Part shown: one piece after another, positions 1 to 31,884 of the stretch
Numbering within the stretch: the first letter of the stretch is position 1
How the letters are laid out: each line of letters begins with the position of its first letter
Virus record (IMG/VR): IMGVR_UViG_3300009061_000003
Span: 1-31,884 of that record
Direction: 5' to 3' (one strand)
Length of the DNA: 31,884 nucleotides
Source of the DNA: a virus
Made by a program: the position numbers and the translations under genes
The notes under the pieces: model-generated
Seen by the model: only the letters and a program-made list of their open reading frames with translations
The model's database searches: none
What the model was told of the DNA's origin: nothing

Positions 1-160
1 TCTTGATGAGATTTTCGACTTCTTCTAGCCCTTCGACATCTTCCTTTGAAACATCTTCAGGTAGTTCATCTATTAACTCATCAATTGAGTTTTTTAACTT
101 GGCTAAAAAATCTGGATCCTTTAGCAGATCGGCCAAGTTTGGAATTTCTTCATCTGACAT
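1..160 (-). CDS. Acidic hypothetical protein, N-terminal part
   Basis: Minus-strand reading frame entering from the left edge, so only about 53 N-terminal codons are visible. The ATG at 160 follows a good ribosome binding site (AGGAAGAG). The product begins MSDEEIPNLADLLKDPDF and is rich in Asp and Glu. I do not recognise it. The preceding frame ends 15 nt upstream of this start, so the two are probably co-transcribed. Confidence 0.6.
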   Translation of the reverse strand, partial: MSDEEIPNLADLLKDPDFLAKLKNSIDELIDELPEDVSKEDVEGLEEVENLIK

Positions 161-175
161 ATCTCTTCCTTAATT

Positions 176-241
176 TTACGCGCTGGCCCCCTGTCCCGCC
201 GCTGCGTCGGCTTGCCCTTGATTCTCCACAGACTGTGGCAT
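176..241 (-). CDS. 21-codon ORF or C-terminal remnant of a gene
   Basis: A short frame, MPQSVENQGQADAAAGQGASA, ends in TAA just before the next gene. Its Ala/Gln/Gly-rich composition looks like the C-terminus of a phage protein, but a TGA lies two codons before the ATG. It may be the tail of a gene cut by the HNH-like gene immediately upstream, or chance. Low confidence. Confidence 0.25.
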   Translation of the reverse strand: MPQSVENQGQADAAAGQGASA

Positions 242-269
242 CCATCAACAAGCCTTTCCATTTTAAAAA

Positions 270-806
270 CTACCAGTTCTTAATTTCTTCTTTAAGTTGT
301 TCTAATGTAATTGAACAATCTGCACTTTTTGCTGCATTTTGCTTGAAATACAAAAATTCACAATTTGCAGGATGCCCTATGACTTTTGGATCAATATTGT
401 TTTCAAACCCATACTTAATTGAAATTCTATGATCTTTAACTACTCCCAGGATATTGGTTTCTCGATTGTAGAATCCTCTGGAACACAATAAATTATATCC
501 TCTGACCTTTCGTAAATCGTTATTAGTAAATTCAAATCCTGCAAGATATCTATATTGTGTTATGGTTCCTTCAAACAAAGGAGTTAGCGATAATTCTTGT
601 TTTTCAGCGGCGACTAAAATTTGATATGATAGATACGTGTTTAGGTCTCGTACTGAGTCCTTCAATGCTCTACGTTGTTGTTCAACTTTTTTCCATTGCT
701 TTCGCTCGACAAGCGTTTGTTTCTTTCGAACACTATTGCTTGGAGCAGGCGGCAATGATTTCAACTTTAATCGTTGCTTTTTAATCTTTTTGATAGTTTC
801 TTGCAT
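270..806 (-). CDS. HNH-like endonuclease domain protein
   Basis: 178 aa. The N-terminal half (about 1-75) is Lys/Arg/Gln-rich and probably helical. The C-terminal part carries VVKDHRISIKYGFENN followed by DPKVIGHPANCEFLYFKQN. This D-H...N...H spacing is typical of small phage HNH endonucleases (beta-beta-alpha-metal fold). I see no zinc-binding CxxC pairs, so it may be a stripped-down or degenerate member. It sits between the giant RNA region and an interrupted-looking ORF tail. Likely a free-standing homing endonuclease; function inferred from the motif only. Confidence 0.55.
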   Translation of the reverse strand: MQETIKKIKKQRLKLKSLPPAPSNSVRKKQTLVERKQWKKVEQQRRALKDSVRDLNTYLSYQILVAAEKQELSLTPLFEGTITQYRYLAGFEFTNNDLRKVRGYNLLCSRGFYNRETNILGVVKDHRISIKYGFENNIDPKVIGHPANCEFLYFKQNAAKSADCSITLEQLKEEIKNW

Positions 807-840
807 TGTATTTTTCTAAGATAATAAATGTGGAAATAAT

Positions 841-2345
841 GAGATTACTTAATTTCCATAACCGACTTTGGACCGTACCCTAACCGTTGCATGGTTGGTT
901 AATCCGTTATCCACATACCAGCTTCATCAGCTTGGCAGTATCGATCAACGCTGCCTTTTTTACCGTGTGGCGGTTCACGGGTCATATGTTGCTACTCGTC
1001 CTTTGATCTTCCGCCTGCCTTGCGGGCAGTTCAGAGGCGCTAACCCCTTACGTCTTCTCTCGAAACAACTACCTTTGCCTTGCGAGCATCAGTAGACCAA
1101 ATTCACCGAAGTGTTTGGTATTAAGCGTCTTTAACAACATACCGGAGCAGTCTTTCGCTTTAATCATATGCAATGAAGGGAATTGAACCCTCAACATCAA
1201 GTTCTGAAGACTTGTGCTCTACCTTTGAGCTACAGTTGCGATTTCTACAACATTCGATGTGCTACTCCAGTTGCTTCAACCTCTTTTGGAGGTCAAAATA
1301 CAACACACCGACTATCTTTCTCCTTGCGGGATACTCGACCGTATTTCAAGTTTCCGTCTTTATACTTTGCCTTCAACTCTAATACTGCCACTTTGCCTTT
1401 GCCTGCCAGCTCAGACTAGGTGACTACCTGTTAGTTTTCAGCATTTGTTAGTTTGGTATGTTATAAGAGGACGCCACCACAGCGTTTAGGACTCAGCGAT
1501 CGCCTCTGTCCATATCCTTTCGGACTTATAACACTAACTTACTGCCTACCGCCATCCCACTGACGGGGTTTGCTTTCGCCTCATTGTGCGAGTCAAACCT
1601 AACCCAGGCTTGCATGGCTTAGTCTCTTTCGATCCCCGGGGGCGTGTAGACCTCCCCCATTACCTCTTGGTTACCCAAGGGCAAGTATCCATGCTTTTAT
1701 TCTGTTGCTGGATTCTTGGTGAGGCGCTAACCTCGTTCTTTGTTTACGCATCTAACATAACTACCCAGATGCAACCAGCTGAATTCTCTCCGACTGCCGA
1801 AACAGTCGGGACAGGTATTTGGCTCAAGGCCTGGATCTGTCAACTCCATGGTCCGTCTAATGCTATCACGGCTTTCCGATAGCTACGATGTCGATGCTTA
1901 GCCGATCTATGTTATCATCAAACAAAGGGACCTAACTGAAGTCTTGACTAGTGAGTACGCAGGGTTATTTGCGACATGTTTTGTGTAAGCAAAGGGAAAG
2001 GAAAACAAACATCCCTGCGCACACAGTAGTCAAGACCTATGTCTTGTCATTCAGCTATAGTAGCTTTCAGGCTTATAATACCCTTGAGACTTGGGTTCAG
2101 CTAGTATTATGCCGGCCTACTTCCGTAAAACTCAATGGAAGCTACTACACGTAAATGACAAGACCATATTTTGCTGTCATCGGAAATACATTTTCAGCTA
2201 CGCACCACTCGCATCTTGATATTATCTCAACGTTTTGACTGTATAGTGTTTTCAACACAGCGCGGGATTTTCCCCTTCAGGCCCGACGCAGCGGATTATC
2301 CTGTGTTACTATAACCAGGCAGTGCGCATGTGGAAATGTATTTCC
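841..2345 (-). ncRNA. Giant structured RNA region (GOLLD-like candidate)
   Basis: About 1.5 kb without a convincing protein gene. It holds many long, nested perfect inverted repeats: 2182-2193 with 2334-2345 (12 bp), 2041-2051 with 2154-2164 (11 bp) enclosing 2060-2068 with 2137-2145 (9 bp, one wobble), 1941-1950 with 2027-2036 (10 bp) enclosing 1958-1964 with 2013-2019 (7 bp), 1790-1796 with 1803-1809 (7 bp), 1460-1467 with 1525-1532 (8 bp). A tRNA-like element (1170-1239, anticodon TCA) is embedded. Minus strand is inferred from that tRNA. GOLLD RNAs are known giant phage RNAs found near or around tRNA genes; assignment to that family is a guess from size and context, not from matched consensus. 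Exact ends are uncertain. Confidence 0.55.
1170..1239 (-). tRNA. tRNA-like, anticodon TCA (opal suppressor or Trp(UCA)?)
   Basis: D-arm GCTC/GAGC, a perfect anticodon stem CAAGT/ACTTG with loop CTTCAGA (U33, anticodon TCA), and T-arm GAGGG-TTCAATT-CCCTT. The acceptor stem is imperfect (GCAACTG against CATTGC needs a bulged C) and no CCA is encoded. It lies inside the structured RNA region. No tRNA-Trp(CCA) was found in the window, so this could be a Trp tRNA reading UGG and UGA, a UGA suppressor, or a tRNA-like domain of the large RNA. Confidence 0.5.
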
Positions 2346-2467
2346 TCTTGCGGTCTACTAAATTTTCAAAGAGCGTGTTGAACGTGTGTCTGTGTTACTG
2401 CTCAACTTGTTTTACCAATATAGCATTAGTATGTATGCGTGTCAATACTTTTTTTCAAAAAAATATG

Positions 2468-2474
2468 ATAAATA
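2468..2474 (+). promoter_or_regulatory. T4-type late promoter core (ATAAATA)
   Basis: ATAAATA on the plus strand, about 58 nt before the start of the plus-strand GIY-YIG gene. It is the only clear late-promoter motif assigned to the plus strand here. Confidence 0.45.
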
Positions 2475-2532
2475 TTTGTGTAGTTCGCGGACGGGCATCC
2501 CAACTACCCTATCGCTTACAGGAGCAACAGCA

Positions 2533-3162
2533 ATGAATATTTATCATCAGCCGTACACTTACCTGATTGGGTGGTCTAATCGTGACCGCTGGTATTACGG
2601 AGTCCGTTACGGTCAAAATTGTCATCCAAATGATTTATGGAAAACTTATTTTACCTCGTCAAAGTTAGTGGAACAAGAACGTCTTATGTTTGGAGAACCA
2701 GATATAATCGAAGTTCGTCGCGTATTTGATAGTCCACAAAAAGCGATGCTGTGGGAAGATAAGGTTCTAAAATTGTTGCAGGTTGATCAATCAAAACGGT
2801 GGATCAATGAGCGAGCTGGTAGTTGGCCGCTTGCGATAATGAGTGAGCAGGTAAAGAGTAAAATTTCTACTGCCCGTAAAGGAACACGGCACTCTGAAGA
2901 TACTAAAAAGAAGATGTCGGTGGCTCACACAGGAAAAGTATTGAGCAAGGAAACGAAGGAACGAATGAGTGAAGTGCGGCGCGGTATGAAACGAGGTCCG
3001 ATGTCCGAAGAACAAAAACGAGCCATTTCTGCTACAAAAAAGGGTAATCCTGGACCAACAAAATCTGAAGAAACTAAGAAAAAAATTGCTGAGTCTCTAC
3101 GTGGCAGAAAACATTCGGAAGAAGCTAAGGCTAAGATGCGTGGTCCTCGTAAGTGCAGGTAA
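2533..3162 (+). CDS. GIY-YIG homing endonuclease with NUMOD3 repeats
   Basis: 209 aa. The N-terminal domain (about 6-95) has the GIY-YIG-like pattern YTYLIGW...WYYGVRYGQNCHPNDLW...YFTSSK, known from phage free-standing nucleases. From about residue 105 on it carries several NUMOD3-type DNA-binding repeats (HSEDTKKKMS, LSKETKERMS, MSEEQKRAIS, KSEETKKKIA, HSEEAKAKM). The ATG at 2533 is preferred over an earlier in-frame ATG because CAGGAG lies just upstream. It is the only confident plus-strand gene, facing its neighbour, which suggests independent insertion. Confidence 0.85.
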   Translation: MNIYHQPYTYLIGWSNRDRWYYGVRYGQNCHPNDLWKTYFTSSKLVEQERLMFGEPDIIEVRRVFDSPQKAMLWEDKVLKLLQVDQSKRWINERAGSWPLAIMSEQVKSKISTARKGTRHSEDTKKKMSVAHTGKVLSKETKERMSEVRRGMKRGPMSEEQKRAISATKKGNPGPTKSEETKKKIAESLRGRKHSEEAKAKMRGPRKCR

Positions 3163-3170
3163 GTCAACCA

Positions 3171-3200
3171 CTTTTTTCAACTTTTTTCAACTTTTTTCAG
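3171..3200. repeat. Three tandem 10-bp repeats
   Basis: CTTTTTTCAA is repeated three times (last copy ends CAG) between the convergent ends of the plus-strand GIY-YIG gene and the next minus-strand gene. The T runs could help end plus-strand transcription, but there is no hairpin. Confidence 0.6.
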
Positions 3201-3514
3201 TTTAGTTTGCGTTTTCTTTCTTCACGCATAGCTTCACGAATTTCATCAAAACTAACTTCATTGCCATGCTCGTCTACAAGATCTTCGAATAGACCTAGAT
3301 CATTTGCAAGGCGCAGAGCTGTTTCAGGATCTTCTTCAAACAGAGCCTCAAGATCAAGAGGCTCTGACTGTTCCATCAAAGTGCCGTCTTCAGCCATACG
3401 GGTGATATCGGCAAGCATCTCATCGAGTTCTTCCTGTGTTCCTTCGAAATTGTCAAAGGCGCCAGGTGCAATCTCAATGGTGTAGTTGGGTTTATCGTCT
3501 TTGCTATCTGTCAT
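3197..3514 (-). CDS. Conserved phage hypothetical protein
   Basis: 105 aa, very acidic. It contains NYTIEIAPGAFDNFEGTQEELDEM, a motif style I associate with small conserved phage proteins of unknown function, and ends in a basic tail (EERKRKLN). A TTG 12 codons upstream is possible, but ATG 3514 is the simplest start. Last gene of the 4499-3197 cluster. Confidence 0.7.
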   Translation of the reverse strand: MTDSKDDKPNYTIEIAPGAFDNFEGTQEELDEMLADITRMAEDGTLMEQSEPLDLEALFEEDPETALRLANDLGLFEDLVDEHGNEVSFDEIREAMREERKRKLN

Positions 3515-3574
3515 GTTGATCAATATAACGTAAAAAATGTTTGTCGTCAAACACTTACTTCATAGCAAAACGTC

Positions 3575-3802
3575 TTACTTGACCTTGACACGGACCACAG
3601 GAAAACTCCAACCACGAGACGGATTCTCGTTCCAGCCGACACCATATCCGTTTTTCAGTTCAACCCAGTAGTGCACATTCTTTTGCGGCCCTGGCCAACC
3701 ATAGCGGTATTCAGCAACCACTTCAACATCAGCATAACGATGTGCTCGCTCGGCAGTATGATAACGAGCAAACTCTTCGGGCATGGCGTCAATCAGTTTC
3801 AT
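3575..3802 (-). CDS. Hypothetical protein, aromatic-rich
   Basis: 75 aa, rich in Trp and Tyr (VHYWVELKNGYGVGWNENPSRGW). No domain recognised. Its ATG overlaps the stop of the SWIM-type gene upstream (ATGA junction), so it belongs to the same transcription unit. Confidence 0.7.
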   Translation of the reverse strand: MKLIDAMPEEFARYHTAERAHRYADVEVVAEYRYGWPGPQKNVHYWVELKNGYGVGWNENPSRGWSFPVVRVKVK

Positions 3803-4032
3803 GATGCAATCAGATCCACTGTTTCACCAATCATCTGTACATGCTTACACTTGCCACGAAACTTGAACCCAGGGCAGTCACAGGTAAAGCCCTTGGCAGT
3901 CATCGTGACGGTGTAAGTTTTGGGATCGGACTTTTTGCCACCTGCAAAATGCCACTCACCACCAAAGTTGAAATGTTTGTCGTAACGAACGCCAAGAGCA
4001 GGCTTATGAAACCGTGGGCCATATTTAGACAT
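3799..4032 (-). CDS. SWIM zinc-finger-like small protein
   Basis: 77 aa from MSKYGPRFHKP. The C-terminal FTCDCPGFKFRGKCKHV fits the SWIM pattern CxC...CxH, a zinc-binding module used for nucleic-acid or protein contacts. The start at 4032 is preferred over 4059 because it overlaps the upstream stop (ATGTCTAA). Target unknown. Confidence 0.75.
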   Translation of the reverse strand: MSKYGPRFHKPALGVRYDKHFNFGGEWHFAGGKKSDPKTYTVTMTAKGFTCDCPGFKFRGKCKHVQMIGETVDLIAS

Positions 4033-4189
4033 TAATTTCAGTCTCCATTTTCTCGACAAAATCGTCTACATAGCCCATTGTAGCATCAAAAACTGCAACT
4101 GCAACCAGAATCAGAACAACTGCTACGATCGCGAGATGGATAAATCCAGCGCGGCTACGTGCTTTGTAATGGCGTTCGGGCAACAGCAT
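4025..4189 (-). CDS. Small single-pass membrane protein
   Basis: 54 aa: a basic N-terminus (MLLPERHYKARSRAG), one strongly hydrophobic segment (FIHLAIVAVVLILVAVAVF), then an acidic tail. The start lies 7 nt after the upstream stop and the stop overlaps the next start. A longer frame upstream is a shadow of the neighbouring gene. Function unknown. Confidence 0.6.
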   Translation of the reverse strand: MLLPERHYKARSRAGFIHLAIVAVVLILVAVAVFDATMGYVDDFVEKMETEINV

Positions 4190-4196
4190 TGTTTGT

Positions 4197-4499
4197 TTAC
4201 GCCTCGAGTTGCTGGATAGCGCGGATGATCTTGCTCTGCATCTTGCGAGTACGACCCGTGTCAAAGTCATCAACGGTGCGGTCCTGGGGGAACACGATCT
4301 CAGCATTCGTGTAATCATACACCGCCTTGATCGCCAGCCAGCGAATGGCTGCTGCATTGTCTGCATCAGTTTCAAGGATATCATGCACACTCAGCGCACC
4401 CGTGTCAGGGTCGTATTCAAACGCAATGAGACGGACAACAGTCTCACCCACACGAGGCTCTTCTTTGGTGAAGATCACTTTGGTAACCGTTGCAAACAT
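4197..4499 (-). CDS. Hypothetical protein, first gene of a small operon
   Basis: 100 aa; includes VVRLIAFEYDPDTGALSV. No family recognised. Strong ribosome binding site (AAAGGAGAT) and a near-consensus sigma70 promoter just upstream (4526-4554). It leads a run of five overlapping or closely spaced genes down to 3197. Confidence 0.75.
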   Translation of the reverse strand: MFATVTKVIFTKEEPRVGETVVRLIAFEYDPDTGALSVHDILETDADNAAAIRWLAIKAVYDYTNAEIVFPQDRTVDDFDTGRTRKMQSKIIRAIQQLEA

Positions 4500-4525
4500 A
4501 TCATATCTCCTTTGCTTACATGTTT

Positions 4526-4554
4526 AATATAGCAAAGTGTCTTGGTGATGTCAA
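4526..4554 (-). promoter_or_regulatory. sigma70-type promoter
   Basis: On the minus strand TTGACA, a 17-nt spacer, then TATATT, placed just upstream of the 4499 start and just downstream of a terminator. This is what a host-polymerase (early) promoter should look like. Confidence 0.8.
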
Positions 4555-4565
4555 GCATTTAGTCG

Positions 4566-4590
4566 TAAAAAAGGGCCCGAAGGCCCTTCT
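4566..4590 (-). terminator. Rho-independent terminator
   Basis: Minus-strand hairpin AAGGGCC-TTCG-GGCCCTT followed by six T. It ends the transcript of the secreted-protein genes 5779-4611. Confidence 0.9.
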
Positions 4591-4610
4591 TTGTTTCATT
4601 GTCGTCGAAA

Positions 4611-5225
4611 TCACTGACGGCAAACTGCCTGGATTTCTGCGGTGCTGTAAGCATTTGCAACACGACGTGTGACGATGGGGACAATGTTTCCGTCACGACG
4701 TTCACAGGTTACTTCAAGCGCAGGGCGGCTGTCAGTCACATCGCTGCGACGTGGGGTGGTGTCGCTGGAATCAACCGCAGGCGTTGCTGTGGTGCAGGCG
4801 CCCATTGCAACCAGCGTTGCGCGGAGGCTTGCGTCAGTTGCACATGCGTGAAAGATTGCAGCTTGACGGGCAGAACCGTGTGGCATGTTCATCAGCTGAG
4901 CAATGAAGCCAACCTCTTCACGGCTGTTACAGTTGTTTTCAACGCGCCCGTTGGAATTGCTGAATCCGAAGCCAGGAACGCTGAATCCAGTGGAGCGACC
5001 GATGACACATGGTGCGGTGTGCATAGTGCTAGGTGCGCCGACGCTGGGCGTGTTGTTGGGTACGTCGCTGCCTTCAAACACAGTTTGGGGAACAGTGCTA
5101 CCTTCGATATTGATGATGGCTTGTGCACCACTTTGGGATTGTGAATCAGCATTGGCGCCAATACCGTTTGCAGATGCTGCATCGGTCATTACGACAACAG
5201 CGAGGATGGAAAGTGCATACTTCAT
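4611..5225 (-). CDS. Secreted conserved phage protein
   Basis: 204 aa. N-terminal signal peptide (MKYALSILAVVVMTDAASA). The mature part has SQSQSGAQAIINIEGS, then NNTPSVGAP and CVIGRSTG followed by a Gly/Phe stretch, RVENNC and paired cysteines. This architecture recurs in proteobacterial phages next to other secreted proteins, function unknown. A terminator follows directly. Confidence 0.7.
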   Translation of the reverse strand: MKYALSILAVVVMTDAASANGIGANADSQSQSGAQAIINIEGSTVPQTVFEGSDVPNNTPSVGAPSTMHTAPCVIGRSTGFSVPGFGFSNSNGRVENNCNSREEVGFIAQLMNMPHGSARQAAIFHACATDASLRATLVAMGACTTATPAVDSSDTTPRRSDVTDSRPALEVTCERRDGNIVPIVTRRVANAYSTAEIQAVCRQ

Positions 5226-5258
5226 GATAAATCTCTTCTGTTTGAATGGAGGTTGTTA

Positions 5259-5278
5259 GTCAGGCCCGGAGGCCTGAC
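5259..5278. repeat. Perfect intergenic hairpin
   Basis: GTCAGGCC and GGCCTGAC flank a 4-nt loop between two secreted-protein genes. No T tract follows on the minus strand, so it is more likely an RNA-processing or stability element than a terminator. Confidence 0.5.
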
Positions 5279-5296
5279 TGGTTGTTGTTTACTGGA

Positions 5297-5779
5297 TTAC
5301 CAGCGAGCGCTACCAAGAGCAACAAAGCCGCCCTGACCAAACGCTGAACCACCGCTGAGGCCAAGACCACCGCCCACGCCAACAGTGCCGAGGCCGTTGT
5401 CGATGACACGGTTTTCGGAAACCTGTTCGCTGAGGCTAAAGGTGTCGAGAGTCACGTCAACTTCGATGCCGTCAACACTGGTAAGGACGCCGCCATTGCG
5501 GTTGCCTTCCCAGATGTGTCCGTCAAGTTCATTGAAGGTAAGACCGCCAGAAACACCAGAAGAGTTCATTGCTCCGCTGAAGTTTTCAACACGGCTGTAG
5601 CCGTCCATTCCACCGAATGCAAGTCCGCCAGTTGCAGCAAGACCACCGCTTGTGGAATGAGAAGTTACTGCGCCAGAGACCTGACCAACAGCCATGTCGC
5701 CACAGAGGTTACATGTTGCAAGTGCAGGTGCTGCAAATGCGAGGGTAGCCGCAACTGCGGCAGTTGTGAGAAGTTTCAT
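5297..5779 (-). CDS. Secreted Gly-rich protein
   Basis: 160 aa. Clear signal peptide (MKLLTTAAVAATLAFAAPALA), then CNLCGD and a low-complexity Gly/Ser/Val-rich body (for example VGVGGGLGLSGGSAFGQGG). Ribosome binding site AAGGAA. It lies just upstream of another secreted protein, and the two probably act together in the periplasm or envelope. No family assigned. Confidence 0.7.
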   Translation of the reverse strand: MKLLTTAAVAATLAFAAPALATCNLCGDMAVGQVSGAVTSHSTSGGLAATGGLAFGGMDGYSRVENFSGAMNSSGVSGGLTFNELDGHIWEGNRNGGVLTSVDGIEVDVTLDTFSLSEQVSENRVIDNGLGTVGVGGGLGLSGGSAFGQGGFVALGSARW

Positions 5780-5921
5780 TGAAATTTCCTTTTCTTCAAA
5801 GTTAAGGGGTTATACCAGGCATAATTGCCTAGCTGAAATAAAGTAACAGACAAATGTGTTTAAACTTTGTTATATTAGGCTTATTTTGTAAACAGTTTTA
5901 TGCACAAGTGTTTTTTGTTGT
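5780..5921. other. AT-rich leader region, no gene seen
   Basis: About 140 nt upstream of the secreted Gly-rich gene. It probably holds its promoter, but I could not find a convincing -35/-10 pair. Confidence 0.35.
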
Positions 5922-5953
5922 AAAAAAGGAGGACCAGCCGAAGCTAGCCCTCC
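5922..5953 (-). terminator. Rho-independent terminator
   Basis: Minus-strand 11-bp stem (GGAGGGCTAGC with GCTGGTCCTCC, two wobbles, TTCG loop) followed by six T. It terminates the 6815-6077 unit after an untranslated stretch of about 120 nt that may itself be structured. Confidence 0.85.
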
Positions 5954-6076
5954 AAGTTGTTCGACCAGGCGACTCCAAGTGGGGGCTTGTTTATGAGCCT
6001 CCCGGTCACCTATCAATATAATGTAAGAATGTGTTGAAAGTAAGTTATTTTTCGTTGATTTTCAGCAACATACTGT

Positions 6077-6256
6077 TTACCGATTGCGCTGAATCATGAT
6101 GAAAACTGCTGGCATCGCGAACAAAAATACTGCTGGGTACCAGAGCCACATTCCTGAAATTAGTGCCTCAGGTATGAACATGAATACGAAGGCTACAATC
6201 ACGATATACTCTGCGCTGTCAACATATAGCTGCCAGATTTTAGAGAACAGGTTCAT
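6077..6256 (-). CDS. Small two-segment membrane protein
   Basis: 59 aa starting MNLFSKIWQLYVD. Two hydrophobic stretches (YIVIVAFVFMFIPEALI and WLWYPAVFLFAMPAVFIMI) are probably transmembrane helices. The ATG lies inside the end of the metallophosphoesterase gene, indicating translational coupling. Function unknown. Confidence 0.65.
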   Translation of the reverse strand: MNLFSKIWQLYVDSAEYIVIVAFVFMFIPEALISGMWLWYPAVFLFAMPAVFIMIQRNR

Positions 6257-6815
6257 CTGCAAACATCTCTCCAAATGTGCCAAGCTCTGGGAATCTGGCC
6301 CGGACTTCTTCTAGTTCAATCGGTCCACAATCTGTGTGTTCAATGCAGACGTTCTCAAACCGTGGATCCGGCTCATCGTTCTCCAAACGCACCAGGTTGC
6401 TGTGAGTGTGTCCATGCACAATGCCACGGCACCAGTGGTATGGAATACTCTCTGGATGGATTGGATAATGAGTGAGGATGAGATCGGCAACCTTGTGTGT
6501 GCCGCGCAGATCTTCAAAATACTCAGCGTAATCTTTCAGCTTGAAGATGTCATGGTTGCCGCGCAGCAAGATCTTCTTACCATGCAGTCCTTCCATGCAC
6601 TTGAGGCCTTTGCGTGGGATCGCTACATCTCCTAGATGGTAAACACGATCATTCGGCCGCACTCTTGAGTTCCAGGTCTCGCGAATGATCTCGTCACCTT
6701 CATCTGCAGAGCTCGCCCAGGGGCGAATTGGCTCGCCTGTTCTCATGTCCGTAAATTTCGTGTAGCAGCCGTGATGCCCAAAGTGGGTATCGCTTACTAG
6801 CCATGCTTTACTCAT
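6240..6815 (-). CDS. Metallophosphoesterase (calcineurin-like)
   Basis: 191 aa. Metal-binding motifs of the family in order: SDTHFGH (8-14), YHLGDVAIPRKG (about 59-70), LLRGNHD (about 83-89), ILTHYPIH (about 113-120), GIVHGHTH (about 131-138). Predicted two-metal phosphoesterase; the substrate (phosphomonoester, phosphodiester or nucleotide) cannot be told. Good ribosome binding site GGAAGAA. Such enzymes are common in large phages. Confidence 0.9.
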   Translation of the reverse strand: MSKAWLVSDTHFGHHGCYTKFTDMRTGEPIRPWASSADEGDEIIRETWNSRVRPNDRVYHLGDVAIPRKGLKCMEGLHGKKILLRGNHDIFKLKDYAEYFEDLRGTHKVADLILTHYPIHPESIPYHWCRGIVHGHTHSNLVRLENDEPDPRFENVCIEHTDCGPIELEEVRARFPELGTFGEMFADEPVL

Positions 6816-6837
6816 TGTTCTTCCATTCTAAAAATAA

Positions 6838-6869
6838 AAAGTATGCCCTAAAAAATCAAGGCATACTTT
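6838..6869 (-). terminator. Rho-independent terminator of the 12033-6902 operon
   Basis: 10-bp perfect stem (AAAGTATGCC with GGCATACTTT) and T-rich tail on the minus strand, just after the last gene of the long operon. A TTGATT...TATTTT pair overlaps it and might serve as promoter for the phosphoesterase gene. Confidence 0.8.
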
Positions 6870-6901
6870 AAAATTTGAGTTATTTTTAGCGCCTTTTCGA
6901 A

Positions 6902-7453
6902 TTATTCACCCCGTTCGTGAATCTTACGTGCAGTGCGCTTGCCGATATTTTGAAAAGCTTCGCCAAGGCTGGTGTAGGTCACATTCCACAGCCAAATTGC
7001 AGGTCGGCGGCTGACGTCCCAGACAAAGCTGAACGGCCACATACCAACCCAAGTGCCTAGACGCTCTTTATGCTGGTATGCATTGTACTCATAGTTTGAG
7101 CTCTCCAGATAGGCTTCGAAACTGTTGTCGCCATTCTGGTTTTTATGAGCCCAATCGTTATATTCACGCAGGATAATCTCTCTATTCTTGCGAATAAAGT
7201 CTGGCCATTTCCATACCGCGGTGTATGCTGCACCTACTGCAATGTAGATGATAATGGCCCCAACAATCATCAGCGGATTGGCTGTGAATGTGGCCCAGAT
7301 TGGAACGCCAAATCCCCAACTCAGTGTAATGAGTCCAATGACAAAGGTTGCCACTGACATCAGCGCGCTATCCATTTCTGCGGCAATGATGCCGGCGGCG
7401 ACGAACACGCCCAAACCAGCCAATGCCAATAGTCCAAATTCTAGAATACCCAT
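6902..7453 (-). CDS. Membrane protein, last gene of early operon
   Basis: 183 aa with about three hydrophobic segments in the first 85 residues (LLALAGLGVFVAAGIIAA, VATFVIGLITLSWGFGV, MIVGAIIIYIAVGAAY), then a Trp/Tyr-rich soluble part (WVGMWPFSFVWDV). Strong ribosome binding site AAGGAGT. Conserved-looking phage inner-membrane protein of unknown role. Confidence 0.7.
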   Translation of the reverse strand: MGILEFGLLALAGLGVFVAAGIIAAEMDSALMSVATFVIGLITLSWGFGVPIWATFTANPLMIVGAIIIYIAVGAAYTAVWKWPDFIRKNREIILREYNDWAHKNQNGDNSFEAYLESSNYEYNAYQHKERLGTWVGMWPFSFVWDVSRRPAIWLWNVTYTSLGEAFQNIGKRTARKIHERGE

Positions 7454-7463
7454 TGTTTACTCC

Positions 7464-8591
7464 TTAATATGCATCTGGGTGGTACTTCCACTTATCCAGC
7501 GGATCGTTACGTGTTACAAAGAGTTTGACAGTGCGATTGCCAGCCTCCACAGTGTAGGTGAACGTGTTGGTCACCTGGTCAAAGCTTTCGATCTTGGTGG
7601 GATCGAAAACGATGTATTGATCACCATCGCTAGTGGCCTTGGCCACTTCTTCAAGAACATTCTTGGTAGCAGGCACACTTTCGAGAGGCTTGGGCATGTC
7701 GCAGTCAGTCCAAAGCGTGTACTCGAAGTTGTTGGGCTGAAAGCCACCATAGCCGCGATCAATGACGTAGCGCTCGCCGTTAACGTCAACCTCAAGCTTG
7801 TAGGTATCAGTGCTGCGATTCTCAGGCTTGATGTTGAGCACTTCAAGAACTTCAGCAAGCGTTTCGCCGTAACGGTTCATTTCTTCAACCGCTGCATTGA
7901 GCATGTCAAAGTTGAAGAAGCTGAACACCTGAGTGTACTTGAGGATGGCCGGAATCTGGCTCTGGTCCTCGAGACGATCCTCAAGAAATTCTTGAATGAA
8001 GTCTTGCCCCAGCGTGTTGAACTCAAAGTTGTAGTAGATACGACCAGGACGGTTCTGCATGAACTCACTAATTTCACGCTCAGTGTTAGTGGTCACGATG
8101 AACAGCTTGCGACTGGGGAACACACCATCAAACAAGGTAAGCACCTTGCGCTGAGTATGGTAATCATAGATCTTCTCAAACTCGTCGAACAAGATCACAG
8201 CGGGTGTGGTAATACTCTGAATGAAGGCATTGAACTCATCACCATGCCAATCTTTGTTGATCACGATGGTTGGGTATCCGCGTTCACGTGCGGCCACTGC
8301 AACCTGTTTGCCGAGCAAGGTTTTGCCGGCACCCTTGATGCCGCTGAGAAGAACACCAGTGCTACCAGGACGATCATCAAACGTTTTGAGAATTCTCACA
8401 CTGTGATTTACGTTCTTGCCGTAAATCTTCGTGGGGAGTGTGAAGTTTTCAATCTGCTCAAGGAAGAACTCACCAGCACGTTCGTCAAACTTGACAGTGT
8501 AGGTCTCCGCCGGAAGATTGTCATAGGCTTGGACTGCACCGCTATCACGAACTCGAATCGTGCCGCCGCTCTTGAGGAAAACTTTTGTCAT
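7464..8591 (-). CDS. AAA-family ATPase
   Basis: 375 aa. Walker A GIKGAGKT (84-91), Walker B AVILFDEFEK (131-140), sensor-like TTNT (167-170) and an arginine-finger-like RPGR (181-184). Predicted P-loop ATPase acting as an oligomer to remodel a protein or nucleic-acid substrate. The first 70 residues look like an adaptor domain. Start overlaps the upstream stop (ATGA). The long open frame on the opposite strand is a shadow. Confidence 0.9.
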   Translation of the reverse strand: MTKVFLKSGGTIRVRDSGAVQAYDNLPAETYTVKFDERAGEFFLEQIENFTLPTKIYGKNVNHSVRILKTFDDRPGSTGVLLSGIKGAGKTLLGKQVAVAARERGYPTIVINKDWHGDEFNAFIQSITTPAVILFDEFEKIYDYHTQRKVLTLFDGVFPSRKLFIVTTNTEREISEFMQNRPGRIYYNFEFNTLGQDFIQEFLEDRLEDQSQIPAILKYTQVFSFFNFDMLNAAVEEMNRYGETLAEVLEVLNIKPENRSTDTYKLEVDVNGERYVIDRGYGGFQPNNFEYTLWTDCDMPKPLESVPATKNVLEEVAKATSDGDQYIVFDPTKIESFDQVTNTFTYTVEAGNRTVKLFVTRNDPLDKWKYHPDAY

Positions 8592-8989
8592 GTTGCTTCT
8601 GTCTCTTCTTCAGGATTGATTTCACATCGCCAATTGATTTCGCGCAAATATTCGCTTTGTGTCTTTGTACAAACAATAACAGGCTCAGTTTCAGCTGTCA
8701 ACAAGAGGTAAAGATATTTGTTTTCCAAAGCACCTAGGTTGACTATCGTCTCGCCACACCGTGCTTGTGCGCCTTGGCGAATAATATCGTCACCGTCCTC
8801 AGTCTGTCCTGTTACAGGACCCAAAACGCCTTCACAGACGCCGGCAAACACGACAATGTTTTCTTGTATGCCTCTATAGACGCCAAATTGAGCAAGGGTA
8901 ATTATCCCAGCCGCCATGACAATCAGTATTTGTATACCAAAGGGTAACATCAGATTATGATACCAACGTGGTTGATGTTGATTAATCAT
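8588..8989 (-). CDS. Single-pass membrane protein
   Basis: 133 aa. One N-terminal hydrophobic segment (LPFGIQILIVMAAGIITLAQFG), then a soluble domain with four Cys (VCEG, RCGE, VCTK, RCEI) suggesting periplasmic disulfides. Overlaps both neighbours in the operon. Unknown function. Confidence 0.65.
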   Translation of the reverse strand: MINQHQPRWYHNLMLPFGIQILIVMAAGIITLAQFGVYRGIQENIVVFAGVCEGVLGPVTGQTEDGDDIIRQGAQARCGETIVNLGALENKYLYLLLTAETEPVIVCTKTQSEYLREINWRCEINPEEETEAT

Positions 8990-9458
8990 CTTCTAACTCC
9001 AAAACAGGGCAAATACGTGTTTTTATTGCTACAATGTATTGTTTAATGAGTCCAAAGAATGTTTCTTTGGGCTCGACATCAAGATCTTCAAACTCGCGCT
9101 GGATACGAGAATCACGGCGCTGCTCTCGAACTACGCCAATGAGGTGGGCTATCCAGCCGATCAAAAAGAAGGATACTGCAAGAGCAATGACGGAGCCCAC
9201 CAACCAAGCAATGCCAGCCGTGCCATTGACGGCTGCGGGGAACATCACAAAGGCTGCATATACTGCACCGATTGGTAGTAGGTTGCTCAATATGCTCAGC
9301 GGCCCCCAGATAAGGATCATACGCATATATGGACATAGGCCAATCATGTTCTTGCCACGTGGATATTCCCAGGGATCAAGTTTATGACGCCATGCAGCGT
9401 TCCACTGGCTCATGAATACATACAGCTTATAATGCCAGCTATCAGGACTGATCTTCAT
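8982..9458 (-). CDS. Membrane protein
   Basis: 158 aa. Amphipathic N-terminus with HYKLY...LCPYMRM, two strong transmembrane stretches (about 55-75 and 84-108), and a basic then acidic cytoplasmic tail. Overlaps its neighbours, so translationally coupled. Probably acts with the neighbouring membrane proteins; role unknown. Confidence 0.65.
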   Translation of the reverse strand: MKISPDSWHYKLYVFMSQWNAAWRHKLDPWEYPRGKNMIGLCPYMRMILIWGPLSILSNLLPIGAVYAAFVMFPAAVNGTAGIAWLVGSVIALAVSFFLIGWIAHLIGVVREQRRDSRIQREFEDLDVEPKETFFGLIKQYIVAIKTRICPVLELEDD

Positions 9459-9760
9459 GCTAGTTCTTCCACCTTTCTCATTACAACAGGAATGTCATAG
9501 TCGACAAGTTCGAGTTTCTTGAGGTCACGCACCAACATTATGCGGCGGCGGCCGTTTCTGCTGAGTTGGTAATAGCGGTCGCCGACCTTGAGACGGCCGC
9601 GCCAGTAACCACGTTGTAGTAAGATGGGATGAACACGACGCTCTTTCATCTCACGTAGTTCGCCGCCCATCTTGAGGCTGAACATTTTGTGGCTTTTGAC
9701 GTCCCAGAAGTAACCAGGATATCTAGGCACGGGAGTTAGGGTCGAGGGCAGATAGATCAT
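9455..9760 (-). CDS. Basic hypothetical protein
   Basis: 101 aa, Arg/Lys-rich. PGYFWDVKSHKMFSLKMGG followed later by YYQLSRNGRRR resembles the style of NUMOD4/AP2-like DNA-binding segments of phage proteins, but there is no nuclease core. It overlaps the upstream gene by 38 nt. Possibly nucleic-acid binding (inference). Confidence 0.6.
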   Translation of the reverse strand: MIYLPSTLTPVPRYPGYFWDVKSHKMFSLKMGGELREMKERRVHPILLQRGYWRGRLKVGDRYYQLSRNGRRRIMLVRDLKKLELVDYDIPVVMRKVEELA

Positions 9761-9962
9761 CAGCGAATGCCTCCTTGATTACTTTTTCTATATGGTCGTG
9801 GCTTACATTTATCATTGCTTGTTGAATATATTTGCCATTCGTCCATGGCCCACCAATTGGTACCCAACCGTTATCAATCATTTCATCAATCATTCTTACA
9901 AAGTCTGTTTCAAAAATTGACCTTACAATACAGTATTTTTTTCCAATCGTACCTTCAGACAT
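9723..9962 (-). CDS. DUF1737-like small protein
   Basis: 79 aa. The pattern KYCIVRS...MIDEMIDNGWVPIGGPW matches the short DUF1737 layout (beta strand, helix, then GWxPxGG). No biochemical role is known for that family. ATG overlaps the end of the HD-domain gene (ATGTCTGA). Confidence 0.7.
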   Translation of the reverse strand: MSEGTIGKKYCIVRSIFETDFVRMIDEMIDNGWVPIGGPWTNGKYIQQAMINVSHDHIEKVIKEAFADDLSALDPNSRA

Positions 9963-10608
9963 TGTTTACTCCCTTGTAAATATCAGTGGTAACTCGTGCC
10001 ATGGTGATAACGTCAGCACAGCCTTCAGCTGCCTGGCTCCATTCAAGTGCAAAATCAAGGTCTCGTTCTGCATTCAAAGCAAGAGTTTGACGAAAGCTTT
10101 CCATAAAATCGATAGTGCCCTGGGCGGCAGTAGGATTGTCGATGCCGTATAGGTCACCGGCCTCTGCCATGAGCGACCAGAAGTTGTCGTAACGCATGTC
10201 AGGATCAGACAGTTCAACAGTGTCAAGTCGAATCATCCAGGGATTGACCTGTGGGGTGTAGACGTGCTCAATTGTGTTGACAATCAAGGCAGCGGCTTCG
10301 CTGATGTCAACACCCGCAAACCACTCAGGTTGTGCTTTGTCCATTTCCTTCATGGCCTCGGCAGAACGATATTCCTTTTCAGGCTCGCTGTCGTAAATGG
10401 CATCATGCCAGAGAATGGCACAGTCAAGGTTAATGTCATATGGAACCTTCAGTCGCGCAGCGTGACGATAGAGGCGCTGCACATGAATGATATTGTGGTA
10501 GTGACGCCGTGGGGTCTCCATGATGCGGGCAACGTGTCGTCCCATGTCGGTATGGTAAAGCTGACTCCAGCTAGTGTTGTATTTCATATCAAGATCACTG
10601 TGTTTCAT
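9955..10608 (-). CDS. HD-superfamily phosphohydrolase
   Basis: 217 aa. Metal-site motifs YHNIIHV (37-43) and ILWHDAIYD (about 65-73), with further conserved acidic residues downstream, as in predicted metal-dependent HD hydrolases of about 200 aa. Likely cleaves a phosphate from a nucleotide or signalling molecule; substrate unknown. Translationally coupled (TGATG) to the gene upstream. Confidence 0.85.
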   Translation of the reverse strand: MKHSDLDMKYNTSWSQLYHTDMGRHVARIMETPRRHYHNIIHVQRLYRHAARLKVPYDINLDCAILWHDAIYDSEPEKEYRSAEAMKEMDKAQPEWFAGVDISEAAALIVNTIEHVYTPQVNPWMIRLDTVELSDPDMRYDNFWSLMAEAGDLYGIDNPTAAQGTIDFMESFRQTLALNAERDLDFALEWSQAAEGCADVITMARVTTDIYKGVNNV

Positions 10609-10868
10609 CAGTGTAGGGTCCTTGTTTCTCTCATCATTTGAATTTGTAACAAGGTCATTGTGACCAAATCACGCACTTCAGGTTGAAGCGTCATGATATC
10701 AACAGCGGACAGATCCATATCTTCCGTATACTCTAACACAGTGCTGCAATAAAAGCAAACGGTAATATCCATGGGCTGAGGCTGTGCGTCAGCTTCAGAT
10801 ACTCCGCTGGCAGCATCAAGAGGAATACCGCAGTTTGGACAGGCACACTCTTTCACTTGGCTGGTCAT
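10608..10868 (-). CDS. Zinc-ribbon-like small protein
   Basis: 86 aa from MTSQVKECACPNCG. Two Cys pairs (CPNC and CFYC) separated by an acidic loop suggest a zinc ribbon. Similar small proteins occur in many phages. The start overlaps the upstream stop; the longer frame upstream is a shadow. Unknown function. Confidence 0.7.
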   Translation of the reverse strand: MTSQVKECACPNCGIPLDAASGVSEADAQPQPMDITVCFYCSTVLEYTEDMDLSAVDIMTLQPEVRDLVTMTLLQIQMMRETRTLH

Positions 10869-11173
10869 TACCAGTATTCCTCTTGTATCATCTTGTTGAC
10901 AAACTTGCGATCTTGGGGACTTTCTTTCATCTTGTTCAACATCTTGAACCAAAGAGTCACATAAATCGCCATACCTGACATCATCATAACCATGGCCGTG
11001 ATCAAGGCCCAAATTGGTAACACCCCAACTATTACAGCGAATCCGATTGGAATTAAGAAGATCATAGGGAGCATACCCATAGCCTGCGAAGCTTTGAGAG
11101 CAACTGGGTTACAGTTACGATAGATAATTCTCTTGCGCACAAGATTGCGCGGTGCACATGGATCAGTCAACAT
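10868..11173 (-). CDS. Membrane protein
   Basis: 101 aa starting MLTDPCAPRNLVRKR, with two hydrophobic segments (about 34-53 and 57-78) and a polar C-terminal tail. The ATG is embedded in the end of the PTH2-like gene (ATGTTGACTGA), which fixes this start. Unknown function. Confidence 0.65.
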   Translation of the reverse strand: MLTDPCAPRNLVRKRIIYRNCNPVALKASQAMGMLPMIFLIPIGFAVIVGVLPIWALITAMVMMMSGMAIYVTLWFKMLNKMKESPQDRKFVNKMIQEEYW

Positions 11174-11516
11174 TGGGAGCCCAGGTTTTAGCAAACTTCA
11201 ATACATTGGGACGATCATCGTCTTCGAGCGGCAAGACCACTGCACAACTCTTTTCGCCATCGAGCGTGGTGTTCTCGTGTCCTAGCCAGATCGGAATACC
11301 GCTCTCTTTGATCTTCTCAAACTCCTTACGATTGACTCGCACAGTGACTTTCTTGTAGCTGTTCTCAAGCCAGTCTTGATAATCATCAAACCAGGGCTCA
11401 GAAATCTTGTCGATGTCTGCAAAATACAGATGCGCATTGATCACACTGTGAGCCACAAGAGTGGGCACCATGAAATCAGGCACCTCATCTAGGACTGCGA
11501 TATACATCTTTTTCAT
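11163..11516 (-). CDS. Peptidyl-tRNA hydrolase II (PTH2)-like protein
   Basis: 117 aa. MYIAVLDEVPDFMVPTLVAHSVINAHL is followed by WLENSYKKVTVRVN, KEFEKIKESGIPIWLGHENT and KSCAVVLPL. The order and spacing (strand, helix with A/H, W-L-x-x-x-x-K-K-V, K-E...G-I-P, late hydrophobic strand) resemble PTH2 enzymes, which release tRNA from stalled peptidyl-tRNA. The usual GKxAAQ motif is not intact, so activity is uncertain. An attractive partner for the tRNA array, but this is inference. Confidence 0.5.
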   Translation of the reverse strand: MKKMYIAVLDEVPDFMVPTLVAHSVINAHLYFADIDKISEPWFDDYQDWLENSYKKVTVRVNRKEFEKIKESGIPIWLGHENTTLDGEKSCAVVLPLEDDDRPNVLKFAKTWAPNVD

Positions 11517-11773
11517 TCTTCAACTAGTCCTTGGTTCATGCGTTTGATCTGATTGAGCACACTGTCAGGAACACCTTTATGACGAAATCGACGATCTCCT
11601 TTGTAGACATATCCTACACCATTATGGTAGTTGCTCTTGCCTTCCTGCTGACAAGTGTCGCATGGTCCCATACTGTGGTAATAACCGCCACCGCATCCAG
11701 CAGTGTACATCTGTTTGTACTCGCCCGTGCCTTCACAGACACCGCATACGCAAACATATTCAGGAAGTTTCAT
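11513..11773 (-). CDS. Zinc-finger (DnaJ-type Cys-rich-like) protein
   Basis: 86 aa. CVCGVCEGTGEYKQM...GCGGG...GPCDTCQQEG...GVGYVY: CxxCxGxG-like clusters resemble half of a DnaJ zinc-binding region. Probably binds one or two zinc ions; partner unknown. ATGA-coupled to both neighbours. Confidence 0.7.
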   Translation of the reverse strand: MKLPEYVCVCGVCEGTGEYKQMYTAGCGGGYYHSMGPCDTCQQEGKSNYHNGVGYVYKGDRRFRHKGVPDSVLNQIKRMNQGLVEE

Positions 11774-12033
11774 TCTACAGCCGCCCTTGCTTCTTGGAAA
11801 GTCATTTCGTCGATGAACTCAAGATCAGCATGTGTTTCAATCCATGCTCGTGCACCACAGCTCAACTGGTTACCATTGTATACCAAACGACTCGGACCAT
11901 GTATGACCACTTCTCTAGCATAGATCGTGCGACCGCTGTTGTGCTTGGTAGTGTATACAGGACGATTGCCACCATCCTTTGCGTTCATGCCGATGTGTGT
12001 GCGATTGACGTGAATGATGTGTGGCTTTGTCAT
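11770..12033 (-). CDS. Conserved phage hypothetical protein, first gene of operon
   Basis: 87 aa: IHVNRTHIGMNAKDGGNRP then TIYAREVVIHGPSRLVYNG, a conserved-looking phage protein with no known function. First gene behind the strong promoter at 12048-12076. The predicted transcript start is only about 8 nt before the ATG and no ribosome binding site is visible, so initiation may be near-leaderless. Confidence 0.7.
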   Translation of the reverse strand: MTKPHIIHVNRTHIGMNAKDGGNRPVYTTKHNSGRTIYAREVVIHGPSRLVYNGNQLSCGARAWIETHADLEFIDEMTFQEARAAVE

Positions 12034-12047
12034 TTCTTTTTTTTAGT

Positions 12048-12076
12048 TTTATATGTGATTTTGCGTGAAAAATCAA
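12048..12076 (-). promoter_or_regulatory. sigma70-type promoter for the 12-gene operon
   Basis: Minus strand TTGATT, 17-nt spacer, TATAAA. Located just upstream of the first gene of the 12033-6902 unit; predicted early promoter. Confidence 0.75.
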
Positions 12077-12081
12077 ACGCT

Positions 12082-12183
12082 ATGTTAAAATCTTTGATGC
12101 GCTTCCTTGGGCGATTTTTAAGATACATCACTCGTATGAGATGGTTGTTCTTTTTCATATCATTTTCTCATATAGTTGTTTAA
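12082..12183 (+). CDS. Possible 33-aa plus-strand peptide
   Basis: MLKSLMRFLGRFLRYITRMRW then a hydrophobic stretch: basic amphipathic helix plus membrane-like tail. No ribosome binding site, and it lies across the promoter region of the minus-strand operon. May be chance. The rest of 12034-12223 shows no other gene. Confidence 0.2.
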   Translation: MLKSLMRFLGRFLRYITRMRWLFFFISFSHIVV

Positions 12184-12223
12184 TAATGGCAGATTATTGA
12201 ACTGGATTAGAGTAAGGTAAGGT

Positions 12224-12424
12224 TTAATCGTATGCGAGTCGGTCATTGATAATTTGTTGTTTGGTTTCTGGCCATTGAGACACAATTTCACTGAAAGACT
12301 CATCCTTTCCATAATTGCCTACTGATATCCAGTCATTCCAATAAACTTCCCAACTGCCTGTTTGTCCAGGGAAAGTCGTTTTACGAAAAACAAAACCATC
12401 ATGCGAATGATCTTCAGTATACAT
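12224..12424 (-). CDS. Hypothetical protein
   Basis: 66 aa, aromatic-rich (GFVFRKTTFPGQTGSWEVYWNDW). Ribosome binding site AAGAGGT before ATG 12424. No family recognised. It lies between the operon promoter and the first tRNA-type elements. Confidence 0.65.
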   Translation of the reverse strand: MYTEDHSHDGFVFRKTTFPGQTGSWEVYWNDWISVGNYGKDESFSEIVSQWPETKQQIINDRLAYD

Positions 12425-12446
12425 TATTACCTCTTGTATAAAAATA

Positions 12447-12545
12447 GTGGCAGACCGTTAGCCTAGCGTGATTTGGACTCTCGCTGTATGACCCCCGAAG
12501 GACTTATGGGCCCTTGATTCTTGTTGAGCTATCGCCGCCACGGTC
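12447..12545 (-). pseudogene. Degenerate tRNA-Met-like remnant
   Basis: Outer repeat GTGGC...GCCAC, a D-arm-like GATAGCTCAA, an anticodon-like CCATAA and a T-loop-like GTCCAAAT, but no regular stems. Probably a decayed tRNA. Low confidence. Confidence 0.25.
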
Positions 12546-12593
12546 CTACAGCGACAAGTAAGATGTAATGGTCTCGGTGGTACCAAGAAGTAT

Positions 12594-12671
12594 TGGTCGG
12601 GCGTGAAGGATTCGAACCTTCGCTCTTCTGCTCCCAAAGCAGACGGATTAACCAGACTTTCCTAACGCCCG
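12594..12671 (-). tRNA. tRNA-Pro(TGG)
   Basis: Acceptor CGGGCGT/ACGCCCG with the Pro-type C1-G72 pair, anticodon loop TTTGGGA, T-arm GAAGG-TTCGAAT-CCTTC, encoded CCA. The upstream HNH gene ends (TAG) inside its first 10 nt. Confidence 0.9.
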
Positions 12672-13261
12672 AACTTTTGTTCCATATATTTATATACTAC
12701 GTCTTCTACTAAATGTCGATACCTAGAATGCCAGTATTGGTGGTGTGTTGGGCACAACGGTACCAAGTTTTCAGGTCGATGATCTTTGCTATCTTCATTC
12801 AAGTGATGAACTTCAACTAAGTTATTTTCACCGCATATTACACAAGACATTTCATGATACCGGGCACAAATATCTCGATAGCGATTATCTTCTCTTAGTT
12901 GCTCATCTGTTTTGTATTGCAAACCGCCTTCATTACCATGTCTGAAGTATGTATTACTGCAAGCATAAGAACACGTCACTGCATAGTTATTCAGTATTTT
13001 TGAATCACAGACAGGACATTTTCTGATATTGATTGGGTTGTGAGGGCAGGACGCCTCATGTCTTCTTATGTTAGCTTTGCTGTATATCTTACCACAATGT
13101 TGACATTCGACATCAGGTATTCTTTTCTTGAACGTGTCTGGTGACACATGTCCTGGATAGAACCAGTGCGATCGGAATGCTTTTAAAGACTTATATGTCT
13201 TACCATTTCTTGGGCTTGTATAGGTCCCGTCATTGTTGCGATATAAATCTAAGTCATTCAC
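12662..13261 (-). CDS. HNH homing endonuclease with zinc fingers
   Basis: About 199 aa from GTG 13261. It carries paired zinc sites (CQHC...H...C; CPVC...CSYAC) and a C-terminal HNH core: CVICGENNLVEVHHLNEDS, then RPENLVPLCPTHHQYWH. GTG is preferred because it overlaps the preceding stop (GTGA); a longer TTG start exists. The stop codon TAG is formed by nt 8-10 of the tRNA-Pro gene, so the 3' end abuts that tRNA exactly. Free-standing homing endonuclease, probably spreading with its flanks. Confidence 0.9.
   Translation of the reverse strand: MNDLDLYRNNDGTYTSPRNGKTYKSLKAFRSHWFYPGHVSPDTFKKRIPDVECQHCGKIYSKANIRRHEASCPHNPINIRKCPVCDSKILNNYAVTCSYACSNTYFRHGNEGGLQYKTDEQLREDNRYRDICARYHEMSCVICGENNLVEVHHLNEDSKDHRPENLVPLCPTHHQYWHSRYRHLVEDVVYKYMEQKFGR
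12687..12694 (-). promoter_or_regulatory. T4-type late promoter (TATAAATA) before tRNA-Pro
   Basis: Perfect TATAAATA on the minus strand, inside the 3' end of the HNH gene and 15 nt before the tRNA-Pro 5' end. Confidence 0.55.
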
Positions 13262-13368
13262 AAATCTACTATAACACGTTTCAAAGTAAAGGTCGAGCCC
13301 CAACCACCATGTACATCTAGCAAATCTTGTAGACTTTCTTCAAATGCGCGAACCGCTTCTTCGTCCAT
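13258..13368 (-). CDS. Small ORF, separate gene or TGA-readthrough extension
   Basis: 36 aa (MDEEAVRAFEESLQDLLDVHGG...). GAAGG lies about 10 nt before the ATG. The frame is open back to the TGA stop of the 13423-13989 gene and is in the same frame with it, so it could also be a C-terminal extension made by UGA readthrough. Its own TGA overlaps the GTG start of the HNH gene. Confidence 0.45.
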   Translation of the reverse strand: MDEEAVRAFEESLQDLLDVHGGWGSTFTLKRVIVDL

Positions 13369-13422
13369 TGGATTGAAGCCTTCACTGAACTCGTCATTAC
13401 TGTTCAAACACGTATTTTTGCG

Positions 13423-13989
13423 TCATTCGTTGACCCCTTCGATGAGCTCCATAATGGGTGTCACAACGGGCTTTCCCTTTGCGTCAAGGCGCAAGACAAC
13501 GCCCTGCACGTTCCTGAGCACGTGATCTGTAATGTATCCGTCTCTCGTAAGCTCGTGAGCGAATTCGAGCGTCTCCAAGTCGCGCCTGCGAACATAGCGC
13601 ACATGCCGCCCTGTCAGATAGCCGTCGAATTTGTAACCATTCTTCATCACCTCGCCAGGCTTGATCGTCTCGATTTCACGAAACTTAGTTGCGCTGTTGG
13701 CTTTGACTTTTACAATCATACCAGGCTTGAGGTTTTCTTCACACCATTTGGGAATCAGTTCATCGCGCAACCGCTTTCGTTCGCGAGCAGAATCTCGCTT
13801 GCTAGCAGCCTTGGCTCGTTCTAGTTCACGCTGTCGAGATTCTGCTTGAGCAATCTCGTCGCCCATCTGTACCAAGAACCCGCGCAGGCGGGCCTGGGTT
13901 TCTGGTTCCAGGTTCTCGAAATTTTCGATTGCTGCAACGATATTAGCAACCGCTTCTTCAATAGGCATTTCTGTGTTGTCGTCACTCAT
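13423..13989 (-). CDS. Coiled-coil hypothetical protein
   Basis: 188 aa. An acidic helical N-terminus and a charged coiled coil (about 50-85, RQRELERAKAASKRDSARER), followed by a beta-rich part with KPGMIVKVKANSATKFREIE, reminiscent of a small SH3-like barrel. Start is ATGA-coupled to a 47-aa gene. Ends in TGA followed by a further open stretch in frame. Confidence 0.7.
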   Translation of the reverse strand: MSDDNTEMPIEEAVANIVAAIENFENLEPETQARLRGFLVQMGDEIAQAESRQRELERAKAASKRDSARERKRLRDELIPKWCEENLKPGMIVKVKANSATKFREIETIKPGEVMKNGYKFDGYLTGRHVRYVRRRDLETLEFAHELTRDGYITDHVLRNVQGVVLRLDAKGKPVVTPIMELIEGVNE

Positions 13990-14129
13990 ACGAAAGGCTC
14001 TTGCTCTTGTTGCATACGTGCCTGCAGAGCAGCAACGATCTCTGCATAACGACGTTCCAGTTCAACTGGTTCCAGACGATCGACGAGATCGAGCAGATCT
14101 TGTACGCTTGGGTTGGTAACTTTTTCCAT
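13986..14129 (-). CDS. Small hypothetical protein (47 aa)
   Basis: MEKVTNPSVQDLLDLVDRLE then a helical, Glu/Arg-rich rest. The stop overlaps the next start (ATGA), which supports it as a real gene, although it also overlaps the C-terminal end of the DUF1289-like gene in another frame. Confidence 0.55.
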   Translation of the reverse strand: MEKVTNPSVQDLLDLVDRLEPVELERRYAEIVAALQARMQQEQEPFV

Positions 14130-14286
14130 CACGATGTCTCCATGGGTCATCTATTGTGGCCATGATATGCGACCTTTCAGCATCTGTCAAGCGACTCCAG
14201 GCAGCAATCTCAAATAAAGAACGGTTACATCCTACGCAGACATCGTTTTCAATTCTGCAAATTTTTCGACAAGGTGATTCCATCAT
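14062..14286 (-). CDS. DUF1289-like protein
   Basis: About 74 aa. MMESPCRKICRIENDVCVGC then RSLFEIAAWSRLTDAERSHI is the DUF1289 signature (SPC...C...C.GC.R...EI..W...). Four Cys may bind a metal or Fe-S cluster; no known function. The Arg/Ser-rich tail overlaps the next gene. GTG 14301 is an alternative start, but it touches the upstream terminator. Confidence 0.8.
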   Translation of the reverse strand: MMESPCRKICRIENDVCVGCNRSLFEIAAWSRLTDAERSHIMATIDDPWRHRDGKSYQPKRTRSARSRRSSGTS

Positions 14287-14301
14287 CTTACTTATGCTCA
14301 C

Positions 14302-14339
14302 AAAAAAAGCGGCGTACCGAATGAACGATACGCCGCTTT
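14302..14339 (-). terminator. Rho-independent terminator
   Basis: Strong GC stem (AAGCGGCGTA...TACGCCGCTT) followed by seven T on the minus strand, directly after the 51-aa gene. Confidence 0.9.
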
Positions 14340-14343
14340 GTTT

Positions 14344-14499
14344 TCAATCGACCTCTGCAGGTTTTTGTTCTTGCGCCAATAGCTTACGTCGCTCGGCAGC
14401 AAGAATAGATATTGGCAACCTCAGGGTGGGGTCGCGTGTTTCCTCATACCGAGACAACAGATAATCCAAACGATACTCAACTTGTTCAAGCCGTGTCAT
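14344..14499 (-). CDS. Small hypothetical protein (51 aa)
   Basis: MTRLEQVEYRLDYLLSRYEE then PISILAAERRKLLAQEQ: helical and charged. Good ribosome binding site (AAGGAGA) and a terminator immediately after the stop, so it is a well-delimited unit. Confidence 0.65.
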   Translation of the reverse strand: MTRLEQVEYRLDYLLSRYEETRDPTLRLPISILAAERRKLLAQEQKPAEVD

Positions 14500-14549
14500 A
14501 TGCTGTCTCCTTGTTGTATGCCTACATGAGGTCTTTTTCTCCAGAAATT

Positions 14550-14634
14550 TGGTAGGGATGAAGAGATTCGAACTCTTAAAGCTACGAGGTTTGAACTCGC
14601 ATAGTATACCAATTCCTAATTAAGCCACATCCCC
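14550..14634 (-). tRNA. tRNA-Leu(CAA)
   Basis: Acceptor GGGGATG/CATCCCT, anticodon loop TTCAAAC, T-loop TTCGAAT, encoded CCA. The D-region is about 8 nt longer than usual and the variable loop is short for a Leu tRNA. Its first 15 nt also encode the last residues and stop of the HNH gene. Confidence 0.8.
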
Positions 14635-15378
14635 ATTTAATGTAATGTTCAGTGATTTCTTAATGAACATTCCAAAATCTGTATAATCTATCTCATATAA
14701 ATCTCTAATCTGTCTTGGATTTAATCCTTCAGATAAATGTTGAATTATCTTTTCTTTTAACTCATCAAAATGATAACCTTCTTTATTTAAGACTTTAACA
14801 CATACTCTAACAATAGAATCATGTTTAATTTTTTTGCCAGTTTTTTGTGAGTTTTTTGATTGAAAGTTATTTCGACATTCTTTTGAACAAAAAAGTGATT
14901 TTGAATTTTTTACATATGATTCATTGCATTCTTTGCACTGCGCATATTCTATTTCAAAGTTTATTTTTCTACCTTTTTTCCACCCAATAGGTATAGTATC
15001 GCTCTTATCAATCTTTTTTGATTGTTTTAGGCTATCATTATGTATCCATATTTTGCCAAATTGGCTATTCCCTGAACCAGTCTGGCTTTCAGCCATCGCA
15101 ATTGCTAATCTGCGTCTTAACCAGCCATATAGTTTGTTGTTGGCTCTCCCTTGGCACATTCTGTTGGCAGCTTTGATTAGTTTGTAATTATCTGGATAGA
15201 TCTTTACCAATAGTTGATGCACGACATAATGTTCTTCTGGTGTTAGCTTTACTAAATTATCTTCGTTATCTAAGCCACCCATACATCGAGGAATAATGTG
15301 GTGGGATTCAGTATAACATTTTAGACTTCTGTTCTTAGCCCGGTTGATAATTGCATCATGTATCTTTTGATAATTCAT
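14620..15378 (-). CDS. HNH homing endonuclease
   Basis: 252 aa. N-terminal nuclease core ESHHIIPRCMGG...NLVKLTPEEHYVVHQLL (about 25-58), then IWIHND and GWKKGRK segments, a CKEC...FCSKEC zinc knuckle (about 150-170) and a C-terminal helical DNA-binding part. It is transcribed from a late promoter fused to the CCA of the upstream tRNA, its ATG is 5 nt after that box, and its last codons (GDVA plus TAA) are the start of the tRNA-Leu gene. Confidence 0.92.
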   Translation of the reverse strand: MNYQKIHDAIINRAKNRSLKCYTESHHIIPRCMGGLDNEDNLVKLTPEEHYVVHQLLVKIYPDNYKLIKAANRMCQGRANNKLYGWLRRRLAIAMAESQTGSGNSQFGKIWIHNDSLKQSKKIDKSDTIPIGWKKGRKINFEIEYAQCKECNESYVKNSKSLFCSKECRNNFQSKNSQKTGKKIKHDSIVRVCVKVLNKEGYHFDELKEKIIQHLSEGLNPRQIRDLYEIDYTDFGMFIKKSLNITLNGDVA

Positions 15379-15383
15379 GTCGA

Positions 15384-15390
15384 TATTTAT
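15384..15390 (-). promoter_or_regulatory. T4-type late promoter (ATAAATA)
   Basis: Starts right after the CCA of the upstream tRNA; only 5 nt separate it from the HNH ATG, predicting a leaderless mRNA. Confidence 0.7.
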
Positions 15391-15484
15391 TGGTGGTCCC
15401 TGTAGGATTCGAACCTACGACGCTCTCTAATCTGGAGACTATGCCGGATATAAGCCGGGTGTTTTACCGCTAAACTAAGGGACC
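15391..15484 (-). tRNA. tRNA, anticodon TAT (Ile), long variable arm
   Basis: Perfect acceptor GGTCCCT/AGGGACC, A73, CCA; D-stem GTTT/AAAC; anticodon loop CTTATAT (U33, TAT) on a 4-bp stem; T-arm GTAGG-TTCGAAT-CCTAC. The variable region is 24 nt with a TCTC/GAGA stem, unexpected for an Ile tRNA. Confidence 0.8.
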
Positions 15485-15485
15485 A

Positions 15486-15790
15486 GAATTTATGTTGCCA
15501 GCACCTATTAGATAACTGGCGATCCTAGGTAGCCTGCTAGATCCCAACCTAGCAGACCGGATCCACGGCGCTTGAAAGGCCTTCTAAGTCAACCTGGGCG
15601 TTGACGACACAATCAGTGGGGTCCCGTGCCTACGCTAATATGTTCGGGGAATTTAAGCTACCCTGGCTCACGCCAAGGCCGGATAACCACTTCCGAATCT
15701 CCTGGTTAAGAGCCAGGCGCTTTTTCTCTCCACTACGAGATGGTCTCTTCCCCTTTTTGTGGCCGTACATGTAGTGATGCGTAGACCACA
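15486..15790 (-). other. Structured non-coding stretch with possible small ORF
   Basis: About 300 nt between tRNAs with several hairpins (CTGCTAG/CTAGCAG near 15533-15556; GTCAA/TTGAC at 15589-15606; CCTGG/CCAGG around 15701-15717 with a tRNA-like loop). A frame at 15630-15770 would encode a 46-aa basic peptide (MYGHKKGKRPSRSGEKKR...) but has no ribosome binding site. Could be decayed tRNAs or an unknown RNA. Confidence 0.35.
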
Positions 15791-15796
15791 ACTGAT

Positions 15797-15866
15797 TGGT
15801 ACCCCGTAGAGGAGTCGAACCTCTCACTTTAGGCTTAGAAGACCCTAGCCGGCCGCCTGACGGGGC
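15797..15866 (-). tRNA. tRNA-Arg(TCT), short D-region
   Basis: Acceptor GCCCCGT/ACGGGGT, CCA encoded, T-arm AGAGG-TTCGACT-CCTCT, loop CTTCTAA (anticodon TCT). Only about 13 nt lie between acceptor and anticodon stems, so the D-arm is reduced. Function uncertain. Confidence 0.6.
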
Positions 15867-15874
15867 AATACTGG

Positions 15875-16072
15875 TCAGTCATTGTGTGCGCTGCTGGTTC
15901 CAGCGCGCTCAACAATGGCTTCAAACTCTGCTTGCGCTGCTTCAGGACCAATCTCCCGCCAACGCTGTCCCAACACTGCAAGAAATTCCTTGATGCTGGT
16001 AATGTTTTGGCTGTCTTCAAGACCTTCACGTAGGGTGAGGTCAGCAGCAACTTCATTTAGGTTAACACTCAT
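15875..16072 (-). CDS. Small hypothetical protein
   Basis: 65 aa, helical and acidic (MSVNLNEVAADLTLREGLED...). Ribosome binding site AAGGAC. It sits between tRNA-Arg and another small gene, both on the minus strand. No family recognised. Confidence 0.65.
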   Translation of the reverse strand: MSVNLNEVAADLTLREGLEDSQNITSIKEFLAVLGQRWREIGPEAAQAEFEAIVERAGTSSAHND

Positions 16073-16084
16073 TATAAGTCCTTT

Positions 16085-16231
16085 TTATAGCCGACCTTTC
16101 AATTCATTAACTTCGTCTGAAGTTAGAATAATTTTTTGGCCGTCTTGCGTATTGATTTCAATTCCTCCGTTCTTGGTCTTGAAAATACGCAATTTTGGTA
16201 TTTGAGGAGGCATGTTGGTTATCTGCGTCAT
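16085..16231 (-). CDS. Small hypothetical protein (48 aa)
   Basis: MTQITNMPPQIPKLRIFKTK then NGGIEINTQDGQKIILTSDE: a compact beta-rich product. AAAGGT upstream of the ATG. Ends just before the next small gene. Unknown function. Confidence 0.6.
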   Translation of the reverse strand: MTQITNMPPQIPKLRIFKTKNGGIEINTQDGQKIILTSDEVNELKGRL

Positions 16232-16247
16232 TCTTATACCTTTGTTT

Positions 16248-16340
16248 TGGCGGAGGCGCTGAGAATCGAACTCAATGGAAGGGTTACTCCCACACTTGCC
16301 TTAGCAGGGCAGCCCTGGCACCAACCAGGTTGTCACCTCC
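16248..16340 (-). tRNA. tRNA-Ser(GCT)
   Basis: GGAGGTG/CGCCTCC acceptor, G73, CCA, loop CTGCTAA, long variable arm as expected for Ser. Confidence 0.92.
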
Positions 16341-16348
16341 GTATATTT

Positions 16349-16442
16349 TGGCGGAGAGACTGGGATTTGAACCCAGGGTGGACATCGCTGCCCACGGCGG
16401 TTTTCAAGACCGCTGCAATAAGCCGGACTCTGCCACCTCTCC
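16349..16442 (-). tRNA. tRNA-Ser(TGA)
   Basis: GGAGAGG acceptor, G73, CCA, perfect anticodon stem GCGGT/ACCGC with loop CTTGAAA, long variable arm. A perfect late promoter lies 10 nt upstream. Confidence 0.93.
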
Positions 16443-16452
16443 ATGTTATCTC

Positions 16453-16460
16453 TATTTATA
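16453..16460 (-). promoter_or_regulatory. T4-type late promoter (TATAAATA) before tRNA-Ser
   Basis: Exact TATAAATA on the minus strand, 10 nt before the tRNA-Ser(TGA) 5' end. Confidence 0.6.
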
Positions 16461-16483
16461 CACTCGATTTGAGTGTTTGTCAA

Positions 16484-16567
16484 TGGCAGAAAGTGGAGGA
16501 ATCGAACCCCTAACCTTTCGGTTACCCTGGATTTCGAATCCAGTTTGACACCTTGCCGGCACTTTCC
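16484..16567 (-). tRNA. tRNA-Ser(CGA)
   Basis: GGAAAGT/ACTTTCT acceptor, G73, CCA, stem CTGGA/TCCAG with loop TTCGAAA, long variable arm. Confidence 0.92.
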
Positions 16568-16568
16568 G

Positions 16569-16655
16569 TTACCTAGGGCCGCCGTTATCCTGATCAGCCA
16601 AAACGAATACGAGAGCTGCGACACAAACAATAATGGCAATCTCAAGAAATCCCAT
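16569..16655 (-). CDS. 28-aa membrane peptide
   Basis: MGFLEIAIIVCVAALVFVLA then a short polar tail: one transmembrane helix. TGATG overlap with the upstream gene supports translation by coupling; the stop lies 1 nt before tRNA-Ser(CGA). Confidence 0.55.
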   Translation of the reverse strand: MGFLEIAIIVCVAALVFVLADQDNGGPR

Positions 16656-17038
16656 CAGTTTTCACCCAGTTCTCGCTTGAGTTTTTCCAGTTGCTTGCGC
16701 TTGCGCTCTTGAGCACGTTCCGCCTTCTTTTGTGCTTCTTCTTTCTTGCGCTTTTCTTCACGCTCCTGTGCCTTGCGCTGCTTGTCAAGGAAGTCACGAG
16801 CGCCAGCAAATACTTCGTCATGAAAATCTTCGCTGTATTCCACCATGAAATAGTGACCATCACGGTTACGCTTTGAGTTAGCATAACGAATGGCTTCACG
16901 AATCTTTTCACGCTCCTCAGCAGTTACTTCATCCCAATCACCTGAGACCGGATAGAATACGCTACGTGTATAATAATCATCATATGAATCAACGATGGAT
17001 TCTGATCGTAAAATCTTTACCTTGAACTTCTGTGTCAT
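16655..17038 (-). CDS. Hypothetical protein with C-terminal coiled coil
   Basis: 127 aa starting MTQKFKVKILRSES. A beta-rich N-terminal part (Tyr/Asp-rich) is followed by a long Lys/Glu/Arg coiled coil from about residue 85. Start chosen 5 nt after the upstream stop with GAGAGAA before it. Unknown role. Confidence 0.7.
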   Translation of the reverse strand: MTQKFKVKILRSESIVDSYDDYYTRSVFYPVSGDWDEVTAEEREKIREAIRYANSKRNRDGHYFMVEYSEDFHDEVFAGARDFLDKQRKAQEREEKRKKEEAQKKAERAQERKRKQLEKLKRELGEN

Positions 17039-17043
17039 TTCTC

Positions 17044-17229
17044 TCACCAAATTTTCTTATGTGTGCGTTGGCAGTTGCATCTGGCGCAATACCACTTGGT
17101 CCATTCACCAATATGTGCTCCGCTTGTCAGCCCATCACCACCACGCTCCAGATATCCTTGTCTATCTACATGCCATTCATGCTCACAAGGCCAGAAGAGA
17201 GCGACGAGATTTTTGATCTGATCAAGCAT
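17044..17229 (-). CDS. Small zinc-binding-like protein
   Basis: 61 aa from MLDQIKNLVALFWPCEHEWH. Cys/His residues (CEHEWH...WYCARCNC) suggest one zinc site. Start overlaps the upstream stop (TAATG). Unknown function. Confidence 0.65.
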   Translation of the reverse strand: MLDQIKNLVALFWPCEHEWHVDRQGYLERGGDGLTSGAHIGEWTKWYCARCNCQRTHKKIW

Positions 17230-17369
17230 TACTCTTCTTTGGCGTCGCGAACTTCGCGCTTCCACACGTTCTTGGGAATGTATTGCGCGTCACCATTTTG
17301 GACCATCTTGAACGCATGGTCATCAGCAACACGAGCGATGGTTTTGTTTTTGAGGCGAAGGGTTTTCAT
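17229..17369 (-). CDS. Small basic protein (46 aa)
   Basis: MKTLRLKNKTIARVADDHAF then MVQNGDAQYIPKNVWKREVR. GGAGT ribosome binding site and coupling to the following gene. Unknown function. Confidence 0.65.
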   Translation of the reverse strand: MKTLRLKNKTIARVADDHAFKMVQNGDAQYIPKNVWKREVRDAKEE

Positions 17370-17386
17370 GATATTGACTCCTTTAA

Positions 17387-17767
17387 TCAGTCTGAAACTT
17401 CTAAGCTAATAGCTGTACGTGTACTTCCACGGCATCCGGGAAATTCCATGCCCCAGCTTCCACCCTTGAATGTAAATGTAAGGTTGTAGTTGCCGTCGCA
17501 CACATAGTTGATTGTGTAATCGAGCGGATAATACACACCGTCTTCGTCAGGAAGTTCACAACGTGGTGCAGGGCTGTATGTTGAATGAGTTTGAATACCA
17601 CGCCCAGCATTCCATGCTTCAATGCAGGCAATAGTATATTCTGTCGCGGCCCATCTGTCAACCTCGCCGTGATCCAGGTCTTGGGTTTCACCAACAACAA
17701 TATAAACGACCGTGAGCAACGAGACGGTGCCTACGACGCATACTACAGCAAAAAGCTTTGTCCACAT
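17387..17767 (-). CDS. Membrane-anchored or secreted protein
   Basis: 126 aa from MWTKLFAVVCVVGTVSLLTV: a signal anchor, then an acidic extracytoplasmic part with four Cys. Ribosome binding site AAAGGT. An earlier start would overlap tRNA-Ile and is rejected. Confidence 0.65.
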   Translation of the reverse strand: MWTKLFAVVCVVGTVSLLTVVYIVVGETQDLDHGEVDRWAATEYTIACIEAWNAGRGIQTHSTYSPAPRCELPDEDGVYYPLDYTINYVCDGNYNLTFTFKGGSWGMEFPGCRGSTRTAISLEVSD

Positions 17768-17782
17768 ATTAATACCTTTGGT

Positions 17783-17867
17783 TGGTTGCCACACTTGGAT
17801 TTGAACCAAGGACCCCAGTCTTATCAGGACTGTGCTCTACCCCTGAGCTATGCGGCACTATTCAGTT
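17783..17867 (-). tRNA. tRNA-Ile(GAT)
   Basis: TGCCGCA/TGTGGCA acceptor, A73, CCA, stem CAGTC/GACTG with loop CTGATAA. The upstream gene stops (TAG) at nt 8-10 of the mature region. Confidence 0.92.
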
Positions 17868-18027
17868 TTTCAAGCTCTTGAACAAGCTCTTGATTTGGTT
17901 TGCATTTTCCTAGTCCATGGCCGGATCCAACCATGTTGACACCACCGACCCCGCAGTTCATGCAGTAATATCCTTGGTATAGACCAACGGTGCCGTCTTC
18001 TTTGTAACGAAGATGTTCTGCAGGCAT
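17848..18027 (-). CDS. Small Cys-containing protein ending inside tRNA-Ile
   Basis: 59 aa from MPAEHLRYKEDGTVGLYQGY. CMNCG plus a later Cys suggests a zinc site. Strong AAGGAG ribosome binding site. Its last codons GCC GCA TAG are the beginning of tRNA-Ile(GAT), a 20-nt overlap. Confidence 0.65.
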   Translation of the reverse strand: MPAEHLRYKEDGTVGLYQGYYCMNCGVGGVNMVGSGHGLGKCKPNQELVQELEKLNSAA

Positions 18028-18045
18028 GATGGTCTCCTTTATGTA

Positions 18046-18077
18046 ATGTTGCCCCCAACATAACATGCTGGGGGCTA
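18046..18077. repeat. GC-rich hairpin
   Basis: GCCCCCA and TGGGGGC form a stem between the 59-aa Cys-containing gene and the 59-aa basic gene. No T tract; role unclear. Confidence 0.4.
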
Positions 18078-18081
18078 ATTG

Positions 18082-18261
18082 TCAACTGAAACGTCGTCTT
18101 AGCCAACGCTTGCGACGAATCTGTATACGGCGTCGAGCGCTCTGATTGCGCGGGTTCTTGTAACGCATCTTGTTACGCTGCAACCATGCTTTATGGCGCT
18201 TGCGTGAACCCTTTTTACGACGACCATGGTGCTTCTTTTTCAGATCTTGTCTAGCAACCAT
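18082..18261 (-). CDS. Very basic 59-aa protein
   Basis: MVARQDLKKKHHGRRKKGSR, continuing with Arg/Lys/Gln-rich sequence; roughly half of its residues are basic and acidic residues are nearly absent. It should bind nucleic acid (DNA condensation or RNA). AGGAGC ribosome binding site. No family recognised. Confidence 0.65.
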   Translation of the reverse strand: MVARQDLKKKHHGRRKKGSRKRHKAWLQRNKMRYKNPRNQSARRRIQIRRKRWLRRRFS

Positions 18262-18290
18262 TTTCTTGCTCCTGTTAGATTGTTTCCAAT

Positions 18291-18327
18291 CCTAGCAGGA
18301 ACGCTTGTCGTCAATGCTCCTGCTAGG
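18291..18327. repeat. 10-bp perfect inverted repeat
   Basis: CCTAGCAGGA and TCCTGCTAGG separated by 17 nt, upstream of the basic protein gene. No T tract, so not a classic terminator; could be an RNA-stability hairpin or operator. Confidence 0.5.
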
Positions 18328-18367
18328 TGCTAAACCTCACAGGGGCAACAATGTTAACCGTATACAT
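18323..18367 (-). CDS. Possible 14-aa leader-type peptide
   Basis: MYTVNIVAPVRFST preceded by a perfect AAGGAG ribosome binding site. Too short to judge. Confidence 0.25.
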   Translation of the reverse strand: MYTVNIVAPVRFST

Positions 18368-18418
18368 CTCTTTCTCCTTGTGTGAACCAACTGAGCATCT
18401 TTTGCCGCAATGTTGGTG

Positions 18419-18910
18419 TTAGTCTTCGTATAATTCGTACCAATCGTCTTCGTCGATGTAGCCATCTTCATCGGCCGTTCCATCGTACATCTTGTAATAG
18501 GGTTCGTTAGGTTTGAGCTCACGTAGATCTGGCGCGTTTTCCAAAGCCAGCTTAAACATGGTATACTGTTCTTCGTCGGTGAACTCGGTGATGTAGAACG
18601 TTGTGCTACATCCACCACCAACTGTTTTAAGACCACTGTGTTCAACATGTCGCAGTGCTCTTTCGAGTTCACGACCCCATCTGGTAATCACACGAACACT
18701 CCAGCTGGGCTTGTTTAGCCTTGCCGCCACCTCTTGTGTAAGTTCTTTCAGATGTGCGTGATTGTCTTGGTCGATTACCAAATGACAGTTCTTGACTTTA
18801 ATACTGCCTTTGGTGTGGCTATTCCCAGGCGTCTCCTTGGTGCTCCAGGGCAACTCACAAGTGACGTGCTCAACGTAATAGCTTTCTCCCTTGAAAGCAA
18901 GCTTCCACAT
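18419..18910 (-). CDS. Conserved phage hypothetical protein
   Basis: 163 aa: MWKLAFKGESYYVEHVTCEL, PWSTKETPGNSHTKGSIKVK, acidic C-terminal tail (DGTADEDGYIDEDDWYEL). A conserved-looking phage protein of unknown function. No ribosome binding site before ATG 18910, and the frame stays open about 80 nt further upstream, so the original start may have been lost next to the inserted GIY-YIG gene. Confidence 0.7.
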   Translation of the reverse strand: MWKLAFKGESYYVEHVTCELPWSTKETPGNSHTKGSIKVKNCHLVIDQDNHAHLKELTQEVAARLNKPSWSVRVITRWGRELERALRHVEHSGLKTVGGGCSTTFYITEFTDEEQYTMFKLALENAPDLRELKPNEPYYKMYDGTADEDGYIDEDDWYELYED

Positions 18911-19000
18911 GGGAATAGTAGGATCTTCTAGGTGCTTTTTATTGAAAGAAAAAACAACTTCTTTTAGAGCAAACTCTACATTATTATTCTAAGACATGAA

Positions 19001-19774
19001 TCATACCTTTCTTTTGTATATACGTCCTTTCTTCCATCCTTCTGGTATGGAAGTTGCCATACGGCTTTCGGATCCATTATTGATCCAAAACTTTCCTTTT
19101 TGAGATGGAGGAATAGTATCTATCGCTCTACCCCTTTTCCATCCTTCAGGAATATCTTCATTTTCACATAGCAGTATATTGCTTACGCCATTGGTTATCC
19201 AAGAACTCTTATCTTCTGTAAGGCGACGATGCTGTTGTGCTGCTATCATATTTTCTGTATTGGATTTAGGCTTACGAAGTTTTTCTTTTGTTTCTTCAGT
19301 ATGCTTGAACCCTATCATTCTTTGTCGCATTTTTTCAACAGTCTCAGCAGAAAGTTTTTTACCGAGATTGACTTTACGTAAATGTTCTTTTTCAGCCTCT
19401 GTTCTAGGGCGTGAGTTTGCCGGGTTTGGCTTTCCCTTCATTCTTTCAGAAATAAGTTTTCTTGTGTTGTCAGTATGTTTGCGGCCTAGATTAGTGCCTG
19501 GCGGAGACCCACCATCACCTGTTTCTGGCTTTAGGTTTGACCAGTTATCATCTTCAACAACGTTATAGAGATCGCTGTAATATTCACCAAGACGTCTTAT
19601 ATCGTTTTTGTTTTTACATTCAGCTAATATTTCTGTTGTTACATCATTGCCATGCTTTCTAAGATGTAGCTTCCACAAGGTCCCTGATCCATTGTATTTC
19701 AAAGGATCTTTAGACGTGTAACCAAGATATTTACGCCCAGTTACATTATGTGTTTTGATATAGAGATAAAACAT
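19001..19774 (-). CDS. GIY-YIG homing endonuclease with NUMOD3 repeats
   Basis: 257 aa. N-terminal GIY-YIG-like domain: FYLYIKTHNVTGRKYLGYTS, then YNGSGTLWK and later a catalytic-type LGEYYSDLYN. NUMOD3-type repeats follow (HTDNTRKLIS, LSAETVEKMR, HTEETKEKLR), then two copies of a W-I-N-N-G...IPEGWKRGR type segment. The gene lies between a GNAT-like gene and a conserved gene whose 5' end looks damaged. Confidence 0.88.
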   Translation of the reverse strand: MFYLYIKTHNVTGRKYLGYTSKDPLKYNGSGTLWKLHLRKHGNDVTTEILAECKNKNDIRRLGEYYSDLYNVVEDDNWSNLKPETGDGGSPPGTNLGRKHTDNTRKLISERMKGKPNPANSRPRTEAEKEHLRKVNLGKKLSAETVEKMRQRMIGFKHTEETKEKLRKPKSNTENMIAAQQHRRLTEDKSSWITNGVSNILLCENEDIPEGWKRGRAIDTIPPSQKGKFWINNGSESRMATSIPEGWKKGRIYKRKV

Positions 19775-19782
19775 TGATTGTC

Positions 19783-20187
19783 TTATGGAATATAGCGCAT
19801 TTCTACGCCGTAGTCAAGATCTAAATCATCTGGATCTTGCATTAGTTTGAAGCCCAAGCGCTGGTACCATTGCACCAGTTCTTCTGTGCTCATTCTGTCG
19901 TCTCTATAGGCCTTGGCGATGAGCTCAATGACCACATTGTGTTTGTCTGCTAGCTTGGTCAACAGACGCATGGCTGCGCTGCTGTGCCCTCTCTCTGGCT
20001 CTAAGCTAGTGATGTCTGAGAGATGTATGTTGCCGCCAAATTTGCTGAGCTCGATCGCAGCACCTCCAATGATACCCACACGCGGATTAAACGGGTGTGG
20101 TTCGCTCATGTCCAGGAAATCCTGTATGAACGCATCGGCTGGGCCAGTATTTGGCTTGCCTAATCTGACAACTTCATCTACTCTCAT
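19783..20187 (-). CDS. GNAT-like acetyltransferase
   Basis: 134 aa. IHLSDITSLEPERGHSSAAM then RLLTKLADKHNVVIELIAKA and WYQRLGFK fit the GNAT acetyl-CoA fold (R-G-x-S in place of the usual R/QxxGxG/A, and a late W/YxRxGF). Substrate unknown. ATG is 5 nt after a TAAATA late promoter, so the mRNA may be leaderless. The start MRVDEVV resembles that of the 27214 gene. Confidence 0.7.
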   Translation of the reverse strand: MRVDEVVRLGKPNTGPADAFIQDFLDMSEPHPFNPRVGIIGGAAIELSKFGGNIHLSDITSLEPERGHSSAAMRLLTKLADKHNVVIELIAKAYRDDRMSTEELVQWYQRLGFKLMQDPDDLDLDYGVEMRYIP

Positions 20188-20192
20188 GTCAG

Positions 20193-20198
20193 TATTTA
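20193..20198 (-). promoter_or_regulatory. T4-type late promoter core (TAAATA)
   Basis: CTAAATAC on the minus strand, 5 nt before ATG 20187. Confidence 0.6.
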
Positions 20199-20309
20199 GT
20201 ACATGATAGTGTCGTATGCAAAGGAGGACTTTGTCTAACTACAGTGGCACTCTGGCGGCCCTCCACTCATTATAGAACGGGTAGTGCGAAACCCTATCTC
20301 CTAACATGC

Positions 20310-20981
20310 TTATGGTAACTGTGCTAGTTCAAGTGATAGCTTTCTAAACAGTGCTTCTTCAAATTTCATAATGCCTTCAGCAGTTATACTAAAACCATTG
20401 TTACGTCTCAATGATTCGTAAAATTGTGTTGGCAGTTGCATGAATTCCGTATATTCCTCAACGCCGATCGCTTCTTCATAGTCAAACGTCTCGTCTATCA
20501 TGAACAATGTGTTTACTACCACTCCTTGGTCGGCTAAATCATCAAGCGTTGCATGTAGTGGTCCATGATGACCAGACGGATGATAACCGTCACAATTGGC
20601 GCCGCCATCTCCTGATATGTCAACAATCACTGGCTGAGGCAGGGTGGGCAGCATAAGGTCAACGTATTGCAGTGCTTGATTGAGGCAAGTTATTCCGCGC
20701 TCGTCGGTGCTGCTTCTTGGCAGTTCGTCAAATACAACGGCGGCGGCTTGTGCACTACCGCTTGATACGTGGTGTACGTTTTCTTCAAACAAGACCACTT
20801 CAATGTTGACACCATCCAAATACGGAATGCTGCGCAGTACCTCTGCATAACTGCTATATTGTATCTCAAGCTCTGCAGGACTCAATGAATTACTAATGTC
20901 AACAACGAGTACGATCGTTCCTCGTGCCTGCGCTGCGAGCGCCATAACAAATGTGAGAAGGATTGCTAAAAGGATTTTCAT
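20310..20981 (-). CDS. Secreted VWA-domain protein (DUF1194-like)
   Basis: 223 aa. Signal peptide MKILLAILLTFVMALAAQA, then GTIVLVVDISNSLSPAELEI with a MIDAS-type DxSxS, later VIVDISGDGGANCDGYHPSG and DDLADQGVVVNTLFM. The layout matches DUF1194, a von Willebrand A-like family of bacterial envelope proteins. Expected to bind a divalent metal in the periplasm. It has an exact T4-type late promoter 7 nt before the ATG. Possibly involved in late envelope events (inference). Confidence 0.8.
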   Translation of the reverse strand: MKILLAILLTFVMALAAQARGTIVLVVDISNSLSPAELEIQYSSYAEVLRSIPYLDGVNIEVVLFEENVHHVSSGSAQAAAVVFDELPRSSTDERGITCLNQALQYVDLMLPTLPQPVIVDISGDGGANCDGYHPSGHHGPLHATLDDLADQGVVVNTLFMIDETFDYEEAIGVEEYTEFMQLPTQFYESLRRNNGFSITAEGIMKFEEALFRKLSLELAQLP

Positions 20982-20988
20982 AACTGGT

Positions 20989-20996
20989 TATTTATA
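20989..20996 (-). promoter_or_regulatory. T4-type late promoter (TATAAATA)
   Basis: Exact TATAAATA on the minus strand, 7 nt before ATG 20981. Confidence 0.75.
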
Positions 20997-21013
20997 TTTG
21001 GCTGGCAGTGAGT

Positions 21014-21081
21014 TACACGCAATGGGACTCGAACCCATACCTCCCGGTTTAACGGGTCTCTGCCGATTGAGCTATACGACA
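21014..21081 (-). tRNA. tRNA, irregular anticodon loop (GTT/Asn or TAA/Leu)
   Basis: D-arm TAGCTCAATCGGCAGAGA and T-arm ATGGG-TTCGAGT-CCCAT are clear. The anticodon stem CCCG/CGGG closes a 6-nt loop TTAAAC, and the acceptor needs a bulge; no CCA. Possibly a decayed tRNA. Confidence 0.5.
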
Positions 21082-21085
21082 CCAT

Positions 21086-21470
21086 TCCAACGTCTCGGCC
21101 AAGAGCGTTGTTCAGGGCCTCATTGCCAGCCTCGCATACCAGGTGGCCGCCCAGTATGCAATACTTGTTCTGTTGTTTTCCCAACAACATCGTTCTGATG
21201 GCTGCATTTGCTTTCTCCGGAGATACCGGCGGGGACGCCAAACCCTGACGAATTGGTCGAGCAGGCTGAGTCGTTACCCTCCGCATCCTACCCCTCCATG
21301 TCCCGGGGCCGCGCACAATTTTGCGCCACTGCTCTGTTCTGACGCCACCAGTTTGTCCTACTGGGGCCAGGTTGTAATGGTGGGGCGAGCCAAGCTTGTG
21401 GCATCTCCGGCCCATCTAGCCGGTATCCTGATTCTGATATTTAGACGCTCACCCCGAATTTGTTTAGATT
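21086..21470 (-). other. GC-rich structured region, no gene seen
   Basis: About 385 nt with hairpins (GCATAC/GTATGC at 21134-21159; GTTGTT/AACAAC at 21172-21188; AACG/CGTT near 21090). The overlapping 145-codon frame (20978-21415) runs through the tRNA and has no ribosome binding site, so I do not call it. Possibly another structured RNA. Confidence 0.35.
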
Positions 21471-21472
21471 GT

Positions 21473-21700
21473 TTATCTAATGAATCGATTATGAACCGTA
21501 CAGTTAGGATTAATATTTTTATCACAAATACAGTTTTCAATAACTTCTTTTGAATGATCACGATCAAAATGATGTGTTCCTCTAGAAATGCTTTCACTTA
21601 ATCTACGAGCAACATCACCTATCTGTTTCATATAGTCGTCATCGTTCAGCATTTCTGTCATTCGACGCATAAATTCTTTGTCATAGTCTTCATTGGACAT
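21473..21700 (-). CDS. Hypothetical protein
   Basis: 75 aa: MSNEDYDKEFMRRMTEMLND followed by a basic helical part and CICDKNINPNC. AGGAAT before the ATG. Located just after tRNA-Leu(GAG) in the direction of transcription. Unknown function. Confidence 0.65.
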   Translation of the reverse strand: MSNEDYDKEFMRRMTEMLNDDDYMKQIGDVARRLSESISRGTHHFDRDHSKEVIENCICDKNINPNCTVHNRFIR

Positions 21701-21716
21701 ATCGATTCCTAAAATT

Positions 21717-21803
21717 TGGTGCCCAGGAAAGGATTTGAACCTTCACTCCCTTTCGAGAACCGGCCCCTCAAGCCGGCGCGTCTCCCTGTTCCGCCACCAG
21801 GGC
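21717..21803 (-). tRNA. tRNA-Leu(GAG)
   Basis: GCCCTGG/CCTGGGC acceptor (one mismatch), A73, CCA, stem CCGGC/GCCGG with loop TTGAGGG, long variable arm. Confidence 0.92.
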
Positions 21804-21807
21804 ATGT

Positions 21808-21887
21808 GCATTGACCTTCCCTCCTGGATTCAGAGTCCAGAGCCACTGTATTGCAGCGAAAGTCTAATCTAAGGTTTCAGTCAATGC
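21808..21887 (-). pseudogene. tRNA-Gln(CTG)-like element without a T-arm
   Basis: A perfect 8-bp closing stem GCATTGAC/GTCAATGC and a canonical anticodon arm CTGGA-CTCTGAA-TCCAG, but only 8 nt join that arm to the 3' acceptor strand, so the T-arm is missing. The gene upstream ends (TGA) in its first nucleotides. Confidence 0.4.
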
Positions 21888-22074
21888 GTTGTTCTGTACA
21901 TTCAAAATTGAGGCCAACACCAGGAGGCATTTCATCCAATAGTCCTGTTGCCACCATCTGTCGTATTTCCCAACCGCCGGCGAGGTAACAGCCAGTGAGT
22001 GAGTTGAACTCGTATTCATAATCAAGGTATACTGCATCTTCCCACTGGCCTGTAAAGCCTGAAAAGATTAACAC
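21877..22074 (-). CDS. Secreted-type hypothetical protein, start unclear
   Basis: 65 aa from GTG 22074. The open frame extends about 27 nt upstream and would complete a signal peptide (DIFKLTVIVLIFSGFTG), but no ATG is present in frame; an ATG about 20 nt after a late promoter is in another frame. Either a rare start codon or a frameshift. The body reads AVYLDYEYEFNSLTGCYLAG. Its stop overlaps the next tRNA-like element. Confidence 0.55.
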   Translation of the reverse strand: MLIFSGFTGQWEDAVYLDYEYEFNSLTGCYLAGGWEIRQMVATGLLDEMPPGVGLNFECTEQRID

Positions 22075-22123
22075 GATAACAGTTAGTTTGAAAATATCTA
22101 CCTACCATAGCCCCCGCTAGGAG

Positions 22124-22130
22124 TATTTAT
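22124..22130 (-). promoter_or_regulatory. T4-type late promoter fused to tRNA CCA
   Basis: ATAAATAC shares its first A with the CCA of the tRNA 3' fragment; it drives the 22074 gene. Confidence 0.6.
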
Positions 22131-22170
22131 GGTGCGCGATGAGAGATTCGAACTCCCGACCGCTAATTTA
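22130..22170 (-). pseudogene. 3' half of a tRNA
   Basis: T-arm GGGAG-TTCGAAT-CTCTC, 3' acceptor strand ATCGCGC, A73 and CCA are intact, but the D- and anticodon arms are absent: the sequence runs straight into tRNA-Val(TAC). Confidence 0.75.
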
Positions 22171-22245
22171 TGGTAGGCGAGGTAGGGATCGAACCTACGA
22201 CCGTCACCGTGTAAAGGTGCTGCGCTACCGCTGCGCCACTCGCCC
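22171..22245 (-). tRNA. tRNA-Val(TAC)
   Basis: GGGCGAG/CTCGCCT acceptor, A73, CCA, loop TTTACAC. Confidence 0.92.
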
Positions 22246-22251
22246 ATATTT

Positions 22252-22328
22252 TGGTGGGACCTACAGGGTTCGAACCTGTGAACCTCTTGGATGTCGACCA
22301 AGCGCTCTACCAGCTGAGCTAAGGTCCC
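22252..22328 (-). tRNA. tRNA-Val(GAC) with C33
   Basis: Perfect GGGACCT/AGGTCCC acceptor, A73, CCA; stem CTTGG/CCAAG, loop TCGACAT, so position 33 is C instead of the near-universal U. Confidence 0.88.
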
Positions 22329-22739
22329 TTAATAAAATTCTTTCAGTCCACGAATCACGGTCTTGGCATCGGATGCAACACTAACCGCTCCGCTGTTACG
22401 ATCTGGAAAGATCGCTTTGCCATTTGGCATAACGTAGATCTCATCCCAACCATAACTATCTTCAATTGAAGCAATCACGGTACCAGTCTGCTCAATCCAA
22501 TTAAGAATCTTTTCTTCACCTTCAAACGGTGTATCGTCCTCATCATCCGGATTGTCAAAAATATCTTCAGGCACAATGCCCATATCAACCAGTTCTGAGA
22601 TTTCACCGACATCAATGTCAAACATTGACTCAAACCGCGACCATTGCTCATCACCCCAATCATCTGTGTCGATGGTGACAACTTTATTTTCGGTTTCGAG
22701 TAAGTTCATGAGCTTTCTCATCTCTGTTGATAAATTCAT
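22329..22739 (-). CDS. Acidic hypothetical protein with EMRKLMNLLE N-terminus
   Basis: 136 aa. The start MNLSTEMRKLMNLLETEN resembles that of the 28924 gene (MSNSQEMRKYINVLVES), followed by a very acidic middle (FDNPDDEDDTPFEGEEK) and a C-terminal YGWDEIYVMPNGKAIFPDRN. Ribosome binding site AAGGAA. The stop abuts tRNA-Val(GAC). The shared N-terminus may be a targeting peptide (inference). Confidence 0.7.
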   Translation of the reverse strand: MNLSTEMRKLMNLLETENKVVTIDTDDWGDEQWSRFESMFDIDVGEISELVDMGIVPEDIFDNPDDEDDTPFEGEEKILNWIEQTGTVIASIEDSYGWDEIYVMPNGKAIFPDRNSGAVSVASDAKTVIRGLKEFY

Positions 22740-22783
22740 CGTTATTTCCTTTATAGTATAGCTTGGTCACAAGCCGTTGTCAA

Positions 22784-22872
22784 TGGCGGATACCGGAGGA
22801 ATTGAACCCCACAGACATTGTCTGCGCGCCGCTTTCCAGGCGGCCTCCCACACCAGTTAGGAATCAGCATCC
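22784..22872 (-). tRNA. tRNA-Ser(GGA)
   Basis: GGATGCT/GGTATCC acceptor, G73, CCA, stem GCCGC/GCGGC with loop CTGGAAA, long variable arm. A late promoter core lies 6 nt upstream. Confidence 0.92.
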
Positions 22873-22878
22873 AAAACA

Positions 22879-22885
22879 TATTTAT
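22879..22885 (-). promoter_or_regulatory. T4-type late promoter (ATAAATA) before tRNA-Ser(GGA)
   Basis: Its 3' edge is 6 nt from the tRNA 5' end, so transcription could start at or next to the mature 5' end. Confidence 0.6.
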
Positions 22886-22927
22886 CAGAATATCAAAAAA
22901 ATCAAATTGTTCATCAATGACTAGATA

Positions 22928-23012
22928 TGGTAGGCACGGTGGGACTCGAACCCACACTCACTAGGAAGGGGTTTTTAAGACCCCCGCGTATTACCAATTT
23001 CGCCACGTGCCC
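22928..23012 (-). tRNA. tRNA-Leu(TAA)
   Basis: GGGCACG/CGTGCCT acceptor, A73, CCA, stem GGGGT/ACCCC with loop CTTAAAA, Leu-type D-arm (GGCGAAATTGGTA). Confidence 0.93.
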
Positions 23013-23022
23013 ATATTCATAT

Positions 23023-23460
23023 TTACACTTTTTCGAAGTCTACACGTTCGCTATAATAACCGTTGCTGGTTCCATACCAACGAATTGTAACACTTCCTTT
23101 GATTGTTGAGATAATGTAAAAGGTCCAAGTTTCGCTTTCATCTCGATTCATTTCTGGTAGGTCTGGAAACCCGGCCATCTTCTGAAGAACAAATTCTTCG
23201 TCATCATACATCTCGCGCCAGAAGCCTTCTACATCATCACCACTGTTTGATGCTTCACGAGCTTCAAGAACTGGCGCACCAATCAAATCGTCTAGATCGC
23301 CGATAATGTCATCTACTAACACATCTTCACAGCAATCTTGATGATGCAGCATACGATATCTCTCACCATCATCTGTAATAAAATCAATCTGCTCGTCAGA
23401 ATCACTTACGGTAATTTCTTTCAGCGTCTTACCAATCAACACTGCAATTTGATGTTCCAC
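23023..23460 (-). CDS. DUF7448-like protein
   Basis: 145 aa from GTG 23460 (ribosome binding site GAGGTAAGG). LIGKTLKEITV, YRMLHHQDCCEDVLVDDIIG, TWTFYIISTIKGSVTIRWYG and SNGYYSERVDFE match the phage and bacterial family DUF7448, whose function is unknown. Lies between tRNA-Leu(TAA) and tRNA-Thr(TGT). Confidence 0.8.
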   Translation of the reverse strand: MEHQIAVLIGKTLKEITVSDSDEQIDFITDDGERYRMLHHQDCCEDVLVDDIIGDLDDLIGAPVLEAREASNSGDDVEGFWREMYDDEEFVLQKMAGFPDLPEMNRDESETWTFYIISTIKGSVTIRWYGTSNGYYSERVDFEKV

Positions 23461-23478
23461 CCTTACCTCATATATAAT

Positions 23479-23552
23479 GGTGCTGTTGGAAGGACTCGAA
23501 CCCTCTTCTCGCCGCTTACAAGGCGGGGCTTCACCAGCAAAGTTTCAACAGC
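23479..23552 (-). tRNA. tRNA-Thr(TGT)
   Basis: Perfect GCTGTTG/CAACAGC acceptor, A73, CCA, loop CTTGTAA. Confidence 0.92.
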
Positions 23553-23553
23553 A

Positions 23554-23715
23554 TTATTCTATTGGCCCAGGCTTTTTTAGCTTGCGCCCTTTTTCCGTGC
23601 TACCACATCGGGGGCAGCGTCCACTGTGTCCAACCAGTCGCCTATCACAACCACACCAGTATTTGGCTTTAGTTGGCTGTCTTGAGCGTAGTCTGTTTGG
23701 TTTCTTGAGTTTCAT
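23554..23715 (-). CDS. Small basic zinc-ribbon protein (53 aa)
   Basis: MKLKKPNRLRSRQPTKAKYW, then CGC...CPRCG and a Lys-rich tail: one zinc ribbon in a highly basic protein, likely nucleic-acid binding. Fills the gap between two tRNA-Thr genes; the stop is 1 nt before tRNA-Thr(TGT). Confidence 0.65.
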   Translation of the reverse strand: MKLKKPNRLRSRQPTKAKYWCGCDRRLVGHSGRCPRCGSTEKGRKLKKPGPIE

Positions 23716-23717
23716 AT

Positions 23718-23793
23718 TGGAGCTCTAGATCGGAATCGAACCGATTGTCTTGCGCTTACGAGGCGCCTGCTTCGCCAGCAAAGCTTCTAGAGC
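23718..23793 (-). tRNA. tRNA-Thr(CGT)
   Basis: Perfect GCTCTAG/CTAGAGC acceptor, T73, CCA, loop CTCGTAA. Its first 38 nt are also the end of the upstream gene, and the stop TAA is in the anticodon loop. Confidence 0.9.
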
Positions 23794-24022
23794 GTAAATG
23801 ATCAAGAGCCTCTTGGCGTGTATTGCACCATACTGTTGCTTTCCCATGCTGCATGATGCGCACAGAGCCGCCAAAATCCTGCACTAGTCCGAATCCTGGA
23901 AAACGACCGTTACCTAGTACTCTTGCGTTCCATCTCGTGCGCCGTCTATACGGCACATGATATTCATGTGGTATATCTAGGATCTCGCTGACCCTGTTGT
24001 AAAATTCTTCTCTCTCGTCCAT
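23756..24022 (-). CDS. Hypothetical protein ending inside tRNA-Thr
   Basis: 88 aa: MDEREEFYNRVSEILDIPHE, basic RRRTRW, then GFGLVQDFGGSVRIMQHGKA. Ribosome binding site AGGAAAAGAG and a late promoter core 15 nt before the ATG. The last 12 codons are the 5' part of tRNA-Thr(CGT). Unknown function. Confidence 0.7.
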   Translation of the reverse strand: MDEREEFYNRVSEILDIPHEYHVPYRRRTRWNARVLGNGRFPGFGLVQDFGGSVRIMQHGKATVWCNTRQEALDHLRSRSFAGEAGAS

Positions 24023-24037
24023 CTCTTTTCCTAACAG

Positions 24038-24043
24038 TATTTA
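24038..24043 (-). promoter_or_regulatory. T4-type late promoter core (TAAATA)
   Basis: GTAAATAC on the minus strand, 15 nt before ATG 24022, at the 3' end of a tRNA-like element. Confidence 0.55.
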
Positions 24044-24124
24044 CGACGGGACTCGAACCCGCGTTTCCGGCTCCAAAACGCTGCAATGCTATGCCGGCGG
24101 TTTTCCTATTATACCTACGTATCT
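24038..24124 (-). pseudogene. tRNA-like element with oversized anticodon loop
   Basis: T-arm GCGGG-TTCGAGT-CCCGT, a D-arm-like GGT...ACC and a stem CCGGC/GCCGG enclosing a 21-nt loop instead of 7. The acceptor pairs 5 of 7. No CCA. Could be a decayed tRNA, an intron-like insertion, or the end of the structured region upstream. Confidence 0.35.
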
Positions 24125-24641
24125 ACTGCTCGGTCCGCTCCTACGTCAAGTTCTTCCAGCGTCACCATTCTGTAGTGTCATCACTTTCACTTGGCTTTCA
24201 CTTCACTTCCGCATTGTGCCTGTCTGGCCCTTCCCCAGCTCACGGTTTTTATAGCTTTGCAACGTGTTACACAATGGTTCCGTTCCGCTTCCACCCAGCT
24301 TCCGTGGTGTCTTTCAGTCAGGATCTTCTGTTGCCCCTTGACGCGGTGGCTTGCGATATGGTTACACCAGCGCCTTGACGTTGTGAGCGTGGGGTACTGT
24401 CAGTTACGATCTGCTACGCACCTTGCCTGGTGTATCTTGGTCTCTCGGCCCAAGTCTAACTGGTCATTGCCCTAGCCTCAGGCAACTTCGGCGCTTGCCA
24501 CCGAGAGATAATTTATAAACCCCACTCTACTACCGAAGTTGTATGCATCCAACCTACCGGCGAACCGTGACCGTTTCTACACCGCACATGTAAGCAAATG
24601 TAGACCTAAAGTGCTGGATTTTTCACCAGCAGGGTGTATTT
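24125..24641 (-). other. Structured gene-free region
   Basis: About 515 nt with no credible protein gene. Stems include TCTCTCGG/CCGAGAGA (24441-24448 with 24501-24508), TGCTGG/CCAGCA near 24612-24632 and TCTACA/TGTAGA near 24575-24604. Bounded by two irregular tRNA-like elements. Candidate structured RNA; strand assumed from its neighbours. Confidence 0.4.
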
Positions 24642-24705
24642 TGGTGCCGGCGCAAGGAATTTCACCTCACCTTGCTACCCGAAGTTCATCGATGCTGCAA
24701 CCGAC
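24642..24705 (-). pseudogene. Short tRNA-like element with CCA
   Basis: Acceptor GTCGGTT/CGCCGGC (6 of 7), A73, CCA and a T-arm TGAGG/CCTTG with an odd loop TGAAATT, but only about 60 nt long with no regular D- and anticodon arms. A small CGA-TGAACT-TCG hairpin would expose GAA. Confidence 0.35.
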
Positions 24706-24711
24706 ATAATT

Positions 24712-24829
24712 TGGTGGGGAGTTGGGGACTCGAACCCATTCTAAGTGACCACGATTTCCAGTAGAGCCTACCTGGTGTGTAGGATTTCTGGATCGCTAAC
24801 GGCCTACCCTAAGCCGCACACAACCGCCC
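24712..24829 (-). tRNA. Over-long tRNA-like gene (about 114 nt)
   Basis: GGGCGGT/ACTCCCC acceptor (6 of 7), A73, CCA, T-arm ATGGG-TTCGAGT-CCCCA, D-arm CGGC/GCCG. About 60 nt follow with a CCAG/CTGG stem enclosing a CCTAC-ACACCAG-GTAGG hairpin. Anticodon cannot be assigned safely; possibly an insertion in the anticodon region. Confidence 0.45.
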
Positions 24830-24835
24830 TTATAT

Positions 24836-24911
24836 TGGAGGTGCTAGACAGGATCGAACTGTCGACCGACCGCTTATGAGGCGGCTCCTCTACCAACTGA
24901 GCTATAGCACC
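24836..24911 (-). tRNA. tRNA-Met(CAT)
   Basis: Perfect GGTGCTA/TAGCACC acceptor, T73, CCA, stem GCCGC/GCGGT with loop CTCATAA. CAT could also be Ile2 after lysidine modification. Confidence 0.9.
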
Positions 24912-25128
24912 AAAAAAACTTTACCATATCGAGAGGCTGGGGTAGAACCAGCCCCTAGGTGAATCATCACCTAGGGTACTCCCAATCTAACCTTCAGCAC
25001 AACGTCGTTCCCCCTGCATTACTACAGGTTTCCGCTTTCGGTGTACGCCGCGCGCATGACATTCACCTAGTGCTTACTGCGGGTATATTCAACATACTTT
25101 GCTTGATACAAAATGTCAAGCAATATTT
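24912..25128. other. Gap with tRNA remnant
   Basis: About 215 nt. Near 24930-25000 a T-arm (GCTGG-TTCTACC-CCAGC), an over-long hairpin (CTAGGTG/CACCTAG) and a D-arm-like GGT...ACC suggest a decayed tRNA. Nothing else seen. Confidence 0.3.
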
Positions 25129-25203
25129 TGGTGGAGCCTCGGGGAATCGAACCCGCGTGACGAGTGCTGTGCAAGAGCTCTCCGCTACCCATAGACAGGC
25201 CCC
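25129..25203 (-). tRNA. tRNA-Ala(TGC)
   Basis: GGGGCCT/AGGCTCC acceptor with the Ala-specific G3-U70 wobble, A73, CCA, loop CTTGCAC; one mismatch in the anticodon stem. Confidence 0.85.
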
Positions 25204-25209
25204 AAATTT

Positions 25210-25284
25210 TGGTGGAGTCGGAGGGAATCGAACCCTCAATTTTGCAATGCCATCGCAATGTGTTCCCGTTAGCACTACGACCCC
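25210..25284 (-). tRNA. tRNA-Ala(GGC)
   Basis: GGGGTCG/CGACTCC acceptor with G3-U70, A73, CCA, loop ATGGCAT. A late promoter core lies 7 nt upstream, fused to the previous CCA. Confidence 0.87.
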
Positions 25285-25291
25285 TTAATAA

Positions 25292-25298
25292 TATTTAT
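25292..25298 (-). promoter_or_regulatory. T4-type late promoter fused to tRNA CCA
   Basis: CCATAAATA on the minus strand: the box starts with the last A of a tRNA CCA and ends 7 nt before the 5' end of tRNA-Ala(GGC). Confidence 0.6.
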
Positions 25299-25372
25299 GG
25301 CGGCGGAGAAGGGATTCGAACCCCTTATTCATCTGATGCTTTTAACCATCGTGTTTTCCTCACCACCCCGCC
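25298..25372 (-). tRNA. tRNA, irregular anticodon loop (TAA?)
   Basis: GGCGGGG/CTCCGCC acceptor, G73, CCA, T-arm AGGGG-TTCGAAT-CCCTT. Stem GATG/CATC closes an 8-nt loop GTTAAAAG; TAA (Leu) is the best reading. Charging uncertain. Confidence 0.55.
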
Positions 25373-25382
25373 GTGATGTTTT

Positions 25383-25457
25383 TGGCGACCCTACGGAGAC
25401 TCTAACTCCGTTCTCCGGTTAGACAGACCGGCGTAATAAACCATATACCATAGGGCC
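25383..25457 (-). tRNA. tRNA-Asp(GTC)
   Basis: GGCCCTA/TAGGGTC acceptor, G73, CCA, perfect stem CCGGT/ACCGG with loop CTGTCTA. T-loop is TTAGAGT, with A in place of the conserved C56. Confidence 0.87.
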
Positions 25458-25465
25458 GTATATGT

Positions 25466-25541
25466 TGGTCCTGACGTGTAGAATCGAACTACATCCTCCT
25501 GGTCCACAGCCAAGCGTGACAACCTTTTTCACCTCGTCAGG
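25466..25541 (-). tRNA. tRNA-His(GTG)
   Basis: Perfect CCTGACG/CGTCAGG acceptor, CCA, stem CTTGG/CCAGG with loop CTGTGGA. Confidence 0.9.
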
Positions 25542-25547
25542 TCTTTT

Positions 25548-25624
25548 TGGAGCTCTGGGTAGGATTCTAACCTACATAAAACGGGGTTGCAATCCGTTGC
25601 CTATACATTTCGGTCCACCAGAGC
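25548..25624 (-). tRNA. tRNA-Cys(GCA)
   Basis: Perfect GCTCTGG/CCAGAGC acceptor, T73, CCA, loop ATTGCAA with an imperfect anticodon stem. T-loop TTAGAAT again lacks C56. Confidence 0.8.
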
Positions 25625-25631
25625 GTATTCT

Positions 25632-25704
25632 TGGAACCCCAGGGCGGACTCGAACCGCCCAATCCTGGCTTAGGAGGCCTGGGTCCGATCCAGTCGGCTG
25701 GGGT
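25632..25704 (-). tRNA. tRNA-Arg(CCT)
   Basis: Perfect ACCCCAG/CTGGGGT acceptor, T73, CCA, loop CTCCTAA. Confidence 0.88.
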
Positions 25705-25856
25705 AATTCTCGTAGCAACACACCGCTGCCCAATGGTGTCGTCGGCTCCTGATACTTTTGACTGAGGTTGTGTCCCTCGGGCGAATTTACTACGGCAGAC
25801 ATTTAGCGGCAACGTTACGGCGGCCTTCGCCTTCTGATCGCTGTCTGCTCACGTTT

Positions 25857-25927
25857 TGGACCCCCTGGAAAGAATCGAACTCTCCGTCGTCGGCTTCGAA
25901 GGCCTTGTCCGTCCCAGCGGCAGGGGG
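25857..25927 (-). tRNA. tRNA-Arg(TCG)
   Basis: Perfect CCCCCTG/CAGGGGG acceptor, T73, CCA, loop CTTCGAA. The 150 nt before it (25705-25856) show no convincing gene. Confidence 0.88.
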
Positions 25928-25934
25928 GGTATTC

Positions 25935-26009
25935 TGGTGCTCCTAAGAGGAATCGAACCTCTTCTTAATCCGTACCAAGGATTTGTGCTACCATTATCAC
26001 TATAGGAGC
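25935..26009 (-). tRNA. tRNA-Thr(GGT)
   Basis: Perfect GCTCCTA/TAGGAGC acceptor, A73, CCA, stem AATCC/GGATT with loop TTGGTAC. Confidence 0.92.
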
Positions 26010-26016
26010 GTTATTT

Positions 26017-26090
26017 TGGAGCGGGAGAAGGGTAACGATCCCTCTTCTCCTGGTTGGCAACCAGGTGCATTACCTTTATGCTACACCCGC
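26017..26090 (-). tRNA. tRNA-Gly(GCC)
   Basis: GCGGGTG/CTCCCGC acceptor (one mismatch), T73, CCA, stem CCTGG/CCAGG with loop TTGCCAA; T-loop ATCGTTA is atypical. Confidence 0.87.
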
Positions 26091-26096
26091 AAATTT

Positions 26097-26181
26097 TGGA
26101 GCGGCCGGAGGGATTCGAACCCTCGTAAACTATTCGCCTCCTGCTTGGAAGGCAGGCGCTCTACCCCTGAGCTACGGCCGC
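26097..26181 (-). tRNA. tRNA-Gly(TCC)
   Basis: Perfect GCGGCCG/CGGCCGC acceptor, T73, CCA, stem CCTGC/GCAGG with loop CTTCCAA. The variable region is about 15 nt, long for a Gly tRNA. Confidence 0.9.
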
Positions 26182-26186
26182 AAATA

Positions 26187-26447
26187 TTAGTTGAATACCT
26201 CGACAATGTCTGATTGGAATCCAAAATTACTCTGTAACAACATCTGCATCAGTCTGCCTTTCTGCCTGATATTTCCCACTGTTCTTGCGTCAGGAAAGTT
26301 TCTACCAAGCGAAAAGCTTTTAAGCAAGCGCTGTCTTATACGTTGTGCTGTTTCAGTTGAAACAGACGTCCTAATCTCATATCGCGCGCGGTACTCATCG
26401 CCGCGACGTTCTAGGTATATTGTAACATCTGAAACTGTGTTTGTCAT
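26187..26447 (-). CDS. Hypothetical protein, late gene
   Basis: 86 aa: MTNTVSDVTIYLERRGDEYR, then basic helices (AQRIRQRLLKSFSLGR) and a hydrophobic C-terminus. ATG is 5 nt after a TAAATA box (predicted leaderless). Lies between tRNA-Gly(TCC) and a class II-like tRNA. Unknown function. Confidence 0.65.
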   Translation of the reverse strand: MTNTVSDVTIYLERRGDEYRARYEIRTSVSTETAQRIRQRLLKSFSLGRNFPDARTVGNIRQKGRLMQMLLQSNFGFQSDIVEVFN

Positions 26448-26452
26448 GTGAT

Positions 26453-26458
26453 TATTTA
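26453..26458 (-). promoter_or_regulatory. T4-type late promoter core (TAAATA)
   Basis: CTAAATAA on the minus strand, 5 nt before ATG 26447, directly after the tRNA-like 3' end. Confidence 0.55.
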
Positions 26459-26560
26459 GCAGAGCACAACAGGATTCGAACCTGTGGGTGAAAGGTCCAC
26501 ATTCTTACGACTCTTTCGCCGGTTGGTAACCAGCTGCGTCTTCCTCTCCGCCATGCGCTC
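26458..26560 (-). tRNA. Class II-like tRNA with anticodon ACC, no CCA
   Basis: Leu-type D-arm (TGGCGG...GACGC), stem GCTGG/CCGGC with loop TTACCAA (anticodon ACC, a Gly codon), T-arm ACAGG-TTCGAAT-CCTGT, and a variable region of about 32 nt with a GAAAG/CTTTC stem. The acceptor helix extends to 11 bp (AGCAGAGCGCA with TGTGCTCTGCT) and ends in GCT, not CCA. Confidence 0.6.
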
Positions 26561-26573
26561 TGCTATTTCCGTT

Positions 26574-26648
26574 TGGATCAACCCCCAGGATTCGAACCTG
26601 GCTTTCCTGATTCAGAGTCAGGCGTCCTACCGGATAGACGAGGGTTGA
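26574..26648 (-). tRNA. tRNA-Gln(CTG)
   Basis: Perfect TCAACCC/GGGTTGA acceptor with the Gln-type U1-A72, CCA, loop CTCTGAA. Confidence 0.92.
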
Positions 26649-26659
26649 TCAAAAAGGAA

Positions 26660-27214
26660 TTACTTACGCATAAAGCCTACGATGAACTCGGCTGGCAAAG
26701 TCATTGGAAACTGTAGCTCAGCGAGTTGGTAGTATTCGGCGTCACCACCAGACCATTGTTCGTAGACATCACGATCTGTTAGGCGTTTGCGCTGTTGTGG
26801 CAAGTTGCCTTTGAGGTTGGGGTCCATGTGTTCTTCGACCCAGGGCATCGGCAGTTTAGCTACCAGCACCACGCGCTCAGCAGGCGGGACGCTGCGGGCC
26901 TTGTGCCCAGCATCACGGAAGTTGGTTTCACCACCACCCATGACTGCATAGCCAAATGCTGTGTTGGGCTCAAAAGCCATGCTCAAACGACCCGCTGTGG
27001 TACCGCTTGAGGGAGGATTCAACCCGCTGCTCAAGATACCTTCAAGGTTGGTGTAGTGTGTGCCATGGAACATCATGAGGCTCTTGCGGTCACGCCACCA
27101 ACCAATCTGCACATTGCTGGTCCAGCGCACCTGCTTGACGTGAGGAAACTTTTCTCTCACAGCTTTGATGTGCTGCTGGATGTCAGTGCTCTCTAGGATG
27201 TCTTGTACTCTCAT
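26660..27214 (-). CDS. ADP-ribosyltransferase-fold-like late protein
   Basis: 184 aa. After an N-terminal segment (MRVQDILESTDIQQHIKAVR) come SLMMFHGTHYTNLEGILSSG (FHGT at about 49-52), LSMAFEPNTAFGYAVMGG and late YYQLAELQFPMTLPAEFIVG. This H-G-T ... Y ... E order resembles the H-Y-E core of ART/PARP-type ADP-ribosyltransferases. ATG lies 5 nt after a late promoter fused to a tRNA CCA. Could be a virion-packaged effector like T4 Alt (inference). Fold call is by eye. Confidence 0.6.
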   Translation of the reverse strand: MRVQDILESTDIQQHIKAVREKFPHVKQVRWTSNVQIGWWRDRKSLMMFHGTHYTNLEGILSSGLNPPSSGTTAGRLSMAFEPNTAFGYAVMGGGETNFRDAGHKARSVPPAERVVLVAKLPMPWVEEHMDPNLKGNLPQQRKRLTDRDVYEQWSGGDAEYYQLAELQFPMTLPAEFIVGFMRK

Positions 27215-27219
27215 GCGAG

Positions 27220-27226
27220 TATTTAT
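27220..27226 (-). promoter_or_regulatory. T4-type late promoter (ATAAATA) after tRNA CCA
   Basis: Directly follows the CCA of the tRNA upstream and lies 5 nt before ATG 27214. Confidence 0.7.
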
Positions 27227-27305
27227 TGGTGCTAGTGGGGGGAATCGAACCCAATCCTTATGAACGGTTATCGGCCGCTTGTCTTTCCATTAGACAGTCA
27301 CTAGC
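27227..27305 (-). tRNA. tRNA-Ile(GAT) with C33
   Basis: Perfect GCTAGTG/CACTAGC acceptor, A73, CCA, D-arm GTCT/AGAC, stem AGCGG/CCGTT with loop CCGATAA (C33). T-stem is weak. Confidence 0.72.
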
Positions 27306-27312
27306 ATTTATT

Positions 27313-27391
27313 TGGAGGACCATCTCGGATTCGAACCGAGGTATGACAGAGATTAAGAGTCTCCCGCTAAAACCAACTCAGCTAATGGTCC
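27313..27391 (-). tRNA. tRNA-Lys(CTT)
   Basis: Perfect GGACCAT/ATGGTCC acceptor, T73, CCA, loop CTCTTAA. Confidence 0.92.
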
Positions 27392-27398
27392 GTGTCAG

Positions 27399-27482
27399 TG
27401 GAGGACGGGTGGGGAGTCGAACCCCTTACACCGGAGATTAAAAGCCTCCTGGCCATCCACATAGCCTTTCGTCTACCCGTCC
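27399..27482 (-). tRNA. tRNA-Lys(TTT), enlarged D-region
   Basis: Perfect GGACGGG/CCCGTCC acceptor, T73, CCA, loop CTTTTAA. The D-region is several nt longer than usual. The GIY-YIG gene ends 4 nt before its 5' end. Confidence 0.88.
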
Positions 27483-27486
27483 AATT

Positions 27487-28137
27487 TTATAGTTTTCGTC
27501 CTGCATACCATCCATCTGGTATGCTGTCTGTTTTCTTGATCTTTCGATTTTCAAAACCGTTAGTTATCCAACGTGTTCCGTATTGGCTGTTGTCTTTTCC
27601 TGATCCTTTGCCTTTCGAGCTTTGGCTCATTTTTAATTTTGATTTATCAGAATGAGACTTTCCTTTGAAATTATCATACTTAATTAATCCATCACTGTGA
27701 GACTTTCTAATTTTTGAAATATACCATTTCTTCCAGTCTGGATTAGTGATGTATAGATTTTCTTTTGTTTGATTTCCAAGACTTGACGCTTTCGTTTGTA
27801 TTGCAGCATTTTCAAATGTATTTTTAGATTTATTACTATTATTCAAATAAGACCAGCCACCTCTGCCACCAACACAAAGGTTGTAATTGCTTTCTTGCAA
27901 AACAAATTCTTCTGTTACAAGCTCACGCTCTTTTGCATTCATATCTTCTTCATTGTCAAATACGTGGAGTATTTCTTTACTGAAATTCTCAACACCATAT
28001 TTGTCGATTGCCTTGCGTAGCAGTTTTCCTGATCCAAGATATCCATCATTTAAGTCTGTAGTCTGGTGTTTACCAATATAGATCTTATTGTTTACCAAGT
28101 TGGTTATCTTGTAGATTGTGTAATGTAGTTTCTGCAT
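27487..28137 (-). CDS. GIY-YIG homing endonuclease
   Basis: 216 aa. Canonical N-terminal motif YTIYKITNLVNNKIYIGKHQ, then LGSGKLLRKAIDKYG, a catalytic-type Glu (AKERELV) and NLCVGGRGG. NUMOD3-like residues (HSDKSKLKMSQ) and a terminal WITNG...IPDGWYAGRK segment follow. Ends just before tRNA-Lys(TTT). Its start codon lies in a 13-bp inverted repeat overlapping a late promoter, a layout like that controlling T4 I-TevI. Confidence 0.92.
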   Translation of the reverse strand: MQKLHYTIYKITNLVNNKIYIGKHQTTDLNDGYLGSGKLLRKAIDKYGVENFSKEILHVFDNEEDMNAKERELVTEEFVLQESNYNLCVGGRGGWSYLNNSNKSKNTFENAAIQTKASSLGNQTKENLYITNPDWKKWYISKIRKSHSDGLIKYDNFKGKSHSDKSKLKMSQSSKGKGSGKDNSQYGTRWITNGFENRKIKKTDSIPDGWYAGRKL

Positions 28138-28180
28138 AATGTAAGTCTTATTCTATTATGCTTATTTATGCAGAAACTAC
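28125..28180 (-). promoter_or_regulatory. Start-codon-masking inverted repeat with late promoter
   Basis: 13-bp perfect repeat: 28125-28137 (contains the ATG) and 28168-28180. The late box CATAAATA (28163-28170) straddles the upstream arm, so late transcripts would begin in the loop and lack the pairing arm, while read-through transcripts would fold and hide the ATG. Confidence 0.75.
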
Positions 28181-28186
28181 GCTGTG

Positions 28187-28255
28187 TCAGGGACCGGAGA
28201 ATCGAACTCCGCCTCCGTGGCTCCAAACCACAGGTCTAAACCATTACGGACCCTG
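28187..28255 (-). tRNA. tRNA-Pro(TGG), second copy, no CCA
   Basis: CAGGGTC/GTCCCTG acceptor (one mismatch) with C1-G72, A73, loop TTTGGAG; 3' tail is CAC, not CCA. Confidence 0.75.
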
Positions 28256-28273
28256 TCTATTAGTGTTACTTTG

Positions 28274-28510
28274 TTATTCTGAAAGTTCTGACGAGTGCAT
28301 GGTAACAATTTCAAATTCCCAGTCACTCATCCTGTAAATTGTTCCGCTTCCGTCTGTCCATCCGAGTGGATGCCATTCATTATATGATCGCTGAACATCA
28401 TTTTCAATGATTCGTCTCATTTCGTACGCAGATGTAACGTCAAATGGTCCAACTCGTGTACTCTCAACGCCGCCGATGATGATGGCAACGAATGCGATTG
28501 TCATATCCAT
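28274..28510 (-). CDS. Hypothetical protein, tandem duplicate
   Basis: 78 aa: TIAFVAIIIGGVESTRVGPF, later HPLGWTDGSGTIYRMSDWEF and TMHSSEL. Clearly homologous to the C-terminal part of the next gene upstream (28514-28924) but without its N-terminal segment. Weak ribosome binding site AGGA. Function unknown. Confidence 0.7.
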   Translation of the reverse strand: MDMTIAFVAIIIGGVESTRVGPFDVTSAYEMRRIIENDVQRSYNEWHPLGWTDGSGTIYRMSDWEFEIVTMHSSELSE

Positions 28511-28513
28511 GTT

Positions 28514-28924
28514 TTATCTGTCCTGATCTTGTTGCTGCATAAATTCGGATGAGTGCATGGTCTTGACTTCAAAACCCCAGTCGTCAAGCATATAAATCGT
28601 TCCGCTTCCGTCTGTCCAACCACGCGGGTGATAATTTTCGTATGATCTTACAATATCCTGTTCGATTGTTCGTGCCATCTGTTCAGCACCAGATACATCA
28701 AAAGGACCAATTGTTGTAACTTCAACACCACCAACTGTAACTGCAACTAGAGCAATTGTGCCACCAAGGGCACCAGCAAAGCTCTCGTCCATTTCTGTCA
28801 TTTCTTCTTTTGCTGTTGGTGAAAGCTTCATCAACAATCTTTTTGCGTAATCTATATCGACATCTTTTTTTGCACTCTCAACAAGAACATTTATATATTT
28901 GCGCATTTCTTGACTATTACTCAT
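28514..28924 (-). CDS. Hypothetical late protein, tandem duplicate with N-terminal extension
   Basis: 136 aa: MSNSQEMRKYINVLVESAKK extension, then TIALVAVTVGGVEVTTIGPF and GWTDGSGTIYMLDDWGFEV. Ribosome binding site GGGAGT and a TAAATAC late promoter core 21 nt upstream. Paralog of 28274-28510. The EMRK-type N-terminus also occurs in the 22739 gene. Confidence 0.72.
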   Translation of the reverse strand: MSNSQEMRKYINVLVESAKKDVDIDYAKRLLMKLSPTAKEEMTEMDESFAGALGGTIALVAVTVGGVEVTTIGPFDVSGAEQMARTIEQDIVRSYENYHPRGWTDGSGTIYMLDDWGFEVKTMHSSEFMQQQDQDR

Positions 28925-28945
28925 AGCGTACTCCCTGTATAAGAG

Positions 28946-28951
28946 TATTTA
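28946..28951 (-). promoter_or_regulatory. T4-type late promoter core (TAAATA)
   Basis: CTAAATAC on the minus strand, 21 nt before ATG 28924. Confidence 0.6.
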
Positions 28952-28963
28952 GCTATGTCTTGT

Positions 28964-29039
28964 TGGTCAGGATGACTGGGCTCGAACCAGCGACCTCTGG
29001 CCTCCCAGACCAGCACTCTCCCACCTGAGCTACATCCTG
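28964..29039 (-). tRNA. tRNA-Pro(GGG)
   Basis: Perfect CAGGATG/CATCCTG acceptor (C1-G72), A73, CCA, loop CTGGGAG. Confidence 0.92.
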
Positions 29040-29046
29040 TTGAATT

Positions 29047-29124
29047 TGGTGCGACCCCAAGGAATTGAACCTTGACCTCCTGGGCTTCAACCAGGCGAAC
29101 AGTCACCAGATATTCGAGAGTCGC
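29047..29124 (-). tRNA. tRNA-Phe(GAA)
   Basis: GCGACTC/GGGTCGC acceptor, A73, CCA, perfect stem CCTGG/CCAGG with loop TTGAAGC. Confidence 0.9.
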
Positions 29125-29197
29125 ATAATATAGTCCCACCTAGGAGAGCCCCGCCGTAGCGTGATTCCGAGCGGTATTTGCAACCGTCCTGTCTATT

Positions 29198-29272
29198 TGG
29201 TAGTCCTTCCTGGAATCGAACCAGGTCATGTCGGTGTGTAAAACCAATGCCTTCCCATTTGGCGAAAGGACC
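29198..29272 (-). tRNA. tRNA-Val(TAC), second copy
   Basis: GGTCCTT/AAGGACT acceptor, A73, CCA, loop TTTACAC. Sequence differs from the first Val(TAC). Nothing seen in 29125-29197. Confidence 0.88.
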
Positions 29273-29278
29273 GTGAAT

Positions 29279-29393
29279 TGGTCAATGCTGCTGGATTCGA
29301 ACCAACTGTCTCCCGCACTAGAGCGGGCGTGTTACCACGGGCAAGAGAGCGTTTGCAACCACTCAAATGTCCTTACCCTCGCACCAAGCATTG
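29279..29393 (-). tRNA. Over-long tRNA with CTA (or TAG) anticodon
   Basis: Perfect CAATGCT/AGCATTG acceptor, A73, CCA, T-arm GTTGG-TTCGAAT-CCAGC. The anticodon stem CCCGC/GCGGG closes TCTAGT; with U33 the anticodon is CTA (reads UAG), otherwise TAG (Leu). About 40 nt are inserted between acceptor stem and D-arm. The variable loop is short, which argues against Leu. Confidence 0.55.
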
Positions 29394-29403
29394 TAACTGA
29401 AAA

Positions 29404-29477
29404 TGGTCAGGGTGGGGTGAATCGAACACCCGACGCCTCGGTCCGAGCGAGGCAAGTTACCACTACAACACACCCTG
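29404..29477 (-). tRNA. tRNA-Pro(CGG)
   Basis: Perfect CAGGGTG/CACCCTG acceptor (C1-G72), A73, CCA, stem CCTCG/CGAGG with loop CTCGGAC. Confidence 0.92.
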
Positions 29478-29492
29478 GATGTTTGTGGAATT

Positions 29493-29586
29493 TGGTGTAT
29501 GGCGGGGGAGTCGAACCCCATTATGGATGCATCTCTGTTTTTTCACCGCCAACCGACGGCCGCTGTTCCCATCAGCTTCGCCACAC
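29493..29586 (-). tRNA. tRNA with long variable arm, anticodon probably CGG
   Basis: GTGTGGC/GCCATAC acceptor, A73, CCA, D-arm GCTG-ATGGGAA-CAGC, T-arm TGGGG-TTCGACT-CCCCC. Best anticodon arm CGGCC/GGCGG with loop GTCGGTT (CGG); variable region about 25 nt. Lacks the Pro C1-G72 pair, so identity is doubtful. Confidence 0.55.
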
Positions 29587-29592
29587 ATATTT

Positions 29593-29671
29593 TGGTAGAG
29601 CCAGCGGGATTTGAACCCAGCGTCCTCCGCCTTGAGAGGGCGGCGTCCTAGACCATCTAGACCATGGCTCC
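29593..29671 (-). tRNA. tRNA-Glu(CTC)
   Basis: GGAGCCA/TGGCTCT acceptor, A73, CCA, stem CCGCC/GGCGG with loop CTCTCAA. Confidence 0.92.
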
Positions 29672-29677
29672 ATGTTT

Positions 29678-29757
29678 TGGTAGGGCATGGGGGGAATCAA
29701 AACCCCTTCACGATATTGAAAGTATCGTATGCTAACACCAGCGTACACCAATGCCCC
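29678..29757 (-). tRNA. tRNA-Glu(TTC)
   Basis: GGGGCAT/ATGCCCT acceptor, A73, CCA, perfect stem CGATA/TATCG with loop CTTTCAA. T-loop TTTTGAT has U56 instead of C56. Confidence 0.88.
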
Positions 29758-29828
29758 AAAACTGTTTCTTGTGCAAAATGTCTCGTTCTTCTAACACAAC
29801 CATAAAGCAGAGATACAGCAAATTATTT

Positions 29829-29907
29829 TGGTACACCCAGGGGGATTTGAACCCGCCGTCCTCCGGAGTGAAAATCCGGCGTCCTTGACCAACTAGACCA
29901 TGGGTGC
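29829..29907 (-). tRNA. tRNA-Glu(TTC), second copy
   Basis: GCACCCA/TGGGTGT acceptor, A73, CCA, perfect stem CCGGA/TCCGG with loop TTTTCAC. Its body resembles Glu(CTC) more than the first Glu(TTC). Confidence 0.9.
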
Positions 29908-29916
29908 GTGAAAGTT

Positions 29917-29990
29917 TGGATGCCCCGGCTGGATTCGAACCCGCGTTTCTTGAGCCAAAATCAAGCGTCCTGCCACTAGACGACGGGGCA
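29917..29990 (-). tRNA. tRNA-Gln(TTG)
   Basis: Perfect TGCCCCG/CGGGGCA acceptor (U1-A72), CCA, stem CTTGA/TCAAG with loop TTTTGGC. Confidence 0.9.
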
Positions 29991-29998
29991 ATACAGGT

Positions 29999-30074
29999 TG
30001 GCTGGGAGGGTGGGACTCGAACCCACAGTAGCACGGAGTCAAAGGCCGGCCGGTCACCAATTTCCCTCCTCCCA
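29999..30074 (-). tRNA. tRNA, anticodon unclear (TTG, TGA or GAC)
   Basis: Perfect TGGGAGG/CCTCCCA acceptor, G73, CCA, T-arm GTGGG-TTCGAGT-CCCAC, D-loop GAAATTGGTGA. The anticodon stem is irregular around CCTTTGACT. Confidence 0.6.
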
Positions 30075-30084
30075 ATAAAAGGTA

Positions 30085-30160
30085 TGCTAGACAGTTTTTT
30101 CTGCATCTCCTGGATCCAAACCAGGCGTGTTCGGGGTGTCTAATCTTTACACCACTAGCA
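30085..30160 (-). pseudogene. Degenerate tRNA-Pro(TGG)-like element
   Basis: Closing stem TGCTAG/CTAGCA, D-arm-like GGTGT/ACACC and an arm CCTGG-TTTGGAT-CCAGG (TGG), but the T-arm is reduced to GCAG-AAAAAA-CTGT and there is no CCA. Confidence 0.45.
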
Positions 30161-30179
30161 ATATTCTAATCAACTGTAA

Positions 30180-30249
30180 TGTGCCAACGGGACTCGAACC
30201 CGTGTCTCCGCCTACCTCGGCGGTGTCCTTCCGTCTAGACGATAGCAGC
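30180..30249 (-). pseudogene. Degenerate tRNA with Glu-type D-arm
   Basis: T-arm ACGGG-TTCGAGT-CCCGT and D-arm TCGTCTAGACGG are intact. The anticodon stem CCGCC/GGCGG closes a 6-nt loop GAGGTA, and the 5' acceptor strand does not pair. No CCA. Confidence 0.45.
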
Positions 30250-30321
30250 GCCAATTACGTCACCAGTTGCCGCTGGCTCCGAACTAGGACAGTTGATTAA
30301 GGCTCGGCAAAGCCTAACTTG

Positions 30322-30408
30322 AGCTAAAGCGGGGTGTCGAACCCTAGGTTGCGATCCTAGCCTGCCACATAGGCAGGTGCCTGTCCACTCGGCGTTATCT
30401 ACTTTAGC
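30322..30408 (-). tRNA. Class II-like tRNA with anticodon ATG
   Basis: Perfect GCTAAAG/CTTTAGC acceptor, Ser/Leu-type D-arm GCCGAGTGGACAGGC, stem CCTGC/GCAGG with loop CTATGTG (ATG, a His codon), variable arm CTAGG-ATCGCAA-CCTAG, T-loop TTCGACA. Tail TCAA instead of CCA. If the variable arm were the anticodon arm it would read CGC (Ala). A small AGGCT/AGCCT hairpin follows. Confidence 0.55.
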
Positions 30409-30412
30409 ATGT

Positions 30413-30496
30413 TGGTGCGCCACCTTGGAATCGAACCAAGCACGGGTTTCCCCAAGAGTTTTACAGACTCCATCGACACCTTGTCTGGTGTGACGC
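30413..30496 (-). tRNA. tRNA-Tyr(GTA)
   Basis: GCGTCAC/GTGGCGC acceptor, A73, CCA, perfect stem GGAGT/ACTCT (one wobble) with loop CTGTAAA and the long variable arm expected for bacterial Tyr. Confidence 0.93.
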
Positions 30497-30503
30497 ATAA
30501 AAT

Positions 30504-30628
30504 TGGTCAGGACGCGGGAATCGAACCCGCTAGCAACTCCAGTGTTACCAGCACCTTTGTCACATGCTTGACGCCACCTTTCAGAAGGGATCTGGTAAAT
30601 CCCAACCTACCATCAGCTCGTCGTCCCG
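30504..30628 (-). tRNA. Over-long tRNA-Thr(GGT)-like gene
   Basis: Acceptor strands CGGGACG/CGTCCTG (one wobble) are 122 nt apart; A73, CCA, T-arm with TTCGATT, D-arm GTCA/TGAC, anticodon loop CTGGTAA (GGT). About 50 nt, including a GGGAT/ATCCC hairpin, are inserted between acceptor and D-arm. Confidence 0.55.
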
Positions 30629-30633
30629 AAATT

Positions 30634-30711
30634 TGGTGGAGCCGGTGAGAATCGAACTCACCTCACAAACCTTGCAAAGGTTCGTCGCCTACCCTTGGAA
30701 CATGCGACCCC
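30634..30711 (-). tRNA. tRNA-Ala(TGC), second copy
   Basis: GGGGTCG/CGGCTCC acceptor with G3-U70, A73, CCA, loop TTTGCAA. The HNH gene runs 49 nt into it and stops at a TGA beside the anticodon arm. Confidence 0.9.
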
Positions 30712-31403
30712 TTATTTTTAATTTCATTAATTATGTAATAGGCTTTTCGTTGTCCTATTCCATACTCTCTATGGATGTCTTTGATCGATTCGCCATTTAA
30801 ATATCTTTGGTATAGGCTAGAAATTTGATCTTCCGTTAAAACAATCTTTTTCTTTGAATTTGCTTCAGCTCGATATTTTGCTCTTGCATCACGCCGGCAT
30901 TTTTTCGAACAATATTTGTCTTTCAATGATAAGGCAATTCTGAATGTATTATTGCAATTTACACATACTCTTAGTTCAGTTTGGCTTCTTCCTATAATCC
31001 ATCCATCTGGCACATCATCAACCAAAAACTTTCCTACTTCCTTAGTAATCGGATTATGATACCATCGACGCCCATAACTGGGATTTTTTCTACCAATTCT
31101 TTTTTGGCATATTTTATGATATCTTCTTCTAATCCATCCATACTCTTTATTGTTTCTTTCTTGGCCATTTCCTTTTACTGCCATCATACGAGCAGCATAT
31201 ACTAAAGCATCAGATTCAGGATGTATTTTTATCAAAAGCTGATGTGCTACAAAATGCTCTTCGGGTGTCAAATTTACAAGATTACTAGGTTCATCATTAC
31301 CTCCTATACATCGTGGTATAATATGATGACGTTCGTAATATCCAGATAATTTTCGATCCTGTGCACTGCAAATAAGTTGATTATATATACGTTGATAGTT
31401 CAT
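30663..31403 (-). CDS. HNH homing endonuclease
   Basis: 246 aa. ERHHIIPRCIGGNDEPSNLV then LTPEEHFVAHQLLIKIHPES is the nuclease core (about 24-62), close to that of the 14620-15378 gene. YGRRWYHNP, a CVNCNNTF...YCSKKC zinc knuckle and a C-terminal helix-turn-helix-like part (GESIKDIHREYGIGQRKAYY) follow. Late promoter 6 nt before the ATG. The last 16 codons are the 5' half of tRNA-Ala(TGC). Confidence 0.92.
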   Translation of the reverse strand: MNYQRIYNQLICSAQDRKLSGYYERHHIIPRCIGGNDEPSNLVNLTPEEHFVAHQLLIKIHPESDALVYAARMMAVKGNGQERNNKEYGWIRRRYHKICQKRIGRKNPSYGRRWYHNPITKEVGKFLVDDVPDGWIIGRSQTELRVCVNCNNTFRIALSLKDKYCSKKCRRDARAKYRAEANSKKKIVLTEDQISSLYQRYLNGESIKDIHREYGIGQRKAYYIINEIKNKGSHVPRVGDEPLQGL

Positions 31404-31409
31404 AACGAA

Positions 31410-31416
31410 TATTTAT
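31410..31416 (-). promoter_or_regulatory. T4-type late promoter (ATAAATA)
   Basis: 6 nt before ATG 31403; begins right after the broken T-loop of a truncated tRNA. Confidence 0.65.
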
Positions 31417-31419
31417 CAC

Positions 31420-31476
31420 ATGAACCCCAACCTACGCCGTGCAAAGGCGTCGTGCTCCCATTATCACTATCAGCCC
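31420..31476 (-). pseudogene. tRNA-Ala(TGC) truncated in its T-loop
   Basis: 5' acceptor strand GGGCTGA, D-arm and a perfect anticodon arm ACGCC-TTTGCAC-GGCGT are present, but the sequence breaks off after GGGGTTC of the T-arm, where the HNH promoter begins. No 3' acceptor strand or CCA. Confidence 0.7.
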
Positions 31477-31486
31477 GTTATGTTTT

Positions 31487-31565
31487 ACTGTCTGACTATC
31501 CTAACCACTATGCCCGCTCGCTAACGCCAACAGGAGGGAGTTGAACCTCAATATAATCAGACAGT
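31487..31565 (-). other. Circularly permuted tRNA-like element
   Basis: Closed by a perfect 9-bp stem ACTGTCTGA/TCAGACAGT. Inside, in order: T-arm-like GAGG-TTCAACT-CCCTC, an acceptor-like hairpin CCTGTTGGC-GTTA-GCGAGCGGG (8 of 9 pairs), and a D-loop-like TAGTGGTTAGGATAG. This is tRNA order with the 3' half before the 5' half. Two unrelated tRNA fragments side by side is the alternative. Confidence 0.4.
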
Positions 31566-31569
31566 ATTC

Positions 31570-31580
31570 TGGTGCCTAAG
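31570..31580 (-). repeat. Copy of the 3' end of the next tRNA-Phe
   Basis: The 11 bp TGGTGCCTAAG match 31632-31642, the CCA and 3' acceptor strand of tRNA-Phe; a remnant of tRNA duplication. Confidence 0.5.
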
Positions 31581-31631
31581 CTGACTTGCTATTTCTAATA
31601 ATGGTGCGCAAACCAGACATAGGACTTGAAT

Positions 31632-31707
31632 TGGTGCCTAAGGTACGAATCGAACGCACATCTCCTGGGCTTCAACCAGGCGCTAAGACCACATCAGCTA
31701 CTTAGGC
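31632..31707 (-). tRNA. tRNA-Phe(GAA), second copy
   Basis: Perfect GCCTAAG/CTTAGGC acceptor, A73, CCA, stem CCTGG/CCAGG with loop TTGAAGC, the same anticodon arm as the first Phe copy. Confidence 0.9.
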
Positions 31708-31806
31708 ATTGTATCGTAACACCGCAACTGCACTTGTACAGATCACAGTCGCATGTTCTAAGCGTTAATCTGCTGCTCCATAATCGTGACGCATTGCGGT
31801 GTATGT

Positions 31807-31883
31807 TGGTACCCGGGGTGAGATTCGAACTCACACTGTATAGGGTCTAAGCCTACTGCCTCTGCCAGTTGGGCTACCCGGGC
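31807..31883 (-). tRNA. tRNA, anticodon TAG (Leu), short variable loop
   Basis: GCCCGGG/CCCGGGT acceptor, A73, CCA, D-arm TAGCCCAACTGGCAGAGG, stem GTAGG/CCTAT with loop CTTAGAC. The variable loop is only about 5 nt, unlike normal Leu tRNAs. Confidence 0.8.
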
Positions 31884-31884
31884 A

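What the first reader, a model, noticed from the sequence alone, without database searches (positions are those of the whole stretch)
841..2345. Giant structured RNA with an embedded tRNA-like domain
About 1.5 kb lacks convincing genes but has at least six long, nested perfect or near-perfect stems (12, 11, 10, 9, 8 and 7 bp), some more than 100 nt apart. It contains a TCA-anticodon tRNA-like element. Size, phage context and tRNA association recall GOLLD RNAs, but I cannot match a consensus, so it may be a divergent GOLLD or a new class.
Basis: partly seen in the sequence, partly recalled or inferred. Interest (0 to 1): 0.85.

Follow-up and report, generated by a model that had tools for sequence, protein, structure and literature searches.

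The report
Phage GOLLD RNA with pseudo-tRNA
This stretch of a phage genome makes a giant cage-forming RNA called GOLLD whose built-in "tRNA" has kept its shape but apparently lost its decoding job, and it starts with a signal normally used to make ribosomal RNA, which gives new handles on what these unexplained RNAs do.

Summary
The region is a GOLLD RNA (Rfam RF02032), on the minus strand: full-length 3' domain at 1313-836, 175.3 bits against a gathering score of 150, E 7e-48. The inferred transcript is about 1,575 nt: consensus promoter (2445-2417), boxA-like element (2375-2361), 670-nt structured leader, GOLLD 5' domain, GOLLD 3' domain.

Four points go beyond identification.
(1) The tRNA in the variable linker is a non-decoding tRNA-like domain. 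In 98 non-redundant phage GOLLDs I found 77 such inserts in the same place. D, anticodon and T arms covary strongly. The outer acceptor stem is broken and anticodons are hypervariable, even between GOLLDs 90-95% identical.
(2) An rRNA-type boxA lies upstream on the GOLLD strand in 38 of 85 non-redundant GOLLDs and on the opposite strand in none.
(3) The leader contains a 133-nt RNA domain absent from Rfam. Across three phages 13 of its pairs have compensatory changes. Its third copy sits inside a permuted tmRNA gene.
(4) The UCA anticodon is not evidence of a working suppressor: TGA ends 14 of 34 likely genes here, and the closest relative has an 8-nt anticodon loop.

Cage assembly is inferred from the published GOLLD cryo-EM structure. 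The function is unproven.

The parts
2417..2445 (-). Sigma-70 type promoter TTGACA-17-TATATT with extended TG; inferred start near 2410
   Evidence: 11 of 12 consensus matches, best site in the region; promoters in the same place upstream of many other GOLLDs
2361..2375 (-). boxA-like antitermination element CGCTCTTTGAAAATT
   Evidence: only GYTCTTTRANA match in the window; same-strand match upstream of 38/85 non-redundant GOLLDs, 0/85 on the opposite strand; 0.40 per kb against 0.016 per kb elsewhere
2182..2345 (-). Leader domain X closed by a 12-bp stem (core 2199-2331)
   Evidence: 13 of 41 pairs with compensatory changes in 3 sequences, 99.2% of cells paired, 0/500 shuffles; no Rfam match up to E 5
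2041..2163 (-). Extra long hairpin of the leader (11-bp outer stem), absent from the closest relative
   Evidence: fold; comparison with L350
1941..2038 (-). Leader hairpin; contains TTTCCTTTCCCTTTGCTTACACAAA (2004-1980), identical in the closest relative although the stems differ
1705..1786 (-). 82-nt structured element, 86% identical to a spacer inside the tRNA array of relative G152 (107638-107558)
1314..1704 (-). GOLLD 5' domain
   Evidence: 61-81% identity over up to 323 nt with the 5' domain of more than 40 other GOLLD loci; 5' boundary approximate
836..1313 (-). GOLLD 3' domain (RF02032, model 1-416)
   Evidence: 175.3 bits, gathering 150, E 7.1e-48
1169..1239 (-). tRNA-like domain in the variable linker, anticodon loop CUUCAGA, imperfect acceptor stem, no CCA
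   Evidence: same position in 77 of 98 non-redundant GOLLDs

Best explanation
A phage-encoded GOLLD RNA of about 1.57 kb, transcribed on the minus strand. Shown by sequence: it is a GOLLD; it has a promoter and an rRNA-type boxA match; its leader is a conserved structured domain; its linker carries a tRNA-shaped domain selected for fold and not for a fixed anticodon or a full acceptor stem. Inferred: boxA recruits host NusB/S10 (and SuhB), as in rRNA operons, so that RNA polymerase completes this long untranslated RNA without Rho termination; the RNA then folds and assembles into the GOLLD 14-mer cage, whose linker lies in the lumen; so up to 14 tRNA-like domains face inside and act as tethered tRNA mimics that hold a host or phage tRNA-binding factor. 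They are not a supply of decoding tRNA. Which factor is held is not known.
For: GOLLD identity. tRNA-like in the same linker place in 77/98 non-redundant GOLLDs. D, anticodon and T stems are paired in about 91-100% of inserts at every position (96% or more at 13 of 14), against shuffles of about 45-70% at the variable positions, with up to 6 pair types. Acceptor pairs 3-70, 2-71 and 1-72 are paired in only 65, 39 and 59% (94, 94 and 90% in free tRNAs of the same contigs). Complete acceptor: 14.5% of 62 against 86% of 779 with good arms. Non-7-nt anticodon loops: 7 of 75. Nearest GOLLDs at 90-95% identity share the anticodon in 3 of 18 cases. The closest relative has loop CUUUAGGA. TGA ends 14 of 34 likely genes. 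boxA; consensus GYTCTTTAANA from PMC5725501. In some GOLLDs tRNA genes lie between boxA and GOLLD, and boxA also leads tRNA clusters in two large phages. Linker in the cage lumen: PMC12286853.
Against: No expression, Nus-binding or cage data exist for this RNA; 14-mer assembly is carried over from one other GOLLD (env-38, 833 nt) without this leader. 47 of 85 upstream regions had no boxA match to the pattern used. A few embedded tRNAs have complete acceptors and some encode CCA (L212, L097), so a minority may be working tRNAs. The loci came from pattern searches, so they are not a random sample of GOLLDs.
Confidence: 0.62

Rival explanations
1. The embedded element is a working tRNA (a UGA suppressor) cut out of the linker by RNase P and tRNase, with GOLLD as its carrier.
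For: ARAGORN and Rfam score it as tRNA (59 bits); 36 other tRNA genes in the window; D, anticodon and T arms intact; two inserts elsewhere encode CCA.
Against: Best acceptor register pairs 4 of 7 positions and no CCA; TGA ends 14 of 34 likely genes, so suppression would extend many of the phage's own proteins; closest relative has an 8-nt anticodon loop; anticodon changes between near-identical GOLLDs; in Mycobacterium the pseudo-tRNA inside GOLLD was not detectably expressed (PMC6582537).
Confidence: 0.12
2. The tRNA-like domain is a decoy for host tRNA-cleaving defence enzymes or for tRNA-modifying enzymes; its variable anticodon arm reflects an arms race.
For: Anticodon arm is hypervariable with stems kept by compensatory change; NUU anticodons are 55% of embedded and 9% of free tRNAs; anticodon changes fastest between close relatives.
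Against: No defence target identified; a domain inside a closed cage is a poor decoy unless it acts before assembly; the A/U-rich loop may be mutational bias or ancestry.
Confidence: 0.15
3. The tRNA-like inserts are passive leftovers: tRNA genes from the neighbouring array recombine into the tolerant linker and decay.
For: Linker is disordered and variable (PMC12286853); GOLLD lies in a large tRNA array; different anticodons in related GOLLDs; one linker (L139) holds a permuted tRNA.
Against: Decay would not keep D, anticodon and T stems about 91-100% paired through compensatory changes in 75 inserts, nor break specifically the outer acceptor pairs.
Confidence: 0.18

Closest known systems
GOLLD RNA, Rfam RF02032 (cryo-EM of env-38, PMC12286853)
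   Same: Full-length match to the conserved 3' domain; variable linker in the same place; phage and tRNA-array setting; less conserved 5' domain
   Different: About 1.57 kb against 833 nt; 670-nt leader with a conserved new domain; tRNA-like domain in the linker (reported in some GOLLDs); boxA leader, for which I found no report in the papers searched
GOLLD RNAs of alphaproteobacterial phages MD18, DSS3_MAL1 and (by BLAST, not CM-tested) CcrKarma
   Same: Same linker position of the tRNA-like domain; tRNA arrays; annotated there as tRNA-Arg or tRNA-Lys
   Different: Shorter 5' part; other anticodons; MD18 and MAL1 carry a permuted tmRNA just downstream
Mycobacterial GOLLD with pseudo-tRNA (PMC6582537)
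   Same: tRNA-like gene inside GOLLD, not detectably expressed on its own
   Different: Different host group; in the passages read, no survey of arms, anticodons or leader
rRNA operon leader boxA (NusB/S10 antitermination; PMC5725501, PMC4807359)
   Same: Sequence close to the boxA consensus just after a strong promoter of a long untranslated RNA
   Different: In a phage, in front of GOLLD or tRNA clusters; function not tested

Membership tests
GOLLD (RF02032) | Covariance-model score of the conserved 3' domain above the gathering score | tested here: met
   175.3 bits against 150, model 1-416
GOLLD (RF02032) | Less conserved 5' domain upstream of the 3' domain | tested here: met
   61-81% identity with the 5' region of more than 40 GOLLD loci
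GOLLD (RF02032) | Phage or prophage setting, often near tRNA islands | tested here: met
   virus record; 37 tRNA genes including the insert
GOLLD (RF02032) | Assembly into a closed 14-mer | not testable with these tools
   needs cryo-EM or mass photometry
Functional tRNA | Complete 7-bp acceptor stem and CCA | tested here: not met
   4 of 7 pairs in the best register, no CCA
Functional tRNA | Anticodon kept among close relatives | tested here: not met
   closest relative has an 8-nt loop; 3 of 18 neighbours at 90-95% identity share the anticodon
boxA antitermination leader | Match to the published consensus GYTCTTTAANA | tested here: inconclusive
   window has GCTCTTTGAAA, differing at one position (A to G) from the gammaproteobacterial consensus; 22 of 85 GOLLDs match it exactly, 38 of 85 with R at that position
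boxA antitermination leader | Binding of NusB/S10 and antitermination | not testable with these tools
   needs biochemistry
ROOL, OLE, HEARO | Rfam match | tested here: not met
   no match at the gathering score in the window or up to E 5 in 1250-2700

The most novel reading that the evidence does not exclude
A large class of phage GOLLD cages displays a hypervariable, non-decoding tRNA mimic inside the cage, made from rRNA-style antiterminated operons, as a device that captures or decoys tRNA-acting host proteins during infection; the leader carries a second mobile RNA module (domain X) shared with a permuted tmRNA gene.
Probability: 0.25. Interest if true: 0.9.

Novelty: new variant of a known kind. 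Interest (0 to 1): 0.6.

Why it matters
GOLLD cages have been solved in 3D but have no known function. Two findings make the question testable. The lumen-facing tRNA-like domain is under selection for shape, not decoding, so a protein partner that reads tRNA shape can be looked for. An rRNA-type boxA in front of GOLLD predicts that its synthesis depends on host Nus factors, which can be tested in one reporter experiment. The leader domain X is a new structured RNA with compensatory changes.

Tried and rejected
New RNA class: rejected by the Rfam GOLLD match. ROOL/OLE/HEARO: no match. Recoded TGA (code 4) to explain the UCA anticodon: rejected, 14 of 34 likely genes end in TGA. Group I intron as the source of the 670-nt leader: no match. 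Homologues of the leader in named phages: none at E up to 1. First pattern scan, 120 stretches, was too loose, mostly chance. A second motif scan for GOLLD found nothing. Doubled-linker test for further permuted tRNAs found none; L139 itself was seen only by joining its halves by hand. Domain X model over 96 loci found only the three founders plus two short hairpin matches in L229 and L299, both in GOLLD leaders.

Full report
Identification. cmscan of the window finds GOLLD (RF02032) at 1313-836 on the minus strand, model 1-416, 175.3 bits, gathering 150, E 7.1e-48 (confirmed). The insertion in the model's linker is a tRNA match at 1239-1169 (59 bits), anticodon UCA. Upstream, about 1614-1316 is 61-81% identical to the 5' domains of more than 40 other GOLLD loci, so the 5' domain is also that of GOLLD. 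Small ORFs in the region have no PHROGs match.

Transcript. The best promoter of the region is TTGACA-17-TATATT at 2445-2417 minus. About 35 nt after its start point, as I infer it, lies CGCTCTTTGAAAATT (2375-2361), which resembles boxA of rRNA leaders (published gammaproteobacterial consensus GYTCTTTAANA, PMC5725501; one position differs here). In 85 non-redundant GOLLDs with enough upstream sequence, GYTCTTTRANA occurs upstream on the GOLLD strand in 38 and on the opposite strand in none; the density is 0.40 per kb there and 0.016 per kb elsewhere in the same contigs. The unmodified published consensus gives 22 against 0. In many loci it follows a promoter-like -35 hexamer by roughly 45-70 nt. 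In some GOLLDs tRNA genes lie between boxA and GOLLD, and two large phages use the same promoter-boxA unit in front of tRNA clusters. A library search for GOLLD with boxA listed no paper naming both among its best hits. Antitermination is inferred, not shown.

Relatives. Pattern scans and a profile gave 193 loci with the GOLLD 3' domain, the window among them; whole-record searches with RF02032 confirmed nearly all those tested. Clustering at 92% identity left 98 groups. The closest relative of the window is G152, a 142-kb contig.

The tRNA-like domain. 77 of 98 groups have a tRNA-like insert at the same place. Of 75 parsed, D, anticodon and T stems are nearly always paired, with several pair types per position and far above shuffles at the variable positions; the four acceptor pairs next to the elbow are also kept (92-100%), but the outer three are paired in only 65, 39 and 59%. 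Free tRNAs of the same contigs keep them in 90-94%. With the other arms required to be good, a full acceptor stem is present in 14.5% of 62 inserts and 86% of 779 free tRNAs. Anticodons are of more than 20 kinds, 7 of 75 loops are not 7 nt, and NUU makes up 55% (9% in free tRNAs). Nearest neighbours with 90-95% identical 3' domains share the anticodon in 3 of 18 cases and the anticodon stem in 2 of 18. In the window, TGA ends 14 of 34 likely genes, and G152 has an 8-nt loop CUUUAGGA with a changed but paired stem. I conclude that the fold is selected and decoding is not. The presence of tRNAs in some GOLLD linkers, the disordered lumen position of the linker and a pseudo-tRNA in mycobacterial GOLLD were reported before (PMC12286853; PMC6582537). 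The survey and its outcome are, as far as I could check, new; the original GOLLD paper and the 2020 mycobacterial GOLLD paper were not in the library.

The leader. Between boxA and the 5' domain the window has about 670 nt; in relatives this part ranges from about 15 nt upwards. Its first part (2331-2199) is a structured domain found in G152 and in L353. RNAalifold on the three gives 41 pairs, 13 with compensatory changes; 99.2% of cells paired, 0 of 500 shuffles as good, slid controls 28-49%. In L353 this domain lies inside a permuted tmRNA gene, between the tRNA-like part and the mRNA-like part. It has no Rfam match. Its hairpin motif TTGAGATAATATCA also occurs in the leaders of L229 and L299 and nowhere else in 6.4 Mb counted over both strands. 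A second hairpin (2038-1941) keeps 25 identical nucleotides in its loop region in G152 while the stems differ. An 82-nt element (1786-1705) is 86% identical to a spacer in the tRNA array of G152.

Mechanism. Shown: GOLLD identity, conserved fold of the tRNA-like domain without conserved decoding features, enrichment of boxA-like sequence, covarying leader. Inferred: Nus-dependent synthesis, 14-mer cage, lumenal tRNA mimics that hold a tRNA-binding factor. Limits: loci were found by patterns and are not a random sample; related sequences inflate counts, although redundancy was reduced; repeated recapture of tRNAs could also keep arms paired and was not excluded by a tree.

Noticed in passing
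L139 (and L186), GOLLD linker: A circularly permuted tRNA: T arm, acceptor 3' strand and CCA come before acceptor 5' strand, D arm and anticodon arm; the joined halves read as tRNA-Ser with a perfect 7-bp acceptor.
   Followed up: partly
L353 8720-9278: Permuted tmRNA whose intervening part looks duplicated in tandem and carries domain X.
   Followed up: partly
L354 (two sites), L355: Promoter plus boxA-like element leading tRNA clusters without GOLLD in large phages, as in rRNA operons.
   Followed up: partly
window 2536-3162 (+), 19001-19774 (-), 12662-13303 (-): Putative homing endonucleases (NUMOD3 or HNH) scattered in the tRNA array, one next to the 5' end of the GOLLD gene.
   Followed up: no
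window 16252-16340 (-): Rfam tRNA-Sec match just above its cut-off (47.4 against 47) that ARAGORN does not report; identity unclear.
   Followed up: no
L245 and L273, between boxA and GOLLD 5' domain: Leader inserts with T-arm-like sequence inside long stems; possibly further tRNA-like elements.
   Followed up: no
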